Origin: Kineosporia succinea | GTDB taxonomy: Bacteria; Actinomycetota; Actinomycetes; Actinomycetales; Kineosporiaceae | Assembly: GCF_030811555.1 (NCBI RefSeq) | Contig: NZ_JAUSQZ010000001.1 | Location: forward strand, 1,798,001-1,862,000 | Direction: 5' to 3' | DNA: 64,000 nt | In this document: positions 1 to 64,000 of the stretch, piece by piece | How the letters are laid out: each line of letters starts with the position of its first letter | Numbering within the stretch: position 1 is the stretch's first letter | Position numbers and translations under genes: made by a program | Notes under the pieces: model-generated | The model's database searches: none | Told to the model about the DNA's origin: nothing | The model's input: only the letters and a program-made list of their open reading frames with translations

Positions 1-63
1 CACCACCCGGTTCACCAGCCCAACCTAATACGTACCTGCGCCTTTTGCCGCGAATGGGCAGAC

Positions 64-441
64 TCAGTCGCGGTAGCGGAACCCGTCGAGGAAGCGCCGG
101 AACACGCCCCCCTGCCTCGGGAGCGGTGCGGCCGGGACCGGTGCGGTGCGGCGCTGCGTGGCCACGGGCTGGTCGTAGTCGGTGCGGGCGATCGCGTCGA
201 CGACCTGCTCCTCGGTGAAATCGTCGGAGCCCGGGATCGACGGCACGAACCCGACCAGTACACCGTCGCGCATGACCTGGGCCTCCAGCCCGGCCGAGCC
301 GTCGGTGTCCCAGATCGCCTCGCGGCCGCCGGGGATCTTGATCCAGAGGCCGAACTGGTAGACCCCGGCCTTCTCCATGCGCGCGTCGATGCCTCGATCC
401 CGCAGCGCGTCGACCACGCGCCGGGCCCGGTTCTCTTCCAT
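64..441 (-). CDS. Conserved-looking hypothetical protein, 125 aa
   Basis: I do not recognise this protein. It starts at an ATG (MEENRARR) and ends in an arginine- and aromatic-rich tail (FRRFLDGFRYRD). The middle holds hydrophobic beta-like stretches (GLWIKIPGG, VLVGFVPSIPG) with no signal peptide or membrane helix, so it is probably cytoplasmic. Roughly the last 30 residues are Pro/Arg rich and look disordered. An open frame continues upstream past the ATG but reads as antisense of the expansin gene, so the internal ATG was chosen. It diverges from the expansin-like gene, with about 110 bases between the starts. No functional motif is visible. Confidence 0.6.
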   Translation of the reverse strand: MEENRARRVVDALRDRGIDARMEKAGVYQFGLWIKIPGGREAIWDTDGSAGLEAQVMRDGVLVGFVPSIPGSDDFTEEQVVDAIARTDYDQPVATQRRTAPVPAAPLPRQGGVFRRFLDGFRYRD

Positions 442-552
442 GCGCCCACGAAACCCCGGATTCCTGGGAAGTGGCTGTGCGCCGCCTGCGAAGACCTTTC
501 TTAACCCGGACAGAAGGTACGCCTGACGTCGCGGCACCCAGACTCCCCGAAC

Positions 553-1530
553 GTGTCGCGAAAGAAGATGGATGCCCGGGCCGCTGCGGCCCTCGTCGCC
601 TTCGCCGTGGTGGCGGTGACCGGCGGTGTGTTCTACGCCCGCTCCGGTTCCGACGCCGGTCAGGCCCAGCTGGTGCTGTCGCGACCCGATGTCGCCATCG
701 CCACGCAGAGCGCCCAGGCGCCCGACGACGCGCCCGACAGCGGCGCCGACCCCACCACGTCCCCCTCCGCATCCGTCTCCCCCTCGGCGAAACCGAGACC
801 GAAGCCGAAGAAGACGGCCGAGAAAGAAGAACCGCTGACCGCGGCGGCGACGTCGCCGACGAAGAAGGCGGCCGCCCCGAAGAAGGCCGCCTCGAGCAGC
901 AAGGTCGCGGCCGACACCTCCGGCGACCGCATCGTGTTCGGCCAGACCTACGACGGCATCGCCACCTTCTACGGCGCGACCGGCGCGGGCAACTGCTCCT
1001 ACGACCCCACCACCGACCTGATGGTGGCCGCGATGAACGAGCAGGACTACCAGGGCTCCCAGGCCTGCGGCGCCTACGTCGACGTCACCGGGCCGGCGGG
1101 CAACACCGTGCGGGTCAAGATCGTCGACCGCTGCCCGGAGTGCCGGCCGGGCCACATCGACCTCTCCGCCCAGGCTTTCGCCAAGCTGGCCGAGCCGGTC
1201 GAGGGCCGCATCGACATCACCTGGAAGATGGTGAGCCCCAGCCTGTCCGGGCCGGTGAAGTACGTGTACAAGGAAGGCAGCACCCAGTGGTGGTGCGGCA
1301 TCCAGGTGCGTGACCACCGCAACCCGATCCGCAAGGTCGAGCTCAAGGGCCCCAACGGCTGGATCACTCTCGACCGGCAGATGTACAACTACTTCCTCTC
1401 CGCGAACGGCGAGGGTTGCGGCGGAACGGTCCGGATCACCGACATCCAGGGCAATCAGCTCACCGACAGCGGCATTTCGATCAAACCGCTGGTCGAGCAG
1501 AGCGGCGCGGGCCAGTTGCCGGCCGCCTGA
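553..1530 (+). CDS. Membrane-anchored expansin/RlpA-like protein, 325 aa
   Basis: A short basic N-terminus and a hydrophobic segment (about residues 9-28) act as an uncleaved signal or membrane anchor. A Pro/Ser/Lys/Ala linker follows (about 30-125), suited to spanning the cell wall. Residues about 133-225 are a double-psi beta-barrel with the expansin-type HIDLS motif (Asp203) and paired cysteines. Residues about 228-312 resemble CBM63, with exposed aromatics (QWWCG, NGWITL). Bacterial expansins loosen cellulose or peptidoglycan without hydrolysis; the substrate here is not known. GTG553 has no Shine-Dalgarno but has CAGACT eight bases upstream, suggesting a leaderless mRNA; ATG568 is an alternative start. 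Confidence 0.85.
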   Translation: MSRKKMDARAAAALVAFAVVAVTGGVFYARSGSDAGQAQLVLSRPDVAIATQSAQAPDDAPDSGADPTTSPSASVSPSAKPRPKPKKTAEKEEPLTAAATSPTKKAAAPKKAASSSKVAADTSGDRIVFGQTYDGIATFYGATGAGNCSYDPTTDLMVAAMNEQDYQGSQACGAYVDVTGPAGNTVRVKIVDRCPECRPGHIDLSAQAFAKLAEPVEGRIDITWKMVSPSLSGPVKYVYKEGSTQWWCGIQVRDHRNPIRKVELKGPNGWITLDRQMYNYFLSANGEGCGGTVRITDIQGNQLTDSGISIKPLVEQSGAGQLPAA

Positions 1531-1542
1531 AAACCTCGGGGA

Positions 1543-1596
1543 GGACGCGCCGGTCACCTTCGACCCGAAAGGTGCCACCGGCGCGTCCCCCATTTT
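1543..1596 (+). terminator. Intrinsic terminator after the expansin gene
   Basis: A 12-bp perfect stem (1543-1554 with 1577-1588) encloses a second stem, CACCTT/AAGGTG, and is followed by a C run and TTTT. It lies just past the stop codon. Confidence 0.8.
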
Positions 1597-1603
1597 GCGG
1601 GTG

Positions 1604-1631
1604 TTGACGTATGCCTATATCGGAATACGAT
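1604..1631 (+). promoter_or_regulatory. Promoter and probable ArsR operator
   Basis: TTGACG (1604-1609), a 16-base spacer and TACGAT (1626-1631) form a good housekeeping-type promoter. An imperfect inverted repeat, CGTATGCC (1608-1615) against GGAATACG (1622-1629), fills the spacer with a 6-base centre. A repressor bound there would cover both promoter elements, as expected for autoregulation by the adjacent ArsR protein. The -10 overlaps an in-frame ATG at 1630, so translation should begin at ATG1639. Confidence 0.6.
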
Positions 1632-1638
1632 GAGTGGC

Positions 1639-1989
1639 ATGGCCCGCGCCGCGACGACGACCGATGCGTTCAGCGCCGTGGCCGAGCCGCGCCGGCGACA
1701 GCTCCTGCTGCTGCTGGCCCGGGGGGAACTGCCGGTGAACGACCTGGTCGGGATGACCGACCTGGCCCAGCCGGTGGTGTCGAAACATCTGCGGGTACTG
1801 CGCGAAGTGGGTCTGGTGACGGCGCGGGACGAGGGACGGCAACGGCTCTACCGCCTGAATCCCGAGGGCCTGCAACCGATCCACGACTGGCTGGCGTCGT
1901 TCGAGCGGCTCTGGCAGGGGCGGTTCTCCGCCCTGGACGACGTCCTCGCGGAACTCGAGGCCGAATCCGAGAAGGGGCAGGGGACATGA
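1639..1989 (+). CDS. ArsR-family transcriptional regulator, 116 aa
   Basis: This is a winged-helix repressor of the ArsR/HTH_20 type. The recognition-helix region reads AQPVVSKHLRVLREVGLV (about residues 43-60), followed by a wing containing GRQRLYRL. No metal-binding ELCVCDL-type motif is present, so metal sensing is unlikely. The gene overlaps the next one by ATGA, giving the common ArsR-SRPBCC pair in which the partner is an AHSA1-like ligand-binding protein. ATG1639 is preferred to ATG1630 because the -10 hexamer ends at 1631, making the mRNA leaderless from 1639. Confidence 0.9.
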   Translation: MARAATTTDAFSAVAEPRRRQLLLLLARGELPVNDLVGMTDLAQPVVSKHLRVLREVGLVTARDEGRQRLYRLNPEGLQPIHDWLASFERLWQGRFSALDDVLAELEAESEKGQGT

Positions 1990-2474
1990 CATCTTCCACG
2001 AGCACCGGCACCGCGGTGGTGACGCTCCCGAGCGACACCACCATCCTGATCACCCGCGAGTTCAACGCACCGAAAAGCCTGGTGTGGCGCGCCTACACCG
2101 AGCCCGAGCTGATCAAGCGCTGGTGGGCCGGCGAGAAGGGTGAGGTCACCCTGGTCGAGTCGGACTTCCGGGTGGGCGGGCGCTGGCGCCAGGTGATGGT
2201 GGCCGGGCCCGGTTTCGAGGTCGGCTTCAACGGCGAGTTCCGCGAGATCGTCGACCTCGAGAAGATCGTCTGCACCGAGACTTTCGAGGGAATGCCCGAC
2301 GCCTACTCGGTCAACACCATCACCTTCGCCGAGTCCGGCGGCCGCACCACGCTGACGATGCTCATCGAGCACACCGAGGCCGCGCACCGCGACGCGCACA
2401 TCGACTCGGGCATGGAAGAGGGCATGCAGGGGTCGATGGACGCGCTCGAGCGGGTGGCGGCCGGCCTGCGGTAG
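1986..2474 (+). CDS. SRPBCC (AHSA1-like) domain protein, 162 aa
   Basis: The protein has the SRPBCC/START-like signature of the AHSA1 family: REFNAPKSLVWRAYTEPE near the N-terminus, then KRWWAGE, VGGRWRQVM, and a long C-terminal helix (MQGSMDALERVAAGL). These proteins form a hydrophobic cavity; most bacterial members have no defined ligand. The ATG overlaps the ArsR stop by four bases, so the two are co-translated. An alternative upstream reading of the same frame is antisense-like and rejected. A fused version of the same two domains occurs at 40283-41059. Confidence 0.9.
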   Translation: MTSSTSTGTAVVTLPSDTTILITREFNAPKSLVWRAYTEPELIKRWWAGEKGEVTLVESDFRVGGRWRQVMVAGPGFEVGFNGEFREIVDLEKIVCTETFEGMPDAYSVNTITFAESGGRTTLTMLIEHTEAAHRDAHIDSGMEEGMQGSMDALERVAAGLR

Positions 2475-2500
2475 AAGGCTTCTCGGACGGCCTCGCCGCA

Positions 2501-4846
2501 TCAGGCCGGGGGCAGGTCGGCGGCCGCGACCACCCGGTCCCGGCCCGAGCGCTTGGCCTCGTACAGGGCCGCGTCCGCCCGGTTCATCAGGCTGTCCGCG
2601 CTCGCCTGCAGGTCCCAGTGGCAGTAGCCGATCGAGATGGTCTGCCCGCGCGGCATCGCCCGGCGCACCCGTTCCAGGGCGCGCCGGGCGTCGCTCTCCC
2701 GGCAGTTCGGCAGCGCGATCGCGAACTCCTCGCCGCCCCAGCGGGCCACGGTGTCCACCGCCCGCAGCTCCGCGCGCACGGCCTGGGCCACCTCGCGCAG
2801 CAGCACGTCGCCCTCGAGGTGCCCGTGGGTGTCGTTGTAGACCTTGAACCGGTCCACGTCGGCGACCGCCACCACGAACGGCTCGGCCGTGCGCTGCGAC
2901 GCCGCCACCAGCACCGACAGCCGCTCGTCCCAGCTGCGCCGGTTCGGCAGGCCGGTGAGCTGGTCGGTGCCGGCCAGGTTCTCGTAGCGGCGCACCAGCG
3001 CGTCGTGCGCCAGCCCGAACGCGGCCTCGTCGGCCAGCAGCTCGACCGCCTTCAGCCGCCGGTCGTCCAGGTCCGACACCGGCGTCTCCCACGACACCGA
3101 CAGCAGCGCCATGATCTCGTCACCGCTCATGATGGGCTGGTAGAGGATCGACTGTGCGTTGATCATCCGGGCCAGCTTCTGGTTGACCAGCGCGTTGCCC
3201 GGCACCTTCTCGATGAACAGCGACTTCTTGTCGCGCCACACCCCGGCGGTCGCGGGCGTGCTCGCCGCCGCGTAGGCCTCCCCCACCCGCTGGGCGTCCG
3301 AGCAGCCGGTGATCACGAACTCGTCGGCGTCGTTCTTCTCCAGCACCGTGGCCAGCGAGGCCCCGGCGATGTCGACCAGCGCCGTCACGATCGCCGTGCG
3401 GGCCGGCTCGCCCGACAGGATCCGGCGCGTGACCCGGTTGATCGCGGCCAGGTTGGCCTCGCTGTCGGCCAGCGCCTGCTCGGCCGCGCGCCGGTCGGTG
3501 ATGTCGAAGACGTGGGCCAGCAGGTGCGGTTCCGGGTCGCCGTCGTGGATCCAGCTGAGCCAGGCCGAGGCCCAGGCCAGCACCCCGTCATGACGCCGGA
3601 ACCGGACCACCACCTCCACACTGGTGCCCGGCCGCTTCATCAGGTCGCGCATCGCCGAGGGGTGCATGGCACTGTCGGCCGGGTGCACGAAGTCGGAGCG
3701 CATCCGCCCGATCAGTTCGTCGTGCGGCACCCCGAGCAGCCGGCACATCGCCGGGTTGGCCGAGATCAACCGGCCCGTCGTGTCGGTGAGCGTGATACCC
3801 ATCGGGGACCCGTGGAAGATGCTGCGGAATCGCTCCTCCGACTGGGCGATCCTCGCCGCGGCGGTCACCCGCTCAGTGACCTCCCTTGCCGCACAGTGGA
3901 TCTCGAGTTCACCCTTGTCCGGGTCGTGCAGCGGTGAGAGCGTGCACTCCAGCCAGTGCCAGTCCCCGCCGGAGGCCGGCATCCGCAGCGTGATCAGCTC
4001 GGCCCCGCCCCGCAGCACCGCCGCGTGCGCCTCGCGCAGCACCGGCTGGTCGTCCGGGTGCACCCGGTCGATCAACCGGGTACCCAGGTCCCTCTCGGTG
4101 TCCAGACCGAGCACCGAGCCCGCCGAGGGACTCATGTAGGTGACCCGCCCGTCCACCGTCCAGCGCGCGATCACGTCACCGGAGTTCTCGGTGAGCAGCC
4201 GGTACTCGGAGCGGGACCGGGCCAGCTGCCGTTGCGCGGTGGTGCGCAGCTCGATCTCGCGGGCCTGCTCGATCGTGCGACGGCGCAGCTCCAGCTGGGT
4301 CGAGACCTGCCGGGCGAGCGCCCGCATCTGCTCGCGCTGGCGTTCGGTGAGCTCCCGCTCGTGCAGATCGATGACGCAGATGGTGCCCAGGATGGAGCCG
4401 GTCTCGAGCAGCACCGGGAATCCGGCGTAGAACACGGCGTGGGGCGGGCCGGTGACGAACGGGTTGCTCGCGAACCGCGGGTCGATCCGCAGGTCGGAGA
4501 CCTCCAGCTCGGCGCGGCCCCGCACCACGTGATCGCAGAAGGCGATGTCCCGGCCGACCGCGCACAGGTCGGTGCCGACCTTGGCCTTGAACCACTGCCG
4601 CTGCTCGTCGATCAGGGTGACCAGGGCGACGGGGCTGCCGGTGAGGTCGGCGGCGAGCTGGGCCAGGTCGTCGAAACCGGGTTCGGGCGCGGAGTCGAGG
4701 ATTCCCAGCGAATGCAGTTCGGTCAGGCGCCGGGCCTCGTCCGGATGATCCACCGGGGTGAACTGTCGCGGGACCGGGCACGTCTCATCGGCAGGCGTCC
4801 CGTCCCCCCGAGGCGTCTGTGCGGCTCCCGCGTCACCAATCGTCAT
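2501..4846 (-). CDS. Diguanylate cyclase with GAF and PAS sensor domains, 781 aa
   Basis: An N-terminal GAF domain (about 35-185, with the LIDEQRQWFKAKVG signature) is followed by two PAS domains (about 212-335 and 345-465), a second GAF-like region (about 480-620) and a C-terminal GGDEF domain. The active-site motif is GGEEF (near residue 702), with an RxxD inhibitory site (RAVD) five residues before it. Active synthesis of cyclic di-GMP with product inhibition is therefore expected. There is no membrane segment, so sensing is cytoplasmic. ATG4846 (MTIGDAG) is chosen because the 49 upstream codons form no domain and overlap the zwf promoter region. It diverges from zwf and lies away from the chemotaxis cluster. 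Confidence 0.9.
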   Translation of the reverse strand: MTIGDAGAAQTPRGDGTPADETCPVPRQFTPVDHPDEARRLTELHSLGILDSAPEPGFDDLAQLAADLTGSPVALVTLIDEQRQWFKAKVGTDLCAVGRDIAFCDHVVRGRAELEVSDLRIDPRFASNPFVTGPPHAVFYAGFPVLLETGSILGTICVIDLHERELTERQREQMRALARQVSTQLELRRRTIEQAREIELRTTAQRQLARSRSEYRLLTENSGDVIARWTVDGRVTYMSPSAGSVLGLDTERDLGTRLIDRVHPDDQPVLREAHAAVLRGGAELITLRMPASGGDWHWLECTLSPLHDPDKGELEIHCAAREVTERVTAAARIAQSEERFRSIFHGSPMGITLTDTTGRLISANPAMCRLLGVPHDELIGRMRSDFVHPADSAMHPSAMRDLMKRPGTSVEVVVRFRRHDGVLAWASAWLSWIHDGDPEPHLLAHVFDITDRRAAEQALADSEANLAAINRVTRRILSGEPARTAIVTALVDIAGASLATVLEKNDADEFVITGCSDAQRVGEAYAAASTPATAGVWRDKKSLFIEKVPGNALVNQKLARMINAQSILYQPIMSGDEIMALLSVSWETPVSDLDDRRLKAVELLADEAAFGLAHDALVRRYENLAGTDQLTGLPNRRSWDERLSVLVAASQRTAEPFVVAVADVDRFKVYNDTHGHLEGDVLLREVAQAVRAELRAVDTVARWGGEEFAIALPNCRESDARRALERVRRAMPRGQTISIGYCHWDLQASADSLMNRADAALYEAKRSGRDRVVAAADLPPA

Positions 4847-4964
4847 CTCAGCGCGGGTATCGGCACGCTGCCCGAAGGAGTGGAGGGGCCCTTGGACCGT
4901 TTCCGGAGGGACTATCGGCCTGTGACGCAGAGGCAGACATCCGAGCCCGATCGACCGGGCTCCT

Positions 4965-4993
4965 TCGCGCCGGACGGTCGATGGTGCCATCAT
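4965..4993 (+). promoter_or_regulatory. Candidate zwf promoter
   Basis: TCGCGC (4965-4970), 17 bases, then CATCAT (4988-4993), which ends seven bases before the GTG start. No Shine-Dalgarno is present, so a leaderless zwf mRNA is suggested. The kup promoter (TTGCGC-N17-CAGGCT) is similar. Confidence 0.4.
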
Positions 4994-5000
4994 CGAAGCT

Positions 5001-6497
5001 GTGTCCGATCTAGCACCCCAGACGATTTCCTACCCGGCCCCCGGGTCACGGCCGTCGCGGAAGGGGGAGGACTCCCTCGCCCCGCACGTGATCGTGCTGT
5101 TCGGGGCTACGGGTGACCTCGCCCGCCGCAAGCTGCTGCCCGGCATGGCGCACCTTGCCGCATCCGCCCTGGCGCCGGACATCCGCGTGGTCGGCACCTC
5201 CCTCGAGGACATGAGCGACGACGCGTTCCGCACGTTCGCCCAGGCCGCCATGCAGGAGTTCGGTACCCACAAGCTCTCGCCCGAGCAGTGGGACACCTTC
5301 GCGAAGAACCTCTGCTACGTGCCCCAGTCGGCCGGGCCCGAGGCCCTGGCCAGCGCCGTCAACGACGCCGAGGCCCAGCTCGGGCCCGACGCCCGGCGGC
5401 TGCACTACCTGAGTGTGCCGCCCAAGGCCGCTCTCGCCGTCATCACCATGCTGCGCGACGCGAAGCTGGTCGAGCGGTCGCGGGTGGTGATGGAGAAGCC
5501 GTTCGGCACCGACCTGACGTCGGCCATCATCCTCAACGACCAGGTCCACGAGACCTTCCGGGAGAGCCAGATCTTCCGGATCGACCACTTCCTGGGCAAG
5601 GAGGCGGCGCAGAACATCCTGGCGTTCCGCTTCGCCAACGGCCTTTTCGAGCCGATCTGGAACCGCAACTTCATCGATCACGTCCAGATCGACATCCCCG
5701 AGACCCTCGGCCTCGGCGGGCGGGCGAACTTCTACGAGAGCACCGGCGCCTACAAGGACATGGTGGTCACCCACCTGCTCCAGGTGCTGGCGTTCGTCGC
5801 GATGGAGCCGCCGACCGCCCTGGAGCCGCGGGCCATCAGCGAGGAGAAGAACAAGGTCTTCCGCTCGATGCTGCCGATCGACCCGCGCGACGTCGTGCGT
5901 GGTCAGTACAGCGGCTACCGCGGTGAGGAGGGGGTCGCCCGCGACTCCGACACCGAGACCTTCATCGCCCTGCGCGCCGGCATCGACAACTGGCGCTGGG
6001 CCGGGGTGCCGTTCTACCTGCGCACCGGCAAGCGACTCGCCGAGGGCGCCCGGATCATCTCGATCGCCTTCAAGGAGGCGCCGAAGTCGATGTTCCCGGC
6101 CGGTTCGGGCGTCGGCGCGGCCGGTCCCGACCACCTCACGTTCGACCTGGCCGACGCCTCGAAGGTGTCGCTGTCGTTCTACGGCAAGCGGCCCGGCCCG
6201 GGCATGAAGCTCGACAAGCTGAGCATGCAGTTCTCCACGCAGGAGACCGAGCGGGCCGGCGACGTGCTCGAGGCCTACGAGCGCCTCATCCTCGACGCGA
6301 TGAAGGGCGACCACACGCTCTTCACCACCGCCGAGGGCATCGAGAGTCTCTGGGAGCGGTCCATCCCGCTGCTCGAAGACCCGCCGCCGGTGAAGCCGTA
6401 CGCCCCGGGCACCTGGGGGCCGAACGCGATCCACCAGCTGATCGCCCCCCACGCCTGGCGCCTGCCGTTCGAGCGGGCCTGGCGCGAGCACCGGTAA
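5001..6497 (+). CDS. zwf: Glucose-6-phosphate 1-dehydrogenase, 498 aa
   Basis: This enzyme oxidises glucose-6-phosphate to 6-phosphogluconolactone, the first step of the oxidative pentose phosphate pathway, in the cytoplasm. The N-terminal dinucleotide fold has LFGATGDLARRK (about residues 34-45). The active-site signature RIDHFLGKEAAQN carries the substrate-binding Lys and the catalytic His region, and EKPFGTDL precedes it. The length matches the family. Here zwf stands alone: opcA, tal and gnd, common partners in actinobacteria, are not adjacent. It starts at GTG with no SD and ends at a strong terminator. A hexose-6-phosphate mutarotase is found at 61.9 kb. Confidence 0.97.
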   Translation: MSDLAPQTISYPAPGSRPSRKGEDSLAPHVIVLFGATGDLARRKLLPGMAHLAASALAPDIRVVGTSLEDMSDDAFRTFAQAAMQEFGTHKLSPEQWDTFAKNLCYVPQSAGPEALASAVNDAEAQLGPDARRLHYLSVPPKAALAVITMLRDAKLVERSRVVMEKPFGTDLTSAIILNDQVHETFRESQIFRIDHFLGKEAAQNILAFRFANGLFEPIWNRNFIDHVQIDIPETLGLGGRANFYESTGAYKDMVVTHLLQVLAFVAMEPPTALEPRAISEEKNKVFRSMLPIDPRDVVRGQYSGYRGEEGVARDSDTETFIALRAGIDNWRWAGVPFYLRTGKRLAEGARIISIAFKEAPKSMFPAGSGVGAAGPDHLTFDLADASKVSLSFYGKRPGPGMKLDKLSMQFSTQETERAGDVLEAYERLILDAMKGDHTLFTTAEGIESLWERSIPLLEDPPPVKPYAPGTWGPNAIHQLIAPHAWRLPFERAWREHR

Positions 6498-6523
6498 CCA
6501 TCTGCCCGTCCGGGCAACCACCG

Positions 6524-6556
6524 GGACGCCGGAGAGCATCGCTCTCCGGCGTCCTT
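6524..6556 (+). terminator. Intrinsic terminator after zwf
   Basis: A perfect 14-bp stem (6524-6537 with 6541-6554) and a 3-base loop, followed by TTCGTATTT. Confidence 0.9.
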
Positions 6557-6648
6557 CGTATTTGCCCCCTCCGCACCCCATCGCAGGTGAAAGCCCTTTA
6601 GCAGAAGCCCCGACGGGGCGAACCGGGACAGACCCGGATGAACACCTC

Positions 6649-6704
6649 TTGACGCCACCGGGATCCTGCGCGATGGTTACGGCCGAATCGTAAAGCGTCT
6701 TTAC
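6649..6704 (+). promoter_or_regulatory. Candidate promoter and palindromic operator of the sugar importer operon
   Basis: TTGACG (6649-6654) with a weak -10, GATGGT (6672-6677), after 17 bases would start RNA near 6684. A perfect inverted repeat, GTAAAG-CGT-CTTTAC (6690-6704), follows immediately, a position where a LacI- or ROK-type sugar repressor could block transcription. No regulator gene is adjacent, so the protein is unknown. Confidence 0.4.
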
Positions 6705-6779
6705 AAACCCTTCGCAGCAGTTCAGGGGCGACCCTTACGCCCCGCCTCCCCCTCCCGTCCGACAACAGGAGTTTCTGCG

Positions 6780-8039
6780 ATGAACAGACGAGCCCAGGCC
6801 TTCACGGTCGGCGTCACCGGCCTCGCCCTCACGCTCGCGGCGTGCGGTGGCGGCACCGGCGCGAGTGACACCGGGAGCGACGGCGGTGACGGCAAGGTCG
6901 ACTCGATCAAGCTGGTCGCGGCCGAGTACAGCTCCGAAACCCAGGGCTTCTGGCAGGATTTCGCCAAGACCTACGAGGAGAAGACCGGCACGGAGCTCGA
7001 GGTGCAGGTGGTCAGCTGGGACGACATCGACCAGCAGAGCAGCACGATGATCCAGAACGGCAACCCGCCGGACATCCTGAACCTCAATGCTTACGCCAGT
7101 TACGCGAAGGACGGCCTGCTCTACAGCGCCGACGAGGTGCTCTCACCCGACGTGAAGTCCGATCTGCTGCCGAACTTCGTCACCAGCGGCACCTACGACG
7201 GCAAGCTCTACGGCATGCCCGACCTGTCGTCGGCGCGAGCCCTGTTCTACAACAAGGACCTGTTCGAGAAGGCCGGCATCGACGCGCCGCCCACCACCTG
7301 GGACGAGTTCGCCGCCGACGCCAAGAAGATCAAGGACACCGGCGACGGCGCGGCCGGGTACGCCGAGCCGCTGGGGCCCGAGGAGGCCCAGGCCGAGTTC
7401 TCGATCTGGATGTTCAACAACGGCGGCAACTGGAAGACCGACGGCAAGTGGTCGATCAACTCGGCCCCCAACGTCGAGACGCTGGAGTTCCTGAAGAAGC
7501 TCAGCACCGACGGTGTCACGCAGAACAACCCGGGCAAGACCAACCGCACCGACGGCGCGTTCGCCGACTTCGCGGCCGGGAAAGCGGGCATGGTGGTGGG
7601 CTTCTCGCCGCTGGCCGCACAGCTCGACGAGGCGAAGAAGGTGGAGTACGGGGTCGCCCCGATGCCCTCGAACACCGGTGACGAGCCCAAGTCGTACGGC
7701 GTCACCGACTACCTGATGGCGTTCAAGAAGGACGGCAACGCCGAGGCGGTCAAGGCCTTCTACGACCTGTACTACCAGACCGACCAGGTGAACACGTTCA
7801 TCGAGAACGAGGGTTTCCTGCCGGTCACCCGGAGCGGCGTGGAGAAGTTCAGCTCCGACGCCGACCTGAAGGTCTACCTCGACACCCTCACCGGCGTGCA
7901 GCTCACCCCCACCGACGACCCGACGTGGGACACCATCAAACTGGCCGTGCAGCAGGAGATCGGCGCGGCGGTGGGCCCGGACGGCGACCCGAAGGCGATC
8001 CTGGACGACCTGCAGAAGCAGGCCGAGTCCGGGAGCTGA
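6780..8039 (+). CDS. Sugar ABC transporter substrate-binding lipoprotein, 419 aa
   Basis: The N-terminus is a lipoprotein signal (basic start, hydrophobic stretch, lipobox LTLAAC with lipidated Cys22), followed by a Gly/Asp/Ser-rich tether. The mature part fits the family 1 extracellular solute-binding fold: DIDQQSSTMIQNGNPPDI near residue 85, SARALFYNKDLFEKAGI near 150 and TYDGKLYGMP before it. It should capture a mono- or oligosaccharide outside the membrane and pass it to the two permeases that follow. AGGAG sits nine bases before the ATG. The substrate cannot be read from sequence. Confidence 0.92.
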   Translation: MNRRAQAFTVGVTGLALTLAACGGGTGASDTGSDGGDGKVDSIKLVAAEYSSETQGFWQDFAKTYEEKTGTELEVQVVSWDDIDQQSSTMIQNGNPPDILNLNAYASYAKDGLLYSADEVLSPDVKSDLLPNFVTSGTYDGKLYGMPDLSSARALFYNKDLFEKAGIDAPPTTWDEFAADAKKIKDTGDGAAGYAEPLGPEEAQAEFSIWMFNNGGNWKTDGKWSINSAPNVETLEFLKKLSTDGVTQNNPGKTNRTDGAFADFAAGKAGMVVGFSPLAAQLDEAKKVEYGVAPMPSNTGDEPKSYGVTDYLMAFKKDGNAEAVKAFYDLYYQTDQVNTFIENEGFLPVTRSGVEKFSSDADLKVYLDTLTGVQLTPTDDPTWDTIKLAVQQEIGAAVGPDGDPKAILDDLQKQAESGS

Positions 8040-8040
8040 G

Positions 8041-9003
8041 GTGACCGACCAGCTCGAGAAGGCCGGCCCCGTGACCACGGGCACGGGGCCCCGCCGGCGC
8101 TCGAAGCGCACTGAGACCGGCTACGCCAGTGGCCTTTCCGCGATCCCCTGGCTGATCGTGCCGGTCCTGCTCATCGCCGGCGTGGTCGTCTACCCCGCGA
8201 TCGCCCTGGTGCAGGCGTCCCTGTCGGAGTACTCGATCACCGGATTGCGCAAGGGGTCGGCCGGTTTCGGCAACTACACCGACATCCTGAGCCACGACGA
8301 CCTGTGGACCGTTCTGGCCAACACCGGGATCTGGGTGGTCGTGGTGGTCGCGCTGACCATCCTGATCGGCCTGGGCCTGGCCCAGTTCATGGCCAAGGAC
8401 TTCTACGGCCGCACGGTGATGCGCTGGGCGATCATCATCCCGTGGGCGGCGTCGCTGGTGATCACCGCGCGGCTGTTCACGCTGATCCTCGACTACGAGC
8501 ACGGCGTGCTCAACCAGCTGCTCGTCACCCTGCACCTGATCGGTGAGCCGATCGACTTCCTCGGCGACGACACCTGGGTGATGCCCGCGATGATCGGCGT
8601 CGGGGTGTTCGTCTCGCTGCCGTTCACCGCCTACGTGCTGCTGGCCGGGCTGAACGCGATCCCCGCCGACATCGTCGAGGCCGCCCGCGTCGACGGCGCC
8701 TCGCCCCGGAAGATCTACTGGCACATCACCCTTCCGCTGCTGCGCCCGGCGCTGCTCGTGGCCAGCGTGCTGAACCTGATCTACGTGTTCAACTCGTTCC
8801 CGCTGATCTACACGCTGAACGACCGCAATCCCGGGTTCAGCCACGACACGTCCATCACCTACAGCTACAAGCTGGCGTTCAAGGCGGCCGAGCGCAGTGT
8901 CGGCATGTCCGCCGCGATGGGGGTGCTCAACGTGCTGCTGATCCTCGTGGTGGTGCTCGTGTACCTGCGGATCATCCGCTGGAGGGAGGTGACCCAGGGA
9001 TGA
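8041..9003 (+). CDS. Sugar ABC transporter permease (MalF/UgpA type), 320 aa
   Basis: Six hydrophobic segments are visible, the first at about residues 36-58 after a basic cytoplasmic tail. The EAA loop contacting the ATPase reads EAARVDGASPRKIYWHITLPL (about 217-237). The gene starts at GTG one base after the stop of the binding protein gene and overlaps the next permease gene by ATGA, so the three are translated as a unit. It forms the membrane channel as a heterodimer with the second permease. Confidence 0.92.
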   Translation: MTDQLEKAGPVTTGTGPRRRSKRTETGYASGLSAIPWLIVPVLLIAGVVVYPAIALVQASLSEYSITGLRKGSAGFGNYTDILSHDDLWTVLANTGIWVVVVVALTILIGLGLAQFMAKDFYGRTVMRWAIIIPWAASLVITARLFTLILDYEHGVLNQLLVTLHLIGEPIDFLGDDTWVMPAMIGVGVFVSLPFTAYVLLAGLNAIPADIVEAARVDGASPRKIYWHITLPLLRPALLVASVLNLIYVFNSFPLIYTLNDRNPGFSHDTSITYSYKLAFKAAERSVGMSAAMGVLNVLLILVVVLVYLRIIRWREVTQG

Positions 9004-9845
9004 CCGCGGCCACCGTGTCCGTCCGCAAGAAGGCCCGGCCCTACTACCTCTCACTCATCGGCCTCGCCATCACCCTGGTGTTCGTGTCGCCGTACGCGGT
9101 GATGCTGCTCGACGCGCTGCGGCCCGCGCACGACGTACTGGCCTCACCGCCGTCGTTCCTGCCGCGCGAGTGGCAGTGGAACACCTTCGGCACCGTGCTG
9201 TCGGACAGCCGGTTCCTGAACTGGCTGAAGACCTCACTGCTGGTGGCGATCTCGTCGACGGCGATCGTGCTGGCGGCGGCGGTTCCGGCGGCCTACTTCA
9301 CGGCGCGCTTCCGGTTCCCCGGGCGCACCGCGTTCCTGCTGGCCGTGCTGGTGACCCAGATGTTCTCGCCGACCTCGCTGGTGGTCGGCCTCTACCGGCA
9401 GTTCTTCGACCTCACGATGGTCAACACCTACGCCTCGATCATCATCACCAACGCGGCGTTCAACCTGGCCTTCGCGATCTGGATCCTGCAGGGGTTCTTC
9501 GCCTCGATCCCGCGTGAGGTGGAGGAGGCCGCGCACCTCGACGGCTGCGGCCGGGCCCGCACCCTCTGGCACGTGATGCTCCCCCTCACCCTCCCCGGGC
9601 TGGTCACGACCGTGATCTTCACCTTCATCGCGGCCTGGAACGAGTACGTGGTGGCCCTGACCCTGATGAGCGACGACTCGAAGAAGCCGCTGACGGTCGG
9701 CATCAACTCCTACGTCACCGGCTATCAGCAGCACTGGGACGAGCTGTTCGCCGCCTCGCTGATCGCGGTGGTGCCGGTCGTCATCCTCTTCGCCCTGATC
9801 GAGAAGCACCTCGTGGGTGGGCTCACGGCCGGTTCGGTGAAGTAG
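9000..9845 (+). CDS. Sugar ABC transporter permease (MalG/UgpE type), 281 aa
   Basis: This is the second channel subunit, with six transmembrane segments and the EAA-loop motif EEAAHLDGCGRARTLWHVML. The C-terminus ends in the family's typical AGSVK. The ATG overlaps the stop of the first permease gene. No ATP-binding subunit follows: the operon ends at a terminator. In actinobacteria such importers usually share one ATPase, MsiK, encoded elsewhere, and this arrangement suggests the same. Confidence 0.92.
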   Translation: MTAATVSVRKKARPYYLSLIGLAITLVFVSPYAVMLLDALRPAHDVLASPPSFLPREWQWNTFGTVLSDSRFLNWLKTSLLVAISSTAIVLAAAVPAAYFTARFRFPGRTAFLLAVLVTQMFSPTSLVVGLYRQFFDLTMVNTYASIIITNAAFNLAFAIWILQGFFASIPREVEEAAHLDGCGRARTLWHVMLPLTLPGLVTTVIFTFIAAWNEYVVALTLMSDDSKKPLTVGINSYVTGYQQHWDELFAASLIAVVPVVILFALIEKHLVGGLTAGSVK

Positions 9846-9858
9846 AGGCCCAGATGAT

Positions 9859-9897
9859 GGACGTGGTGGTCGCCCCGGGAGGGCGGCCACCACGTCC
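9859..9897 (+). terminator. Intrinsic terminator of the sugar importer operon
   Basis: An 11-bp stem, GGACGTGGTGG (9859-9869) with CCACCACGTCC (9887-9897), extended inside by GC pairs; no long T run. Confidence 0.75.
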
Positions 9898-9912
9898 GTT
9901 CGGGTCCGGGAG

Positions 9913-9970
9913 AGGCGAACCTCACTGTTCCGGTCAACAATCTTGACATCGCGTCAGGCGAACCTAATAT
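9913..9970 (+). promoter_or_regulatory. Strong promoter flanked by a 10-bp direct repeat
   Basis: TTGACA (9943-9948), 16 bases and TAATAT (9965-9970) make the best promoter in the window. AGGCGAACCT occurs at 9913-9922 and again at 9956-9965, 43 bp apart, the second copy abutting the -10. The second copy continues AA, so 11 of its 12 bases match one half of the known DtxR/IdeR iron-box consensus; the other half matches poorly. Iron control of the reductase pair is therefore only a hypothesis. Confidence 0.7.
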
Positions 9971-10116
9971 CGAATGCAGCAGCGTAAGACGTTGCAGCCG
10001 CCGTCGTGACACAAGAACGCGACAGGTGAATGTTCCTGCACTGCAGGCACTTCGGGCTGCCCAAAGACGCGCTTCGCGGAACGGGCCGGTGTGCGGGGAC
10101 TGACCATCTCGTCCGT

Positions 10117-10137
10117 GCGGCGTCTGAGAGACGCCGC
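10117..10137 (+). promoter_or_regulatory. Hairpin in the long 5' leader of the FMN reductase gene
   Basis: RNA from the 9943-9970 promoter would carry a leader of about 188 bases. Near its end lies a perfect 9-bp stem, GCGGCGTCT-GAG-AGACGCCGC. A possible 19-codon frame (GTG10091 to TGA10150, last codon Cys) runs through it. No T run follows, so it is not a simple terminator. The remaining leader (9977-10116) shows nothing I recognise. Confidence 0.35.
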
Positions 10138-10164
10138 GCCCGGCTGCTGAAGGATGTGGAACCG

Positions 10165-10692
10165 GTGAAGATCGCCGTGGTCGTGGGCAATCCCAAGCCC
10201 GCTTCACGAACCCTGCGGGTGGCGGAGTCCGTCACCGACGCGATCGAGAAACTGCTGCCCGGTGAGCCCACCGAGCGCCAGGTGATCGATCTGGCCGACT
10301 ACTCCTCGAGACTCTTCGAGTGGCCCGAGCCCACCCTGGCCGAGCTGAACGACGCGGTCGCGGCCAGCGACCTGCTCGTGGTCGCCTCCCCCACCTACAA
10401 GGCCACCTACACCGGCCTGCTCAAGGCCTTCCTCGACCGCTACCCCAGCAACGGGCTGGGTGGCGTGGTGGCCGTGCCGGTGATGACCGGGGCCGCCGCC
10501 GACCACGCGATGGCCACCGAGGTGAACCTGCGCCCGCTGCTCGTCGAGCTGGGCGCCACCGTGCCCAGCCGGGGGCTCTACCTGGTGATGACCCGGATCG
10601 CCGAGCTCGACGCGATCACCTCCGACTGGGCCCGGGCGAACGCGGCCACGCTGGTGCCGGCCCTCACCGGCCGCCTGGGGGTGACCCGGTGA
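10165..10692 (+). CDS. NAD(P)H-dependent FMN reductase, 175 aa
   Basis: This flavodoxin-fold flavin reductase has the N-terminal strand and phosphate-binding loop KIAVVVGNPKPASRT, then VVASPTYKATYTGLLKAFLDR, the family's active-site loop. It resembles SsuE/MsuE-type enzymes that supply reduced flavin to monooxygenases or reduce iron chelates. GTG10165 is chosen because homology begins there and AAGGA lies upstream; an in-frame ATG at 10030 would add 45 residues with no fold. It overlaps the next gene by GTGA, so the two reductases are made together. Confidence 0.88.
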   Translation: MKIAVVVGNPKPASRTLRVAESVTDAIEKLLPGEPTERQVIDLADYSSRLFEWPEPTLAELNDAVAASDLLVVASPTYKATYTGLLKAFLDRYPSNGLGGVVAVPVMTGAAADHAMATEVNLRPLLVELGATVPSRGLYLVMTRIAELDAITSDWARANAATLVPALTGRLGVTR

Positions 10693-11207
10693 GCGACAAC
10701 ACGATCGACTTCGACGCCGCCCAGTTCCGGCGGGTGATCGGCGGCTTCGCGTCCGGCATCGTGGTGGTCACCGCGCTCCACGAGGGCGAGCCGGTCGGGC
10801 TCACCATGCAGTCGTTCTTCAGCCTCTCGCTCGACCCGCCGCTCATCGCCTTCTCGCCGGCGCTGACCTCGACCAGCTACCCGCGCATCCGCGAGGCCGG
10901 GGCGTTCACGGTGAACATCCTGGAGGCGGGCCAGGAGGCTCTCTGCAACCAGTTCGCGCGCAGCGGCGGCGACAAGTGGCGCGGCGTGGCCTGGGAGCCC
11001 GGCACGACCGGGGCGCCGCGACTGGAGGGCGTGCTGGCCACGATCGACTGCGACCTGGAGAACGAGTTCGTGACCGGCGACCACTACCTCACGGTGGGTC
11101 GTGTGCGGTCACTGCACGCCACGCCCGGTCTGCACCCCTTGCTCTACTTCAACGGCACCTACCGGCGTCTGCACCCGCACCAGGAACTCGGGGTCCGCAG
11201 CGCCTGA
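10689..11207 (+). CDS. Flavin reductase family protein (FMN-binding split barrel), 172 aa
   Basis: The sequence follows the HpaC/NtaB-type split-barrel flavin reductases: FRRVIGGFASGIVVVTA at the N-terminus, VGLTMQSFFSLSLDPPLIAF (flavin phosphate-binding), then FTVNILEAGQEALCNQFA. It likely binds FMN or FAD and reduces it with NAD(P)H. Its GTG overlaps the stop of the FMN reductase gene. Two unrelated flavin reductases in one operon, with no monooxygenase alongside, is unusual; the partner oxygenase may lie elsewhere. Confidence 0.88.
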   Translation: MSDNTIDFDAAQFRRVIGGFASGIVVVTALHEGEPVGLTMQSFFSLSLDPPLIAFSPALTSTSYPRIREAGAFTVNILEAGQEALCNQFARSGGDKWRGVAWEPGTTGAPRLEGVLATIDCDLENEFVTGDHYLTVGRVRSLHATPGLHPLLYFNGTYRRLHPHQELGVRSA

Positions 11208-11266
11208 GACGTCCTCGGCGACCGCCCCCACTGACGGGAACGTCCCGGGTCGGGCAGACTGCCCAC

Positions 11267-12520
11267 ATGGAAGAGGACGACGACGAGCTGACCATCCTGG
11301 TGGGCGCCGCTGAGGGTTCGACGGCGCTGGAACGCGACGGCATGCTGCGGCGGCTGGAGGAATCGGTCACGCTGGCCATCGCCGAGTGCACCAACGAGGG
11401 CTACCTCACCAACGGCATGACCGGCGAGGCCGACATCAGCCTGACCGTCGCGGCTCCCGGTCTGGCCGCGGCCGAGGTGCTGAGCCTGGTCGGCGACAGC
11501 GTCGCGGCGCTGATCAACGACCCGGCCAACCCGGGCTGGGGACCGTTCTCGGTCAGCGTCACCGGCGAGTCGGCCGACGTCACCGAGGGCCTCGACGACG
11601 CCCCGGACCTGCAGGTCCTGGACGACTACGACGAGGTCGAGGAACTGCGCCGGCAGCTCGACGGCGACTCCGGCGGCGACCTCGACGTGGAGACCGTGGT
11701 GGTCGTCACCGGTCCCGACGGGCTCAGCCTGACCGGGATCGAGACCAGCCGCGACACCGAGGCGAGCCGCGAGCAGCTGCTGCACAGCGCGAGCGTCCTG
11801 ACCGGGGTCGACCTGGCCCTGCTCACGGCGCTCGACACCGAGAGCGACGACGAGGAGGCCGGGGAGGAAGCGATCACCCAGGCCCGCTTCGTGGCCGGGG
11901 CCCTGTTCCAGGCCTCGGTCGCCGTGGTCGACCAGCTGTTCGTCGACCTGGACACGCTGACCCGCGACGGCGTCACCGAGACCGTGGCCGATGCCCCGGA
12001 GGACGTGTTCTTCGTGCTCGGCGGCCTGCCCGAGCGGTACACCGACCGTTACGACGCGTTGTTCACGCAGCGGCTGATCGTCGCCACGGCCGACGTCACC
12101 CGGCGCTTCACGGCCGGATGGGAGCCGCTGTCGTGCGTGGCCCACGAGCTGGCCCTGCGCCTGCTCCTGGACAACGCCGAGGTGCAGCTCGACCAGGCCG
12201 ACGTGGAGCTCGACGAGGGCTGGCGAGAGGCGATCGAGGCGAACCTGTTCGAGGACTCCGACCACGAGATCCTCTTCGACGCCCCGTCCGAGGACGACGA
12301 CGAGGAGGAGGACGAGGACCTGCAGCTGTCCGAGGACTCCGCGCCGATGGGCTTCGTGCACTGGTTCACGCCGTTCAACGCCGACCGGTCGCTGCCGCCC
12401 TACCTGGTGGAGAGCCTCGAGGAGATCGACGACCTCGAGGACCTCGACGACGAGGAGTCCGAGGACGACGGGCCGGGCGAGGGTGGCCTCGGCCAGCCGC
12501 AGGAGCACCAGCAGCACTGA
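11267..12520 (+). CDS. Highly acidic protein of unknown function, 417 aa
   Basis: I do not recognise this protein. It begins MEEDDDELTILVG and is dominated by Asp/Glu, with acidic runs near the middle and at the C-terminus (SEDDDEEEDEDLQLSEDSA, DDLEDLDDEESEDDG). Between these are hydrophobic, helical stretches (GLAAAEVLSLVGDSVAALI, ARFVAGALFQASVAVVDQLF), so a folded core is likely. There is no signal peptide or membrane helix. CAGACT lies six bases before the ATG and no SD is visible, so a leaderless mRNA is likely. It has its own terminator, shared with the convergent peptidase gene. Confidence 0.75.
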   Translation: MEEDDDELTILVGAAEGSTALERDGMLRRLEESVTLAIAECTNEGYLTNGMTGEADISLTVAAPGLAAAEVLSLVGDSVAALINDPANPGWGPFSVSVTGESADVTEGLDDAPDLQVLDDYDEVEELRRQLDGDSGGDLDVETVVVVTGPDGLSLTGIETSRDTEASREQLLHSASVLTGVDLALLTALDTESDDEEAGEEAITQARFVAGALFQASVAVVDQLFVDLDTLTRDGVTETVADAPEDVFFVLGGLPERYTDRYDALFTQRLIVATADVTRRFTAGWEPLSCVAHELALRLLLDNAEVQLDQADVELDEGWREAIEANLFEDSDHEILFDAPSEDDDEEEDEDLQLSEDSAPMGFVHWFTPFNADRSLPPYLVESLEEIDDLEDLDDEESEDDGPGEGGLGQPQEHQQH

Positions 12521-12539
12521 TCCAGCCTGATCCGGCACG

Positions 12540-12582
12540 GCAGAAGGCCCGGCCCTCCTTTTTCGGGGACCGGGCCTTCTGC
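12540..12582. terminator. Bidirectional terminator between convergent genes
   Basis: A perfect 13-bp stem (12540-12552 with 12570-12582) serves the acidic protein gene on one side and the peptidase gene on the other. Confidence 0.85.
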
Positions 12583-12597
12583 GGTTTCAGGTGATCG

Positions 12598-14217
12598 TCA
12601 GGCGGCGTTCTTGCCGGTGTCCGCCTTGGCCGTGGTGCTGCTGCCGGCCGGGGTCGGCTGCGGCACCGGGGAGCACTGCTTGTCCGAGGTCCGGCCCTTG
12701 ACCCGCTTGGGCAGGGTGCCGTCCTTCAGATAGGCGGCGATGGTGTCGTCGGTGCAGGCGACCCCGTTGAGCGAGCCGGAGTGCGTGGTGCCGTTCTTGC
12801 CCTCGATCAGCACCGACTTCGGGAACCGGCTGCGGACCTCGAGGGCACCCGCGTACGGGGTGGCCGCGTCGTGCGTCTCGGCGATCAGCAGGATGCCGGG
12901 CGCCTTCGACCCGTCGACCTTCACCGCCTTGCCGACCTCGCCGTCCCAGTACAGGCAGGGCGCGTTGAACCAGTTGTTCGACCAGGTCATGAACGGCGCC
13001 TTCTGGTGCGTGGCCCGGGCGTCCTTCTTCCACTTCGCCCAGCTCTTCGGCCACTGCACGTCGGTGCACTGGGTGGCCAGGTAGACCGCGAAGCCGTTGT
13101 CCTCGCCCGGCCCCTGCGGGTTCGAGGAGTCGTAGAGCGCCTTCAGCGTCTTCCAGTCACCGTCGTGCACCCAGCCGGCGAAGGCGTCCGCCGTCTCCTC
13201 CCAGCCGAACACGTAGTACCCGGCGCCGAGGAAGATGTCGGTCCACTCGTCACCGCCGATCTTGCCGCCGGCGGCCTTCTTGTCCAGGGCGTTGAGCTGC
13301 TGGTAGTACAGCTTCTTCACTGCCGCGGCCGTCTTGCCCAGCTTGTAGGTGGCGTTGTTCTTGGCCACCCAGCCGAAGAAGACGTCCATGTTGGCGTCGA
13401 AGGCGATGTCCTGGTCGAGATTCGCCTGGTACCAGACGTTGCGCGGGTCGACCACGCCGTCGAGCACCATCCGGCGCACCCGGGTCGGGTACTGGGTGGC
13501 GTAGACCTGGCCGAGGTAGCTGCCGTACGAGAAGCCGTAGAAGTTGATCTTCTTCTGGCCCAGCGCCTTGCGCAGGACGTCCATGTCCTTGACGTTGTCC
13601 GTGGTCTTCAGGTTGTCGAGCAGCGCGCCACCGGCCTTGGCGCAGTCCTGCGCGTAGCCCTTCGAGCGCTTCAGCCAGACCTTCTCGTCCTTCGTGGTCT
13701 TCGGGACGTACTTCGGCCGGTCGTAGGAGAAGTAGTTGCCGTCGCAGGAGAGCGCGGGCTTGCTCGAGCCGACGCCGCGCGGGTCGAAACCGATCCAGTC
13801 GTAGGCGTCACCGGCGTTGTCGGGCACGTACTGCCCGAGCGACGACAGGGTCAGGCCGGAACCGCCCGGACCACCCGGGTTGACCAGCATGACGCCCTGG
13901 TACTTGGCCTTCTTCACGGTGTGCGAGATCCGTGAGACGGCCAGCTTGATCTTCTTGCCCTTGGGCTTGTCGTAGTCGAGCGGCACCGTCAGGAAGCCGC
14001 ACTTGGCGCCGAGCGACTGCAGGCCGGCGCTCGCGCACTTGCCCCACTTGATCGGCTCGGGGCTGAACGCCACCTGGGTGGGGGCAGGCGCCGCCTGAGC
14101 GACTCCAGTCGTGGAACCGCTCCCGGAACCGGAAGCCTGCGCCACCGAGCCGGTCACCACAGAGGTGGCCACCAGCGCGGCGGAAGCCGCTATCACCACG
14201 ATCTTCTTTTTCACCAT
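12598..14217 (-). CDS. Secreted S33-family peptidase (tripeptidyl aminopeptidase-like), 539 aa
   Basis: A Sec signal peptide (MVKKK then a hydrophobic core, likely cleaved after about residue 28) precedes a Gly/Ser linker. The alpha/beta-hydrolase core has the oxyanion motif NPGGPGGSG (about 113-121) and the nucleophile elbow GFSYG (Ser230). The C-terminal TAP-like region holds the late Asp/His part (AETHDAATPY, GTTHSGS). Streptomyces relatives remove tripeptides from secreted proteins. AGAGGG precedes the ATG. A palindrome-like copy of the operators of the divergent MFS gene lies just upstream, so joint control is possible. Confidence 0.92.
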   Translation of the reverse strand: MVKKKIVVIAASAALVATSVVTGSVAQASGSGSGSTTGVAQAAPAPTQVAFSPEPIKWGKCASAGLQSLGAKCGFLTVPLDYDKPKGKKIKLAVSRISHTVKKAKYQGVMLVNPGGPGGSGLTLSSLGQYVPDNAGDAYDWIGFDPRGVGSSKPALSCDGNYFSYDRPKYVPKTTKDEKVWLKRSKGYAQDCAKAGGALLDNLKTTDNVKDMDVLRKALGQKKINFYGFSYGSYLGQVYATQYPTRVRRMVLDGVVDPRNVWYQANLDQDIAFDANMDVFFGWVAKNNATYKLGKTAAAVKKLYYQQLNALDKKAAGGKIGGDEWTDIFLGAGYYVFGWEETADAFAGWVHDGDWKTLKALYDSSNPQGPGEDNGFAVYLATQCTDVQWPKSWAKWKKDARATHQKAPFMTWSNNWFNAPCLYWDGEVGKAVKVDGSKAPGILLIAETHDAATPYAGALEVRSRFPKSVLIEGKNGTTHSGSLNGVACTDDTIAAYLKDGTLPKRVKGRTSDKQCSPVPQPTPAGSSTTAKADTGKNAA

Positions 14218-14240
14218 CTGCCCTCTTGATCACGATTGAT

Positions 14241-14404
14241 GGAATCTGTATTTCCGCTGAGTGTTCCGGCGTCGTGCCCGATTGGCAATAGATGCTCCCC
14301 CGGCCCTGAGGCATACATCACATCCGGGAGCCAGTCGGGCGGCGAAACGGAATCTGCATTCCGCAGTTCGGTAGTTTGGGACGGCAACGGAATCTCAGTT
14401 CCGT
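14241..14404. promoter_or_regulatory. Repeated palindromic operators between peptidase and MFS genes
   Basis: Two inverted repeats, CGGAATCTGCATTCCG (14348-14363) and ACGGAATCTCAGTTCCGT (14387-14404), start 39-40 bp apart. They flank a plausible -10, TAGTTT (14372-14377), of the MFS gene. A third, degenerate copy, GGAATCTGTATTTCCG (14241-14256), sits 24 bases upstream of the peptidase start. The TetR protein encoded after the MFS gene is the natural candidate to bind them. Confidence 0.65.
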
Positions 14405-14426
14405 CGACCAGCGAACAAGGAGCACG

Positions 14427-15977
14427 ATGCGGTCCGCCGCCGGAATTCCGAGCGCAGAATCCGATCTTGAGAAGTCATGGCCCAGGAGCCCCCGCCGCAC
14501 CGCCCCGGGCGTCACCTTCGCCGTCCTCACCCTCGGGGTCGCGGCGTTCACCCTTCTGCAGTCACTCGTCATCCCGGTGATGACGACCATCCAGCACGAC
14601 CTGGGCACCACCCAGAACGGCGTCACCTGGGTCCTCACCGCCTACCTGCTGTCCGCCTCGGTGGCCACGCCGATCCTCGGCCGGATCGGTGACCTGGCCG
14701 GCAAGGAACGGGTTTTCGTCGCCACCCTGATCGCCCTGGCGGTCGGCTCGCTGCTCTCGGCGCTGGCGCCCAACCTGGCCGTGATGATCGTGGCCCGGGT
14801 GATCCAGGGCCTCGGTGGCGGCGTGCTGCCCCTGGCCTTCGGCATCATCCGCGACGAGTACCCGGCCCACCGGGTGACCGGCGCGGTCGGCAGCCTGGCC
14901 TCACTCAGCGCGGTCGGGGGCGGGCTGGGCCTGGTGCTCGCCGGCCCGATCGTCGACGTGCTGAGCTACCGCTGGCTGTTCTGGATCCCGATGATCATGA
15001 CGGCGATCGCGGCGGTGGCGGCCTGGCGGCTCGTTCCCGCCTCGCCGGTGCGCTCGGCGGGCCGGATCTCCTGGCCGCCCGCCCTGCTGCTGTCGGCCTG
15101 GCTGGTCTGCCTGCTGCTGGCGCTGAGCCAGGGGTCGTCGTGGGGCTGGATCTCACTGCCGGTGCTCGGCCTGATCGCGGCCGCGGCGGCGCTGGCCGCA
15201 CTCTGGGTGCTGGCCGAGACCCGGGCCACCACACCGCTCATCGACATGCGGATGATGCGGCGCCGGCCGGTCTGGACCGCGAACCTGGTGGCACTGCTGC
15301 TCGGGGTGGCGATGTACGCGGTGTTCGGCTTCCTGCCCCAGCTGCTGCAGACCCCCGAGGCCGCGGGCTACGGCTTCGGCGCCGGCATCACGCTCTCCGG
15401 CCTGATGATGGCCCCGCAGTGCATCGTGCAGCTGCCCACCGGCATCCTCTCGGGCAACCTCTCGGCCCGCTTCGGCGGCAAGTGGTTCACCGTCACCGGG
15501 TGCGCCGTGACGATGCTCTCGATGCTGATGTTCGCCTTCGCCCACGACACCGTGCTCCAGATCCTGATCGGCTGCGCCGTCTTCGGATTCGGTATGGGAC
15601 TGGTGTTCTCGGCGATGTCCGGGCTGATCGTGCAGGGGGTGCCGCAGGAGCAGACCGGGGTGGCGAGCGGCATGAACGCCAACATCCGCACGATCGGAGG
15701 GGCGATCGGCTCGGCCGTGATGGCCAGTGTCGTCACCTCGCACGCCGGCCCGGCCGGGTTCCCGGCCGAGTCCGGGTACACGCTCGGTTTCACCCTGCTC
15801 ACAGGAGCTCTCGTGCTGGCCACGCTGGCCGGGCTGCTCATCCCCGACCTGCGCCCGAAGGCGCGGGCCGTGACCACGGCGACCACCACGTCCACCACGG
15901 ACAGCAAAACCCCGGTGGCCACCCCGGAACTCGCCCTGGTGCCGGGCGGTACGCTCGTGGGTGATGAACCGGAGTGA
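14427..15977 (+). CDS. MFS drug exporter, DHA2 (EmrB/QacA) family, 516 aa
   Basis: About fourteen hydrophobic segments are present, starting near residue 27. Motif A reads GRIGDLAGKERVF, and the antiporter motif C region is AVGGGLGLVLAGPIVD. Such proteins expel drugs or metabolites using the proton gradient. AAGGAG (14417-14422) fixes the start at ATG14427. The stop overlaps the start of the following TetR gene, so exporter and regulator are co-transcribed. The C-terminus is a short Thr-rich tail. The exported compound is unknown. Confidence 0.92.
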   Translation: MRSAAGIPSAESDLEKSWPRSPRRTAPGVTFAVLTLGVAAFTLLQSLVIPVMTTIQHDLGTTQNGVTWVLTAYLLSASVATPILGRIGDLAGKERVFVATLIALAVGSLLSALAPNLAVMIVARVIQGLGGGVLPLAFGIIRDEYPAHRVTGAVGSLASLSAVGGGLGLVLAGPIVDVLSYRWLFWIPMIMTAIAAVAAWRLVPASPVRSAGRISWPPALLLSAWLVCLLLALSQGSSWGWISLPVLGLIAAAAALAALWVLAETRATTPLIDMRMMRRRPVWTANLVALLLGVAMYAVFGFLPQLLQTPEAAGYGFGAGITLSGLMMAPQCIVQLPTGILSGNLSARFGGKWFTVTGCAVTMLSMLMFAFAHDTVLQILIGCAVFGFGMGLVFSAMSGLIVQGVPQEQTGVASGMNANIRTIGGAIGSAVMASVVTSHAGPAGFPAESGYTLGFTLLTGALVLATLAGLLIPDLRPKARAVTTATTTSTTDSKTPVATPELALVPGGTLVGDEPE

Positions 15978-16617
15978 CGGCCCGTCTGAGGTGAGCGCCG
16001 TGGGAACGTCTCTGCGCCCGATGCGACGCGACGCGGCGCGCAATCTCCAAGCAGTGCTCACGGCTGCCCGTGAGGTGATCTCCGAGTCCGGCGTCGAGGC
16101 CAGCATGGAGCAGATCGCCTCGCGGGCCGGCGTCGGGGTGGGCACGCTCTACCGGCACTACCCGAACAAGCAGGCGCTGGTCGACGAGCTGGTCCGGATC
16201 ATTCTCGACGAGCTGATCAGCACCGCCCGGGCCGGCCTGGAAGACGAGCGGGGACTCGAGACGTTCTTGCGGGCCTTCGGGCGGTCGCTGGCCCGCCATC
16301 ACGGTTACTCGGCCAAGCTTTTCAGCCCGGGCAACGAGAAGCACCAGCTGCAGCTGAACGCACTGATCGCCGAGCTGCACACGCAGGCCTGCGCGCACGG
16401 CCGGATCTCACCCGATGTCTCGTTCGGCGACGTCCGAGCCCTGATGTGGGCGCTGCGTGGCATCGTGGCGGTCACCGGGCAGAACGCGCCCGACGCCTGG
16501 CAGCGTCATCTCGACCTGCACCTGGCCGCGCTGCGCATCGAGCCGGTGCCGAGCCACCGGCCCTCGATCACCGACGACCAGCTGAAACGTATTGCCGAGG
16601 CGCAGAAGAAGGCCTGA
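15964..16617 (+). CDS. TetR-family transcriptional regulator, 217 aa
   Basis: The N-terminal TetR helix-turn-helix is clear: AREVISESGVEASMEQIA then AGVGVGTLYRHYPNKQALV (about residues 30-70). The C-terminal ligand domain is of the SBI-type. It overlaps the end of the exporter gene and should repress the exporter-regulator operon through the palindromes at 14348-14404, with relief by an exported compound. GTG15961 three bases earlier is an equal alternative start. Confidence 0.92.
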   Translation: MNRSDGPSEVSAVGTSLRPMRRDAARNLQAVLTAAREVISESGVEASMEQIASRAGVGVGTLYRHYPNKQALVDELVRIILDELISTARAGLEDERGLETFLRAFGRSLARHHGYSAKLFSPGNEKHQLQLNALIAELHTQACAHGRISPDVSFGDVRALMWALRGIVAVTGQNAPDAWQRHLDLHLAALRIEPVPSHRPSITDDQLKRIAEAQKKA

Positions 16618-16624
16618 GACAGAA

Positions 16625-16661
16625 ATCGGCCGGCACCCCCGTGCAGGGAGTGCCGGCCGAT
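16625..16661. terminator. Bidirectional terminator, TetR / CheX-like
   Basis: A perfect 12-bp stem, ATCGGCCGGCAC (16625-16636) with its complement at 16650-16661, between two convergent genes. Confidence 0.85.
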
Positions 16662-16664
16662 GTT

Positions 16665-17180
16665 CTAGACGCCTGCGGCGGCGTGCTGGGCCGAACCCGA
16701 GGGCCAGCGGGTCTGGGGATCGGCCGAGTGCAGCGGCATCACCACCAGTTCCACCACGTTGCCGAGCAGGCTCGCACCGGCGCGCACCGCGTCGGGCGAG
16801 TCACCCTCGTGCTCGAACGCCAGCTGCGGCGCGGGCAGCGAGAGCTGACCGTTGTGACACAGCAGCGACTTCACGTTGCCCGCCGCGATGTTGCCGAGTT
16901 CGGCGATCACGTCGAGCATGTCGTCGGGCGCCGGCTCCGCCACCCCGAGCAGGGTGGCCGCGAGCGTGGTGATGAGGTTGCCCTCGGCCCGCACGTCGAC
17001 ACCCAGGAAGGTGCCGTCCTCGGGGTCCTGGATCACCAGGCGGGAGACCGCCAGGCCGACGGCCGCGGGCAGCGGCTCGGGCGTCGGCTCGGCGTGCTCA
17101 CCGAGGACCGAAGCGATCATCTCGACGAGCAGCATCTCCAGATCGGGCTGGGCAGAAGCCAGTTCCTCGGTGTCGATCAT
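16665..17180 (-). CDS. CheX-like chemotaxis protein, 171 aa
   Basis: The central motif ELGNIAAGNVKSLL matches the E-x-x-N signature by which CheC/CheX/FliY phosphatases act on CheY-phosphate. The preceding region (LVIQDPEDGTFLGVDV, TLAATLLGV) fits the CheX domain order. The likely role is dephosphorylating the CheY encoded upstream. Its ATG overlaps the cheR stop, so the two are coupled. The last 25 residues are an Ala/Ser tail. Identification rests on one short motif plus context. Confidence 0.7.
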   Translation of the reverse strand: MIDTEELASAQPDLEMLLVEMIASVLGEHAEPTPEPLPAAVGLAVSRLVIQDPEDGTFLGVDVRAEGNLITTLAATLLGVAEPAPDDMLDVIAELGNIAAGNVKSLLCHNGQLSLPAPQLAFEHEGDSPDAVRAGASLLGNVVELVVMPLHSADPQTRWPSGSAQHAAAGV

Positions 17181-18004
17181 GATGCGCCACCTCCCTGGTG
17201 CTGGAAAACGACCGCGCGGTCAACCTCTACACGCTTCCAGTTGGGGCCGAGCGAGGGGGCGGTCTCGGCGCCGCCGAGAACCAGGTACCCACCCGGGCGC
17301 AGCACCGACCGGCAGTTCTCGATGACGCGCTTCTTGGTCGCCGCGTCGAAGTAGATCAGCACGTTCCGCAGGAAGATGATGTCGCACTGCGGATGACCGA
17401 CCGGGGGCAGCGCCAGGTTGCCCCACTTGAAGGTCGCCAGGTCACGGACGTCCTTCTTGAGCACCCAGTCCCGGCCGACCTGGTCGAAGTACTTGACCAG
17501 GTAGGGCACCCGCAGACCGCGGTTGATCTCCAGCTGCGAGTACTTGCCCGCGTTCGCCCGCTCGACCATCTTGTGCGAGATGTCGGTGCCGACCACCCGG
17601 GCCTCGAAACCCGGGTTCCGGGGCAGCCAGTCGAGCAGCAGCATGGACAGCGAATAGCCCTCCTGACCGGAGGAGCAGGCCGCCGACCAGACGGTGATCT
17701 TCTTGGTCAGCGAACTCTTCGCCACATCGGGCAGCAACTGCTTGGCGAAGACGTCGAACGGGGCCGTGTCCCGGAACCACAGGGTCTCGTTGGTGGTGAG
17801 TGCGTCGATGACCGAGTCGATCAGCTTCGCGTCCCCCCGGCGCAGCCGGCCGACGAACGCACTCAGGTCACTCTCCCCGCTGGTGCGCATCAGCGGCACC
17901 AGCCTGGACTCCACCAGGTACTCCTTGCCAGGCTGCAGATCAATCGCACTGCGCTGGCGCACCAGGTCGGCCACGAAGGTGAAGTCCGTGGTCGCGATAC
18001 TCAT
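17177..18004 (-). CDS. cheR: Chemotaxis protein methyltransferase CheR, 275 aa
   Basis: CheR transfers methyl groups from S-adenosylmethionine to receptor glutamates during adaptation. The all-helical N-terminal domain (about 1-80) is followed by the methyltransferase fold with SAACSSGQEGYSLSMLL, the SAM-binding motif, and CDIIFLRNVLIYFD near residue 210. The length is standard. GGGAG precedes the ATG. It lies between cheY and the cheX-like gene on one strand, consistent with an operon whose substrates are the two receptors just upstream. Confidence 0.95.
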   Translation of the reverse strand: MSIATTDFTFVADLVRQRSAIDLQPGKEYLVESRLVPLMRTSGESDLSAFVGRLRRGDAKLIDSVIDALTTNETLWFRDTAPFDVFAKQLLPDVAKSSLTKKITVWSAACSSGQEGYSLSMLLLDWLPRNPGFEARVVGTDISHKMVERANAGKYSQLEINRGLRVPYLVKYFDQVGRDWVLKKDVRDLATFKWGNLALPPVGHPQCDIIFLRNVLIYFDAATKKRVIENCRSVLRPGGYLVLGGAETAPSLGPNWKRVEVDRAVVFQHQGGGAS

Positions 18005-18047
18005 CGGGGGGATCTCCCTTCACCCACTGCTAGCTCTTGCTCCGTGC

Positions 18048-18419
18048 TCATCGCTCGATCAGCCCCAGCATTTCCAGCTTTTCGGCGATGACCTCGTCGG
18101 TGAACGGCTTGATCACGTACTCGTGCGCACCGGCGGCGAGTGCCCGCACGATGTTGTTCTGCTCGCTCTCGGTGGTGACCATCATCAGCACCACGTCCCG
18201 GTACTCCGGGTTCTGCCGGACCTTCTTGATGAAGGTCAGACCGTCCATGACCGGCATGTTCCAGTCCACGAGCGCGACCTCCGGCCGGGCGCCGGCGTCG
18301 AGAGCGGCCAGTGCCTCCGCCCCGTCGCCGGCCTGAACCACATCGAAGTTCAGGCCGGTGAGGAGCTTTGTCAGGATGGTCCGCATCACCCGCGAGTCGT
18401 CGACGACTAGTGCCTGCAT
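18048..18419 (-). CDS. cheY: CheY-like single-domain response regulator, 123 aa
   Basis: A stand-alone receiver domain with the acidic pair Asp7-Asp8, phospho-acceptor Asp52 (VDWNMPVMDG), Thr82/83 and Lys104 (YVIKPF). In chemotaxis it carries phosphate from CheA to the flagellar motor. It leads the cheY-cheR-cheX gene group, 43 bases before cheR. No CheA or CheW is encoded in the window. An adaptor or CheV-like role cannot be excluded, but neighbours favour chemotaxis. Confidence 0.92.
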   Translation of the reverse strand: MQALVVDDSRVMRTILTKLLTGLNFDVVQAGDGAEALAALDAGARPEVALVDWNMPVMDGLTFIKKVRQNPEYRDVVLMMVTTESEQNNIVRALAAGAHEYVIKPFTDEVIAEKLEMLGLIER

Positions 18420-18483
18420 GATCCGCCTATCTCTCTTCGTGCTGATCTCAGCTGGTCAGTGATTTCGGTTGTATTTCAGTGGT

Positions 18484-20160
18484 TTACAGCCGGAAGCGGG
18501 AAACCAGCTGACGTAGTTCGGCTGACAGTCCGGCGAGTTCCCCGGCGGCCTGCTCGGCCTGGGAGATGCTGTCGCTGGACGCCTGCGCCGCATGCGCCAC
18601 CGAGTCCACGCTGGAGGCGATGCTGGCCGAACCCGCCGCCGCCTCGGTGATGCTCCGGGAGATCTCCGAGGTGGTGGCGGTCTGCTCCTCGACCGCCGAG
18701 GCGATCGTGGTCTGGTAGGAGTTGACGTCCTCGATCGTCTGCGAGATGCGGGCGATCGCGTCGACGGCCTCCTGGGTGTCACCCTGGATCGTCTCCACGC
18801 GGCGGGAGATGTCCTCCGTGGCGCGAGCCGTTTCCTGGGCCAGCTGCTTGACCTCCTCCGCCACCACCGCGAAGCCCTTGCCGGCCTCCCCGGCGCGGGC
18901 GGCCTCGATGGTCGCGTTCAGGGCCAGCAGGTTGGTCTGCTCGGCGATCGAGGTGATCGCCTTGACCACGTTGCCGATCTCGACGCTGGAGTCACCGAGC
19001 TTGGCCACCGTGGCGCGGGCCGTGACGGCCTCGTTCACGGCGCTGGCGGCGACCCGCACGGCCTCGGCCGACGACGAGGCGATCTCACGGATGCTCGCCT
19101 CCATCTCCTCGGTGCCCGCGGCAACGGTCTGAACGTTTCCGGACACCTCGGTCGCGGTGCCGGCCAGGCTGGAGGCCTGGTGCGAGGTGGCGTCCGCGTT
19201 CGAGGAGATCTGCCCGGCGATCGAGCCGAGGCTGCGCGAGGAGTCGCTGAGGGTGCCCGAGGTGCCGTTGATCTGGATCATCGCCGAGCGCAGCGAGACA
19301 CTGGCGTCGTTGAGGGCCCGGGCCATCTGACCCACCTCGTCGCGGCTGTTCACGTCGGCGGTGGAGGTCAGATCACCCTCGGCCAGCGAGACCAGGGCGT
19401 CCCGCAGGCGGTTGACCGGGCCGGACACCATCCGGGCGATGAACAGGCCGAGACCGAACAGCACCAGGGCGCCGACGATCGTGATGGCCCAGATCCGGAA
19501 CACGGCACCGTGGGCGTCGGAGGCGGACTGGGTGACCTGGTCGGACATGGTCTGGTCGAGGTTGTTCACGATCGCGGCGATCTGGTCGCGCACCACGTCG
19601 GCGATCGGGTCGAACTCCGCGTTGGCCTTGGCCGTGTAGGCGTCGAGCTGGCGGATGTTCAGGTTCAGGTTCGACGCGGTGGGCTGGAGCTGCTGTTCCC
19701 AGAGCTGCCAGGACTGCTCGGCCGCGGGGATCAGCTTGTTGTTCAGCGTGTCCAGGTCGGAGGCCGACAGCGGCATGGTGCCGAGCTGCTTCCAGGCGGC
19801 GAGGGCGTCGTCGTAGTTGCCCTTCGCGTTCTCGAGGGCCTTGTCCCGGCCTTCGGCGTTCTGGGCCATCGCGGTGGTGTAGACGTAGCGGCGGAAGGCG
19901 CTGTAGTCCGACCGGGTGCCGAGGATCAGGGTGCTGGCCTCGGCGGTGTCGTTGACGATGCTCTCCCCGGTCTTCTGCACGCTGCTCACGGCGGTCTGCC
20001 CGGTCAGGCCGACCAGGGCCGTCAGCACCACGGCAACCCCGGCGAGAATGAGGATCTTGGCCCCGATCCGGAGGTCCGCGACGAACCGGAGGGGGGTGGA
20101 GCGGCCGGTGGGGGTCCCGGCCACGGTGCGCGACGTGAAGATGTCGCTGGCGGCTGTCAT
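18484..20160 (-). CDS. Methyl-accepting chemotaxis protein 1, 558 aa
   Basis: A transmembrane receptor: TM1 at about 34-55, an external four-helix-type sensor (about 56-220), TM2 at about 222-244, a HAMP domain (about 245-297) and a cytoplasmic signalling domain. The signalling tip with [20 protein letters not shown] is near residue 430. ATG20160 is used because the upstream codons are antisense-like. The signalling half is almost the same as that of the next receptor, including a 308-bp stretch of identical DNA (18695-19002). Confidence 0.95.
18695..19002 (-). repeat. 308-bp exact direct repeat, copy 1 (in MCP 1)
   Basis: This segment is base-for-base identical to 20685-20992 in MCP 2, offset 1990 bp. 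Sequence outside differs at many synonymous sites, so the identity points to recent gene conversion or recombination. Confidence 0.93.
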
Positions 20161-20473
20161 GGGAGGTGGTCCTACTACCTTCCGTCGGCACGGCCGTGGG
20201 AGGCGGCCGGCAGTTCGGGGGGATGGCGCTCTGCGGGGAGGGGGTCGGAGCGTGGTGCTGTTCGTGGTGTGTGCGGTGGATCTGTGCCTGCGTCTTTGCG
20301 TGCGGTGCTGCGGGTCGGGACCGGCCGCCAGGACTGCCTGGCGGATCGGTTCGTCCAGACCCCATCGGCAGCGGATCGGCACGACTGAAATACTCAGCGT
20401 GGCCATGGTTCATGTCTGTGTCACCGACTCACCCGGACAGGTGCTCCGGCACGGGTGCAGTGTCAGCACTGGG
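20161..20473. other. Intergenic region upstream of MCP 1
   Basis: This 313-base gap between two same-strand receptor genes should carry the MCP 1 promoter. On the minus strand, TTCA, 16 bases, GCCGAT is found near 20362-20390. A similar TTCA-N15-GACGAT precedes MCP 2. These resemble the CTCA-N15-17-GCCGAA promoters reported for FliA in Actinoplanes. No gene or strong hairpin was seen. Confidence 0.4.
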
Positions 20474-22120
20474 TCACAGCCGGAACCGGGAGACGAGCTG
20501 GCGTAGTTCGGCCGACAGCCCGGCCAGCTCCCCCGCTGCCTGCTCGGCCTGGGAGATGCTCGCGCTGGAGGCCTGCGCGGCCTGGGCCACCGAGTCGACG
20601 CTGCCGGCGATGCTGACCGATCCGGCGGCGGCCTCGGTGATGCTGCGCGTGATCTCGGACGTGGTGGCGGTCTGCTCCTCCACGGCCGAGGCGATCGTGG
20701 TCTGGTAGGAGTTGACGTCCTCGATCGTCTGCGAGATGCGGGCGATCGCGTCGACGGCCTCCTGGGTGTCACCCTGGATCGTCTCCACGCGGCGGGAGAT
20801 GTCCTCCGTGGCGCGAGCCGTTTCCTGGGCCAGCTGCTTGACCTCCTCCGCCACCACCGCGAAGCCCTTGCCGGCCTCCCCGGCGCGGGCGGCCTCGATG
20901 GTCGCGTTCAGGGCCAGCAGGTTGGTCTGCTCGGCGATCGAGGTGATCGCCTTGACCACGTTGCCGATCTCGACGCTGGAGTCACCGAGCTTCGCCACGG
21001 TCGCCCGGGCGGTCATCGCCTCGTTCACCGCGCTGGCCGCGACCCGCACGGCCTCGGCCGACGACGAGGCGATCTCACGGATGCTCGCCTCCATCTCCTC
21101 GGTGCCGGCCGCGACCGTCTGCACGCTGCTCGAGACCTCACCGGCGGTGCCCGCCAGGCCGGACGCCTGGCCGGACGTGGCGTCGGCGTTCTCGGCGATG
21201 CGCGAGGAGATGGCGCTCAGGCTGCGCGAGCTGTCCTGCAGCGTGCCCGAGGTGCCGTTGATCTGGATCATCGCCGACCGCAGCGACACCGTGGCCTCGT
21301 TGAGATCCTGGGCCATCTGGCCGATCTCGTCACGGCTGTCGACGTCCGCGACCGCCGTCAGGTCCCCCTCGGCGAGCGCCTTGAGCGACTGCCGCAACCG
21401 GTTCACCGGGGAGGACACCAGACGGGCCACGAGCAGGCCGATCCCGAAGACGAGCAGGGCACCGACCACCGTGAGCACCCAGATCCGCACGGTGGCGCCG
21501 CGGGCGTCCGCACCGGACCGGTCCACCTGCTCGGACATGGAGGCATCGAGGAGCTTGGTGAGCGCGGTGTTGCCGTCGAGGAACTTCTGCACGGCGTCAC
21601 CGAAGTCACCGTCCATCGAGGCGACGTAGGCGTTGATCTGCGCCCGGGTGAGGTTCAGCGCCGCGGCGGGCTGGAGCTGCTCGCTCCAGATCTGCCAGAC
21701 CCCGTCCAGGCCGGGAAGGATCTCCTGCTCCAGGACGGTGCGTTCCGCGTCCGAGAGCTCCATCCCCTGAAGCTCTTTCATCGCGTCCCGGACCTCGGTC
21801 CAGTTCTCCTCGGCACCCGCCACCGCGCCGTCACGCTCTTCCGCGTTCTGGGCGACGGCGACGGCCAGGACCTGGCGACGGAAACCGCTGAAGTTGGAGC
21901 GGGAGCGGATCACCATCTGGCTCTGCGCGGCGGTGACGTTCACGATGCGCTCGCCGGTCTCCTGCACACCGCCCACCGCGAGGTGTCCGGTGACTCCCAC
22001 CGCAGCGGTGAGGATGACCGAGAAGATGGCCAGGACAAGAACTTTGACGCCGATCCGGAGATCGGCGAGCAGCCGCAGCGGACTGCGCCGGGAGGGCGCG
22101 CCGGGGGTGGGGACGGTCAT
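20474..22120 (-). CDS. Methyl-accepting chemotaxis protein 2, 548 aa
   Basis: The architecture is as for MCP 1: TM1 near residues 25-45, an external helical sensor, TM2 near 212-235, HAMP, and a signalling domain with the same conserved tip and an identical C-terminus, [10 protein letters not shown]. The sensor halves are only distantly similar, so the two receptors probably detect different signals while sharing the same output. The two genes are tandem paralogues on one strand. Confidence 0.95.
20685..20992 (-). repeat. 308-bp exact direct repeat, copy 2 (in MCP 2)
   Basis: Partner of 18695-19002. A further identical block of about 65 bp follows after a short divergent stretch (19051-19116 against 21041-21106). 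Confidence 0.93.
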
Positions 22121-22319
22121 GGCGGGGTCCAGGGCCTTCCGGATTTCGGCTCCCGGGCGCGGGGGCGTCCGGGTTCTCGAGCGAGTCGGGGGGTCGGTCC
22201 GTGCGGACCGTCACCACTTCATCGTCCGGTTGGCCGCCAACTGAATACCCAGTCGATGACACAAGTTACGCAAGGTTCGGTGATCACTCGATCGGCGGTG
22301 GCCGACCCTCCGGCCAACG

Positions 22320-22354
22320 CCTGCAGGCCCGCCCGGACGGGACGGGCCTGCAGG
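22320..22354 (-). terminator. Terminator of the MMPL gene
   Basis: A perfect 12-bp stem, CCTGCAGGCCCG (22320-22331) with 22343-22354, 14 bases past the stop codon; no T run. Confidence 0.75.
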
Positions 22355-22367
22355 GTTCAGCCAGAGA

Positions 22368-24530
22368 TCAGACCGGGCTGGGGGCCTTCTCCTGCTGGAG
22401 TTTCTTCTCGAGCCCCTCACCCTCGACGTCGAAGTGCGGGAGCAGCCGGTCGAGCCACCGGGGGATCCACCAGGCCGAGTTGCCGAGCAGCGCGAGCACG
22501 GCCGGCACGAAGATCATCCGCACCACGAACGCGTCGACGAACACCCCGACGGCGAGCGCCAGCGCGATCGGCTTGATGTTGGCGTCACCCTCGGGCACGA
22601 AGGCGGTGAACACCGAGACCATGATCAGCGCGGCGGCCGTGACCACCCGGGAGCCGCTGGCGTAGCCGGTGCGCAGGGCCTTGCGGGCGTCGCCGCCGTT
22701 GTGCACGAACTCCTCACGGATGCGGGCCACCAGGAACACCTCGTAGTCCATGGCCAGGCCGAAGAGCACGCCCATCAGGATGATCGGCATGAAGCTGATG
22801 ACCGGGCCCTCGCGCTGCACGCCGAGCAGACCGGACAGCCAGCCCCACTCGAACACGGCGGTGACCGCACCGAACGAGGCGCCGACCGAGAGCAGGTAGC
22901 CGAGGGCGGCCTTGACCGGGACGGCGACCGAGCGGAACACGGCGCCGAGCAGGATCAGGGAGAGGCCGACGACAGCGATGCCGAAGGGCAGCAGGGCGTC
23001 ACGGAGACGGTCGGAGATGTCGATGGCGATCGCGGTCTGGCCGGTGACGCCGAGCGTGACGCCGTACTTCTGCGCGATCGCGGTGTCGTCCCGCACCTCT
23101 TTCACGAGGTCGGAGGTGACGACTGAGGACGCGCTGCCCTGGGGGACCAGGGCGACGACGGCGAGGTCGCCGGTCGAGTTCACGGCGGCCGAGCTGACGC
23201 CGGCCACCCCCTCGAGGCCGGAGAGGTCCTGGGCCAGGCCGGCCAGGACGGCCTGCGGGTCGGTGCCTTCCGGGAGGTCGGCGGTGACCAGCAGCGGGGC
23301 GTTGGCCCCGGCGCCGAAGTGGTCGGCCACCAGGTCGAACGCCTGGCGCTGGGTGGTGTCGGACGCGGCGGCGCCGTTGTCGGTCAGGGCGAGGCGGAGG
23401 TCCTTGGCCGGGATCGCGAGGGCGCCGACGGCGACCACGACGAGGAGGACGGTGACCACGGGGACGCGGATGACGGTGCTGAGCCAGGAGTTGGCGAAGC
23501 GGTGCCGCTCCTGAGCGCCCCCGGCCTTGGGCGCCAGACGAGCCCCCAGGAACCCGAACAGCGCCGGCAGCAGGGTGAGTGCGACGAGTACCGCGACCAG
23601 CACGGCCCCGGCCGCGGCCACCCCCATGACGGTGAGGAACGGGATGCGGGCGACGGCCAGGCCGATCAGGGCGATGATCACGGTGATCCCGGCGAACACC
23701 ACGGCGGACCCGGCCTTGGCCACGGCCCGGGCGGCCGACTCCTCCGGGTCGAGCCCCTCGCGCAGCTGGTCGCGATGGCGGGAGACGATCAGCAGGGCGT
23801 AGTCGATGCCCACCGCCAGGCCGATCATCAGCGCGAGCAGCGGCACCGTGCTGGAGATGTCGAGCACCGGGGTGAACAGCCAGATCGCGGCCATCGTGGC
23901 GCCGACACCGAGCAGCGCGGTGAGCAGCGGCAGCCCGGCGGCCAGGAACGAGCCGAAGGTGACGATCAGGACGACGAGCGCGACCACCACGCCGATGCCC
24001 TCGGTCGGGGTGACCGACGGGAGCGACACCGCGAAGACCTCGCCACCGAACTCGACCTGACCACCCGCGTCCTCGATCGGCTGGGCGGCCTTCTCGATGG
24101 CCTCGCGCAGGGTGTCGGAGTCGGAGCGCCAGTCGGCCTCGACCTGCACCGTGCCGAGGGCGACCTGCCGATCGGCGGAGATCGCTCCCTGCACCTGCTC
24201 GTTGTACGGGTCGACGACGGCGGTGACCCCGTCGACCTTGGAGATCGCCAGCAGAGAGGCCTGAACGGCCTTCTGGAAGGTGGGATCGGTGACGTCGGAG
24301 GCGACCGCGACGACCTGGGCCTGACCGCCGGCCAGCTCCGGGAACCGGTCGCCGAGCGTGTCGAGCGCCTCCTGCGAGGCCGTGCCGGGGATCCGGAACT
24401 CCTCGCTGGTGCCGGTTCCCAGGGTGGCGGCGCCGGCGGCCAGGCCGGCCAGCAGCAGCACCCACACACCGACGACGACCAGGCGCCCCCGGTAGGCGCG
24501 CCGGCCGAGCGCATAGAGCAGCGTGGACAT
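22368..24530 (-). CDS. MMPL-family RND transporter, 720 aa
   Basis: Twelve membrane segments fall in two halves, each with an external domain after the first helix, as in MMPL proteins that export lipids or drugs by proton motive force. The Asp-Tyr motif in TM4 (GIDYALLIVSRHRDQ) and its counterpart (AMDYEVFLVARIREE) are present. It has no operon partner. It diverges from a TetR gene across two adjacent palindromes, so it is the likely target of that repressor. GGGAG lies upstream of the ATG. The exported substrate is unknown. Confidence 0.93.
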   Translation of the reverse strand: MSTLLYALGRRAYRGRLVVVGVWVLLLAGLAAGAATLGTGTSEEFRIPGTASQEALDTLGDRFPELAGGQAQVVAVASDVTDPTFQKAVQASLLAISKVDGVTAVVDPYNEQVQGAISADRQVALGTVQVEADWRSDSDTLREAIEKAAQPIEDAGGQVEFGGEVFAVSLPSVTPTEGIGVVVALVVLIVTFGSFLAAGLPLLTALLGVGATMAAIWLFTPVLDISSTVPLLALMIGLAVGIDYALLIVSRHRDQLREGLDPEESAARAVAKAGSAVVFAGITVIIALIGLAVARIPFLTVMGVAAAGAVLVAVLVALTLLPALFGFLGARLAPKAGGAQERHRFANSWLSTVIRVPVVTVLLVVVAVGALAIPAKDLRLALTDNGAAASDTTQRQAFDLVADHFGAGANAPLLVTADLPEGTDPQAVLAGLAQDLSGLEGVAGVSSAAVNSTGDLAVVALVPQGSASSVVTSDLVKEVRDDTAIAQKYGVTLGVTGQTAIAIDISDRLRDALLPFGIAVVGLSLILLGAVFRSVAVPVKAALGYLLSVGASFGAVTAVFEWGWLSGLLGVQREGPVISFMPIILMGVLFGLAMDYEVFLVARIREEFVHNGGDARKALRTGYASGSRVVTAAALIMVSVFTAFVPEGDANIKPIALALAVGVFVDAFVVRMIFVPAVLALLGNSAWWIPRWLDRLLPHFDVEGEGLEKKLQQEKAPSPV

Positions 24531-24579
24531 ACGTGTACTCCCATCAGCGCCCGGGGCAGAGGGCGGCTGAGCAGCTTCG

Positions 24580-24611
24580 ATACAGGGTTGTATTGAATAC
24601 AGTAGTGTATT
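24580..24611. promoter_or_regulatory. Tandem TetR-type operators between MMPL and TetR genes
   Basis: Two perfect palindromes, ATACA-GGGT-TGTAT (24580-24593) and AATACA-GTAG-TGTATT (24596-24611), have centres 17 bp apart. They lie about 50 bases from the MMPL start and about 100 from the TetR start, in locally AT-rich DNA where both promoters should sit. Confidence 0.75.
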
Positions 24612-24709
24612 GAAAGCGGGATGCCCACCCGGGATGCACCACCGGGGCGGCCTTCTGGGAGAAACTGGCAGCCCCGACCACCGAACCTGCCGACCACCGA
24701 GGAACCACC

Positions 24710-25345
24710 GTGACCGAGACCGAGCCGACCCCGCGGATCAGCACCCGCCGGGCCGCCACCCGCCGGCGCCTGCTCGCCGCCGCGAGCACGGTCGTCGCCG
24801 AGCGCGGCGTGAACGGCGCCAGCGTCGAGAGCATCTGCGAGGAGGCCGGTTTCACCCGCGGCGCGTTCTACTCGAACTTCGAGAGCAAGGAAGCCCTCCT
24901 CAACGCACTGATGGAGGCCAAGCACCAGGTGCTGCTCGACGGCATCCGGGCGATCCTCGACTCCGAGCCCACCCAGGACGCACCCGACGTGATCGACGAC
25001 CTGGTCGGCCGGGTGCTGGCCGCGTACCCCCTCGACCGGGAGTCGCGGCTCGTGGAGAGCGAGATCGGGCTCTACATGATCCGTAACCCCGAGCACGCGC
25101 CGGCCCTGCTGACGGCCATGGCCCCGTTCCGCGCGGAGCTGGCCCGGCTGGTGCTGCAGGGTCTCGACCGGGCCGGGCGGCGGCTCACGGTCGACGTGGA
25201 GGACGCCCTCAACGCACTGATCTCGGGGTACGAGACCGGGACCACCGATCTGTGGATCTCCTCGGCCTCCGGCCGCCCCGAGGATCCGGACGTCTGCCGT
25301 CGCACCCTCACCATCATCATCAAGGCGATTTCCGAACCAATCTGA
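24710..25345 (+). CDS. TetR-family transcriptional regulator, 211 aa
   Basis: The helix-turn-helix is clear: VVAERGVNGASVESICEEA then GFTRGAFYSNFESKEALL (about residues 25-65). The C-terminal domain is typical for TetR ligand sensors. It probably represses the divergent MMPL exporter and itself through the paired palindromes at 24580-24611. The GTG start has GAGGA six bases upstream. It ends 82 bases before the DUF3311 gene, which looks like a separate unit. Confidence 0.93.
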   Translation: MTETEPTPRISTRRAATRRRLLAAASTVVAERGVNGASVESICEEAGFTRGAFYSNFESKEALLNALMEAKHQVLLDGIRAILDSEPTQDAPDVIDDLVGRVLAAYPLDRESRLVESEIGLYMIRNPEHAPALLTAMAPFRAELARLVLQGLDRAGRRLTVDVEDALNALISGYETGTTDLWISSASGRPEDPDVCRRTLTIIIKAISEPI

Positions 25346-25426
25346 TCCAGGTTCTTGGCGGACAAACTGTGACCTGATAGACAGTCCCTCGCCTCTGCCG
25401 AAAACGTCAGCGAGGGGAAGCAGACA

Positions 25427-25666
25427 GTGACGTCTCCAGAAACCCCGGAAGAGCCGCCGGCCGATCTACCCCACCGTGACGATCACAGTCACTGGAACTG
25501 GCTCCTGCTCGTCCCGATCGTGATCCCGCTCTGCACGCCGCTGTTCAACCACGACACCCCGAAACTGCTCGACTTCCCGCTGTTCTACTGGCTGCAGCTG
25601 GGTTTCGTGCTCCTCGGGGTCGGGTGCACGGCGATCGTCTACAACAAGACGAAGCGGAGGGACTGA
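25427..25666 (+). CDS. DUF3311 small membrane protein, 79 aa
   Basis: Two hydrophobic helices (WLLLVPIVIPLCTPLF and LQLGFVLLGVGCTAIVY) with a short loop match DUF3311. These small proteins are regularly encoded directly before a sodium/solute symporter, as here, and are thought to assist it. A GAGGGGAAG Shine-Dalgarno fixes the GTG start. Its stop overlaps the symporter's ATG (TGATG), so translation is coupled. Confidence 0.88.
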   Translation: MTSPETPEEPPADLPHRDDHSHWNWLLLVPIVIPLCTPLFNHDTPKLLDFPLFYWLQLGFVLLGVGCTAIVYNKTKRRD

Positions 25667-27312
25667 TGCCCAGCGCTTCCGACCACGTCGTCGAAATCGT
25701 CGTCTTCGTCCTCCTGTTCACCCTGGTGTCGGTGATGGGGTTCGTCGCCGCCCGCTGGCGACGCGCCGACTCGCTCGACCATCTCGACGAATGGGGGCTC
25801 GGCGGGCGCAATTTCGGCGCCTGGATCACCTGGTTCCTGCTCGGCGGCGACCTCTACACGGCCTACACCTTCGTGGCCGTGCCGGCTCTGGTGTTCTCGT
25901 CCGGGGCCATCGGCTTCTACGCCGTGCCCTACACGATCCTCATCTACCCGATGGCCTTCCTGGTGCTCACCCGGCTCTGGTCGGTGAGTTACCGACACGG
26001 GTACGTGACCCCGGCCGACTTCGTGCGCGGCCGATTCGGCTCACCCACCCTGGCACTGCTGGTCGCGATCACCGGCATCGTCGCCACCATGCCGTACATC
26101 GCGCTGCAGCTGGTCGGCATCGAGGCGGTGCTGAAGGTGATGGGCGTGCACGGGCACCTGCCGATCATCATCGCGTTCCTGATTCTGGCGCTCTACACCT
26201 ACAACTCGGGTCTGCGGGCGCCCGCCCTGATCGCGTTCGTGAAGGACACGCTGATCTACCTGGTGATCATCGTCGCCGTCATCGTGATCCCCTACAAGCT
26301 CGGCGGCTGGAGCGTCATCTTCGGCAGCGCCGAGGCGGCCCTGTCACAGCCGAACCCCAACACCGGCCTGCCGAGAGGCAGCACCCTGCTCAACGCCAAC
26401 AACCAGCTGCAGTACATCACCCTGGCCCTCGGCTCGGCCCTGGCGCTGTTCCTGTACCCGCACTCGCTCACCAGCGTGCTGGCGGCCAAGAACCGCGACA
26501 CGATCAAGAAGAACATGTCGGCCCTGCCGGCCTACAGCTTCCTGCTCGGGCTGATCGCGCTCCTGGGCTACATGGCCCTGGCCGCGGGCATCAAACCGGT
26601 CACCAGCGACGGCAAGGCCGACACCAACACGATCGTGCCGCAGCTGTTCGACCAGATGTTCCCGAGCTGGTTCACCGGCGTCGCGTTCGCCGCCATCGGT
26701 ATCGGCGCGCTGGTGCCGGCGGCGATCATGTCGATCGCCGCGGCCAACCTGTTCACCCGCAACGTCTACAAGGAGTACCTGCGCAAGGACGCGACGCCGA
26801 AGCAGGAGGCGTCGGTCAGCAAGATCACCTCGCTGGTGGTCAAGCTCGGGGCGGTCGCGGTGATCCTCTTCCTCGACCCGCAGTTCGCCATCGACCTGCA
26901 GCTGATCGGCGGAGTCCTGATCCTGCAGACGCTGCCGGCCGTGGCCCTCGGGGTGTACACCCGCTGGCTGCACCCGTGGGCCCTCAGCACCGGCCTGATC
27001 GCCGGGCTGGCCGTCGGGATCGGGATGCTCTACCAGATCCCCAACCCGAACAACGGCAAGGAGCACTTCGGCGGATCGGCCTACAAGCTGTCGCTGGCCG
27101 GTCTCGACAGCGACAAGCAGATCTATGTCGGATTCGTGGCGGTCCTGGCCAACCTGCTGGTCGCCGTCGTGCTCACCCTGGTTCTGCGGCAGGTGGGTGC
27201 ACCTGACACCCCGGACGCCACCCAGGCGGGTGACTACACGGTCGACCGGGCCCCCGCGACGCCCCCTCCGGCCGCCTCCGGGGAGGTCGGGCAGACCAGC
27301 AGCAGTGGGTGA
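25666..27312 (+). CDS. Sodium:solute symporter (MctP-like), 548 aa
   Basis: About thirteen membrane segments of the SSS family are seen, beginning near residue 8. The family's unwound first core helix reads ITWFLLGGDLYTAYTF. The pairing with DUF3311 is characteristic of monocarboxylate permeases such as MctP, which import lactate, pyruvate, acetate or similar acids with Na+ or H+. The ATG has GGAGG upstream and overlaps the preceding stop. The Pro/Ala-rich C-terminal tail is probably cytoplasmic. The substrate is inferred only from family. Confidence 0.9.
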   Translation: MPSASDHVVEIVVFVLLFTLVSVMGFVAARWRRADSLDHLDEWGLGGRNFGAWITWFLLGGDLYTAYTFVAVPALVFSSGAIGFYAVPYTILIYPMAFLVLTRLWSVSYRHGYVTPADFVRGRFGSPTLALLVAITGIVATMPYIALQLVGIEAVLKVMGVHGHLPIIIAFLILALYTYNSGLRAPALIAFVKDTLIYLVIIVAVIVIPYKLGGWSVIFGSAEAALSQPNPNTGLPRGSTLLNANNQLQYITLALGSALALFLYPHSLTSVLAAKNRDTIKKNMSALPAYSFLLGLIALLGYMALAAGIKPVTSDGKADTNTIVPQLFDQMFPSWFTGVAFAAIGIGALVPAAIMSIAAANLFTRNVYKEYLRKDATPKQEASVSKITSLVVKLGAVAVILFLDPQFAIDLQLIGGVLILQTLPAVALGVYTRWLHPWALSTGLIAGLAVGIGMLYQIPNPNNGKEHFGGSAYKLSLAGLDSDKQIYVGFVAVLANLLVAVVLTLVLRQVGAPDTPDATQAGDYTVDRAPATPPPAASGEVGQTSSSG

Positions 27313-27333
27313 CGAGACAAAGCAGCAGCACAC

Positions 27334-27372
27334 ACGCGGCCCCCGGGACAAGTCGGCTCCCGGGGGCCGCGT
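27334..27372 (+). terminator. Terminator of the symporter operon
   Basis: A perfect 15-bp GC-rich stem (27334-27348 with 27358-27372) and a 9-base loop. Confidence 0.85.
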
Positions 27373-27410
27373 TGTGCACGAAGGCCCCGGCCTCCGTAGA
27401 TTGGTGGGCG

Positions 27411-29231
<1,821 letters not shown>

Positions 29232-29242
29232 CAGACGCCGCC

Positions 29243-29279
29243 GGGCCCGGTCACCGACACACCGTCGGCGACCGGGCCC
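29243..29279. terminator. Bidirectional terminator, helicase / NUDIX
   Basis: A 10-bp stem, GGGCCCGGTC (29243-29252) with GACCGGGCCC (29270-29279), plus an inner CGAC/GTCG pairing, between convergent genes. Confidence 0.85.
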
Positions 29280-29296
29280 TGCGCGTTGTCAGATTC

Positions 29297-30061
29297 TCAG
29301 GGCCGGATCAGCACCACGCGCCCGTCCACGATCTCGAACCGCGGCAGCACCGTGGTGATCTCCCGGTCGGCGGCGAGCACCGACGCCACCGTGGCGTGCC
29401 CGGCCAGATCGGTCAGCGCGGCCCGGGTGGGTGCCATCAGCGTCAGGTCGCTCTCGAGGGCCCGGGCCGGGGTGATCCAGACCCGCCGGTCGGCCTCGGT
29501 GCCCACCTCGCGCGGCTGCGCGCCCGGCGGCAGCGCGGCGGCGAAGAACCAGGTGTCGTAACGACGCGGCTCCAGCTCCGGGGTGATCCAGTGCTGCAGC
29601 GGCGCGAGCAGGTCGGCCCGCAGGGTGAGCCGGTGCCGGGCGAACAGGGCCGCCAGCGAGAGACGCCCGGCCTCCAGGTCCGCGCGTTCCGGCTCGGTGG
29701 GCGAGCCGTCGCCCGAGGCGAGCAGAACCCCGGTCTCCTCGAAGGTCTCGCGCACGGCGGCCCTCACCAGGGTGGACGCGGTGGTCACGTCGGTGCCCAG
29801 CCTCCCCGCCCACACGTCCCCGGAGGGGCCCGTCCACGCGTCCCCGGGCACCGCGTCCGCCGCGTCGACCGAACCGCCGGGAAACACGTACATGCCGGCC
29901 GCGAACGCCATCTTCGGCACCCGCCGCAGCAGGTAGACCTCGATCCCCTCGGCCCCGTCCCGCAGCAGCGCCACCGTGGCCGCCGCCCGGGGCCGGACCG
30001 GCTCCAGCTCCCCCGCCAGCAACGAACGGGCCCGGCGCAGGAGTTCCTCGTCCGCGTGCAT
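29297..30061 (-). CDS. NUDIX hydrolase with split Nudix box, 254 aa
   Basis: The N-terminal strand (AAATVALLRDGAEGIEVYLLRR) and FPGGSVDAAD open a NUDIX fold. The helix RETFEETGVLL carries the metal-binding glutamates. Between these the standard Nudix box is interrupted by about 30 extra residues, as in NUDT19/NUDT7-like hydrolases that act on CoA derivatives; CoA-pyrophosphatase activity is a guess. It diverges from the SUFU gene with 67 bases between the starts. ATG30061 is chosen, because upstream codons are not protein-like. Confidence 0.85.
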   Translation of the reverse strand: MHADEELLRRARSLLAGELEPVRPRAAATVALLRDGAEGIEVYLLRRVPKMAFAAGMYVFPGGSVDAADAVPGDAWTGPSGDVWAGRLGTDVTTASTLVRAAVRETFEETGVLLASGDGSPTEPERADLEAGRLSLAALFARHRLTLRADLLAPLQHWITPELEPRRYDTWFFAAALPPGAQPREVGTEADRRVWITPARALESDLTLMAPTRAALTDLAGHATVASVLAADREITTVLPRFEIVDGRVVLIRP

Positions 30062-30128
30062 CCCAGCATGGTGGCACGCACGCCCGCCCCTCGGCCGGGA
30101 CGCCGGAGGCTCATGATGGAATGCGCCC

Positions 30129-30710
30129 GTGCCCGTCGTCACCGATCTCGTCCGTGCCCGGCTGACGGCGACGTTCCCCGGTCCCCAGGCCGCCGCGTCC
30201 GTCACCTTCCTCGGCACCACCGCGCTGACCGTGATCCGCTTCGGGCCGGACGCGTCCGGGCTGGTGCGCTACGCCACGGTCGGCGTGAGCGAGGCGCCGA
30301 TGCACCCACCGACCGCCAGCGTGGTCGACCCGGTGCTCGGCCCCCGCGCCGAACTGGTGCTGAGCCTGCGCCCCGGGCGTGACGAGGTGCTGCGCACGCT
30401 CGCCGTTCTCGCCGCCACCCCGCAGGTCGAGGGCCTGGTGCTGACCGCCGGGGCCACGATCGACCTGGGGCAGCCCCTGTGGCCCGGCGCCCGGCTCAGC
30501 GCCGTGCTGCTGGGCGAGGAGGCCGGGCTGGTGCCCGATCTCGAACTGCCCGACCCGATGGAGCCCGTGCGCTTCCACCCCGTGCTGCCGATGACCGCCG
30601 ACGAGGCCGCCCTGGCCCGGGCCCGCGGCGCGGCCCATCTGCGGCAGCTCTGGCTGGACGCCGGAACCGATCTGCGCGACCCGGACCGGGTGTCGGTGCT
30701 CACGAGATGA
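30129..30710 (+). CDS. Suppressor-of-fused (SUFU) domain protein, 193 aa
   Basis: The sequence matches bacterial SUFU-domain proteins: an N-terminal helix, then beta strands such as LTVIRFGPD, RYATVGVSEAPM and AELVLSLRPGRDEVLRTLAVLA, and a C-terminal part with LPMTADEAALARARGAAHL. No enzyme activity is known for the bacterial domain; it is often linked to toxin immunity or protein binding, but no toxin is seen here. GTG30129 has TGGAAT six bases upstream and no SD. Its stop overlaps the next gene (ATGA). Confidence 0.8.
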   Translation: MPVVTDLVRARLTATFPGPQAAASVTFLGTTALTVIRFGPDASGLVRYATVGVSEAPMHPPTASVVDPVLGPRAELVLSLRPGRDEVLRTLAVLAATPQVEGLVLTAGATIDLGQPLWPGARLSAVLLGEEAGLVPDLELPDPMEPVRFHPVLPMTADEAALARARGAAHLRQLWLDAGTDLRDPDRVSVLTR

Positions 30711-31489
30711 CCTTCGCCCTGCTCCTGCTCGCCGGGATCGGCGGCGGGCTGTCCGGCAGCATCGCCGGGCTGGCCTCCCTGGTCAGCTACCCCGCGCTGC
30801 TGGCCACCGGCATCTCCCCGATCAGCGCCAACGTCACCAACACGGTGGCCCTGATCGCGTCCGGCGCCGGCACCCTGGCCGGCTCCCGGCCGGAGCTGCG
30901 CGGGCAGGGCACGCTGGTGCGAAAGCTGTTGCTGTGGGCCGTTCCCGGCGGCGTCGTGGGCAGCGTGCTGCTCCTGCTGACTCCCTCGGACTCGTTCGAG
31001 AAGGTGGTGCCGGTCCTGATCGGCGGGGCGGCCCTGGCCGTGCTGTTCCGCCGGCGTACCCAGGAGCTCCCGGCCGACGAGATCCCGCACACGGCCGCCG
31101 ACGTCGCCGCCGACCCACCCCCGGTCGGGACGCCGAAGGCGCTGCTGGTGGGCTCTTTCGCGGTCGGGGTCTACGGAGGCTACTTCGGGGCCGCCGCCGG
31201 GGTGATGATCCTGGCCCTGGTTCTCGGCCTGACCAGCCTCAGCCTGCCGCGGGCCAGCGCCGTGCGCACCGCGGTGCTGACCGGCGCGAACGCCGTCGCC
31301 GCCCTGTATTTCGCGATCTTCGGCCCGGTGAACTGGCTCTACTGCCTGCCGCTGGCCGTGGGCTTCCTGGTCGGCGGGCGCATCGGCCCGCTCGTCGTGC
31401 GCCACGCCCCGGCCGGGCCGCTGCGGGTGCTCATCGCCCTGGCCGGACTCGGCCTGGCGGTGCATCTGGCCGTCGAGGCCTACCTCTGA
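30707..31489 (+). CDS. TauE/SafE-family anion exporter (TSUP), 260 aa
   Basis: Seven to eight hydrophobic segments are present, with the repeated family motif: GGLSGSIAGLASLVSYPALL in the first half and GGYFGAAAGVMILALVLG in the second. TSUP proteins move sulfite, sulfoacetate or other organosulfur anions across the membrane. The ATG overlaps the SUFU-domain stop, giving an unusual two-gene operon. The substrate cannot be assigned; no sulfur-metabolism gene is adjacent. Confidence 0.88.
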   Translation: MTFALLLLAGIGGGLSGSIAGLASLVSYPALLATGISPISANVTNTVALIASGAGTLAGSRPELRGQGTLVRKLLLWAVPGGVVGSVLLLLTPSDSFEKVVPVLIGGAALAVLFRRRTQELPADEIPHTAADVAADPPPVGTPKALLVGSFAVGVYGGYFGAAAGVMILALVLGLTSLSLPRASAVRTAVLTGANAVAALYFAIFGPVNWLYCLPLAVGFLVGGRIGPLVVRHAPAGPLRVLIALAGLGLAVHLAVEAYL

Positions 31490-31509
31490 CGGTTCTCGAA
31501 CGCAAGGAC

Positions 31510-31543
31510 GGCACCTCGGGCGACCCGGACCGCCCGAGGTGCC
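31510..31543. terminator. Bidirectional terminator, TauE/SafE / ABC operon
   Basis: A perfect 13-bp stem, GGCACCTCGGGCG (31510-31522) with 31531-31543, between convergent transcripts. Confidence 0.88.
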
Positions 31544-31556
31544 ACCACGTCCACCG

Positions 31557-32642
31557 TCAACCCGCGACGACCAGCACCGGGTCGGGCCGGAAGGCCACCC
31601 GGGCCGTGCTGCCCGCCCCGAAACCACTGGCCTGCGAGGTCGGTAGCTGGGCGAGAACCGTTCCGTGCGGCCCCAGGTCGACGGTGATCCGGCTGACCGC
31701 ACCGAGGAACGACGTGGCCACGACCGACCCGATCAGCGGACCGGCCGAGCCGTCGGTCACCGGCAGCAGGTCCACCGCCTCGGGACGCACCAGCGCCACC
31801 CCGGCGCCGCTCACCGAGCCCGGGATGGCCGGCAGCGATGCCCCGAGAATGTCCACACCGGAACCGTTCACGGTCGCCGGCAGCCGGTTGGACAGGCCCA
31901 CGAACTCGGCCACGAACGGCGTCGCCGGGCGGCTGTAGACCTCGGTCGGTGCCGCCAGCTGCTCCAGCCGGCCCGCGTTCATCACGCCGACCCGGTCGGC
32001 GACGGCGAGCGCCTCCTCCTGGTCGTGGGTGACGAACAGCGTGGTGATGCCGACCTCGAGCTGCACGCGCCGGATCTCGTCGCGCAGGTTCGCGCGCACC
32101 TTCGCGTCGAGGGCGGACAGCGGCTCGTCGAGCAGCAGCACGGTCGGGCGGATCGCCAGGGCACGGGCCAGGGCGACGCGCTGCTGCTGGCCGCCGGACA
32201 TCTGGTGCGCGTACCGGTCGGCCTGGGCGGAGAGCCCGACCAGCTCGAGCATCTCGCCCGCGCGGCGGTTGCGCTCGGTCTCGCCGACCTTGCGCAGCCG
32301 CAGCCCGAAGGCCACGTTCTGGCGCGCGGTCATGTGCGGGAAGAGCGAGTAGGCCTGGAACACCATGCCCATGTCGCGCTTGTTGGTGGGCAGACCGGTG
32401 ACGTCCTTGCCACCGACCACCACGCGTCCGCCGTCGGCGTCCTCGAGGCCGGCGAGAAGCCGCAGTGCGGTGGTCTTCCCGCAGCCGGAGGGGCCGAGCA
32501 GGGCGATGAACTCGCCCGGGTTCATGGTGAGGTCGAGGCCGTCGAGGGCGGTCACGGAGCCGTACTGGCGGCGCAGCCCCTCGAGCCGGACCTCGACGCC
32601 CGCCCGGGCGGTCTCCTGGGGCGGGGCAACGGTTTCGGTCAC
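31557..32642 (-). CDS. ABC transporter ATP-binding protein (FbpC/PotA type), 361 aa
   Basis: Walker A (GPSGCGKTT), signature (MSGGQQQRVALA), Walker B (LLLDEPLSALD) and the H-loop (THDQEEA) are all intact. The C-terminal TOBE-like domain (about 275-360) fits importers for iron, polyamines, thiamine or phosphonates. GTG32642 is preferred over an upstream GTG because GAGGAG lies at normal distance and the permease stop is one base before. It is the last gene of a four-gene importer operon. Confidence 0.93.
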   Translation of the reverse strand: MTETVAPPQETARAGVEVRLEGLRRQYGSVTALDGLDLTMNPGEFIALLGPSGCGKTTALRLLAGLEDADGGRVVVGGKDVTGLPTNKRDMGMVFQAYSLFPHMTARQNVAFGLRLRKVGETERNRRAGEMLELVGLSAQADRYAHQMSGGQQQRVALARALAIRPTVLLLDEPLSALDAKVRANLRDEIRRVQLEVGITTLFVTHDQEEALAVADRVGVMNAGRLEQLAAPTEVYSRPATPFVAEFVGLSNRLPATVNGSGVDILGASLPAIPGSVSGAGVALVRPEAVDLLPVTDGSAGPLIGSVVATSFLGAVSRITVDLGPHGTVLAQLPTSQASGFGAGSTARVAFRPDPVLVVAG

Positions 32643-32643
32643 T

Positions 32644-33528
32644 TCACTTCTCCTCAGCAGCCGGAGCACCGACGCGCGCCGGGCGGCGCCGGCCGATGAA
32701 CGACAGCGCGAACAGCAGCACGAAAACGAACATCAGGCAGGCCGCGGCCAGGGCGACGGAGACCCCGACGCTGGCCTGGGCCTGCAGGTTGATCGCCACC
32801 TGCAGGTTGTTGTAGTTGAGCAGCGAGGCGACGGTGAACTCGCCGAGCACCAGCGCGACCGACAGCAGCGAGGCGTTGAGCACCGCGGAGATGACGTTGG
32901 GCAGGATCACCCGCACCATCACGGTGAACCAGCTCGCCCCCAGGCTGCGGGCCGCCTCGCTCAGCGTGCGCACGTCGATGGCCTGCAGACCGGCGTCGAG
33001 CGACCGGTACATGAAGGGCATGACCAGCACGACGTAGGCGAAAGCCAGCACCAGCGGCGAGGAGTCGTAGGCGGACGGGGTGAAGTACGCGATCCACAGG
33101 TAGATCGGGCCGAGGCCGACCACCAGCACCAGCGCCGGGATGGTCAGCGGCAGCAGGCAGAGGAACTCCACCAGACGCTGCATCTTCGGCAGCCGCAGCC
33201 GCACCCAGACCATGGTCGGCACCAGCAGGGCCAGCGCCACCACCGAGGTGATCAGGGCCAGCAGCAGCGAGTCGCGCAGGGCCTTGAGCAGGTCGGGGTT
33301 GTCACCGATCGCCTTCCAGTAGTCCAGCGTGCGGGCGCCGTAGAGATCACCGGCCCGGGTGCTGAACTCGAGCAGGGCCAGCAGGGGTACCGCGAAGAAC
33401 AGGCCGAACGGGATCAGCAGCAGCGAGCGCAGCAGACGCGCCCGGCGGGCCGAACGGGCCCGCAGGCCACCGGGACGCTGCTCCCGACGCTCCGGGGTCT
33501 TCGTGAGTTCACTCGTCACTGCAGCCAT
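32644..33528 (-). CDS. ABC transporter permease, 294 aa
   Basis: This permease has six membrane segments and the EAA-type loop EAARSLGASWFTVMVRVILP (about 205-224), matching the PotC/FbpB second permease. AAGGAG six bases before ATG33528 sets the start. The gene overlaps the preceding permease gene by 13 bases and lies one base from the ATPase gene. With the first permease it forms a heterodimeric channel. Confidence 0.92.
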   Translation of the reverse strand: MAAVTSELTKTPERREQRPGGLRARSARRARLLRSLLLIPFGLFFAVPLLALLEFSTRAGDLYGARTLDYWKAIGDNPDLLKALRDSLLLALITSVVALALLVPTMVWVRLRLPKMQRLVEFLCLLPLTIPALVLVVGLGPIYLWIAYFTPSAYDSSPLVLAFAYVVLVMPFMYRSLDAGLQAIDVRTLSEAARSLGASWFTVMVRVILPNVISAVLNASLLSVALVLGEFTVASLLNYNNLQVAINLQAQASVGVSVALAAACLMFVFVLLFALSFIGRRRPARVGAPAAEEK

Positions 33529-34409
33529 TTCGAGCTCCTTCGCTGCATCCACGAGTAGAGCGCCATCGCCACGGCCACCACGACCACCATGCCGAGGGCG
33601 AGGGCCTTGGCCACGTTCTCCTGGCCGAGCACCGTCTCACTGGTCATCGCCGCGCGGATCTGCAGCGGGATGATGATGCCGCCCTGGCTGATCAGCGCCG
33701 CGGCGGTGGCGTAGGCGGCGAACGCGTTGGCGAACAGCAGCAGGAACGCCCCCAGGAACGGCGGGGTGAGCAGCGGGAAGGCGACGTGCCGCCAGTAGGC
33801 CCAGCCGCTTCCGCCGAGGCTCTCGGTGGCCTCGCGCCACTGCGGTTTCACGCCGTCGAGCGCGGGCAGGAAGACCAGGACCATCAGCGGCACCTGGAAG
33901 TACAGGTAGACGACCATCAGGCCGGACAGCTCGTAGAGCCACCCGCCGGAGGCGTTCACCCCGACGTCGCGCAGCAGCAGGGTGACGACACCCTGGTTGC
34001 CGACGCTCACCATGAAGGCCATCGCGAGGGTCACGCCGCCGAACTGGGCGAGCACACCGGCGGCAGCGGTCACCGTGCGGCGCACGATGCCGTCGGCCGG
34101 GCCCTGCACCACGATGTAGGCCAGCACGGCGCCGAGCACCGCGCCGATCGCGGCGGTGGCGAACGAGAGCTGGATGCTGCGCCAGAACGCGGTGAGCACG
34201 TAGCTCTCGCCCAGCGCGCGGACGTTGGCGAGGGTCGGCTGCCCCTCCGGGGTGCCGAACGCCTGAATCACCACCAGGGCGGTGGGCAGGAGCAGGAAGA
34301 GACCGACGTAGGCCAGGAAGGGCACCACGCCGATCCAGCTGAGCGGCACCCGCCGGCCGGCCCGGGGGGACCGGCCGGCGGGGTCAGCGTCGACGGACAC
34401 GGAGGTCAC
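33516..34409 (-). CDS. ABC transporter permease, 297 aa
   Basis: This is the first permease of the operon, with six membrane segments starting near residue 24. Its coupling loop reads EATESLGGSGWAYWRHVAFP (about 194-213). GTG34409 lies four bases after the stop of the binding-protein gene. The PotB-like arrangement supports an importer of the iron/polyamine/thiamine class rather than a sugar transporter. Confidence 0.92.
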   Translation of the reverse strand: MTSVSVDADPAGRSPRAGRRVPLSWIGVVPFLAYVGLFLLLPTALVVIQAFGTPEGQPTLANVRALGESYVLTAFWRSIQLSFATAAIGAVLGAVLAYIVVQGPADGIVRRTVTAAAGVLAQFGGVTLAMAFMVSVGNQGVVTLLLRDVGVNASGGWLYELSGLMVVYLYFQVPLMVLVFLPALDGVKPQWREATESLGGSGWAYWRHVAFPLLTPPFLGAFLLLFANAFAAYATAAALISQGGIIIPLQIRAAMTSETVLGQENVAKALALGMVVVVAVAMALYSWMQRRSSKWLQ

Positions 34410-34413
34410 GGCG

Positions 34414-35544
34414 TCAGCCGATCGCCTTCGCCCAGTTCTCGGTCAGGAACTTCGTGGCGGTCGCGGTCTGATCCGTGGTCAGGAACACCGCTTCGCCACT
34501 GACCTCGGGCAGCTTCGCCGCGAGGTCCGCGTCGATGGTGCCGGCCGTGGTCATGGCCTCCATGCGCACCGGACGGGCGCCACCCTTGAGCCACAGGTTC
34601 TGGCCCTCGTCGGAGAACAGGAACTCCTGCCACAGGCGGGCGGCCGCCGGGTGCGGGGCGTCCTTGCTGATGGCCTGGTTGTAGTAGCTGCCCAGGACGA
34701 CGCCCTCGGGCACCACGACCTTCCAGTTCTTGTTCTCGGAGGTCTGCGCGGCGTTCAGGTAGTCCCAGTCGAAGACGACCGGGGTCTCGCCGGTCTTGAT
34801 GGTCGCCGGGGAGGCCTGCACGGGGACGAAGTTGCCGGCCTTCTTGAGCTCGGTGAAGAAGTCGACACCCTTGCTGATGTCGTCGGCCGAGCCGCCGTTG
34901 CCCAGCGACGCCATCGCGACACCGGCGAACGCGGCACCGGCCTGCGTCGGGTCACCGTTGAGGGCGACCGAGTTCTTGAAGTCCGAGCCGAGCAGGTCCT
35001 TCAGCGCCGAGACGCCGTTGAACTTCGACGAGTCGTAGCCGATCGACATGTAGCCGCCGTAGTCGTTGACCCAGAGGCCGGTCTGCTCCTTCTGGCTGTC
35101 CGGGATGTCTTCCCAGGTCGCGACCTTGTAGGGCGCGTACAGCGCGGTGTTGGCCAGCGTGACGGCGCCGCCCATGTCCAGCACGTCCGGGGCCGAGCTG
35201 CGGCCCTTCTCGGTCTTGACCGCGTTGATCTCGTCCTGACTGGCCGCGTCGGGCTTCGCCGAGTTGATCTTGACGCCGTACTTCGCAGTGAAGGCCGACT
35301 TGAGCTCGCCGTAGTTGGCCCAGTCGTCGGGCAGGGCGATGACGTTGAGCTCGCCCTCCTTCTTGGCCGCCTCGACCAGGGCGTCCATCCCCCCGAACTC
35401 CTCGGCGGAGGTGGCGGAGGAGGCGCTGACGCCGTCCGCACCGGTGGAGCTGCTGTCGTCGTCACTCGGCGGCGCGCAGGCGGCCAGGGCCACGATTGCG
35501 CCCACCGCCACACTCGCGCCGACTCCGCGCATGACCTTCTTCAC
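34414..35544 (-). CDS. ABC transporter substrate-binding lipoprotein, 376 aa
   Basis: A lipoprotein signal with lipobox VALAAC (Cys23) is followed by an Asp/Ser-rich tether. The mature protein is a type II periplasmic-binding fold: AAKKEGELNVIALPDDWANY at the start, VVFDWDYLNA in the middle and a long C-terminal helix. It resembles the PotD/FbpA/ThiB group. The ligand is not clear: the Tyr pairs that bind Fe3+ in FbpA cannot be confirmed by eye. GAGGAG precedes GTG35544. The 284 bases upstream show no clear promoter or gene. Confidence 0.9.
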   Translation of the reverse strand: MKKVMRGVGASVAVGAIVALAACAPPSDDDSSSTGADGVSASSATSAEEFGGMDALVEAAKKEGELNVIALPDDWANYGELKSAFTAKYGVKINSAKPDAASQDEINAVKTEKGRSSAPDVLDMGGAVTLANTALYAPYKVATWEDIPDSQKEQTGLWVNDYGGYMSIGYDSSKFNGVSALKDLLGSDFKNSVALNGDPTQAGAAFAGVAMASLGNGGSADDISKGVDFFTELKKAGNFVPVQASPATIKTGETPVVFDWDYLNAAQTSENKNWKVVVPEGVVLGSYYNQAISKDAPHPAAARLWQEFLFSDEGQNLWLKGGARPVRMEAMTTAGTIDADLAAKLPEVSGEAVFLTTDQTATATKFLTENWAKAIG

Positions 35545-35828
35545 GAGTTTCTTGCCTCCTCAGGCACTTTTGCCCCCGCGTAGTTGAACGCTGAACACAG
35601 TGACACGTTCGTTGGACGACAACCGGGGTGACGGAGCGGCGGATGGCTGACCGGATGGTAAACGGGCAAGGAATCTCCCGTCATGATCCGGACAACCTGG
35701 GCAACACACCGAGACCAACTTGTGACTAACAGCGATCGGGGCGACAGCTGCGTCGTGGTTCCTCACCGAATGTAGGCGAGCCGGGGGATTCCGGCCGCTT
35801 CCTTCCGGACGACCTCGGTGAAGGGATG

Positions 35829-36800
35829 CTATGCGTGCCCGGCCACGGCCCTCGGGGTGTACGGCGATTCGAGCTGCTCCACCTCGTCGTCGGTCAGCCG
35901 CAGGTCCAGCGCGGCGAGCGCGTCGGTCAGGTGGTGGGCCTTCGTGGCGCCGATGATCGGAGCGGTCACCACCGGGTTGCGGGCCACCCAGGCGAGGGCC
36001 ACCTGCGCGCGGGAGACGCCCCGCGCGTCCGCCACCCGGGCCACCGCCTCGACGATCTGCCGGTCGCTGTCGAGGTAGAGCGTCTGGCCGACGGCGTCGG
36101 TCTCCTGCCGCGGGCTGGCCGCGTCCCAGTCGCGGGTCAGGCGTCCGCGGGCCATCGGGCTCCACGGGATCACCCCGACGCCCTGGTCGGCGCAGAACGG
36201 CAGCATCTCCCGCTCCTCCTCCCGGTAGAGCAGGTTGTAGTGCGGCTGCATGCTGGTGAACCGCGTCCACCCACCCAGGTCGGCGGTGTACTGCGCCTGG
36301 GCGAACTGCCAGGCGTGCATCGAGGAAGCGCCGATGTAGCGGGCCTTCCCGGCCTTCACCACGTCGTGCAGCGCCTCCATCGTCTCCTCGATCGGCGTCT
36401 CGTAGTCCCACCGGTGAATCTGGTAGAGGTCGACGTAGTCGGTGCCCAGACGGCGCAGGCTGTTGTCGATCTCGGCCAGGATCGCCTTGCGGGACAGGCC
36501 ACGGCCGTTCGGCCGGTCGCTCATCGGGTAGAAGACCTTGGTGGCGATGACCACCTCGTCGCGGCGCGCGAGCTCGGCCAGCGCCCGGCCGACGATTTCC
36601 TCGCTGGTGCCGTCCGAGTACATGTTGGCGGTGTCGAAGAAGGTGATCCCCGCCTCCAGCGCGGCCTTCAGGAAGGGCCGGCTGCTCTCCTCGTCGAGGG
36701 TCCAGGGGTGGGTGCCGCGGGCGGGCTCCCCGTAGCTCATGCAGCCCAGCGCCAGGCGCGAGACCTCCAGACCGGTGGAACCGAGCTTGACGTAGTCCAT
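35829..36800 (-). CDS. Aldo/keto reductase, 323 aa
   Basis: The (beta/alpha)8 reductase carries the catalytic tetrad: Asp and Tyr in [11 protein letters not shown], Lys in VVIATKVFY and His in YQIHRWDYE. The NADPH-binding end reads [18 protein letters not shown]. It is closest to the YhdN/Tas-like group, with an unknown carbonyl substrate. ATG36800 has TAGGTT seven bases upstream and no SD, suggesting a leaderless mRNA. The same frame continues far upstream as antisense of the MFS gene, which is rejected. It diverges from that MFS gene across 54 bases. Confidence 0.94.
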
Positions 36801-36854
36801 GCCGGACAACCTAAACCTCGACGGTCCGTGACGATTTCGGGCAGTCTCAGTGAC

Positions 36855-38294
36855 ATGCCTGTCAAAGAACCGTTGCGTCTGGCCACCCCACAGGGCCGCT
36901 GGGTCCTGACCGCCGCCGTCCTCGGCAGCGCGGTCGTGAGCCTCGACGCCACGGTGGTCAACGTGGCGCTGCCGACGATCGGGCGGGACCTGGACGCCGA
37001 CGTGGCCGGGCTGCAGTGGACCGTCAACGGGTACGCGCTCACCCTGGCGGCCCTGATCCTGCTCGGTGGTTCGCTCGGCGACCGGTTCGGCCGGCGCCGG
37101 GTGTTCGTGATCGGCGTGGGCTGGTTCGGCATCGCCTCGCTGTTGTGCGGCCTGGCCCCGAACCTGGAGGTGCTGGTGCTGGCCCGGGCCCTGCAGGGCA
37201 TCGGTGGGGCGCTGCTGACCCCGGGCAGCCTGGCGATGATCTCGTCGTCGTTCCATCCGGCCGACCGGGCGCGGGCGATCGGCGCCTGGTCGGGTCTGGG
37301 CGGGGTGTCCGCGGCCGCCGGGCCGCTGCTGGGCGGGGCCCTGCTCGAGCAGTCGTGGCGCCTGATCTTTCTCATCAACCTGCCGCTCACGGTCTTCGTG
37401 ATCGTGCTGGCCCTGCGGCACGTGCCGGAGTCCCTCGACCCGGGGGCCGCCAAGAGCCTGGACCTGGCGGGTTCGGTGAGCGGGGCGATCGGTCTCGGCG
37501 GCGTGACCTACGCCCTGATCGCCGCGGGCGGCCTGCCCAGTCTCGTCGCGGGTGCCGTGGGCCTGACCGGACTCGCCGCCTTCGTGCTCGTCGAACGCCG
37601 CAGCAACCACCCGCTGGTGCCGCTCGACATCTTCGCCAACCGCCAGTTCACCGCCGCCAACCTGGTCACCCTGGCCCTCTACGCCGCCATCTCCGGCACC
37701 TTCTTCCTGCTCGCGGTGGTGCTCCAGACCGTGGTCGGGCTGAGTCCCCTGCAGGCCGGAGCGGCCACGCTGCCGCTGACCCTGCTCATGCTCACCCTGT
37801 CGTCGCGCACCGGTGCCCTCGCCGCCCGTATCGGCCCCCGCCGCCCGATGACGATCGGCCCGCTGGTGATGAGCGCCGGGCTCCTGCTCATGCTCCGGAT
37901 CGACGTCGGCACCGGCTATCTCACCACCGCCCTGCCCGCGATCCTGGTCTTCGGGTGCGGCCTGACCCTGACCGTCGCCCCGCTCACCGCGGCCGTGCTG
38001 GGCGCCGCCGAGGACCGGCACGCCGGCGTCGCCTCGGGCGTGAACAACGCCGTCGCCCGCACCGCCGGACTGCTCTCGGTGGCCGTTCTGCCGCTCGTGA
38101 TGGGCCTTTCCGGCGACGATTTCAACCGCGCCGGGCCGCTGGCCGACGGCTTCCACACCGCCGTCGTCGGTTGCGCCGTCCTGGTGATCCTGGCTTCGGC
38201 GATCGCCTGGACCCAGATCCGCGACGACATCCTGGAGCCCGAGCCCCAGCCGTACAACTGCCCCGTGAGCGAGCCCCCGGTGCACCCTCGGTGA
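36855..38294 (+). CDS. MFS exporter, DHA2 (EmrB/QacA) family, 479 aa
   Basis: Fourteen likely membrane segments are seen, with SLDATVVNVALPTIGRDL in helix 1 (the D1 motif), GDRFGRRRVF (motif A) and SAAAGPLLGGALLEQ (motif C). It is a proton-driven drug or metabolite exporter. It is unrelated in context to the 14.4-kb exporter and has no adjacent regulator. It ends 70 bases before kup. ATG36855 is used because the coding signal starts there; the upstream frame is antisense of the reductase. Confidence 0.92.
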   Translation: MPVKEPLRLATPQGRWVLTAAVLGSAVVSLDATVVNVALPTIGRDLDADVAGLQWTVNGYALTLAALILLGGSLGDRFGRRRVFVIGVGWFGIASLLCGLAPNLEVLVLARALQGIGGALLTPGSLAMISSSFHPADRARAIGAWSGLGGVSAAAGPLLGGALLEQSWRLIFLINLPLTVFVIVLALRHVPESLDPGAAKSLDLAGSVSGAIGLGGVTYALIAAGGLPSLVAGAVGLTGLAAFVLVERRSNHPLVPLDIFANRQFTAANLVTLALYAAISGTFFLLAVVLQTVVGLSPLQAGAATLPLTLLMLTLSSRTGALAARIGPRRPMTIGPLVMSAGLLLMLRIDVGTGYLTTALPAILVFGCGLTLTVAPLTAAVLGAAEDRHAGVASGVNNAVARTAGLLSVAVLPLVMGLSGDDFNRAGPLADGFHTAVVGCAVLVILASAIAWTQIRDDILEPEPQPYNCPVSEPPVHPR

Positions 38295-38328
38295 CCGTCC
38301 GGACACGTGTCAAGATCCTGTCAAAATG

Positions 38329-38357
38329 TTGCGCCGTCACGGACCCGGCCTCAGGCT
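38329..38357 (+). promoter_or_regulatory. kup promoter
   Basis: TTGCGC (38329-38334), exactly 17 bases, then CAGGCT (38352-38357), six bases before GTG38364. No SD is present, so a leaderless kup mRNA is implied. A short direct repeat TGTCAA lies just upstream (38309 and 38320). Confidence 0.55.
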
Positions 38358-38363
38358 CGCGGC

Positions 38364-40286
38364 GTGCAGAACCCTGACCAGGCCACTCGCAACCCCTCGC
38401 TGGCGCGGCTCGCGCTGACCGTCGGCGCGCTCGGCGTGGTCTTCGGGGACATCGGCACCAGCCCGATCTACACGATCCAGACCGTGTTCAACCCGGAGGA
38501 CCCGCACCCGGTGCCGGTCTCGGTCGAGAACGTCTACGGCGTCATCTCGCTGATGATCTGGTCGGTGACCCTGATCGTCACGCTGGAGTACGTGCTCTTC
38601 GTGCTGCGCGCCGACAACGACGGCGAGGGCGGCATCCTGTCGCTCATCACCCTGATCAAGCGCCGGGCGGTGCCGGGCACCCGCCGCACCAAGGCCCTGC
38701 TGGCCGCGCTGGGCATCTTCGGCGCCTCGCTGTTCTTCGGCGACAGCATGATCACCCCGGCCATCTCGGTGCTGTCGGCGGTCGAGGGCCTGGAAGTGGT
38801 GCGCCCGTCGTTCGCGAGCTGGACCGTGCCGATCACTGCGGTCATCATCGTCGGGCTGTTCACCGCCCAGAAGTTCGGCACCGCCAGGGTCGGGCGGCTC
38901 TTCGGCCCGGTGATGATCATCTGGTTCACCACCATCGGGGCGGCCGGCATCAGCGGGATCGCCCGCAACCCCGAGGTGCTCAAGGCCCTGTCGCCCACGT
39001 ACGCGATCAGCTTCCTGTTCGGGCACTTCGGCATCGCGTTCTTCTCGCTGGCCGCCGTGGTGCTGGCGATCACCGGCGCCGAGGCCCTCTACGCCGACCT
39101 CGGCCACTTCGGCCGCGCCGCGATCACCCGGGCCTGGCTGTTCCTCGTCTTCCCCGCCTGCCTGCTCAGCTACCTGGGCCAGGGCGCGCTGGTGCTGCAC
39201 GACCCGGCCAACCTGAGCAGCCCGTTCTTCCTGCTGGTGCCCGACTGGGGCCGCCTGCCCCTGGTACTGCTGGCCACCGCCGCCACCGTGATCGCCTCGC
39301 AGGCCGTCATCACCGGCGCGTTCTCGGTGACCCACCAGGCGATCCAGCTGGGCTACCTGCCGCGCCTGCGCATCCTCTACACGAGCGCCCAGTCGATCGG
39401 CCAGATCTACGTGCCCTGGATCAACTGGGCGCTCATGGTCTCGGTGCTCACGCTGGTCTTCGCCTTCCAGAGTTCGCACAAGCTGGCGTACGCCTTCGGC
39501 ATGGCCGTGACCGGCACGATCACCATCACGACCACCCTGTTCTTCTACGTGGCCCAGCACCGCTGGAAGGTTTCCCGCTGGCTGACTTTCAGCCTGGCCG
39601 GGGTCTTCCTGACCCTCGACGTGCTGTTCCTGTCGGCCAACATGACCAAGCTGGTGCACGGCGCCTGGCTGCCGCTGCTGATCGGCGTCACCGTCTTCAC
39701 CGTGATGACGACCTGGCAGCGAGGACGCGCCCTGGTCACCGAACGCCGCGAGTCCGAGGAGGGTTCGCTGCGGGACTTCGTGGACAGCCTGCACACCCGG
39801 AAGCCGGAACCGGTGCGGGTGCCGGGCACCGCGGTGTTCCTGAACCGCGGCAAGGAGACCACCCCGCTGGCGATGCGGGCCAACGTCGAGCACAACCACG
39901 TGCTGCACGAGCATGCCGTGATCGTGTCGATCGCGACCCGCCCGGTGCCGTACGTGCCGCCCGCCGAGCGGATGGTGCTCGACGAGCTGGGCTACGCCAA
40001 CGACGGGATCACCCATGTCACGGCCTATTTCGGCTACATGGACGAACCGGACGTGCCCGCCGCCCTGGCCCTGATCTGCGGCACCGCCCCCGAGCTACCG
40101 GTCTCGCTCGGCGACGCGTCGTACTTCCTGTCCACCATCGACCTCGAGGTCGGCCAGGCGCCGGGCATGACGATGTGGCGAAAACGCCTGTTCGTGGCCA
40201 CGTCCGGAATCACGGCGGATGCGGCGGACTACTTCCGCCTGCCCCGCGACCAGACCGTCATCGTGGGTTCGCGGATCGAGGTCTAG
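38364..40286 (+). CDS. kup: Kup-family potassium transporter, 640 aa
   Basis: Kup imports K+ with protons. The N-terminal signature GALGVVFGDIGTSPIYTIQT is followed by about twelve membrane segments, LRADNDGEGGILSL after TM2, and a soluble C-terminal domain (about 480-640). The family length is 620-660. GTG38364 is chosen over a longer frame because homology begins right after it and a promoter ends six bases before. The convergent ArsR-SRPBCC gene overlaps the last four bases. Confidence 0.96.
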   Translation: MQNPDQATRNPSLARLALTVGALGVVFGDIGTSPIYTIQTVFNPEDPHPVPVSVENVYGVISLMIWSVTLIVTLEYVLFVLRADNDGEGGILSLITLIKRRAVPGTRRTKALLAALGIFGASLFFGDSMITPAISVLSAVEGLEVVRPSFASWTVPITAVIIVGLFTAQKFGTARVGRLFGPVMIIWFTTIGAAGISGIARNPEVLKALSPTYAISFLFGHFGIAFFSLAAVVLAITGAEALYADLGHFGRAAITRAWLFLVFPACLLSYLGQGALVLHDPANLSSPFFLLVPDWGRLPLVLLATAATVIASQAVITGAFSVTHQAIQLGYLPRLRILYTSAQSIGQIYVPWINWALMVSVLTLVFAFQSSHKLAYAFGMAVTGTITITTTLFFYVAQHRWKVSRWLTFSLAGVFLTLDVLFLSANMTKLVHGAWLPLLIGVTVFTVMTTWQRGRALVTERRESEEGSLRDFVDSLHTRKPEPVRVPGTAVFLNRGKETTPLAMRANVEHNHVLHEHAVIVSIATRPVPYVPPAERMVLDELGYANDGITHVTAYFGYMDEPDVPAALALICGTAPELPVSLGDASYFLSTIDLEVGQAPGMTMWRKRLFVATSGITADAADYFRLPRDQTVIVGSRIEV

Positions 40287-41059
40287 AGCGTCTTACCGGT
40301 CTCGAGAAGGGTTTTCAGACCGGAGAGCACCGAGGGCCAGCCCTGCTCGACCATCTCGACGATCGCGCTGCCGGGCTCACCGCCGTGCACGAGAGTCAGC
40401 TTGACCACGCCGTTCTCCTGCGGTTCGAGGGTGAACGTGGCCGTGGTGCGGGGTTCCGACGCCACCTTCGCGCGGACCTCCTGGTCCCAGCCCACCTTGT
40501 CGGCGAACTCCGGCGTGAGGCCGTGCCAGGTGTACGAAAGACGCTCGAACGGCTCGGACTCCACCACCCGCTGATCGGGGTCATCCATCACGACACCCTC
40601 GAAGTCCCAGACGATGGCACTGCCCTTCTTCCAGTCGGTGCGGAACTCCACCCCCCAGTACTGTTTGGTGAACTCGGGCTCGGTGATCGCGCGCCAGACC
40701 TTCTCCGGCGTGGACCGGATGAACGTGGTGTAGACGAAACTGCTCATGTTTCCGCCCTCCAGTGCACTTTTGAGACCGGCCAGGGCCTGCGCCCGGCTCC
40801 GGTCGTACTTGGACATCCACCGGTCGGCGATGGCGTTGATCGGCTCGGCGTTCAGGTGGTGCAGCAGCTCCCGCCCCTGGCGCAGGGTGGTGACCAGACC
40901 GGCCGCCTCCAGCACCGCCAGATGCTTGCTCACCGACTGCCGGGCCATGCCGAGTCCAGCACTCAATTGCTTGAGACTCTGCCCGTTCTCGGCCGCGAGC
41001 CGGTCGAGCAGTGCTCGCCGGGTCGGGTCGGCCAGGGCCTTGAACACCGCATCGTCCAT
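40283..41059 (-). CDS. ArsR-SRPBCC fusion protein, 258 aa
   Basis: Residues about 1-100 are an ArsR/HTH_20 winged helix (ADPTRRALLDRL, MARQSVSKHLAVLEAAGLV). Residues about 105-258 are an AHSA1-like SRPBCC domain (IRSTPEKVWRAITEPEFTKQYW). The two are separate genes at 1639-2474, so this window holds both the split and fused forms. A ligand bound in the SRPBCC pocket may control DNA binding directly. AGGAGG precedes the ATG, and a perfect palindrome lies 18 bases upstream. The stop region overlaps the end of kup by four bases. Confidence 0.93.
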   Translation of the reverse strand: MDDAVFKALADPTRRALLDRLAAENGQSLKQLSAGLGMARQSVSKHLAVLEAAGLVTTLRQGRELLHHLNAEPINAIADRWMSKYDRSRAQALAGLKSALEGGNMSSFVYTTFIRSTPEKVWRAITEPEFTKQYWGVEFRTDWKKGSAIVWDFEGVVMDDPDQRVVESEPFERLSYTWHGLTPEFADKVGWDQEVRAKVASEPRTTATFTLEPQENGVVKLTLVHGGEPGSAIVEMVEQGWPSVLSGLKTLLETGKTL

Positions 41060-41076
41060 CGCTTTCCTCCTACGAC

Positions 41077-41096
41077 AGGCAGCCTAATAGCTGCCT
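41077..41096 (-). promoter_or_regulatory. Operator of the ArsR-SRPBCC fusion gene
   Basis: A perfect inverted repeat, AGGCAGC-CTAATA-GCTGCCT. On the minus strand TTGCCT (around 41113-41108) and TAGGCT (around 41090-41085) could be -35 and -10, so the operator covers the promoter. The 6-base centre is the same as in the operator of the split pair at 1608-1629. A weaker palindrome (41105-41124) follows. Confidence 0.65.
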
Positions 41097-41148
41097 ATCC
41101 GGAAAGGCAACCGTTTGGCTGCCCTTCCTGATTCTCCGGCAACCCCAT

Positions 41149-41191
41149 GAAGGACGCCCAACAGCCCGATGCGGGCTGGTGGGCGTCCTTC
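41149..41191 (-). terminator. Terminator of the lytic transglycosylase gene
   Basis: A long stem: GAAGGACGCCCA (41149-41160) pairs with 41180-41191, and inside it CAGCCCG-ATG-CGGGCTG continues the helix to 19 bp. Confidence 0.88.
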
Positions 41192-41215
41192 GTGGGCCGG
41201 GTTCTGGTTCGGCCG

Positions 41216-42580
41216 CTAACTCGCCACCGGAGTGCCCGAAGGGCGGTCACCGTCGGCCGGGGCCTCGGTCTCCTCGTCGCACGGCGTGAGCGTCGGGGAC
41301 GGCGTGCCGGTGGGAGTCGGCGTCGGGGTGGACGTCGGGGTCTCCTCGGGCTCGCAGGTCTGCGTCGGATCGTCCGTGGGGGTGGGGGACGTGGTGGGGT
41401 CGTCGGGCTTCGGGGTCGGGCTGGTCGTGGGCCCGGTCGTGGGGCCGGTCGTCGGGCCCGTGGTGGGGCTCGTCGTCGGCTTGTCGGTGGTCTTGGTGGG
41501 AGTGGGGGACGCGGGGGGCTTGCCGGTGCTCTTGGTGGGAGTCGGCCTGGTGGTCGACTTCGTCGGCGTCGGCCTGCTCGTCGACCTCGTCGGCCTGGGG
41601 GTGCTCGTCTTGGTGGGCGTGCTCTTCGGCGGCTTCGGGATCGCCGGCGGCGGACCGGGAGCGGTGCCGGGCGGATCCGTGTGCGTCGGGCCCGGGCTCG
41701 GGGTCTCGTCGTCCGAGGTGTCCGGCACCGTCTGCGACTGGCCGGTGCGGTAGGCGGTGGCCAGCGAGAGCACCAGCGAGACATAGCTGTTGCTGCGGTT
41801 GTAGCGGTAGACGGCGGCGGCCTGGCCGGTGCGGTTGTCGAGAACCCCGTCACCGGCGCACAGGTACGTGCCCGCGGCGAGAGCGGCGTTGTCGATGTTC
41901 TGCGGGTTGCCCTTGCCGTAGGCCTTCCAGGTGCCGGGCAGGAACTGCATCGGGCCGACGGCGCGGTCGACGGACGAGTCGCCGTCGTAGGCGCCGTTGT
42001 CGGTGTCACCGATGCGCGCGGTGCCCGGGGTCGAGCCGTCGAGCCGCACCCCCAGGATGGACGGGGTGACCACGCCGGCCGAGGTGATGGACGAGCCGCC
42101 GTAACGGCCGTGGTTGCTCTCGACCCGGCCGATCCCGGCGATCAGCGACCAGTCGATCCGGCACGACGGGTCGGTGCGGGCGAGGGACGCGGCGGCGGCC
42201 CGGTAGGCCTGCTCGGCCCGGGCCGGGATGCCCGAGGAGGTCAGGCCGTCGGTCTTGCTGATGCCGTAGGCACCCTCGGCGGTCGGCGTCGGCGACTTGC
42301 TGCTGCTCGGCAGCGAGTCGAACGGCCAGGCCGTGGCGGTGCCGGCGCTCGGCATCAGGCTGGCCGTCGGAAACGGATAGGAGCTGGTGGGAGTGGCGAA
42401 CGCGGTGCCGGAGGGGCTGACCGTGGCCTGGTCGGCCAGGGTCTTCTTCTCCTGCGCGACGCTTGATCCGGACATCATCAGGACCACGGCGACCGCCAGG
42501 AGAAAGGCCGCCACCGCAGCTGACCGGCGCAGCGCGGTGGCGCTGCCCCGGATCAATCGTGCCGAATCGGTCCATTGCAC
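41216..42580 (-). CDS. Secreted lytic murein transglycosylase with Pro/Thr-rich tail, 454 aa
   Basis: A hydrophobic signal or anchor lies at about 20-40. The catalytic domain (about 120-285) has LIAGIGRVESNHGRYGG with catalytic Glu154 and AVGPMQFLPGTWKAYG, typical of SLT_2/MltB-like enzymes that cleave peptidoglycan glycan strands. From about residue 290 to the end the protein is a repetitive Pro/Thr/Ser/Lys tail with GPTT and TPTPT repeats and acidic ends, probably a cell-wall-spanning or glycosylated region. The GTG start has TAAGGT six bases upstream and no SD, so leaderless translation is likely. Confidence 0.9.
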   Translation of the reverse strand: MQWTDSARLIRGSATALRRSAAVAAFLLAVAVVLMMSGSSVAQEKKTLADQATVSPSGTAFATPTSSYPFPTASLMPSAGTATAWPFDSLPSSSKSPTPTAEGAYGISKTDGLTSSGIPARAEQAYRAAAASLARTDPSCRIDWSLIAGIGRVESNHGRYGGSSITSAGVVTPSILGVRLDGSTPGTARIGDTDNGAYDGDSSVDRAVGPMQFLPGTWKAYGKGNPQNIDNAALAAGTYLCAGDGVLDNRTGQAAAVYRYNRSNSYVSLVLSLATAYRTGQSQTVPDTSDDETPSPGPTHTDPPGTAPGPPPAIPKPPKSTPTKTSTPRPTRSTSRPTPTKSTTRPTPTKSTGKPPASPTPTKTTDKPTTSPTTGPTTGPTTGPTTSPTPKPDDPTTSPTPTDDPTQTCEPEETPTSTPTPTPTGTPSPTLTPCDEETEAPADGDRPSGTPVAS

Positions 42581-42674
42581 CCCAGAACCTTAAGCAGAAA
42601 TACGCCGGAGGTCAGCCCCGTTGGGTGAATGGATCCTGATTCACAGTCATCGGGGACGAGTCACTGGAGGAAAC

Positions 42675-42956
42675 GTGCGCGCCATCTGGAACGGCACCGT
42701 GATCGCCGAGTCCGACGACATCGTCGAGGTCGAGGGCAACCCGTACTTCCCGGCCTCGTCGCTGCGGCAAGACCTTCTGACCTCGAGCGACACCACGACG
42801 GTGTGCCCCTGGAAGGGCACCGCGTCGTACTACTCCCTGAATGTCGACGGGGCCACGAACCCGGACGCGGTCTGGTACTACCCCACACCGAAGGACGCCG
42901 CGGCCCAGATCCGTGACCGGGTGGCGTTCTGGCGCGGCGTGACGTACGAAAACTAG
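42675..42956 (+). CDS. DUF427 domain protein, 93 aa
   Basis: The sequence matches the small DUF427 fold: VRAIWNGTVIAESDDIVEVEGNPYFP region at the start, TVCPWKGTASYYSL in the centre and FWRGVTYEN at the end. The conserved CPWKG motif is intact. The function of the family is unknown. GGAGG four bases before GTG42675 sets the start; upstream codons are not conserved-looking. The stop TAG shares the four bases CTAG with the stop of the convergent response regulator gene. Confidence 0.88.
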   Translation: MRAIWNGTVIAESDDIVEVEGNPYFPASSLRQDLLTSSDTTTVCPWKGTASYYSLNVDGATNPDAVWYYPTPKDAAAQIRDRVAFWRGVTYEN

Positions 42957-43624
42957 GGGCTGACCAGGCCGCTCTGGTAAGCGGCCACCACCAGCTGGGC
43001 CCGGTCGCGGGCGCCGACCTTGGTCATGGCCCGGTTCACGTGGGTCTTGGCGGTGAGCGGGCTGACGAAGAGCCGTTCGGCGATCTCGTCGTTCGACAGG
43101 CCGAGCGCCACCAGCGTGGCCACCTCCCGCTCACGCTCGGTCAGCGCCGAGAACTGCTCCGGCGTGGGTGGGCTCACGCTGCTCGGGCGGGCCAGGAACT
43201 CGGTGATCAGGCCACGGGTGGCGCGGGGCGAGAGCAGGGCGTCGCCGCTGGCCACGGTGCGGATGGCGGTGAGCAGCTCGTCGGCCTCGACGCCCTTGCC
43301 GACGAACCCGCTGGCCCCCGCCCGCAGCGCCGCGAGCACGTACTCGTCGATCTCGAAAGTGGTCACCACCAGCACCTTCACACCGGCCAGATCGTCGTCG
43401 GCGCAGATCATCCGGGTGGCCTCGAGGCCGTCGAGGTCGGGCATGCGGATGTCCATCACCACCACGTCGGCGCGCAGCGAGCGCACCTGGTCGACGGCCT
43501 GCCGCCCGGTGCCGGCCTCGCCGACCACCTCCAGGTCGGGGGCCGAGTCGATCAGCACCCGGAACCCGGCACGGATCAGGGCCTGGTCGTCGGCCAGCAG
43601 GACGCGGGTCTTCTGGTTCGTCAT
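42953..43624 (-). CDS. NarL/LuxR-type response regulator, 223 aa
   Basis: The receiver domain (about 5-125) has Asp13, phospho-acceptor Asp58 (MDIRMPDLDG) and the switch Lys region. The LuxR helix-turn-helix (about 155-215) reads LTEREREVATLVALGLSNDEIAERL. It should be phosphorylated by the histidine kinase encoded just upstream on the same strand. The separation of 170 bases is filled with short repeats, unusual for such a pair. GTG43627 is an alternative start. The target genes may include the adjacent MMPL gene. Confidence 0.94.
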   Translation of the reverse strand: MTNQKTRVLLADDQALIRAGFRVLIDSAPDLEVVGEAGTGRQAVDQVRSLRADVVVMDIRMPDLDGLEATRMICADDDLAGVKVLVVTTFEIDEYVLAALRAGASGFVGKGVEADELLTAIRTVASGDALLSPRATRGLITEFLARPSSVSPPTPEQFSALTEREREVATLVALGLSNDEIAERLFVSPLTAKTHVNRAMTKVGARDRAQLVVAAYQSGLVSP

Positions 43625-43687
43625 CACGCTTCTCTCAGGGGACGCCCGGGACGGTTCGGGGCTGTCAGGGGTTTCCGGGCATCAGGG

Positions 43688-43806
43688 CGGTCAGGCGGTT
43701 CCGGGCTCAAGCGGGTTCCGGGGTTCAGGCGGTTCCAGGCGTCAGGCGGGTTCCGGACTTCAGGCGGTTCCAGGCGTCAGGCGGGTTCCGGGGTTCAGGC
43801 GGTGCC
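43688..43806. repeat. Minisatellite-like tandem repeat, 35-bp period
   Basis: Two copies of a 35-bp unit (43724-43758 and 43759-43793), a partial third from 43794, and more degenerate half-units upstream, all built from TCAGGCGGTTCC-like blocks. The array lies between the response regulator start and the kinase stop and includes the kinase stop codon. Confidence 0.85.
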
Positions 43807-45129
43807 GGGTTCGGCCGTGGTGGAGACCGACGCTGAGGCCGAGGCACCGGTGAGCCGGGCCGGCAGGCAGACGGCCGGGCCCTTGGTCTTCTCGGCGGCC
43901 ACCGGCTCGGGGGCCCGCTTCTCGGGTTCCTTCTTCTCCGGCTCCTCCGGGCGCACCGGCAGCTCGGCCCGCACCCGCCAGGTGCCGTCGGGCTCGGGAG
44001 CGGCCCGCAGCCGGCCACCGACCGCCAGGGCCCGCTCGCGCATGCCGATCAGGCCGTACCCACCGAGCAGGGAGTCGTCGTCGCGGGCCGGCCGGGCCAG
44101 CACCCCCTGCGCGTTGACCACGTCGATCGTCACGGCCTCGGCGGTGAACACCACGTCGAGCCGGGCCGAGCCGGACCCGTGCTTGTGCGCGTTGGTCAGC
44201 CCCTCCTGCACCAGGCGGAAGGCCACCAGGTCGACCGCGGGCGGCAGCGGACGGCGCTCGCCCCGGATGGTCCAGACCACCCGCAGGCCGGAGGACTCGA
44301 ACGAGTGGATCAGGCCGGGCAGGTCTTCCACCCCGGCGGCGGGCTCGACCGGGGTCTTGGTGTCACCGGGCCGGCGCAGCACGTTGAGCAGCCCGGTGAG
44401 TTCGTCGAGAACCGTTCGGCTGGAACGGCGCACATGGGTGAGTGCCTCTCCGGCCTCGTCGGGCTTGTCGCGCACCAGGTGCTCGGCCACCGAGGCCTGC
44501 ACGTGGATCACGGCGATGTGGTGAGCCACCACGTCGTGCAGTTCCTGGGCGATGCGCAACCGCTCCTCGGCGACCCGGCGCCGGGCCTCCTCCTCGCGGG
44601 ACTGCTCGGCCCGGTGGGCACGCTCCTCGATCGCCGCGACGTAGGCCTTCTTGCTGGCGACGGCCTCCCCCACGGCGGCGAAGAAGCCCACCCACAGCAG
44701 CGACCCGATGCTGCGGCCGACGTCGATCCCACCCGCCCCCAGGTTCTCGCCGACGATGATCGTGGCGCTGCTCAGCCCCCAGCAGATGATGCTGTGACGG
44801 CGGTTGCCCTGCAGGCCGACCGAGACCATCGCCGCCCCGACGGCCAGGATCACCGGTGAGGTGGCCCCCTCGAGGTGCCAGAGCACACCCGCGACCCCGA
44901 GTGTGGTGCAGGCCAGGGCCAGCTTCGGCCAGGGTGAACAGAGCAGCAGCACCGCGAAGATCGCGGTCACGGCCAGCATGACCGGGCCGGAGCCGGTGCC
45001 CGGGTGCTTCTCGTCGAGCTTCAGGCTGATCGTCACGGCCAGGACCAGGAGCGCCACGGCCCGAAGACCGTCGGCCACCCGGGGATGGATCCGGGGGTGG
45101 CCGACGGTCTTCGGCAGAGTCAGTCCCAT
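43795..45129 (-). CDS. NarL-type sensor histidine kinase, 444 aa
   Basis: Five or so short membrane helices (about 20-165) with almost no external loops suggest sensing within the membrane. A HisKA_3 dimerisation domain follows with the phospho-acceptor in AQELHDVVAHHIAVIHVQ (near residue 208), then an HATPase domain (RLVQEGLTNAHKHG, GGYGLIGMRERA). After the ATPase domain comes a charged Pro/Glu/Lys tail of about 55 residues whose end is encoded in the tandem repeat. TACAGT lies six bases before the ATG. Confidence 0.93.
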   Translation of the reverse strand: MGLTLPKTVGHPRIHPRVADGLRAVALLVLAVTISLKLDEKHPGTGSGPVMLAVTAIFAVLLLCSPWPKLALACTTLGVAGVLWHLEGATSPVILAVGAAMVSVGLQGNRRHSIICWGLSSATIIVGENLGAGGIDVGRSIGSLLWVGFFAAVGEAVASKKAYVAAIEERAHRAEQSREEEARRRVAEERLRIAQELHDVVAHHIAVIHVQASVAEHLVRDKPDEAGEALTHVRRSSRTVLDELTGLLNVLRRPGDTKTPVEPAAGVEDLPGLIHSFESSGLRVVWTIRGERRPLPPAVDLVAFRLVQEGLTNAHKHGSGSARLDVVFTAEAVTIDVVNAQGVLARPARDDDSLLGGYGLIGMRERALAVGGRLRAAPEPDGTWRVRAELPVRPEEPEKKEPEKRAPEPVAAEKTKGPAVCLPARLTGASASASVSTTAEPGTA

Positions 45130-45154
45130 CTGAGCACTGTAGGCCGGGGACTCG

Positions 45155-47353
45155 TCACCGGGACACCAGTTCGGCGGCCGGTGGTTCCCCCGCGGTCTCC
45201 TCCGGGAGCGGTTCGTCGGCCGGGTCCACCGACAGGTGCGGCAGGATCCGGTCGAGCCAGCCCGGCAGCCACCAGTTGGCGTTGCCGAGAGAGTGCATGA
45301 CGGCCGGCACCAGGATCGTGCGGATCAGGAAGGCGTCGATCGCCACCGCCGCCGCCAGCCCCACACCGAACTCCGCGATCACCCGCTGGCCCTCGAGGAT
45401 GAAGGCCGCGAACACGAAGATCATGATCAGCGCGGCCGCCGTGATCACCCGGCCGGTCTCGGCCTGGCCCACGGTCACCGCCCGGGCGTTGTCCCTGGTG
45501 TGCGTCCACTCCTCGTGCATGCGGCTGACCAGGAACACCTGGTAGTCCATCGACAGGCCGAACAGGATCGCCAGCATGATCACCGGCAGGAAGGCCTCGA
45601 CCGGACCACCCGGCCCGGCGCCGATCAGCTCCGAGCCCCAGCCCCACTGGAACACGGCCACCAGCACACCGAACGAGGCGGCGGCCGCGATCAGGTTCAT
45701 CACCGCGGCGGTCAGCGGCACCACGATGCTGCGGAAGGCGAGCAGGAGCAGCAGGAACCCGAGGCCGATGATGACGCCGATGAACAGGGGCAGCTTGCTG
45801 GTGAGGACGTCGGCGAAGTCGTCGAAGATCGCCGTCGCACCACCCACGTGAACCTGCATGGTGGTGCCGTTCTCGGCCGGCGGGATCACGTCGTCCCGAA
45901 GGCGCTGGATCAGCTCGCTGGTCTTCTCGTCCTGCGGCGAGCTGGTCGGGATCACCTGGATCATCCCGATCGTGGCGCCCGGCTGGGTGGGCACGGCGGT
46001 CACCGCGGCCACGCCCGGGGTCTGCTGCAGCGTGGTGGCCAACGAGGTCAGGGCCTGCGCGTCGGAGTCGTCGCCGAGCTCGGCGACCAGCAGCAGCGGG
46101 CCGTTGGAACCCGGGCCGAAGCCCTCGGCCAGCAGGTCGTAGGCCTGACGGGTGGTGCTGGTCTCGGGGTCGTTGCCGGCGTCGGACAGGCCGAGGCGCA
46201 CCGACAGCGCGGGCAGCGAGAGCACCACGATCATCGCGGTCGCGACCACTCCGAAAAGCGCCTTCCGGTTGGCGATCCGGTGCGCCCAGCGTCCCCAGAA
46301 GCCCTCCTGCGCATGGCTGGCCGACGGGCCGTTCTCGGCCAGCTGTCGCCGCTCGCGGCGGCTCAGCAGGCGCATCCCGAAGAAGCCGAGCGCGGCGGGC
46401 AGCAGGGTGATCGCGGCGGCGACCGTGGCGAGCACGGTGATGGCGGCGCCGACGCCCATGCCGGCCAGGAAGCTCACGTTCAGCACCAGCAGGCCGAGCA
46501 GCGCGATGACCACGGTGCCACCGGCGAAGAGCACGGCCCGGCCCGAGGTGTTCAGCGCCCGCGCGGTCGCTTCCTCGGGCTGCAGACCGGATTTCAGCCC
46601 GTTACGGAAGCGGGTGACGATGAAGAGCGCGTAGTCGATGCCGACGCCCAGGCCGATCAACGCGGCCAGGGTGGGCGCGATCTGCGAGAGCGACATGCCG
46701 AACGAGAGCTGGCCGATCGCCATGATGCCCACGCCGACGCCGAAAAGCGCCACCAGGATGGGCATCAGGCTGGCGAAGAGCGAGCCGAAGGCGATGAACA
46801 GGATGATCGCGGCGGCGACGACACCGATGATCTCGGCCACCCCGCCGATCTCCTGCGACTGCACGGCCTGGCCACCGAGCTCGACCTGAAGCCCGTCGCC
46901 GTCGGCCGCCTGCGCGGTGTCGATGACCTTGTCGATGTCCTCGACCGGGATGTCGGCGGCCAGGCCGTCGAACTGCACGGTGGCGAAGGCGATCGTGCCG
47001 TCCTGGCTGACCTGCCCGGCGCCGGCCTCGTCGTAGGGACCGGTCACGCTGACCACGTGCGGCAACTGCGCGACCTCGGCCAGCATCGGCGCGGCCCGCT
47101 GCTCGAGCGCGGCGTCGGTGATGCTGCCGCTCTCGGCGTGCAGCACGATCTGGGCCGTGTCACCGGCCTGGTCGGGGCTGGCCTGCTCGAGAAGCTCCAG
47201 CGCCTTGGAGGATTCGGTTCCGGGCAGGCTGAACTCGTCGGAGTACGAGGTACCGCGCGCCGCGGTGACGGCGCCCAGAGTGACCAGCAACGCCAGCCAG
47301 AGCGCGAGAACGACGTACCGGTGCCGATAGCACCATCGGGCGAGTGCGGTCAT
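45155..47353 (-). CDS. MMPL-family RND transporter, 732 aa
   Basis: This is a second MMPL exporter, with twelve membrane segments in two repeats, external domains after TM1 and TM7, and the proton-relay motifs GIDYALFIVTRFRNG and SMDYQVFLVSRMHEE. It begins MTALARWCYRHRYVVLALWLA, the usual start for the family. It lies 25 bases upstream of the sensor kinase gene on the same strand, so it may be co-transcribed with the two-component system; the kinase also has its own -10-like site. The cargo is unknown. Confidence 0.92.
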   Translation of the reverse strand: MTALARWCYRHRYVVLALWLALLVTLGAVTAARGTSYSDEFSLPGTESSKALELLEQASPDQAGDTAQIVLHAESGSITDAALEQRAAPMLAEVAQLPHVVSVTGPYDEAGAGQVSQDGTIAFATVQFDGLAADIPVEDIDKVIDTAQAADGDGLQVELGGQAVQSQEIGGVAEIIGVVAAAIILFIAFGSLFASLMPILVALFGVGVGIMAIGQLSFGMSLSQIAPTLAALIGLGVGIDYALFIVTRFRNGLKSGLQPEEATARALNTSGRAVLFAGGTVVIALLGLLVLNVSFLAGMGVGAAITVLATVAAAITLLPAALGFFGMRLLSRRERRQLAENGPSASHAQEGFWGRWAHRIANRKALFGVVATAMIVVLSLPALSVRLGLSDAGNDPETSTTRQAYDLLAEGFGPGSNGPLLLVAELGDDSDAQALTSLATTLQQTPGVAAVTAVPTQPGATIGMIQVIPTSSPQDEKTSELIQRLRDDVIPPAENGTTMQVHVGGATAIFDDFADVLTSKLPLFIGVIIGLGFLLLLLAFRSIVVPLTAAVMNLIAAAASFGVLVAVFQWGWGSELIGAGPGGPVEAFLPVIMLAILFGLSMDYQVFLVSRMHEEWTHTRDNARAVTVGQAETGRVITAAALIMIFVFAAFILEGQRVIAEFGVGLAAAVAIDAFLIRTILVPAVMHSLGNANWWLPGWLDRILPHLSVDPADEPLPEETAGEPPAAELVSR

Positions 47354-47490
47354 GACGGATGAATCCCCTCCAGGTGACTGATTTCCGAGAAGCGGGGCGG
47401 CGACGCCCCACCCTCAGAAGAATGGTGATCACGGCGGCCGGGCACATCGTCCAGAAATCGACACCTGGGCCTACTACGAGCGCGGTACCT

Positions 47491-47521
47491 ACCCTGAGGG
47501 TCACAAGGCCACCCTGTGACC
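47491..47521 (+). promoter_or_regulatory. Overlapping palindromes at the TDT transporter start
   Basis: ACCCTGAGGGT (47491-47501) is followed by GGTCACA-N9-TGTGACC (47499-47521), whose right arm covers the GTG47516 start codon. These may form an operator or a translation-blocking hairpin. If so, the true start could be the in-frame GTG at 47576. Confidence 0.35.
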
Positions 47522-48709
47522 ATCCAGGTGCGCGCCCCGTTCCGCCGGACCCGGCACCGAACCAGACTCGACAGCGTGACCCTCACCGCACCGCGCACCG
47601 CCGTTCGACGCGTCCGGACGCAAAAACCCGGCCTGACCGCATCTCTCGCCCCGAACTGGTTCGCCGCGGTGATGGGCACCGGCATCGTCGCCACCGCGGC
47701 CACGGCCCTCTCCCCCGGCCGGGGCCTGCACGAACTCGCGGTCGGGGCCTGGCTCACGGCTACCGCGACGCTCGTAGTCCTGGCCGTCGGCACACTGACG
47801 CAGTGGGTGCGGCACCGCGCGATCGCCCGCTCACACCTTCGCCACCCGGTCGTCGCCCACTTCTACGGGGCACCGCCGATGGCCGTGCTCACCGTGGGTG
47901 CCGGGGCGCTGCTCGTGGGTGGCGACCTGATCGGTGAACGCGCCGCCCTGGTGGCCGCCTCCACGCTCTGGACGCTGGGCACGGCGATGGGACTCGTCAG
48001 TGCCGTCCTGGTGCCCTATCGGCACATCACGGGCGGGCTCGGCCGCGCCGACGCCGCGTTCGGCGGGTGGCTGATGTCCGTGGTACCGCCGATGGTCTCG
48101 GCCACGACCGGCGCCGCCCTCCTGCCGCACCTGCCGGCCGGCCAGCCCCGCCTCACCCTGTTACTGGCGCTCTACGGCCTGTTCGGGGTCAGCCTGATCG
48201 CCTCGGTCGTGATCATCACCCAGATCTGGGCCCGGCTGCTGCACCACGGCCTGCCGCCCGCGAAAATGGTTCCCACGCTGTGGATCGTGCTCGGCCCGCT
48301 GGGTCAGTCGGTCACCGCCGCGGTGGCGCTCGGGCGGCAGGCGGACTCGGCCATCGCCGATCCCTACGCCACCGCGCTGCGGGCCTTCGGCGTGGTCTAC
48401 GGCGTGCCGGTGCTCGGATTCGCCCTGCTGTGGGCCGTTCTGGCGTTCGCCCTCACCCTGCACACGGCCCGCACCCCGGCCGGACTGCCGTTCGCCCCGA
48501 CCTGGTGGGCCTTCACCTTCCCGGTCGGCACCTGCGCCACCGGGGCGGCCGGGCTGGCCGGAGCCACCGGGGCCCTGGTGCTCGAGTGGCTCGCGGTGGC
48601 CCTGTTCACCGGCCTGCTCACCGGCTGGATCGTGGCGGCCACCGGCAGCCTCAACGCCGCCCGGGTCGCCCGGCGTCCGGTGAGCCCCGCGTGGTCGTAC
48701 ACGATCTGA
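47516..48709 (+). CDS. TDT-family transporter (TehA/SLAC1-like), 397 aa
   Basis: Ten hydrophobic segments follow a basic N-terminal tail of about 40 residues. The first helix reads APNWFAAVMGTGIVATAA, the hallmark of the tellurite-resistance/dicarboxylate transporter family. Bacterial members are anion channels or exporters of tellurite, C4-dicarboxylates or sulfite. It diverges from the MMPL gene. The start is uncertain: GTG47516 overlaps a palindrome and has no SD, and GTG47576 would shorten the tail by 20 residues. Confidence 0.87.
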   Translation: MTIQVRAPFRRTRHRTRLDSVTLTAPRTAVRRVRTQKPGLTASLAPNWFAAVMGTGIVATAATALSPGRGLHELAVGAWLTATATLVVLAVGTLTQWVRHRAIARSHLRHPVVAHFYGAPPMAVLTVGAGALLVGGDLIGERAALVAASTLWTLGTAMGLVSAVLVPYRHITGGLGRADAAFGGWLMSVVPPMVSATTGAALLPHLPAGQPRLTLLLALYGLFGVSLIASVVIITQIWARLLHHGLPPAKMVPTLWIVLGPLGQSVTAAVALGRQADSAIADPYATALRAFGVVYGVPVLGFALLWAVLAFALTLHTARTPAGLPFAPTWWAFTFPVGTCATGAAGLAGATGALVLEWLAVALFTGLLTGWIVAATGSLNAARVARRPVSPAWSYTI

Positions 48710-48856
48710 GCGTCACCGGGCCGTGAACGTCAGGCAATCACGGTGAAATCCAGCCCGGCGCGGCGTAACGCCGTGTTCATGGCCGGCCTCTACCGTCGGA
48801 ACTTCGCCGGATCACTCGGCGAGCCGATCGGCGCGACGGAGGGGAAGATCAGGCTC

Positions 48857-49885
48857 ATGGGTACAGGCCACACACTCGACGTCCCGACGATCGACCTGGC
48901 CGTGTTCCGCGACGGCACGGCGGCCGACCGCGCCCTCGTGGCCGCGGCCTTCGACCGGGCCGGGTCCACGGCCGGTTTCGTGCAGGTCGTGGGTCACGGC
49001 GTTCCGGCCGAGGTGGAGGCCGGGCTGATCGCCGCGATGGACGGATTCTTCGGCCTGCCGATGTGGCAGAAGAAGGCTCTGCGCCCGGCGTCGCCGGAGT
49101 TCAACCGCGGATATACGCCACCGCGCGCCGAACGGCTCGGGATCGGCTCGCACTCCGCCGCCGACCTCTTCGAGGCCTTCAACATGGGCCGCAGCAGCGA
49201 GGACTTCCCCGGCCTGGAGCTCGACGAACTGCAGTACGCGCCCAACCTCTGGCCGCTGCGCCCGGAGAGCTTCGAGCCCGGCGTGCTGGCCTGGTTCGGC
49301 GAGGCGGCGCGGGTGGCGCGCGAGATGACGTCGGTGATGGCGGTGGCGCTCGGGCTCGACCCGGCCTTCTTCACCGGTTATCAGGACCACGCCCTGGAAG
49401 TGCTGCGGCTCAACCACTACCGGGCCCCGGCGCCCGAAACCGCGCTGCCCACCGGGCAGGTCGGCCTGGGCACGCACACCGATCCGGGCATCCTCACCGT
49501 GCTGTGGGCCGACCCGTCGGTGCGGGGGCTGCAGGTCCTCGGCGCGAACGGTGAATGGCACGACGTGATCCCCGAGCCCGGAGCACTTCTCGTGCAGCTG
49601 GGCGATCTGCTGGCCCGCTGGACCAACGACCGCTGGGTCTCCACACCGCACCGGGTGCTGCCGCCGACCGACGAGAACGGCACCCTGGTGCGCCGCCGCT
49701 CGGCCGCGTTCTTCCACGACGGCAATGCCGACGCGGTGATCTCGGTACTGCCCGGCTGCGCCGACGAAGACGTGCGTTACGAATCTGTCACCGTGGCAGA
49801 CCATCTCGCGGCCCGGGCGATCGGCTCCCGGGGGCCGGACGCGGATCCTGCCCCCGGGCGCGAGACCGAGAAACTGCTCAGCTGA
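48857..49885 (+). CDS. 2-oxoglutarate/Fe(II)-dependent oxygenase (isopenicillin N synthase-like), 342 aa
   Basis: The jelly-roll oxygenase has an N-terminal DIOX_N part (VPTIDLAVF, GFVQVVGHGVP) and the core iron triad His207-x-Asp209 (GTHTDPG) and His265 (TPHRVLP), with Arg280-x-Ser282 for the 2-oxoglutarate carboxylate. Members hydroxylate, desaturate or cyclise small molecules, or form ethylene. No biosynthetic cluster surrounds it, so the substrate is open. ATG48857 with upstream AGG is preferred to a longer frame. The gene ends overlapping a convergent small gene by eight bases. Confidence 0.92.
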   Translation: MGTGHTLDVPTIDLAVFRDGTAADRALVAAAFDRAGSTAGFVQVVGHGVPAEVEAGLIAAMDGFFGLPMWQKKALRPASPEFNRGYTPPRAERLGIGSHSAADLFEAFNMGRSSEDFPGLELDELQYAPNLWPLRPESFEPGVLAWFGEAARVAREMTSVMAVALGLDPAFFTGYQDHALEVLRLNHYRAPAPETALPTGQVGLGTHTDPGILTVLWADPSVRGLQVLGANGEWHDVIPEPGALLVQLGDLLARWTNDRWVSTPHRVLPPTDENGTLVRRRSAAFFHDGNADAVISVLPGCADEDVRYESVTVADHLAARAIGSRGPDADPAPGRETEKLLS

Positions 49886-50105
49886 CCGCCGCGTGCTTGG
49901 TGCTCATCAGGAGGGCGAAGATCTCGTCCCGCCAGAAACGAGCACCGTTCGGGTAGCCACGCATCTGCTCCCAGTACTCGTCGACCGCCTCGCGGGCGGC
50001 GGCGGACAGGCGGGTACCGGCCGGCTCGTCGAGCTGGTCACCGAAAGCGGCAACCCCCTCGGCGATTCCGAGGAGGCGTTCGAGCAGGATGGCGGAGGGG
50101 TTCAT
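49878..50105 (-). CDS. Small hypothetical protein, 75 aa
   Basis: I do not recognise this protein. It begins MNPSAILLERLLGIAEGVAAFG and is mostly helical and amphipathic, with no membrane segment. EAVDEYWEQMRGYPNGARFW in the middle has aromatic and charged residues typical of a folded small protein. It follows the MarR gene by 57 bases on the same strand, so the two may be co-transcribed. Its 3' end overlaps the oxygenase gene on the opposite strand. Codon third positions are GC-rich, supporting coding. Confidence 0.6.
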   Translation of the reverse strand: MNPSAILLERLLGIAEGVAAFGDQLDEPAGTRLSAAAREAVDEYWEQMRGYPNGARFWRDEIFALLMSTKHAAVS

Positions 50106-50162
50106 GACAGGCGCATCGGCAAACGGGTGAACCCGCTTGACCCTCCGTGACCGAGTTTTGTT

Positions 50163-50648
50163 CTAGCTCTCGTTCGCGTGGAGCTTGCCCTGCACGCGCA
50201 GGCCGATCTCGGTGAGCTGGCCGAGCTGCTCGGGGGTGAGCTGGTTGATCAGCATCTCGCGCACGGCCCGCACGTGACCCGGCGCGCTGGCGGCCAGCTT
50301 GGCCCGCCCGGCGTCGGTGAGCTCGGCGTTCATGCCCCGGCGGTCTTCCTCGCACTCCACCCGGCGCACCCAGCCGGCCTGCTCGGCCCGGGTGACCGCC
50401 CGCGTGACCCCACTGCGCGTGGAGAGGGTGAGATCGGCCAGCTCGCGCATGCGCAGCTTGCCGTCGGGCGCCTCGGACAGACGAACCAGGAGGTCGTAGT
50501 CGGTGAGCGTCAGGTCGGAGTCGGCCGCGAGCTGCCGGTCGAGAGCCGCGAAGAGCATGCGGGTGCTGTCCAGGTACGCCCGCCAGGCGCCCTGCTCGGC
50601 TTCGCTGAGCCAGGTGTCGTCGGCGGCGGGGGCGTCGTTCTCATGCAC
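50163..50648 (-). CDS. MarR-family transcriptional regulator, 161 aa
   Basis: The winged helix is clear: TLTDYDLLVRLSEAPDGKLRM, ELADLTLSTRSGVTRAVTRAE (recognition helix) and WVRRVECEEDRRGMNAELT (wing), at about residues 45-105, with dimerisation helices at both ends. These regulators respond to phenolic compounds or oxidants. GTG50648 is preferred to a longer frame: TAAGCT ends seven bases before it with TTGCGC 16 bases further upstream, so the mRNA should be leaderless. Its promoter is back to back with that of the 6C-like RNA. Confidence 0.9.
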   Translation of the reverse strand: MHENDAPAADDTWLSEAEQGAWRAYLDSTRMLFAALDRQLAADSDLTLTDYDLLVRLSEAPDGKLRMRELADLTLSTRSGVTRAVTRAEQAGWVRRVECEEDRRGMNAELTDAGRAKLAASAPGHVRAVREMLINQLTPEQLGQLTEIGLRVQGKLHANES

Positions 50649-50655
50649 CCGGTCC

Positions 50656-50683
50656 AGCTTACCGCTAATGGTTGACGGCGCAA
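50656..50683 (-). promoter_or_regulatory. Promoter of the MarR gene
   Basis: On the minus strand TTGCGC (50683-50678), 16 bases and TAAGCT (50661-50656), seven bases before the GTG start. The opposite strand carries TTGACG (50672-50677), the probable -35 of the 6C-like RNA, so the two promoters overlap. Confidence 0.55.
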
Positions 50684-50707
50684 CGACCTCGATGGCACCA
50701 TGGATGC

Positions 50708-50835
50708 CGTCGGTCTCATGACTACGCGCGCACCCGTCTTCCCCCCGAGACGCTGCGCTGCGGCTGGGCCGGCTTCTGCAAGTAACGCTTACCGTCCCGC
50801 CTAACCCCTCCGAGGCGGGACGGTAAGCGCGTTTT
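50708..50835 (+). ncRNA. 6C-like small RNA
   Basis: Two hairpins with C-rich loops match the actinobacterial 6C RNA description. The first is CGTCT/AGACG (50735-50752) with loop TCCCCCCG, exactly six Cs. The second is a 17-bp perfect stem (50786-50802 with 50813-50829) with loop AACCCCTCCG, followed by CGTTTTGG as a terminator. TTGACG (50672-50677), 18 bases and CACCAT (50696-50701) could be its promoter; the 5' end near 50708 is estimated. In mycobacteria 6C RNA pairs with target mRNAs through the C-rich loops and affects growth; the role here is inferred. Confidence 0.75.
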
Positions 50836-50897
50836 GGCACTCAGTGACGCAAACCCTGCCTTTCGATCAGGGACGCGCCGGTCACCAAACGACGAAT

Positions 50898-50937
50898 CCC
50901 CGGCTCCTGCGGAACGAGAGTTCCGGAGGAGCCGGGG
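50898..50937 (-). terminator. Terminator of the csbD-like gene
   Basis: An 11-bp stem, CCCCGGCTCCT (50898-50908) with 50927-50937, and inner GGAAC-GAGA-GTTCC, located 33 bases past the stop. Confidence 0.85.
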
Positions 50938-50969
50938 AGGACTCGACGTGGAGCGCGGGACAGAACCCG

Positions 50970-51143
50970 TCAGTGCTTGAACGCGTCCTTCACGTGCTCG
51001 CCCGCCTGCTTGACGTCGGCCGACGTCTGGTCGGCGCGGCCCTCGTTCTCCAGGCGCTGGTCGTCGGTGCCCTTACCGACGGCTTCCTTGGCCTTGCCGG
51101 CCACGCTCTGCGCGGTGTTCTTGATCTTGTCAGTGGCACTCAT
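50970..51143 (-). CDS. CsbD-family stress protein, 57 aa
   Basis: A small, hydrophilic, helical protein beginning MSATDKIKNTAQSVAGKAKE and continuing with AVGKGTDDQRLENEGRADQT, the CsbD signature. CsbD proteins are strongly induced by general stress in many bacteria, but their function is not known. GAAGGAG six bases upstream fixes ATG51143. It is a single-gene unit with its own terminator, next to the 6C-like RNA and divergent from the DUF4097-like gene. Confidence 0.9.
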   Translation of the reverse strand: MSATDKIKNTAQSVAGKAKEAVGKGTDDQRLENEGRADQTSADVKQAGEHVKDAFKH

Positions 51144-51230
51144 GACGATCTCCTTCAGCTCGCTTGCCTTCACTCTCGCCCCTGAACGCGATCTCCGCAT
51201 CTCAGGGTGTCCCCCCAAAGTGGAAAGTCA

Positions 51231-51266
51231 GGGTTCACAATTGTCGAAGCTTGGGTTTCACTATTG
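51231..51266 (+). promoter_or_regulatory. Direct repeats before the DUF4097-like gene
   Basis: GGGTTCACAATTG (51231-51243) and GGGTTTCACTATTG (51253-51266) form a near-exact direct repeat about two helical turns apart. TTCACA (51234-51239), 17 bases and TTCACT (51257-51262) within them could be the promoter of a leaderless mRNA starting at ATG51270. Confidence 0.4.
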
Positions 51267-51269
51267 AGC

Positions 51270-52214
51270 ATGAGTGACGAACTGGAAGCGATTCTCAGGA
51301 GCGTCGCCTCGGGGGAGATCAGCCCGGAGGCGGCCATGAAGGCGATCGACGAGCAGAAGGTGAAGCCGGCCACACCACCGGCGCCCGTCCCGGCACCGGA
51401 GCCCGCGGCCCCGGCGTCCCCCAGCACCTCGTCCACGACCGCGGCGACCGGGAGGCCCGCGTCCGGGGGCCCGGTGTTCGGCACCCCGCCGTCGAGGCAC
51501 GCGGGTGGCACCCCGCCGATCAGCGGAACCATCGGCACCGTGCGGGTACTCGGCTCGTACCGGGCCGTGCAGGTCGTGGCCGACCCGTCGGTGGCCCAGC
51601 TCTACGTGACCGGCCCGCACCGGATCAGCCAGGAGGGCACCACCCTCGTCGTGTCCGGCACCGGGCCGCTCGACGAGCCCGGCCCGGCGAACCGTTCCGG
51701 CAACCTGCCCGGCGGTTTCAGCTTCAGCGACCTGCCCAAGACCCTCACCTGGGCGCGGTCGTGGAAGGAGCACCAGCTTCTGGTGCGGGTGAACCCCGAG
51801 CTGCTGGTCGAGCTCGAGGCGACGGGGGCCGAGGTCAAGCTCAACGGCCTGGTCGGCGGGCTCAGGGTGCGCGTGGTGGCGAGCTCGCTCAAGGCCGAGA
51901 ACCTGCGCGGGCAGCTGGATCTCGAGGCGATGTCGTCGTCGGTCAAGCTGAGCACGGTGCCGCTGGGTGAGTCCCGGATCTACGTGGAGAGCTCGTCCGC
52001 CCGCATCACCCTGCGCGAGGGCAGCGATCTGCGGATCTCCGGCACGAACCGGATGGGCCGGCTGCAGCTGCCCGACCGCCCGGTGAGCACGCTGCCGCTG
52101 GAGGACCAGACCACCGAGGCGGTGGTGGGTTCCGGGCGCGACCTGCTGAAGGTCGAAGCGGTGATGAGCTCGGTGACGGTGGGCGCCCAGGTCTGGGACG
52201 AGGTGCCTTCGTGA
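51270..52214 (+). CDS. DUF4097-like beta-repeat protein, 314 aa
   Basis: The N-terminus (about 3-25) is a short helical module, EAILRSVASGEISPEAAMKAI, similar to SHOCT-like motifs. A Pro/Ala linker (about 30-90) follows. The rest is a run of beta strands (VRVLGSYRAVQVVADPSVAQL, LVELEATGAEVKLNGLVGGL) like the adhesin-type repeats of DUF4097 proteins. There is no signal peptide or membrane helix. The gene overlaps the next, a DUF2089 protein, by GTGA, so they likely act together. No SD precedes the ATG. Confidence 0.75.
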   Translation: MSDELEAILRSVASGEISPEAAMKAIDEQKVKPATPPAPVPAPEPAAPASPSTSSTTAATGRPASGGPVFGTPPSRHAGGTPPISGTIGTVRVLGSYRAVQVVADPSVAQLYVTGPHRISQEGTTLVVSGTGPLDEPGPANRSGNLPGGFSFSDLPKTLTWARSWKEHQLLVRVNPELLVELEATGAEVKLNGLVGGLRVRVVASSLKAENLRGQLDLEAMSSSVKLSTVPLGESRIYVESSSARITLREGSDLRISGTNRMGRLQLPDRPVSTLPLEDQTTEAVVGSGRDLLKVEAVMSSVTVGAQVWDEVPS

Positions 52215-52645
52215 GCTCCACCTCCGGCGAGCGCGGCTACCGGGCACCCCAGCAGTGCCCGGTCTGCGGCGACGAACTGCACCTCACCCAGCTCGGCTGT
52301 GACTCCTGCGGCACCGGTATCAGCGGGCATTTCCACCACTGCGACTTCTGTGCACTGGAGGAGTCGGAACTCGATGTGCTGCGGGTGTTCCTGGCCTCGC
52401 GCGGCAACATGAAGGAACTCGAACGGCACCTCGGGGTCAGTTACCCGACGGCCCGGGCCCGGTTCGACGACCTGCTGTCCAAGCTCGGCCTGCGCCCCTC
52501 GGCCACCTCGGCCCCGGCACCGGCCACCACGGCGGATGCGACGGAACGTAGTGCCCCGGACGAGGCCACCCGGCTGGCCACCCTGCGCGCGCTGGCCACC
52601 GGCGAGCTCGACGTCGATGCCGCCCGCAACCTCCTCGGAGACTGA
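52211..52645 (+). CDS. DUF2089 zinc-ribbon protein, 144 aa
   Basis: Four cysteines in two CxxC pairs (CPVCGDEL, CDSCGTGI) form a zinc ribbon, followed by CDFCALEESELDVLRVFLASRG and an HTH-like part, ELERHLGVSYPTARARFD, all typical of DUF2089. It may be a DNA-binding regulator. The C-terminus (LATLRALATGELDVDAARNLL) repeats the motif at the N-terminus of the preceding protein. Its GTG start overlaps the stop of that gene. Confidence 0.88.
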   Translation: MSSTSGERGYRAPQQCPVCGDELHLTQLGCDSCGTGISGHFHHCDFCALEESELDVLRVFLASRGNMKELERHLGVSYPTARARFDDLLSKLGLRPSATSAPAPATTADATERSAPDEATRLATLRALATGELDVDAARNLLGD

Positions 52646-52955
52646 GCGGCCGACGCATGCACCCTTGCTGACCGGGGGTTTCCCGAGTGCAGGGGTGCAT
52701 CTGTCGGCTGTCGGCACCTGGGGGCAGAATGCTCCTCCGGCGCCGGTCGGGCGGCCTCACGGTCGCCCGAACACCCCAACCGGGCTCGGTTCCGGACAAG
52801 GGCGTGGCGACGGAGAGCTACTGTCACAGCGGTTGTCGAGCGGCGGTCCCACCGTCGCCGGGAACGGCGGCGGGCCGACAGCCTCCGCAGAAGAGTGCAC
52901 GGCCGGTGCCATCGGGCCACCGGAGGGGATGTCCCGCCGGCATCCGGCCGTGCGC
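52646..52955. other. Intergenic region with terminator-like hairpins
   Basis: This 310-base gap separates convergent genes. Near the left edge GCCGAC-GC-ATGCACCC (52649-52664) pairs with GGGTGCAT-CT-GTCGGC (52693-52708), a probable terminator of the DUF2089 operon. The right edge holds the terminator of the Gln/Gly-repeat gene. The middle (52709-52896) shows no gene or motif that I can support. Confidence 0.5.
52897..52953 (-). terminator. Terminator-like hairpin after the Gln/Gly-repeat gene
   Basis: A 10-bp stem, GCACGGCCGG (52897-52906) with CCGGCCGTGC (52944-52953), and inner GCC/GGC pairs; long loop, no T run. Confidence 0.5.
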
Positions 52956-53867
52956 TCAGGTGGTCGAGTCGGTCGTGCCACCCGTGGTGCCGTCGGTGGT
53001 GCCACTCGTGCCGTCCTGGCTCTGGCCCTGACCGAGCTGGCCCTGATCCTGACCGAACTGGCCCTGCCCCTGACCGAACTGACCGAACGGCGAGGTGCCG
53101 CTGGAGTCCTGGGACGTGCCGGTGCCGTCCTGCGTGCCGGTGCCACCCTGCGTCCCACCTTGGGTGCCGCCCTGGGTCCCACCCTGAGTACCGCCCTGAG
53201 TACCGCCCTGGGTACCGCCCTGCGTGCCACCCTGGCCCGGGAAGCCGCCCTGGCCGCCCTGTCCCATCTGACCGCCGAAACCGCCACCCGGGAAACCGCT
53301 CTGGTCGCTGGTGGTGGACGAGGCGGAAGCCCCCCGATCGTGGCCGACCACGTAACCGGTCGCGAAACCGACACCGAGCAGCAGGATGCCCCCGATGACC
53401 GCCGCCGCCACGGGCGTCTTCAGTTTCTCGGTGAGACTGCCACCCCTGCCCCCGGCGGCCACCGGGACACCGCCGAGCTGGTCCTGCGGGACCTCGAAGG
53501 TGAGACCTGACTGCTGCGGGTAGGGCCCCGGCTGACCGGGACCGATCAGGGTCGTCGACTGCACCGACCGGCCCGGCTGCGCGATCTGGTCCGGCTGCGC
53601 GATCTGGCCCGGCTGCCCGGCCTGGCCCGACGGCAGGGACTGCACGGGCTGCGCCTGGTGACCCGGCTGGATCGGCTGGGTCGGCTGGGTCGACTGCACC
53701 GGCTGACCGGGCTGCGTCGGTGCCCCGGGCTGACCGGAGGCCGGCTGCGGCGGGGCCCACATCGGGGTGCCCGATGCCTGCGTCTGGTTCTGGGCGTCGC
53801 TGCGGACAGGGGCCGGGTGGTTGTCCACCGGCACCGCGGTCGTCGTCTGCCCCTGGTTTTCTGCCAT
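52956..53867 (-). CDS. Single-pass membrane protein with Pro/Gln and GGTQ repeats, 303 aa
   Basis: The protein has three parts: a Gln/Pro-rich cytoplasmic half (about 1-145) with repeats like QPGQIAQPDQ, one membrane helix (about 155-178, AAAVIGGILLLGVGFATGYVV), and an outside tail dominated by Gly, Gln, Thr and Ser with seven or more tandem GGTQ units. No catalytic domain is present. It may be a surface or scaffold protein. ATG53867 (MAENQGQ) is used; upstream codons look non-coding. The low complexity makes homology inference unsafe. Confidence 0.7.
   Translation of the reverse strand: MAENQGQTTTAVPVDNHPAPVRSDAQNQTQASGTPMWAPPQPASGQPGAPTQPGQPVQSTQPTQPIQPGHQAQPVQSLPSGQAGQPGQIAQPDQIAQPGRSVQSTTLIGPGQPGPYPQQSGLTFEVPQDQLGGVPVAAGGRGGSLTEKLKTPVAAAVIGGILLLGVGFATGYVVGHDRGASASSTTSDQSGFPGGGFGGQMGQGGQGGFPGQGGTQGGTQGGTQGGTQGGTQGGTQGGTQGGTGTQDGTGTSQDSSGTSPFGQFGQGQGQFGQDQGQLGQGQSQDGTSGTTDGTTGGTTDSTT
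53143..53234 (-). repeat. 12-bp tandem repeat encoding GGTQ
   Basis: Seven full 12-bp units plus a partial eighth, each encoding Gly-Gly-Thr-Gln within the tail of the protein above. Units differ mainly at synonymous positions. Confidence 0.9.
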
Positions 53868-53977
53868 GTCCCCAGAGTTCGGCCCTCCGATGGGGAGATC
53901 CCGCATCCGCGCTGTGAACCAGCTATGAGATGCCCTCCGCGTGCTGTGCCCTCGCAGACGACACCCCGTGGACGACA

Positions 53978-54018
53978 ACGGGAGCCGGCGGCCACCCTCC
54001 GTGGCCACCGGCTCCCGT
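53978..54018 (-). terminator. Terminator of the ABC-2 operon
   Basis: An 11-bp stem, ACGGGAGCCGG (53978-53988) with CCGGCTCCCGT (54008-54018), and inner GGCCAC/GTGGCC. Confidence 0.88.
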
Positions 54019-54036
54019 CCCCTCCCGGAAGAGGCC

Positions 54037-54822
54037 TTACTTCACCTCACGCCGCACCGTGCGCACGGCCCCGATCACCAGGGGCGCGACCATCCAGAGC
54101 GCCACCGTGGCCAGGACCTTGGCCCACTCCTGCCCGCTGATGCCCTCGGCGTTGATGAGCACCTCGAGCGTCGCGTTCGGGTTGAGCCACTCGCTCGGCG
54201 TCTGCAGGGCCGAGAACATCGAGGCCAGGCTGAACACGATCGGCAGGGCGAAGAAGCAGACGATCGCCACCGGGGTGTTGCCGAACAGCAGGCCGAACCC
54301 GACGCCGATCGCGAAGTTGATCGCCACGAAGAGCACCAGCTCGGCGACGACCACCGCGGTCACGTCCCACGGGTCGCGCGCACCGGAGAACAGCGTGGCG
54401 ACGGCGGCCACCGCCAGCGTGACGGCCATGGTGATCACCGAGAGCACCAGCGCCGCCAGCAGTTTCGCCGCGATCACCTTGCCCCGCTGCGGCACCAGGG
54501 TGAAGGTGGTGAGGGCGGTGCGCTGACTCCACTCGCTGGTGACCGTCATGATCCCCAGCACCGGCCCGAAGACCGTGATCGGGAACGCGGCCAGCTGCAC
54601 GTAGGTCAGCAGGGTGCTGTCGTCGTCGCCCCAGATCGCCATCGCCCCGATCACCAGGGCCACCAGACCCGCGGTGATGATGAGCAGCCAGCGCCCGGCC
54701 CGGGTGTCGGCCATCTTGCGCAGCTCGATCCGGGTGAGCGTGAGCATGCTCGGGCGGTTGACCTTCAGGTCTTGCGTGGCGCCGGGCGCGGCCCAGGCGG
54801 GCAGGGCGGTCTGGGCGCTCAT
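54037..54822 (-). CDS. ABC-2 type transporter permease, 261 aa
   Basis: Six membrane helices of the ABC-2 type are seen, starting near residue 45 after a cytoplasmic helix (LTLTRIELRKMADTRAGRW). TVTSEWSQRTALTTFTLVP is the conserved loop found in antibiotic and bacteriocin efflux permeases. The ATG overlaps the ATPase gene stop (ATGA). The divergent kinase/regulator pair on the other side of the operon suggests drug-induced export, as in peptide-antibiotic resistance modules. Confidence 0.9.
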   Translation of the reverse strand: MSAQTALPAWAAPGATQDLKVNRPSMLTLTRIELRKMADTRAGRWLLIITAGLVALVIGAMAIWGDDDSTLLTYVQLAAFPITVFGPVLGIMTVTSEWSQRTALTTFTLVPQRGKVIAAKLLAALVLSVITMAVTLAVAAVATLFSGARDPWDVTAVVVAELVLFVAINFAIGVGFGLLFGNTPVAIVCFFALPIVFSLASMFSALQTPSEWLNPNATLEVLINAEGISGQEWAKVLATVALWMVAPLVIGAVRTVRREVK

Positions 54823-55751
54823 CGGACGGCCTCCATCGGGGCGTTGTTGACGGCTCCGGCCGGGGCGGCGGCCGTCGCGGTGGCGGTGAGCTGCAGGAAG
54901 AGGGCCTCGAGCCCGGCCCCGTCGGCCGGGCGCAGCTCGCTGAGCACGGTGCCGGAGGCGGCTGCGGCCTGACCGACCACCAGTGCCTCGGCGTCGACGA
55001 GCAGCGCGCCGTCGGCGGTCGGGGTGACCTTGACGCCCTGCTGGGCCAGGGCCTGGCCCAGCCGCTGCGGGTCGAGGGCCCGCACCAGGGTGCCCGCCCC
55101 GGCGAGCAGTTCCTTCTTGCTGCCGTCGGCGGCGATGCGGCCGTTGCCGATCACCACCAGGTGGTCGGCCACCGCCTCGACCTCGTGCAACAGGTGCGAC
55201 GAGAGCAGCACCGTGCCGCCCCGGTCGGCGAACTCCCGCAGCAGACCGCGCATCCAGAAGATGCCCTCGGGGTCGAGGCCGTTGGCCGGCTCGTCGAGCA
55301 CCAGCGTGGACGGGTTGCCGAGCAGGGAGTGCGCCAGGCCGAGGCGCTGGCGCATGCCGAGCGAGTAGTTGCCGACCCGCTTGTCGGCGGCCTTCTTGTC
55401 GAGGCCGACCAGGTCGAGCACCTGCACGACCCGCTCGCGGGGCAGGCCGAGCAGCATGGAACCGAGGGTGAGCACCTCCCGGCCGGTGCGGCCGGGGTGC
55501 TGTGCGGAGGCGTCGAGCAGCACACCGACCGCGCGCCCGGGGTTGGGCAGGCTGCGGTAGGGAATGCCATCGATCAGTGCACGCCCGCTGGTCGCGGGGG
55601 TGAGGCCGGCCAGGATCCGCATCGTGGTGGACTTACCGGCGCCGTTCGGACCGAGGAAGCCGGTCACGGTGCCCGTCTCACAGCGGAAGGAGACATCGGC
55701 GACGGCCGTCTGGCTGCCGTATCTCTTCGTCACGTTCTCGATCTCGATCAC
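54819..55751 (-). CDS. ABC transporter ATP-binding protein (drug export type), 310 aa
   Basis: Walker A (GPNGAGKST), signature (YSLGMRQRLGLA), Walker B (LVLDEPANGLD) and the H-loop (SSHLLHEVE) are intact. The C-terminal 80 residues form the small domain usual in CcmA/DrrA-like exporters. GTG55751 with upstream AAGGA is the start. It is the first gene of a two-gene exporter operon and diverges from the sensor kinase. Confidence 0.94.
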   Translation of the reverse strand: MIEIENVTKRYGSQTAVADVSFRCETGTVTGFLGPNGAGKSTTMRILAGLTPATSGRALIDGIPYRSLPNPGRAVGVLLDASAQHPGRTGREVLTLGSMLLGLPRERVVQVLDLVGLDKKAADKRVGNYSLGMRQRLGLAHSLLGNPSTLVLDEPANGLDPEGIFWMRGLLREFADRGGTVLLSSHLLHEVEAVADHLVVIGNGRIAADGSKKELLAGAGTLVRALDPQRLGQALAQQGVKVTPTADGALLVDAEALVVGQAAAASGTVLSELRPADGAGLEALFLQLTATATAAAPAGAVNNAPMEAVR

Positions 55752-55914
55752 GGGAACAACCTTTCCTTGCCGGTAGCCCTCCCCGCGTCCGTCTTCGGAC
55801 CGATTCGAGGCCCCCTCGGTCCACCTCCGGGTTAGACGAAAGTCGGTCCCCCGGCATACCTCGGGTATCCCTGGGGTGATGGTGACGGCCCGTTCGGGTG
55901 CCTACGGTGGCGGG

Positions 55915-57153
55915 GTGAGCCTCGAATCCCCCGCGATGTCCGGCTGGCTACCGGGCGAGATGAACAGAATGACGGACGCGGGTGGGCACCGCCCGCGGTC
56001 GGGTCGCGACTGGGCGGTCGACACCCTGTTGTTCCTGCTCGCGGGGCTCATGGTGGTCCTGCTCATGGTCACCGCCGAGCCCGACCGGCCCCCTCACCCG
56101 GTGCTGCAGGGGCTCGACGTGGCGCTCGGGGTCCCCTGCATCCTGCTGCTGTGGTGGCGCCGGCGGTGGCCGGTGCGGCTTGCCTTCCTGATGGCCCCGC
56201 TCACCGCGGTCTCGGCGATCGCGGGTCTGCCGGCCCTGGCCCTGTACTTCACCGTGATCGTGCACCGGCCGCTGCGGCACCTGCTGCCGCTGGGCCTGCT
56301 CAACCTGGCCGCCGGCTGCCTGAGCCTCTACGTCCGGCCCGATCTCAACGGCAGCAGCGCCCTCGGCAACCTGTTCATCAACGTGCTGCTGATCTCCGCG
56401 GTGACCGCCTGGGCCCTGTTCACCCGGGCCCGGCGCCAGCTGGTGGTCTCGCTGCGCGACCGGGCCGAACGGGCCGAGAGCGAGCGCAACCTGCTGCTCG
56501 AGCAGGCCCGGGCCTCCGAGCGCACCCGCATCGCCCGCGAGATGCACGACGTGCTCGGCCACCGGATCTCGCTGATCACCATGCACGCGGGCGCCCTGGA
56601 GTTCCGCGCCGACAAGGCCGGGCCCGAGGTGGCGGAGTCGGCGGCGGTCATCCGCGCCAGCGCGCACCAGGCCCTGCAGGAGCTGCGCGAGGTGATCGGC
56701 GTGCTGCGCACCCACGGCGACGAGGACATCCCCGACCGTCCGCAGCCCACGCTCGGCGACATCCCCGACCTGGTCGAGGAGTCCCGCCGGGCCGGCATGA
56801 ACGTCTCGCTCGAGCTGGGGGCGCAGGCCGGGGGCCTGATCGGGCGCACGGTCTACCGCATCGTGCAGGAGGGCCTGACGAACGCCCGCAAGCACGCCCC
56901 GCACACCGCGGTCCGGGTCACGGTGACGGGCGCCCCCGGCACCGGCATCGACGTCACGGTGGTCAACCGCGCACCCCTGGCCCCGCCCGACGAGATGCCC
57001 GGGGCCGGGCAGGGTCTGGTCGGCCTGGCCGAGCGGGTGAATCTGGGGCAGGGGCGACTCGAGCACGGGCGCACCACCACCGGCGACTTCCGGCTCCGGG
57101 CCTGGTTGCCCTGGCCCGTGGACGAGGACGAGGCTGGGGCCCGTGACGTCTGA
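55915..57153 (+). CDS. NarL-type sensor histidine kinase, 412 aa
   Basis: Four to five membrane helices (about 30-155) are followed by HisKA_3 with the phospho-acceptor in REMHDVLGHRISLITMHAG (near residue 215) and HATPase motifs (RIVQEGLTNARKHA, GQGLVGLAERV). Short loops between the helices suggest sensing within the membrane, as in bacitracin- or envelope-stress kinases. GTG55915 has TACGGT six bases upstream; a longer frame from 55876 adds unlikely residues. It overlaps its response regulator gene by 11 bases and diverges from the ABC exporter. Confidence 0.93.
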   Translation: MSLESPAMSGWLPGEMNRMTDAGGHRPRSGRDWAVDTLLFLLAGLMVVLLMVTAEPDRPPHPVLQGLDVALGVPCILLLWWRRRWPVRLAFLMAPLTAVSAIAGLPALALYFTVIVHRPLRHLLPLGLLNLAAGCLSLYVRPDLNGSSALGNLFINVLLISAVTAWALFTRARRQLVVSLRDRAERAESERNLLLEQARASERTRIAREMHDVLGHRISLITMHAGALEFRADKAGPEVAESAAVIRASAHQALQELREVIGVLRTHGDEDIPDRPQPTLGDIPDLVEESRRAGMNVSLELGAQAGGLIGRTVYRIVQEGLTNARKHAPHTAVRVTVTGAPGTGIDVTVVNRAPLAPPDEMPGAGQGLVGLAERVNLGQGRLEHGRTTTGDFRLRAWLPWPVDEDEAGARDV

Positions 57154-57829
57154 CAAGACCCGGGTCCTGATCGTCGACGACGACGCGCTGGTGCGCGCGG
57201 CGCTGCGGATGATGCTGTCCGGCAGTGACGAGGTGGAGGTCGCCGGGGAGGCGGACGACGGTTCGCAGGTGCCGGCCGTGGTGCGCGAGACCCGGCCGGA
57301 CGTGGTGCTGATGGACATCCGGATGCCGCGCGTCGACGGCCTGGCCGCCACCGAGCAGCTCACCCGCGAACCCGGTGCGCCGCAGGTGATCGTGCTGACC
57401 ACGTTCGACGCCGACGAGTACGTGCTGCGCGCGCTGCGGGCCGGGGCCAGCGGGTTCCTGCTCAAGGACACCCCGCCCGCCGACCTGGTGCGGGGCATCC
57501 GCACGGTGGCCGCGGGCGACGCCATGCTCTCGCCCGCCGTGACCCGGCAGCTGATCCGGCACGTCGGCGCCCCGCCCACGGTGCCCGACCACGCCAAGCG
57601 CCGCGCGGCCGCCCGCACCCGTCTGGACCCGCTGAGCGACCGCGAGCGCGAGGTGGCCGTGGCGGTGGGGCAGGGCCGGTCGAACGCGGAGATCGGCGAG
57701 GAGCTCTACATGAGCGTCGCCACCGTGAAAGCTCATGTGTCCCGGGTGATGACGAAGATCGGGGTGTCGAACCGGGTGCAGATCGCGATCCTCGCCCACG
57801 ACGCCGACCTGGACCCTCCGACCCGTTAG
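57143..57829 (+). CDS. NarL/LuxR-type response regulator, 228 aa
   Basis: The receiver (about 5-125) has Asp11-13, phospho-acceptor Asp58 (MDIRMPRVDG) and a Lys in FLLKDTPP. The LuxR helix-turn-helix (about 160-222) reads LSDREREVAVAVGQGRSNAEIGEEL. Translation is coupled to the kinase by an 11-base overlap. The divergent ABC-2 exporter operon is the most likely target. The transcript has no clear hairpin before the next, convergent gene. Confidence 0.95.
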   Translation: MTSDKTRVLIVDDDALVRAALRMMLSGSDEVEVAGEADDGSQVPAVVRETRPDVVLMDIRMPRVDGLAATEQLTREPGAPQVIVLTTFDADEYVLRALRAGASGFLLKDTPPADLVRGIRTVAAGDAMLSPAVTRQLIRHVGAPPTVPDHAKRRAAARTRLDPLSDREREVAVAVGQGRSNAEIGEELYMSVATVKAHVSRVMTKIGVSNRVQIAILAHDADLDPPTR

Positions 57830-57883
57830 AGGCTGTTCGCGGGCTCCGGCGCGCGTCGGGTCCGAGGCTCGGCCGGGGCCGGG

Positions 57884-59254
57884 TCAGGGCAGGTTGCGCG
57901 CGGCCTTGGCGGTCGCGAAGGTCTGCACGACGTTGCGCGTGACCATGACCGCGACCTGCTGCGAGCGGGCGTCGACCTGGATGCGGCGGCCGGACGCGTC
58001 GGTGCAGGCGTTGCTGATCGTGCACGCCCAGGCCTGGGTGCCGGCGGTGAAGATCCCGGCGCCGGAGTCCTTCTCGAGGTAGCTGGTGGCCTGGGTGGCG
58101 CCGCAGTCGAGGTCGGCCGAGGCGACCACGGTGGCGCCCTGCGACTCGTTGAGCCGGTCGAGCCGCCCGGAGACCAGCTGCGGCAGCACCTCACCGTTGT
58201 CGGCCGAGGTGCCCCGGAAGCCCCACCACGACGGGTCGGTCACGCGCAGGCCGGTGGGCTCGGCGGCGGTGCAGGTGGCGGCCGAGCCGGTGAGGCGGGT
58301 GGACGACGCGGTCGCCAGGGCGGCGACGGTGAACGTGCGCCCGTCGGCGCCCTGCAGGACGACGTTGGTCTGGGCCGACCCGGCTCCGAAGAACGCCAGG
58401 TTGGTACCGCCCTCGACGGCGTCGTTCACCGCGTTGCGCATGCGGGCGGTCCAGTAGCGGCTGTCGCCGTCGACCAGCAGCGCGGTGGCGCCGTCGGCGA
58501 GCTCCGGGGCGGTGGCCAGGTCGGCGTCGGTCAGGTACACGACATCCGTTCCGGTGCGCTCGATCTGGGCGATCAGCCCGGCCTCGGCGAGCAGCCCGCC
58601 GCTGCCGTCGCCGGTGAGGTACGGGCGGTTCAGCGTGACCTTGCCGCCCTGCTGTGCGGAGGTCGCCCGGCCGGTCGCGGCCCAGGTCATCGGGGAGGTC
58701 ACGACGACCACCCGGCCGGCCACACCGTTGCGCCCGGTGGTGACCGTCAGCGGCACGTAGCGGCTGGCCGCGCCCAGGTCGAGACGGATCAGGTAGGCCC
58801 CCTCGGGCCAGCCGGTGGTGTCGACGGTGGCGGTCGAGGTCCATGACGCGGGAGCGCCGGTCTGCGGGGTGGCCTGGTAGACGGCCTGCTGCACCTGACG
58901 CGCACCGGCTCCGGCGTACCAGCCGAGGCGGTAGGCGGTGGCCTGCACCGGCCCCTCGCCCTTCAGGAAGAGGGGAACCTTGTCACCGGGGGACGCGGTG
59001 GTCGCTCCGGCGTACGCGGCCAGTCCGGAGGCGCGCCCCTGGGCGGCGGTGATGCGCCACTCGCGGGTGCCGGGGAGGGCGTTCTCCTCGCCGACGGTGC
59101 CCGCAGCGGCCGCGCTCACCAGCCCGCCGCGCACCTGGGAGGTGGCCTGCGAGTCGTCGGCGGAGCCGGATCCACCCGCACTGAGCAACCCGGCCAGGCC
59201 ACCGAGAGCGGCGAGGGCGGTCACGGCGAGAACACGCTGGGACGGCACGACCAC
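57884..59254 (-). CDS. Large secreted protein resembling the N,N-dimethylformamidase large-subunit domain, 456 aa
   Basis: An N-terminal signal (hydrophobic residues about 7-25) is followed by a Gly/Ser stretch. The region WRITAAQGRASGLAAYAGATT, PGDKVPLFL and YRLGWYAGAGARQV resembles the start of the domain in the DMFase large subunit and related actinobacterial exported proteins. Later parts have ALLVDGDSRYW, FFGAGSAQTN and WWGFRGTSADNG. Catalysis is not shown, and several cysteines near the C-terminus suggest disulfides. GTG59248 is an alternative start, eight bases after CAGAAT. It stands alone between the response regulator and desaturase genes. Confidence 0.65.
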   Translation of the reverse strand: MVVPSQRVLAVTALAALGGLAGLLSAGGSGSADDSQATSQVRGGLVSAAAAGTVGEENALPGTREWRITAAQGRASGLAAYAGATTASPGDKVPLFLKGEGPVQATAYRLGWYAGAGARQVQQAVYQATPQTGAPASWTSTATVDTTGWPEGAYLIRLDLGAASRYVPLTVTTGRNGVAGRVVVVTSPMTWAATGRATSAQQGGKVTLNRPYLTGDGSGGLLAEAGLIAQIERTGTDVVYLTDADLATAPELADGATALLVDGDSRYWTARMRNAVNDAVEGGTNLAFFGAGSAQTNVVLQGADGRTFTVAALATASSTRLTGSAATCTAAEPTGLRVTDPSWWGFRGTSADNGEVLPQLVSGRLDRLNESQGATVVASADLDCGATQATSYLEKDSGAGIFTAGTQAWACTISNACTDASGRRIQVDARSQQVAVMVTRNVVQTFATAKAARNLP

Positions 59255-59335
59255 TGATTCTGTCGGGCACCTACCGTCCGGTGCCAATTGGCCAGCTCGA
59301 CCCGTGCGTCACTTCCTTCACACGGCCCCCGGGGC

Positions 59336-59374
59336 TTGCGCAACCTACGGGTTCGTAGCTTACGGTTGCGTAAG
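59336..59374 (+). promoter_or_regulatory. Desaturase promoter with tandem palindromic operators
   Basis: Two adjoining perfect palindromes, CTACG-GGTT-CGTAG (59345-59358) and CTTACG-GTTG-CGTAAG (59359-59374), have centres 15 bp apart. TTGCGC (59336-59341) and TACGGT (59361-59366), 19 bases apart, are a possible promoter lying across them. The form is typical of TetR-family fatty-acid regulators; no such gene is adjacent. Confidence 0.7.
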
Positions 59375-59420
59375 AAAGCGGCCCGGACGGGCCGCCATGA
59401 CGCCATCGACAGGGGTTGCC

Positions 59421-60389
59421 ATGACCGCCGGCGAGATCGAGGGAACAGCGGGGCGGAAACCCCGCCGCGCGCAGCTCCCCCTGACCTACGGACGCAAGAG
59501 CAGCACCGAGATCGCCTTCCTCTGGTTCTTCGTCACCGCGCCCCTCCTGGCCGTGGCCGCCGCGATTCCGGTGGCCTGGATCGGCGGCTGGCTGGGCTGG
59601 ACCGACGTCGTGCTGTTCGTGGTGATGTACCTGTTCACCGGGCTCGGAGTGACGGTCGGCTTCCACCGCTACCTGACCCACGGCGCGTTCAAGGCCAAGC
59701 GCCCGATGCGGATCCTGCTCACGGTCGCGGGCACGATGGCGATCGAGGGTGCGCCGATCCGCTGGGTCGCCGACCACCGCCGTCACCACCAGTTCTCCGA
59801 CGAGGAGAACGACCCGCACTCCCCCTGGCGTTTCGGCGAGAGCGTGCCGGCCCTGGCCAAGGGCATGCTCTGGGCGCACATGGGCTGGCTGTTCACGCGG
59901 GAGAACTCGAACTCCCGGCGGTTCGCCCCCGACCTGGTGGCCGATCGCGACATCCGTTTCATCCAGCGCAATTTCGTGGCCTTCCTGCTGCTCAGCCTGT
60001 TCGGCCCGGCGGTCGTGGGCGGGCTGGTGACGCAGTCGTGGCACGGTTTCGTCACCGCGTACTTCTGGGCCGGGCTGGTGCGCGTGGGCCTGATCCACCA
60101 CGTCACCTGGTCGGTGAACTCGGTCTGCCACGTGCTGGGCGAGCGCCCGTTCCGCACCACGCTGAAGGACCGCGCCTCGAACGTCTGGCTGCTGGCGATC
60201 CCGAGCTTCGGCGAGTCGTGGCACAACCTGCACCACGCCGACCCGACCTGTGCGCGGCACGGGGTCGACCCCGGCCAGATCGACATCTCGGCCCGGCTCA
60301 TCTGGCTGTTCGAGAAGGCCGGGTGGGTCTGGGACGTGAAGTGGCCCAAGGAGAAGCGGATCGACGCCAAGCGCGTGGTGACTCAGTAG
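59421..60389 (+). CDS. Acyl-CoA/fatty acid desaturase, 322 aa
   Basis: This membrane di-iron desaturase has the three histidine boxes in order: HRYLTH, HRRHH and HNLHH. Four membrane helices flank them. It introduces a double bond, probably delta-9, into acyl chains and so controls membrane fluidity. ATG59421 is chosen for the AGGGG seven bases upstream; ATG59397 is in frame eight codons earlier. The paired palindromes just upstream suggest repression by a fatty-acid-responsive TetR regulator. It ends in a 50-bp palindromic terminator shared with serS. Confidence 0.94.
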   Translation: MTAGEIEGTAGRKPRRAQLPLTYGRKSSTEIAFLWFFVTAPLLAVAAAIPVAWIGGWLGWTDVVLFVVMYLFTGLGVTVGFHRYLTHGAFKAKRPMRILLTVAGTMAIEGAPIRWVADHRRHHQFSDEENDPHSPWRFGESVPALAKGMLWAHMGWLFTRENSNSRRFAPDLVADRDIRFIQRNFVAFLLLSLFGPAVVGGLVTQSWHGFVTAYFWAGLVRVGLIHHVTWSVNSVCHVLGERPFRTTLKDRASNVWLLAIPSFGESWHNLHHADPTCARHGVDPGQIDISARLIWLFEKAGWVWDVKWPKEKRIDAKRVVTQ

Positions 60390-60399
60390 GCGACCAGAA

Positions 60400-60449
60400 C
60401 GAACGAGGGACGCGTCGGCACCCGTGGGTGCCGACGCGTCCCTCGTTCG
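60400..60449. terminator. 50-bp perfect palindrome, bidirectional terminator
   Basis: Bases 60400-60423 are the exact reverse complement of 60426-60449 (24 bp, GT centre). It lies between the convergent desaturase and serS genes. Confidence 0.88.
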
Positions 60450-60459
60450 CGTGGTCGGC

Positions 60460-61749
60460 TCAGTCGGTCTTGCCGTCGGCGTGGATCGTGCTGAAACCGG
60501 TGTACTTGGCGAGCACCTCGGGGATCACGATCGACCCGTCGGCCTGCTGGCCGTTCTCGAGCACCGCGGCCATCGTGCGCCCGATCGGCAGGCCCGACCC
60601 GTTGAGCGTGGCCACGAACTCGCGCTTGCCGTCTTCGGTGCGGGTGCGGATGTTCGCACGCCGCGCCTGGAACTGGCCGCAGTCCGAGCAGCTCGAGATC
60701 TCGCGGTAGGTGTCCTGGCCGGGCAGCCAGACCTCCACGTCGTAGGTGCTCTGGCTGCCGAAACCGGTGTCCCCGGCGGCCAGCAGGATGGTGCGGTGGG
60801 CCAGGCCCAGGCGCTGCAGAACCGTCTCGGCGTGGCCGACCAGCTTCTCCAGCTCGTTCTGCGACTGCGAGGCCGCGACGATGCGGACCATCTCGACCTT
60901 CTCGAACTCGTGCAGCCGGATCAGGCCGCGCGTGTCCCGGCCGTACGAACCGGCTTCCGAGCGGAAGCAGGGCGTCCACGCGGTGTAGGCCAGCGGCAGC
61001 TCACCGGGCTCGACGATCTCGTCGGCGTGCAGGTTGGTGAGCGGGACCTCGGCCGTCGGGATCAGGTAGAGGTCACGGGTGCCGGCCTGGGTGCGGAACA
61101 GGTCTTCCTCGAACTTGGGCAGCTGCCCGGTGCCCTCGAGCGCGCTCGGCATGACCAGGTGCGGCACCGAGAACTCGGTGTAGCCGTGCTCACGGGTGTG
61201 CACGTCGAGGAAGAACGAGGCCAGGCCACGCTCGAGGGCCGCACCGGCACCGCGGGCCACGCGGAAGCGCGGTCCCGAGAGCTTGGTGGCGCGGGCGAAG
61301 TCGAGGATGCCGGTGCGCTCGCCCAGCTCGACGTGGTCGAGCGGGGTGAAGTCGAACTGCGGCGGCGTGCCCCAGCGGCGCACCTCGGTGGCGTCTTCGT
61401 CGCTGAAGCCGTCGGGCAGCCGGTCGAGCGGCAGGTTGGGGATGCTCAGCATCAGGTCGCGCAGATCCGCGGCCGCCGCCTCGGCGCTCTCCTCCGCCGC
61501 CTTGATCTGGTCTTTCAGCTCGCGGGCGCGCTCTTTCAGCGCGGTGACGTCACCGCCGGCCTTGGCGGTCCTTCCCACCTCCGCGGCCGCCTTCTTGGAC
61601 TCCGCGCGCAGGTCGTCGGCGGTCTTGATGCCGGCGTTGCGGGTGGACAGCAGCTCTTCCAGGGCAGCCGTGTCGAGGTCGTACCCCCGGCGGGCGAGAC
61701 GGCGGACCGCCTCGGTTCCCGGGTCGAGCAGGGCGCGCGGGTCGTGCAT
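60460..61749 (-). CDS. serS: Serine--tRNA ligase, 429 aa
   Basis: SerS charges tRNA-Ser. The N-terminal coiled-coil arm (about 30-105, RAESKKAAAEVGRTAKAGGD) is followed by the class II core with motif 2 (TPCFRSEAGSYGRDTRGL) and motif 3 (NGSGLPIGRTMAAVLEN). The length is standard. AAAGG seven bases before ATG61749 selects that start over a GTG or ATG 15 bases upstream. It is a single gene with no upstream T-box-like leader visible. Confidence 0.98.
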   Translation of the reverse strand: MHDPRALLDPGTEAVRRLARRGYDLDTAALEELLSTRNAGIKTADDLRAESKKAAAEVGRTAKAGGDVTALKERARELKDQIKAAEESAEAAAADLRDLMLSIPNLPLDRLPDGFSDEDATEVRRWGTPPQFDFTPLDHVELGERTGILDFARATKLSGPRFRVARGAGAALERGLASFFLDVHTREHGYTEFSVPHLVMPSALEGTGQLPKFEEDLFRTQAGTRDLYLIPTAEVPLTNLHADEIVEPGELPLAYTAWTPCFRSEAGSYGRDTRGLIRLHEFEKVEMVRIVAASQSQNELEKLVGHAETVLQRLGLAHRTILLAAGDTGFGSQSTYDVEVWLPGQDTYREISSCSDCGQFQARRANIRTRTEDGKREFVATLNGSGLPIGRTMAAVLENGQQADGSIVIPEVLAKYTGFSTIHADGKTD

Positions 61750-61878
61750 CGAAGGACCTTTCACCAGGTAGGGCTTTTGCCTCGATCGATGCTACCGGCG
61801 CCGGGCAGTCCAGCTCTCTTGCTTATTCGCGTGGCGTGCTTGCCTCTCGTGTTCACCCCGGGCCGACAGAATGCCGCC

Positions 61879-62685
61879 ATGGCGATCGACCCCTGCACCT
61901 CCCAGACCCTGACCAGCCCGGACGGCGCCGAACTCGTGGTCTGCGCACACGGCGGGCACGTGCTCGGCTGGACCCCGGCGGGCGGCGAGCCCCGGCTCTG
62001 GCTGAGCCCCACCGCCGAGTGCGGTCCGGGCCTGGCCATCCGCGGCGGCGTGCCGGTGATCTTCCCGCAGTTCGCCGGCCGGGGCCCGCTGCCCAAGCAC
62101 GGCGTGGCCCGCAACCGCGCCTGGAGCGTCGTCGAGTCCGGCGCCGGCACCTGGACCGCGAAGCTGACGGACGACGAGAACACCCGTGACATCTGGCCTT
62201 ACGCGTTCGAGCTGGAGCTGACGGCCCGCGCCGCCGGCCAGACCCTCGACCTGGCCCTGACCGCACGCAACACCGATGACCGCCCGTGGAGCTTCACCGC
62301 CGCCCTGCACAGTTATTTCACCGTGGGTGATCCCGCCACGACGGTCGGTGGACTCGGCGGCCTGACCGCCTCGGACAACGCGGACGGCTCGCAGCAGCAG
62401 CTGGACGAGTCCCTGCTCGCGCTCGGCACCCGCGACATCGCCGTCGAGGGGGCCGGCGGCCCGGTCACCCTCGACGATTCCCGGCTCGGCCGATTGGTGG
62501 TCACGGCCAACGGCTTTCCTGACCGCGTGGTCTGGAACCCGGGAGCCGGCCACGGACTCGGCGACGTGCCCCCCGGAGGCGAGAGCGGCTTCGTCTGCAT
62601 CGAGCCGGCGCTGCTCGAACCGGTGGAGCTGGCGCCCGGGTCGGCCTGGACGGGCACCGTGCGGCTCGATACGGGCAAGCGCTGA
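61879..62685 (+). CDS. D-hexose-6-phosphate mutarotase, 268 aa
   Basis: The protein belongs to the aldose-1-epimerase superfamily, YeaD-like subgroup. RGGVPVIFPQFAGRG and KHGVARNRAW carry the conserved substrate Arg and His, FTAALHSYF the second His, and FVCIEPALLEPVEL the catalytic Glu. It interconverts alpha and beta anomers of glucose-6-phosphate, which feeds zwf. CAGAAT lies six bases before ATG61879 and no SD is present. It diverges from serS across 129 bases. Confidence 0.92.
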   Translation: MAIDPCTSQTLTSPDGAELVVCAHGGHVLGWTPAGGEPRLWLSPTAECGPGLAIRGGVPVIFPQFAGRGPLPKHGVARNRAWSVVESGAGTWTAKLTDDENTRDIWPYAFELELTARAAGQTLDLALTARNTDDRPWSFTAALHSYFTVGDPATTVGGLGGLTASDNADGSQQQLDESLLALGTRDIAVEGAGGPVTLDDSRLGRLVVTANGFPDRVVWNPGAGHGLGDVPPGGESGFVCIEPALLEPVELAPGSAWTGTVRLDTGKR

Positions 62686-62977
62686 GCGGCCGACCGGGAT
62701 TGCGATACGTGTCGGTCACATAAATCCGACCTGCAATGACTAATGGTCTGATTACGGGCAGTCATGACACTTTGCTAAATCAGCATCCGTGTGGCAGGCT
62801 CTCCAACGCACCGGCGCCGAGAGCGCCGGTGCACCAGACTTCTTGCGTGTCACCCGGATACGGGCGGGCGCTCCCCGGTCGGCTTTCATCAGTGGCCACT
62901 GCGATCTCCTCGGTCTGAGCCAGAGGTTGGAGGGACCCACTGGCTCAGACCTTGGTATTTTGGCCGCCCTCTCGGGC
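62686..62977. other. AT-richer intergenic region with two hairpins
   Basis: The stretch 62695-62790 is visibly less GC-rich than its surroundings. GCACCGGCGC-CGAGA-GCGCCGGTGC (62808-62832) is a perfect hairpin, and a terminator follows at 62912-62951. No protein-coding frame is convincing. A small RNA on the plus strand would fit, but no clear promoter was found. Confidence 0.4.
62912..62951 (+). terminator. Intrinsic terminator, plus-strand polarity
   Basis: GGTCTGAGCCAG (62912-62923) pairs perfectly with 62940-62951 and is followed on the plus strand by TTGGTATTTT. On the minus strand no T run follows, so the polarity suggests a plus-strand transcript, although it could also end the HNH mRNA. 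Confidence 0.7.
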
Positions 62978-63475
62978 CTAGGCCGCCGCCGCTCCCAGGT
63001 ACTCCTCCCACGAGGGCTCCCGCACGTCCGCCCCCCGCACCACCCAGGCCGGACCGCGCGGGGCCCGCGGGCGCACCGAGAGCGTCCACCCCATCTCCTC
63101 CGGCGTGCGGTTGCCCTTCACGTTGTTGCAGCGAATACAGCACGCCACCAGGTTCTCCCAGGTGTCCTGACCGCCCCGGCTCCGCGGCAGCACGTGGTCG
63201 ATCGTCGAGCCGTGGGCGTTGCAGTAGGCGCAGCGGTGCTCGTCTCGACGCAGCACCCCACGTCTGCTCACCGGGATGACCCGGCCGTGCGGCACCTTGA
63301 CGTAGCGGGACAGCACGATGACCGACGGCCGGTCGACCGTCAGCATCTCGCTGACCACGGGATGAGGGCCGTTCTCGACCACGGCGGCCTTGCCCGCGAG
63401 GACGAGCACGATGGCCCGGCGGAAGGAGACGACGGCCAATGGTTCGTAGCCGGCGTTCAGAACGAGGGTGCGCAT
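62978..63475 (-). CDS. HNH endonuclease, 165 aa
   Basis: The zinc-supported HNH domain (about 80-120) reads CAYCNAHGSTIDHVLPRSRGG then NLVACCIRCN; the catalytic His-Asn-His positions and the two CxxC pairs are intact. The N-terminal 75 residues (MRTLVLNAGYEPLAVVSFRRA) are the family's conserved non-catalytic part. This class is near universal in actinobacteria, is chromosomal and is not linked to mobile elements; its target is unknown. AGGAGG precedes ATG63475, which overlaps the stop of a possible small upstream ORF. A terminator-like hairpin lies 30 bases upstream. Confidence 0.92.
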   Translation of the reverse strand: MRTLVLNAGYEPLAVVSFRRAIVLVLAGKAAVVENGPHPVVSEMLTVDRPSVIVLSRYVKVPHGRVIPVSRRGVLRRDEHRCAYCNAHGSTIDHVLPRSRGGQDTWENLVACCIRCNNVKGNRTPEEMGWTLSVRPRAPRGPAWVVRGADVREPSWEEYLGAAAA

Positions 63476-63672
63476 CAGCGGCCACCTCCTGGGTCCCGGA
63501 CGACAAAAGGCGCCGTTCCGCAGGGGAACGACGCCTTGGAGAGTGACGGCACGAGGCCGCCAGGTATCTCGAATATCTGGAACGAACTACTGCCGACCTG
63601 CCGATGCAGGCCCGGTAACCCGGTATGGGCCCGCGCCCTGGCCGTCAGGAAGTCGCGTATGTGTGCTGCCAC
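63475..63672 (-). CDS. Possible small ORF coupled to the HNH gene, 65 aa
   Basis: GAGGAGG stands five bases before GTG63672. The frame begins VAAHIRDFLTARARAHTG and ends at a TGA that overlaps the HNH start codon (TGATG). A terminator hairpin is embedded in its last third. Codon third positions are less GC-rich than in neighbouring genes, so it may be a leader peptide whose translation affects the hairpin, or not coding at all. I do not recognise the sequence. Confidence 0.35.
   Translation of the reverse strand: MAAHIRDFLTARARAHTGLPGLHRQVGSSSFQIFEIPGGLVPSLSKASFPCGTAPFVVRDPGGGR
63505..63537 (-). terminator. Attenuator-like terminator before the HNH gene
   Basis: The minus-strand RNA forms a 13-bp stem (63537-63525 with 63519-63507) with one G-U pair and a 5-base loop, then UUUU. 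On the plus strand the same position would be a C-A mismatch, so the minus strand is the functional one. It lies 30 bases upstream of ATG63475, too close for an independent promoter to fit easily. Confidence 0.7.
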
Positions 63673-63789
63673 GGCGACCTCCTCACCGGTATGCCAGCTT
63701 GTCGGACTCTGCTTGACAGAGTAAGCGGGAACCCACCGCCAGATCACTCCCTTTACCTCAGTGATCTGCGTGACCATCCGGCAAACGAA

Positions 63790-63825
63790 CACAGGAGGCC
63801 ACGCCGGACCGGCGGACCTCCTGTG
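63790..63825 (-). terminator. Terminator of the NlpC/P60 gene
   Basis: CACAGGAGG (63790-63798) pairs with CCTCCTGTG (63817-63825), with an inner GCCG/CGGC. It lies 20 bases beyond the stop codon. Confidence 0.75.
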
Positions 63826-63844
63826 CTCGTGCGTGGTGGTGCGA

Positions 63845-64000
63845 TCAGGCGGACACCCGGCCGAAGGTGACGGCACTGGTCCAGATCGCCCGCTTGCTGA
63901 ACGACGTGCCGGTGCGGCCGGCGTCGTACATCATGTTGCCGCCGGCGTAGATGCCCACGTGGTAGGCACTGCCGCCGGACGTGAAGAACACCAGGTCGCC
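63845..64000 (-). CDS. NlpC/P60 family peptidoglycan hydrolase, C-terminal part (truncated by window)
   Basis: Only the last 51 residues are in the window. They begin GDLVFFTSGGSAYHVGIYAG and include the catalytic His in YHVGIYAG, then GNMMYDAGRTG and the end FGRVSA, typical of C40 endopeptidases that cut peptidoglycan stem peptides. The N-terminal part, with the Cys nucleophile and any signal peptide, is beyond the window edge. Regulation, such as the c-di-AMP riboswitch often found before such genes, cannot be seen. Confidence 0.88.
   Translation of the reverse strand, partial: GDLVFFTSGGSAYHVGIYAGGNMMYDAGRTGTSFSKRAIWTSAVTFGRVSA

Follow-up and report, generated by a model that had tools for sequence, protein, structure and literature searches.

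Among actinobacterial small RNAs with C-rich loops the 6C/B11 family is the main one known, and the inputs that act on this family are poorly understood. The 6C RNA is described, in the available part of PMC8388888, as two stem-loops with six or more cytosines each, and for B11 of M. abscessus an excerpt of PMC10470900 reports that either loop suffices for eccB4 to be repressed through its ribosome-binding site. In M. marinum, according to the corresponding excerpt of PMC12395582, the C-rich loop of the B11 terminator acts on G tracts near ribosome-binding sites. On the side of the regulators, the accessible text of PMC3737563 places two operators between the gene of SCO3205 (Streptomyces coelicolor) and a divergent dioxygenase-like gene. 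Here we analysed a stretch of 64,000 nucleotides from Kineosporia succinea (hereafter the window), in which comparison of sequences points to a small RNA of the C-rich-loop kind that resembles 6C RNA yet is separate from it, and that adjoins the gene of a MarR repressor and is probably under its control. Literature searches yielded no description of such a MarR-linked small RNA arrangement.

Structure and conservation of the element

The preliminary description of this locus had placed a plus-strand element with two hairpins between a marR gene and a csbD-like gene, and these positions, as well as the identity of both flanking genes, hold (Table 1). It had also given both hairpins loops of six cytosines, which is exactly the case for hairpin 1, whereas the six cytosines of the hairpin 2 loop (AACCCCUCCG) are split 4+2 and form no single run. 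The first hairpin is present but larger than had been described, being made of three stacked stems, and its apical loop is closed by 50735-50740 paired with 50747-50752. Because hairpin 1 is a 65-nt arm, the apparent linker is mostly its 3' side. The 5' end of the predicted RNA was placed from the point where the fold begins and from hexamers that resemble a promoter, its 3' end from the terminator-like hairpin. This 3' end, a 17-bp stem followed by TTTT, was not called by the consensus terminator scan, whose limits are a loop of at most 8 and at least 5 T, and the consensus scan of 50100-51300 returned 0 promoters and 0 terminators within those limits.

Table 1. Features of the locus, in positions of the window
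Feature	Position	Strand	Remarks
marR gene, GTG start assumed	50163..50648	-	Pfam MarR_2, E 9.6e-15
Proposed MarR operator site 1, TTGACGGCGCAA	50672..50683		overlaps the -35-like TTGACG of the small RNA
Weak -10-like CACCAT	50696..50701	+	18 nt after TTGACG (50672-50677)
Position of operator site 2, CCGTCGGTCTCA (decayed) in the window	50707..50718		overlaps the 5' arm of hairpin 1
Predicted small RNA (~130 nt)	50708..50836	+	genus conservation, covariation, fold z-score
Hairpin 1, 65-nt arm	50709..50773	+	three stems: an outer one, a GC-rich middle one and an inner one that carries the C6 loop
CCCCCC loop at the tip of hairpin 1, candidate seed for pairing	50741..50746	+	unpaired probability 0.93-1.0
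Hairpin 2, terminator-like	50786..50829	+	perfect 17-bp stem, 50786-50802 / 50813-50829
Loop of hairpin 2, AACCCCTCCG	50803..50812	+	contains CCTCC; unpaired probability of the C's 0.93-1.0
T tract (TTTT), 4 T, after hairpin 2	50832..50835	+	
Separate inverted repeat downstream of csbD	50897..50938	-	
csbD-like gene, convergent with the small RNA	50970..51143	-	PF05532, E 3.9e-17

A scan for two hairpins with at least 6 C in the loop, lying within 60 nt of each other and followed by a T-rich tail, found one such arrangement in the window. Among first-order Markov copies of the window, used as random controls, look-alikes with a second stem of at least 8 bp appeared in 12 of 80 random strands and, in a second run, in 19 of 200, this second run giving 3 of 200 strands when the second stem was required to have at least 10 bp and 0 of 200 at 12 bp or more. 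Single C-loop hairpins were not in excess (158 and 127 per strand, against a mean of 174 in the random copies). Under the loose rule of a second stem of 8 bp or more the layout by itself is only mildly unusual, the real second stem having 17 bp, and we regard the conservation of the sequence among relatives as decisive on whether it exceeds chance. The scan for C-loop hairpins also returned a 13-bp hairpin with the loop CCCCCCGG on the minus strand at about 34349-34382.

When 38 genomes were searched at the DNA level, matches were strong (E 1.3e-34 or better) in the genome of the window, which is a single contig of 8.07 Mb, and in all five other Kineosporia, while in the remaining 32 the best match had an E of 0.002 and those among the matches listed were fragments of fewer than 50 bases. 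At the level of the family the RNA is present in six of 13 genomes, all six belonging to the genus Kineosporia, and absent from the other seven. The element lies between marR and csbD in all six, with marR beside it in 6/6 and, in each of the five relatives, a csbD-like gene of 57 residues on its far side. Mean pairwise identity, with gaps counted as mismatches, was 0.90 at 50672-50701, 0.67 at 50702-50720, 0.83 in hairpin 1, 0.91 in hairpin 2, 0.76 at 50830-50842 and 0.29 at 50843-50940; when gaps were ignored it was 0.91 at 50672-50701, 0.84 in hairpin 1, 0.92 in hairpin 2 and 0.46 at 50843-50940, this last value resting on letters in 43% of the columns only. The fold energy z-score was -5.0 in the window and between -6.4 and -8.7 in the five relatives.

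In the six-sequence alignment, 97.4% of the 233 cells belonging to the 39 named pairs are paired, and seven of the 39 pairs have changed on both sides (two in the outer and two in the inner stem of hairpin 1, and three in hairpin 2), a count that, coming from six related rows, represents few independent events. Neither the paired fraction nor the number of two-sided changes was reached in any of 500 shuffles, and structures slid along the alignment had 29-48% of cells paired and 0-1 pairs with two-sided changes; another of the five covariation measures, the number of further pair types (15 against 13.0), was reached by 31 of the 500 shuffles. The middle stem of hairpin 1 hardly varies and is uninformative in this respect. 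The six unpaired cells fall in columns 7/62 (two species), 10/59 (the window), and 28/47, 33/42 and 34/41 (one each). The preliminary description had named the lack of compensatory changes in the first stem among relatives as evidence against its proposal; hairpin 1 does show such changes, in the four pairs altered on both sides. The C-rich cores of both loops persist across the species while the stems covary: CCCCTCCG of the hairpin 2 loop is kept in all six sequences, this loop in the relatives carries a run of 5 C (three species) or 6 C (two species) plus CC, and one relative (G004) has five C only in the loop of hairpin 1.

This conservation and covariation lend good support to a small-RNA gene that is structured, has C-rich loops and stands back to back with marR. 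That the locus exists as an RNA gene we hold to be very probable, and the comparison of genomes indicates a real small-RNA gene at the level of the genus, found so far only in Kineosporia.

Relation to 6C and other RNA families

The membership in the 6C family that had been put forward for the element was not borne out. The covariance-model check suggested with it gave 21.4 bits (E 0.91) for RF01066 against a cut-off of 47, with the first hairpin placed on other bases. Of the pair of observations that had been named as counting against the proposal, no model hit and no RNA, the missing model hit is thus seen. Nothing in the window reaches the Rfam gathering cut-off for RF01066 (47 bits), and the loci of the five relatives (L008-L012) gave no match to it at E<=5. 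Membership was rejected on the grounds of this score below the cut-off, the misplaced hairpin 1 and the unmatched relatives. As for the number of cytosines, the window has the six that the available wording of PMC8388888 names, in loop 1 as in loop 2 (4+2). A canonical 6C RNA was found above the cut-off elsewhere in each of the six Kineosporia genomes, one in each, at 50.4-52.3 bits; that of the window's own genome (G000:C1:2024753-2024826, 50.4 bits) has C7 loops and hairpins 3 nt apart. The hairpins of the canonical 6C are letter-identical in the five other Kineosporia, and this RNA is far more conserved than the MarR-linked one.

We also built a model of the new RNA (R1) and searched it in 246 genomes of the class, with stricter filters and the genomes drawn evenly, where it matched its own locus and two others (L059 and L060); the five other Kineosporia were evidently outside the 246 drawn, because they would have matched. 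The first of these two matches (L059, G160:C62:19070-19155, minus) is a 6C-like RNA whose second loop has a C9 run and whose first has C5. It scores 39.4 bits on RF01066, below the cut-off, and to judge from it the Rfam model may be missing some 6C RNAs. The second (L060) matches weakly, with several of the pairs broken and the T tract lacking, and was taken as chance. In the search of the family, R1 gave five further matches of 28-39 bits to the complementary strand of the loci already found, where the hairpins recur in mirror image; a match of 20.8 bits (E 0.5) in G001 was taken as chance.

Is the MarR-linked RNA a diverged but true member of 6C, that is, a duplicate sharing ancestry with the canonical 6C of its own genome? 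The overall plan is the same in both, with neighbouring hairpins, C-rich apical loops and a terminator-like second hairpin, and R1 gives weak scores to some 6C loci (32.9 bits for L059, 17.7 for L061 and 14.4 for L064). Yet on the genome's own 6C (L001) the score of R1 is 13.3 bits and concerns a fragment only, RF01066 gives the element 21.4 bits instead of 47 with hairpin 1 misplaced and finds nothing at E<=5 in the five relatives, and the locus, the neighbours and the stem sequences all differ. We consider this common origin unlikely. The RNA may be an old diverged duplicate of 6C or an independent invention.

Other families fared no better. Relaxed-threshold Rfam matches (microRNA families such as mir-299, RsmW, CC1840 and sR55) were all below their cut-offs and were taken as chance, arising from the long perfect hairpin. 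The Scr3202 RNA of Streptomyces (RF02833), which is likewise an actinobacterial small RNA of similar size, was rejected, with 0 of the six Kineosporia genomes matching at E<=1.

Control region and related marR loci

A promoter region common to marR and the small RNA had been proposed in the preliminary description, and this proposal gains support from TTG-N6-CAA boxes found in Kineosporia and at related marR loci, while the competition between the two genes that had accompanied it would be more aptly described as control of both by MarR. Two boxes, TTGACGnCGCAA and TTGnCGGnGCAA, lie 34-35 bp apart in five of the six Kineosporia species, a layout like that of SCO3205. The putative operator site 2 is intact (TTGnCGGnGCAA) in these five and decayed in the species of the window, which keeps site 1 only. 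GGCA[CG]CAT around the -10-like element is kept in all six. The double-box pattern had no match elsewhere in the six Kineosporia genomes, and the reversed-pattern control had two, both in G001. A looser single-site pattern, TTGACNNNGCAAYNAC, had one match in three of the Kineosporia genomes and two in the other three, with one match at the locus in every case. It had none in the 7 other genomes of the family, and the reversed-pattern controls gave 0 matches. The extra box of the window's own genome (TTGACAGGGCAATGAC, L155, G000:C1:2319859-2319874) is located between a TetR-like gene, judged by eye, and an OsmC-family gene (Pfam), and its position makes it a possible further member of the regulon that would tie this MarR to peroxide stress; the other two extra sites (G003 and G004) are in unrelated contexts.

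The MarR protein is related to a chain of PDB entry 3zpl (phmmer E 1.5e-33), an entry we take to be the SCO3205-DNA complex. This code appears in the accessible text of the SCO3205 paper (PMC3737563). All 18 aligned MarR proteins have the cysteine of the motif VRRVECE, a candidate that may or may not be a redox sensor. The comparison with other genera covered 17 marR relatives in named genomes, close relatives only (3 Kineosporia and 14 other), which we call relatives and not orthologs. Two TTG-N6-CAA boxes, 32-37 bp apart, are present in 11 of the 14 loci from outside Kineosporia and one box in the other three. The divergent gene was tested against Pfam in five of these 14 loci, where it encodes pirin (3) or a glyoxalase-family protein (2); in the other nine, the translated starts of the divergent genes look alike by eye in eight, L048 being different. 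In the seven other genomes of the family MarR finds at best 43-50% identity, which does not exceed that of the Kineosporia paralogs.

The locus could be no more than MarR operator and promoter DNA followed by a transcriptional barrier that shields csbD from antisense transcription, the RNA itself being functionless. Site 2 indeed shares bases with the 5' arm of hairpin 1, and hairpin 2 would halt plus-strand transcription before csbD. Against such a reading, which we hold to be highly improbable, conservation and two-sided changes reach the stems outside the operator and both C-rich loops, terminators need no conserved C-rich loop, and the stem of the RNA is kept in the window after the loss of site 2. 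Within the decayed site the window keeps the stem pair of columns 8/61 by a two-sided change from G-C to C-G, which suggests that selection acts on the RNA and not merely on the operator. Since csbD has a separate inverted repeat downstream of it (Table 1), hairpin 2 is not needed as the terminator of that gene. Beyond csbD, a protein of 314 aa without Pfam match (51270-52214, plus) overlaps by 4 nt a DUF2089 zinc-ribbon/HTH gene (52211-52645, plus), and sequence similar by eye to 51270-52645 is found beyond csbD in L008 as well.

Proposed mechanism and comparison with known systems

The interpretation that we favour, with somewhat more confidence than doubt, is that of a trans-acting RNA of ~130 nt under MarR control that silences mRNAs by means of its loops. 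Transcription of the RNA would lead away from marR and stop at hairpin 2. The adjacent MarR would bind the boxes and repress both its own gene and the small RNA until a ligand or an oxidant releases it: bound at site 1 it would cover the -35 of the small RNA and the upstream region of marR, and bound at site 2 it would cover the start of the RNA, so that its release would switch on both. By analogy with B11 and 6C, the CCCCCC and CCCCUCC loops would then pair with G-rich Shine-Dalgarno regions (GGGGGG and GGAGGGG), and pairing at the ribosome-binding sites would block translation of the target mRNAs. The CCTCC (CCUCC) of the hairpin 2 loop has the sequence of the anti-Shine-Dalgarno core. We incline, to a modest degree, towards this mechanism in its full form. 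Counted against it are the weak -10 (CACCAT), the short T tract, the consensus scan with its 0 promoters and 0 terminators, and the stretch 50702-50720, where site 2 lies and the RNA begins, which is only 0.67 identical and in which site 2 has decayed in the species of the window.

The target pattern CGGAGGGG-N3-9-ATG had 212 matches in the six Kineosporia genomes, 33 of them in the window's own genome, against 93 for the reversed pattern, an excess that would also be expected from ordinary Shine-Dalgarno sites. Among the matches listed, 18 stretches outside the own genome were chosen for recurring matched letters; nearly all were short or doubtful frames, and no convincing conserved target emerged from the 18. 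All six Kineosporia genomes carry a single pirin gene. A TTGAC-type box is present at none of these six pirin loci, and in two of the six a TTGCGTGTGCAA match is located about 1 kb beyond the point where the pirin domain begins. As for pirin being a target in trans, short G runs precede some of the candidate starts in some species, with nothing consistent across the six.

The fact that the pattern search brought out no specific target, together with the presence of CCUCC, identical to the anti-Shine-Dalgarno core, in loop 2 of all six sequences, would fit C-rich loops that mainly bind a protein or an RNA that acts as a general competitor at ribosome-binding sites without specific targets. The B11 precedents, as far as the excerpts describe them, are of specific targets with G tracts, and we give this reading little credence. 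Least probable of all is that the locus encodes a leader peptide or is transcribed as a short mRNA: the frame that in the window begins with the ATG at 50700 and stays open as far as the hairpin 2 loop has a start codon that is not conserved, and insertions and deletions shift the frames in such a way that none is common to the six sequences.

Returning to the RNA as a MarR-controlled silencer, we put forward, tentatively and with rather more doubt than confidence, that a MarR-controlled divergent promoter, which serves protective enzymes (pirin and glyoxalase-family) in other genera, was taken over in Kineosporia by a riboregulator with C-rich loops. Part of one operator would serve at the same time as the 5' arm of the RNA, one loop would mimic the anti-Shine-Dalgarno sequence of the ribosome, and the ligand-sensing repressor would switch a translational silencer in place of an enzyme, so that these bacteria would have a second, inducible 6C-like RNA next to the canonical one. 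Were this true, a second C-rich-loop RNA beside a dedicated ligand-type repressor would represent a switchable version of the 6C/B11 output, and the locus would show clearly how an RNA gene can occupy a place where relatives carry a protein gene under similar operators. The MarR and small RNA system is small enough for direct testing.

With 6C and B11 the MarR-linked RNA shares two hairpins, C-rich loops, a terminator-like 3' hairpin and, by analogy, a likely pairing with G-rich ribosome-binding sites. It differs from 6C in its much longer three-part hairpin 1, in its second loop (CCCC-U-CC), in its linker of 12 nt against 3 nt in the 6C of its own genome, and in its location at marR with MarR-type boxes, and it coexists with a canonical 6C in 6/6 genomes. 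The marR-pirin and marR-glyoxalase loci of Actinopolymorpha, Rugosimonospora, Rhodococcus and Williamsia have a related MarR (54-67% identical) and TTG-N6-CAA boxes too, mostly two and 32-37 bp apart, but their divergent slot is occupied mostly by pirin or glyoxalase-family genes, whereas in Kineosporia it is occupied by an RNA. The SCO3205 system is alike in its related MarR and in having two operators, predicted ones in Kineosporia, between the regulator and a divergent unit. The consensus is TTnAAnnnTCAA in S. coelicolor, as given in the available part of its description, and TTGACnnnGCAA in Kineosporia, and the divergent unit is a gene for a dioxygenase-like protein in the former and a small RNA in the latter.
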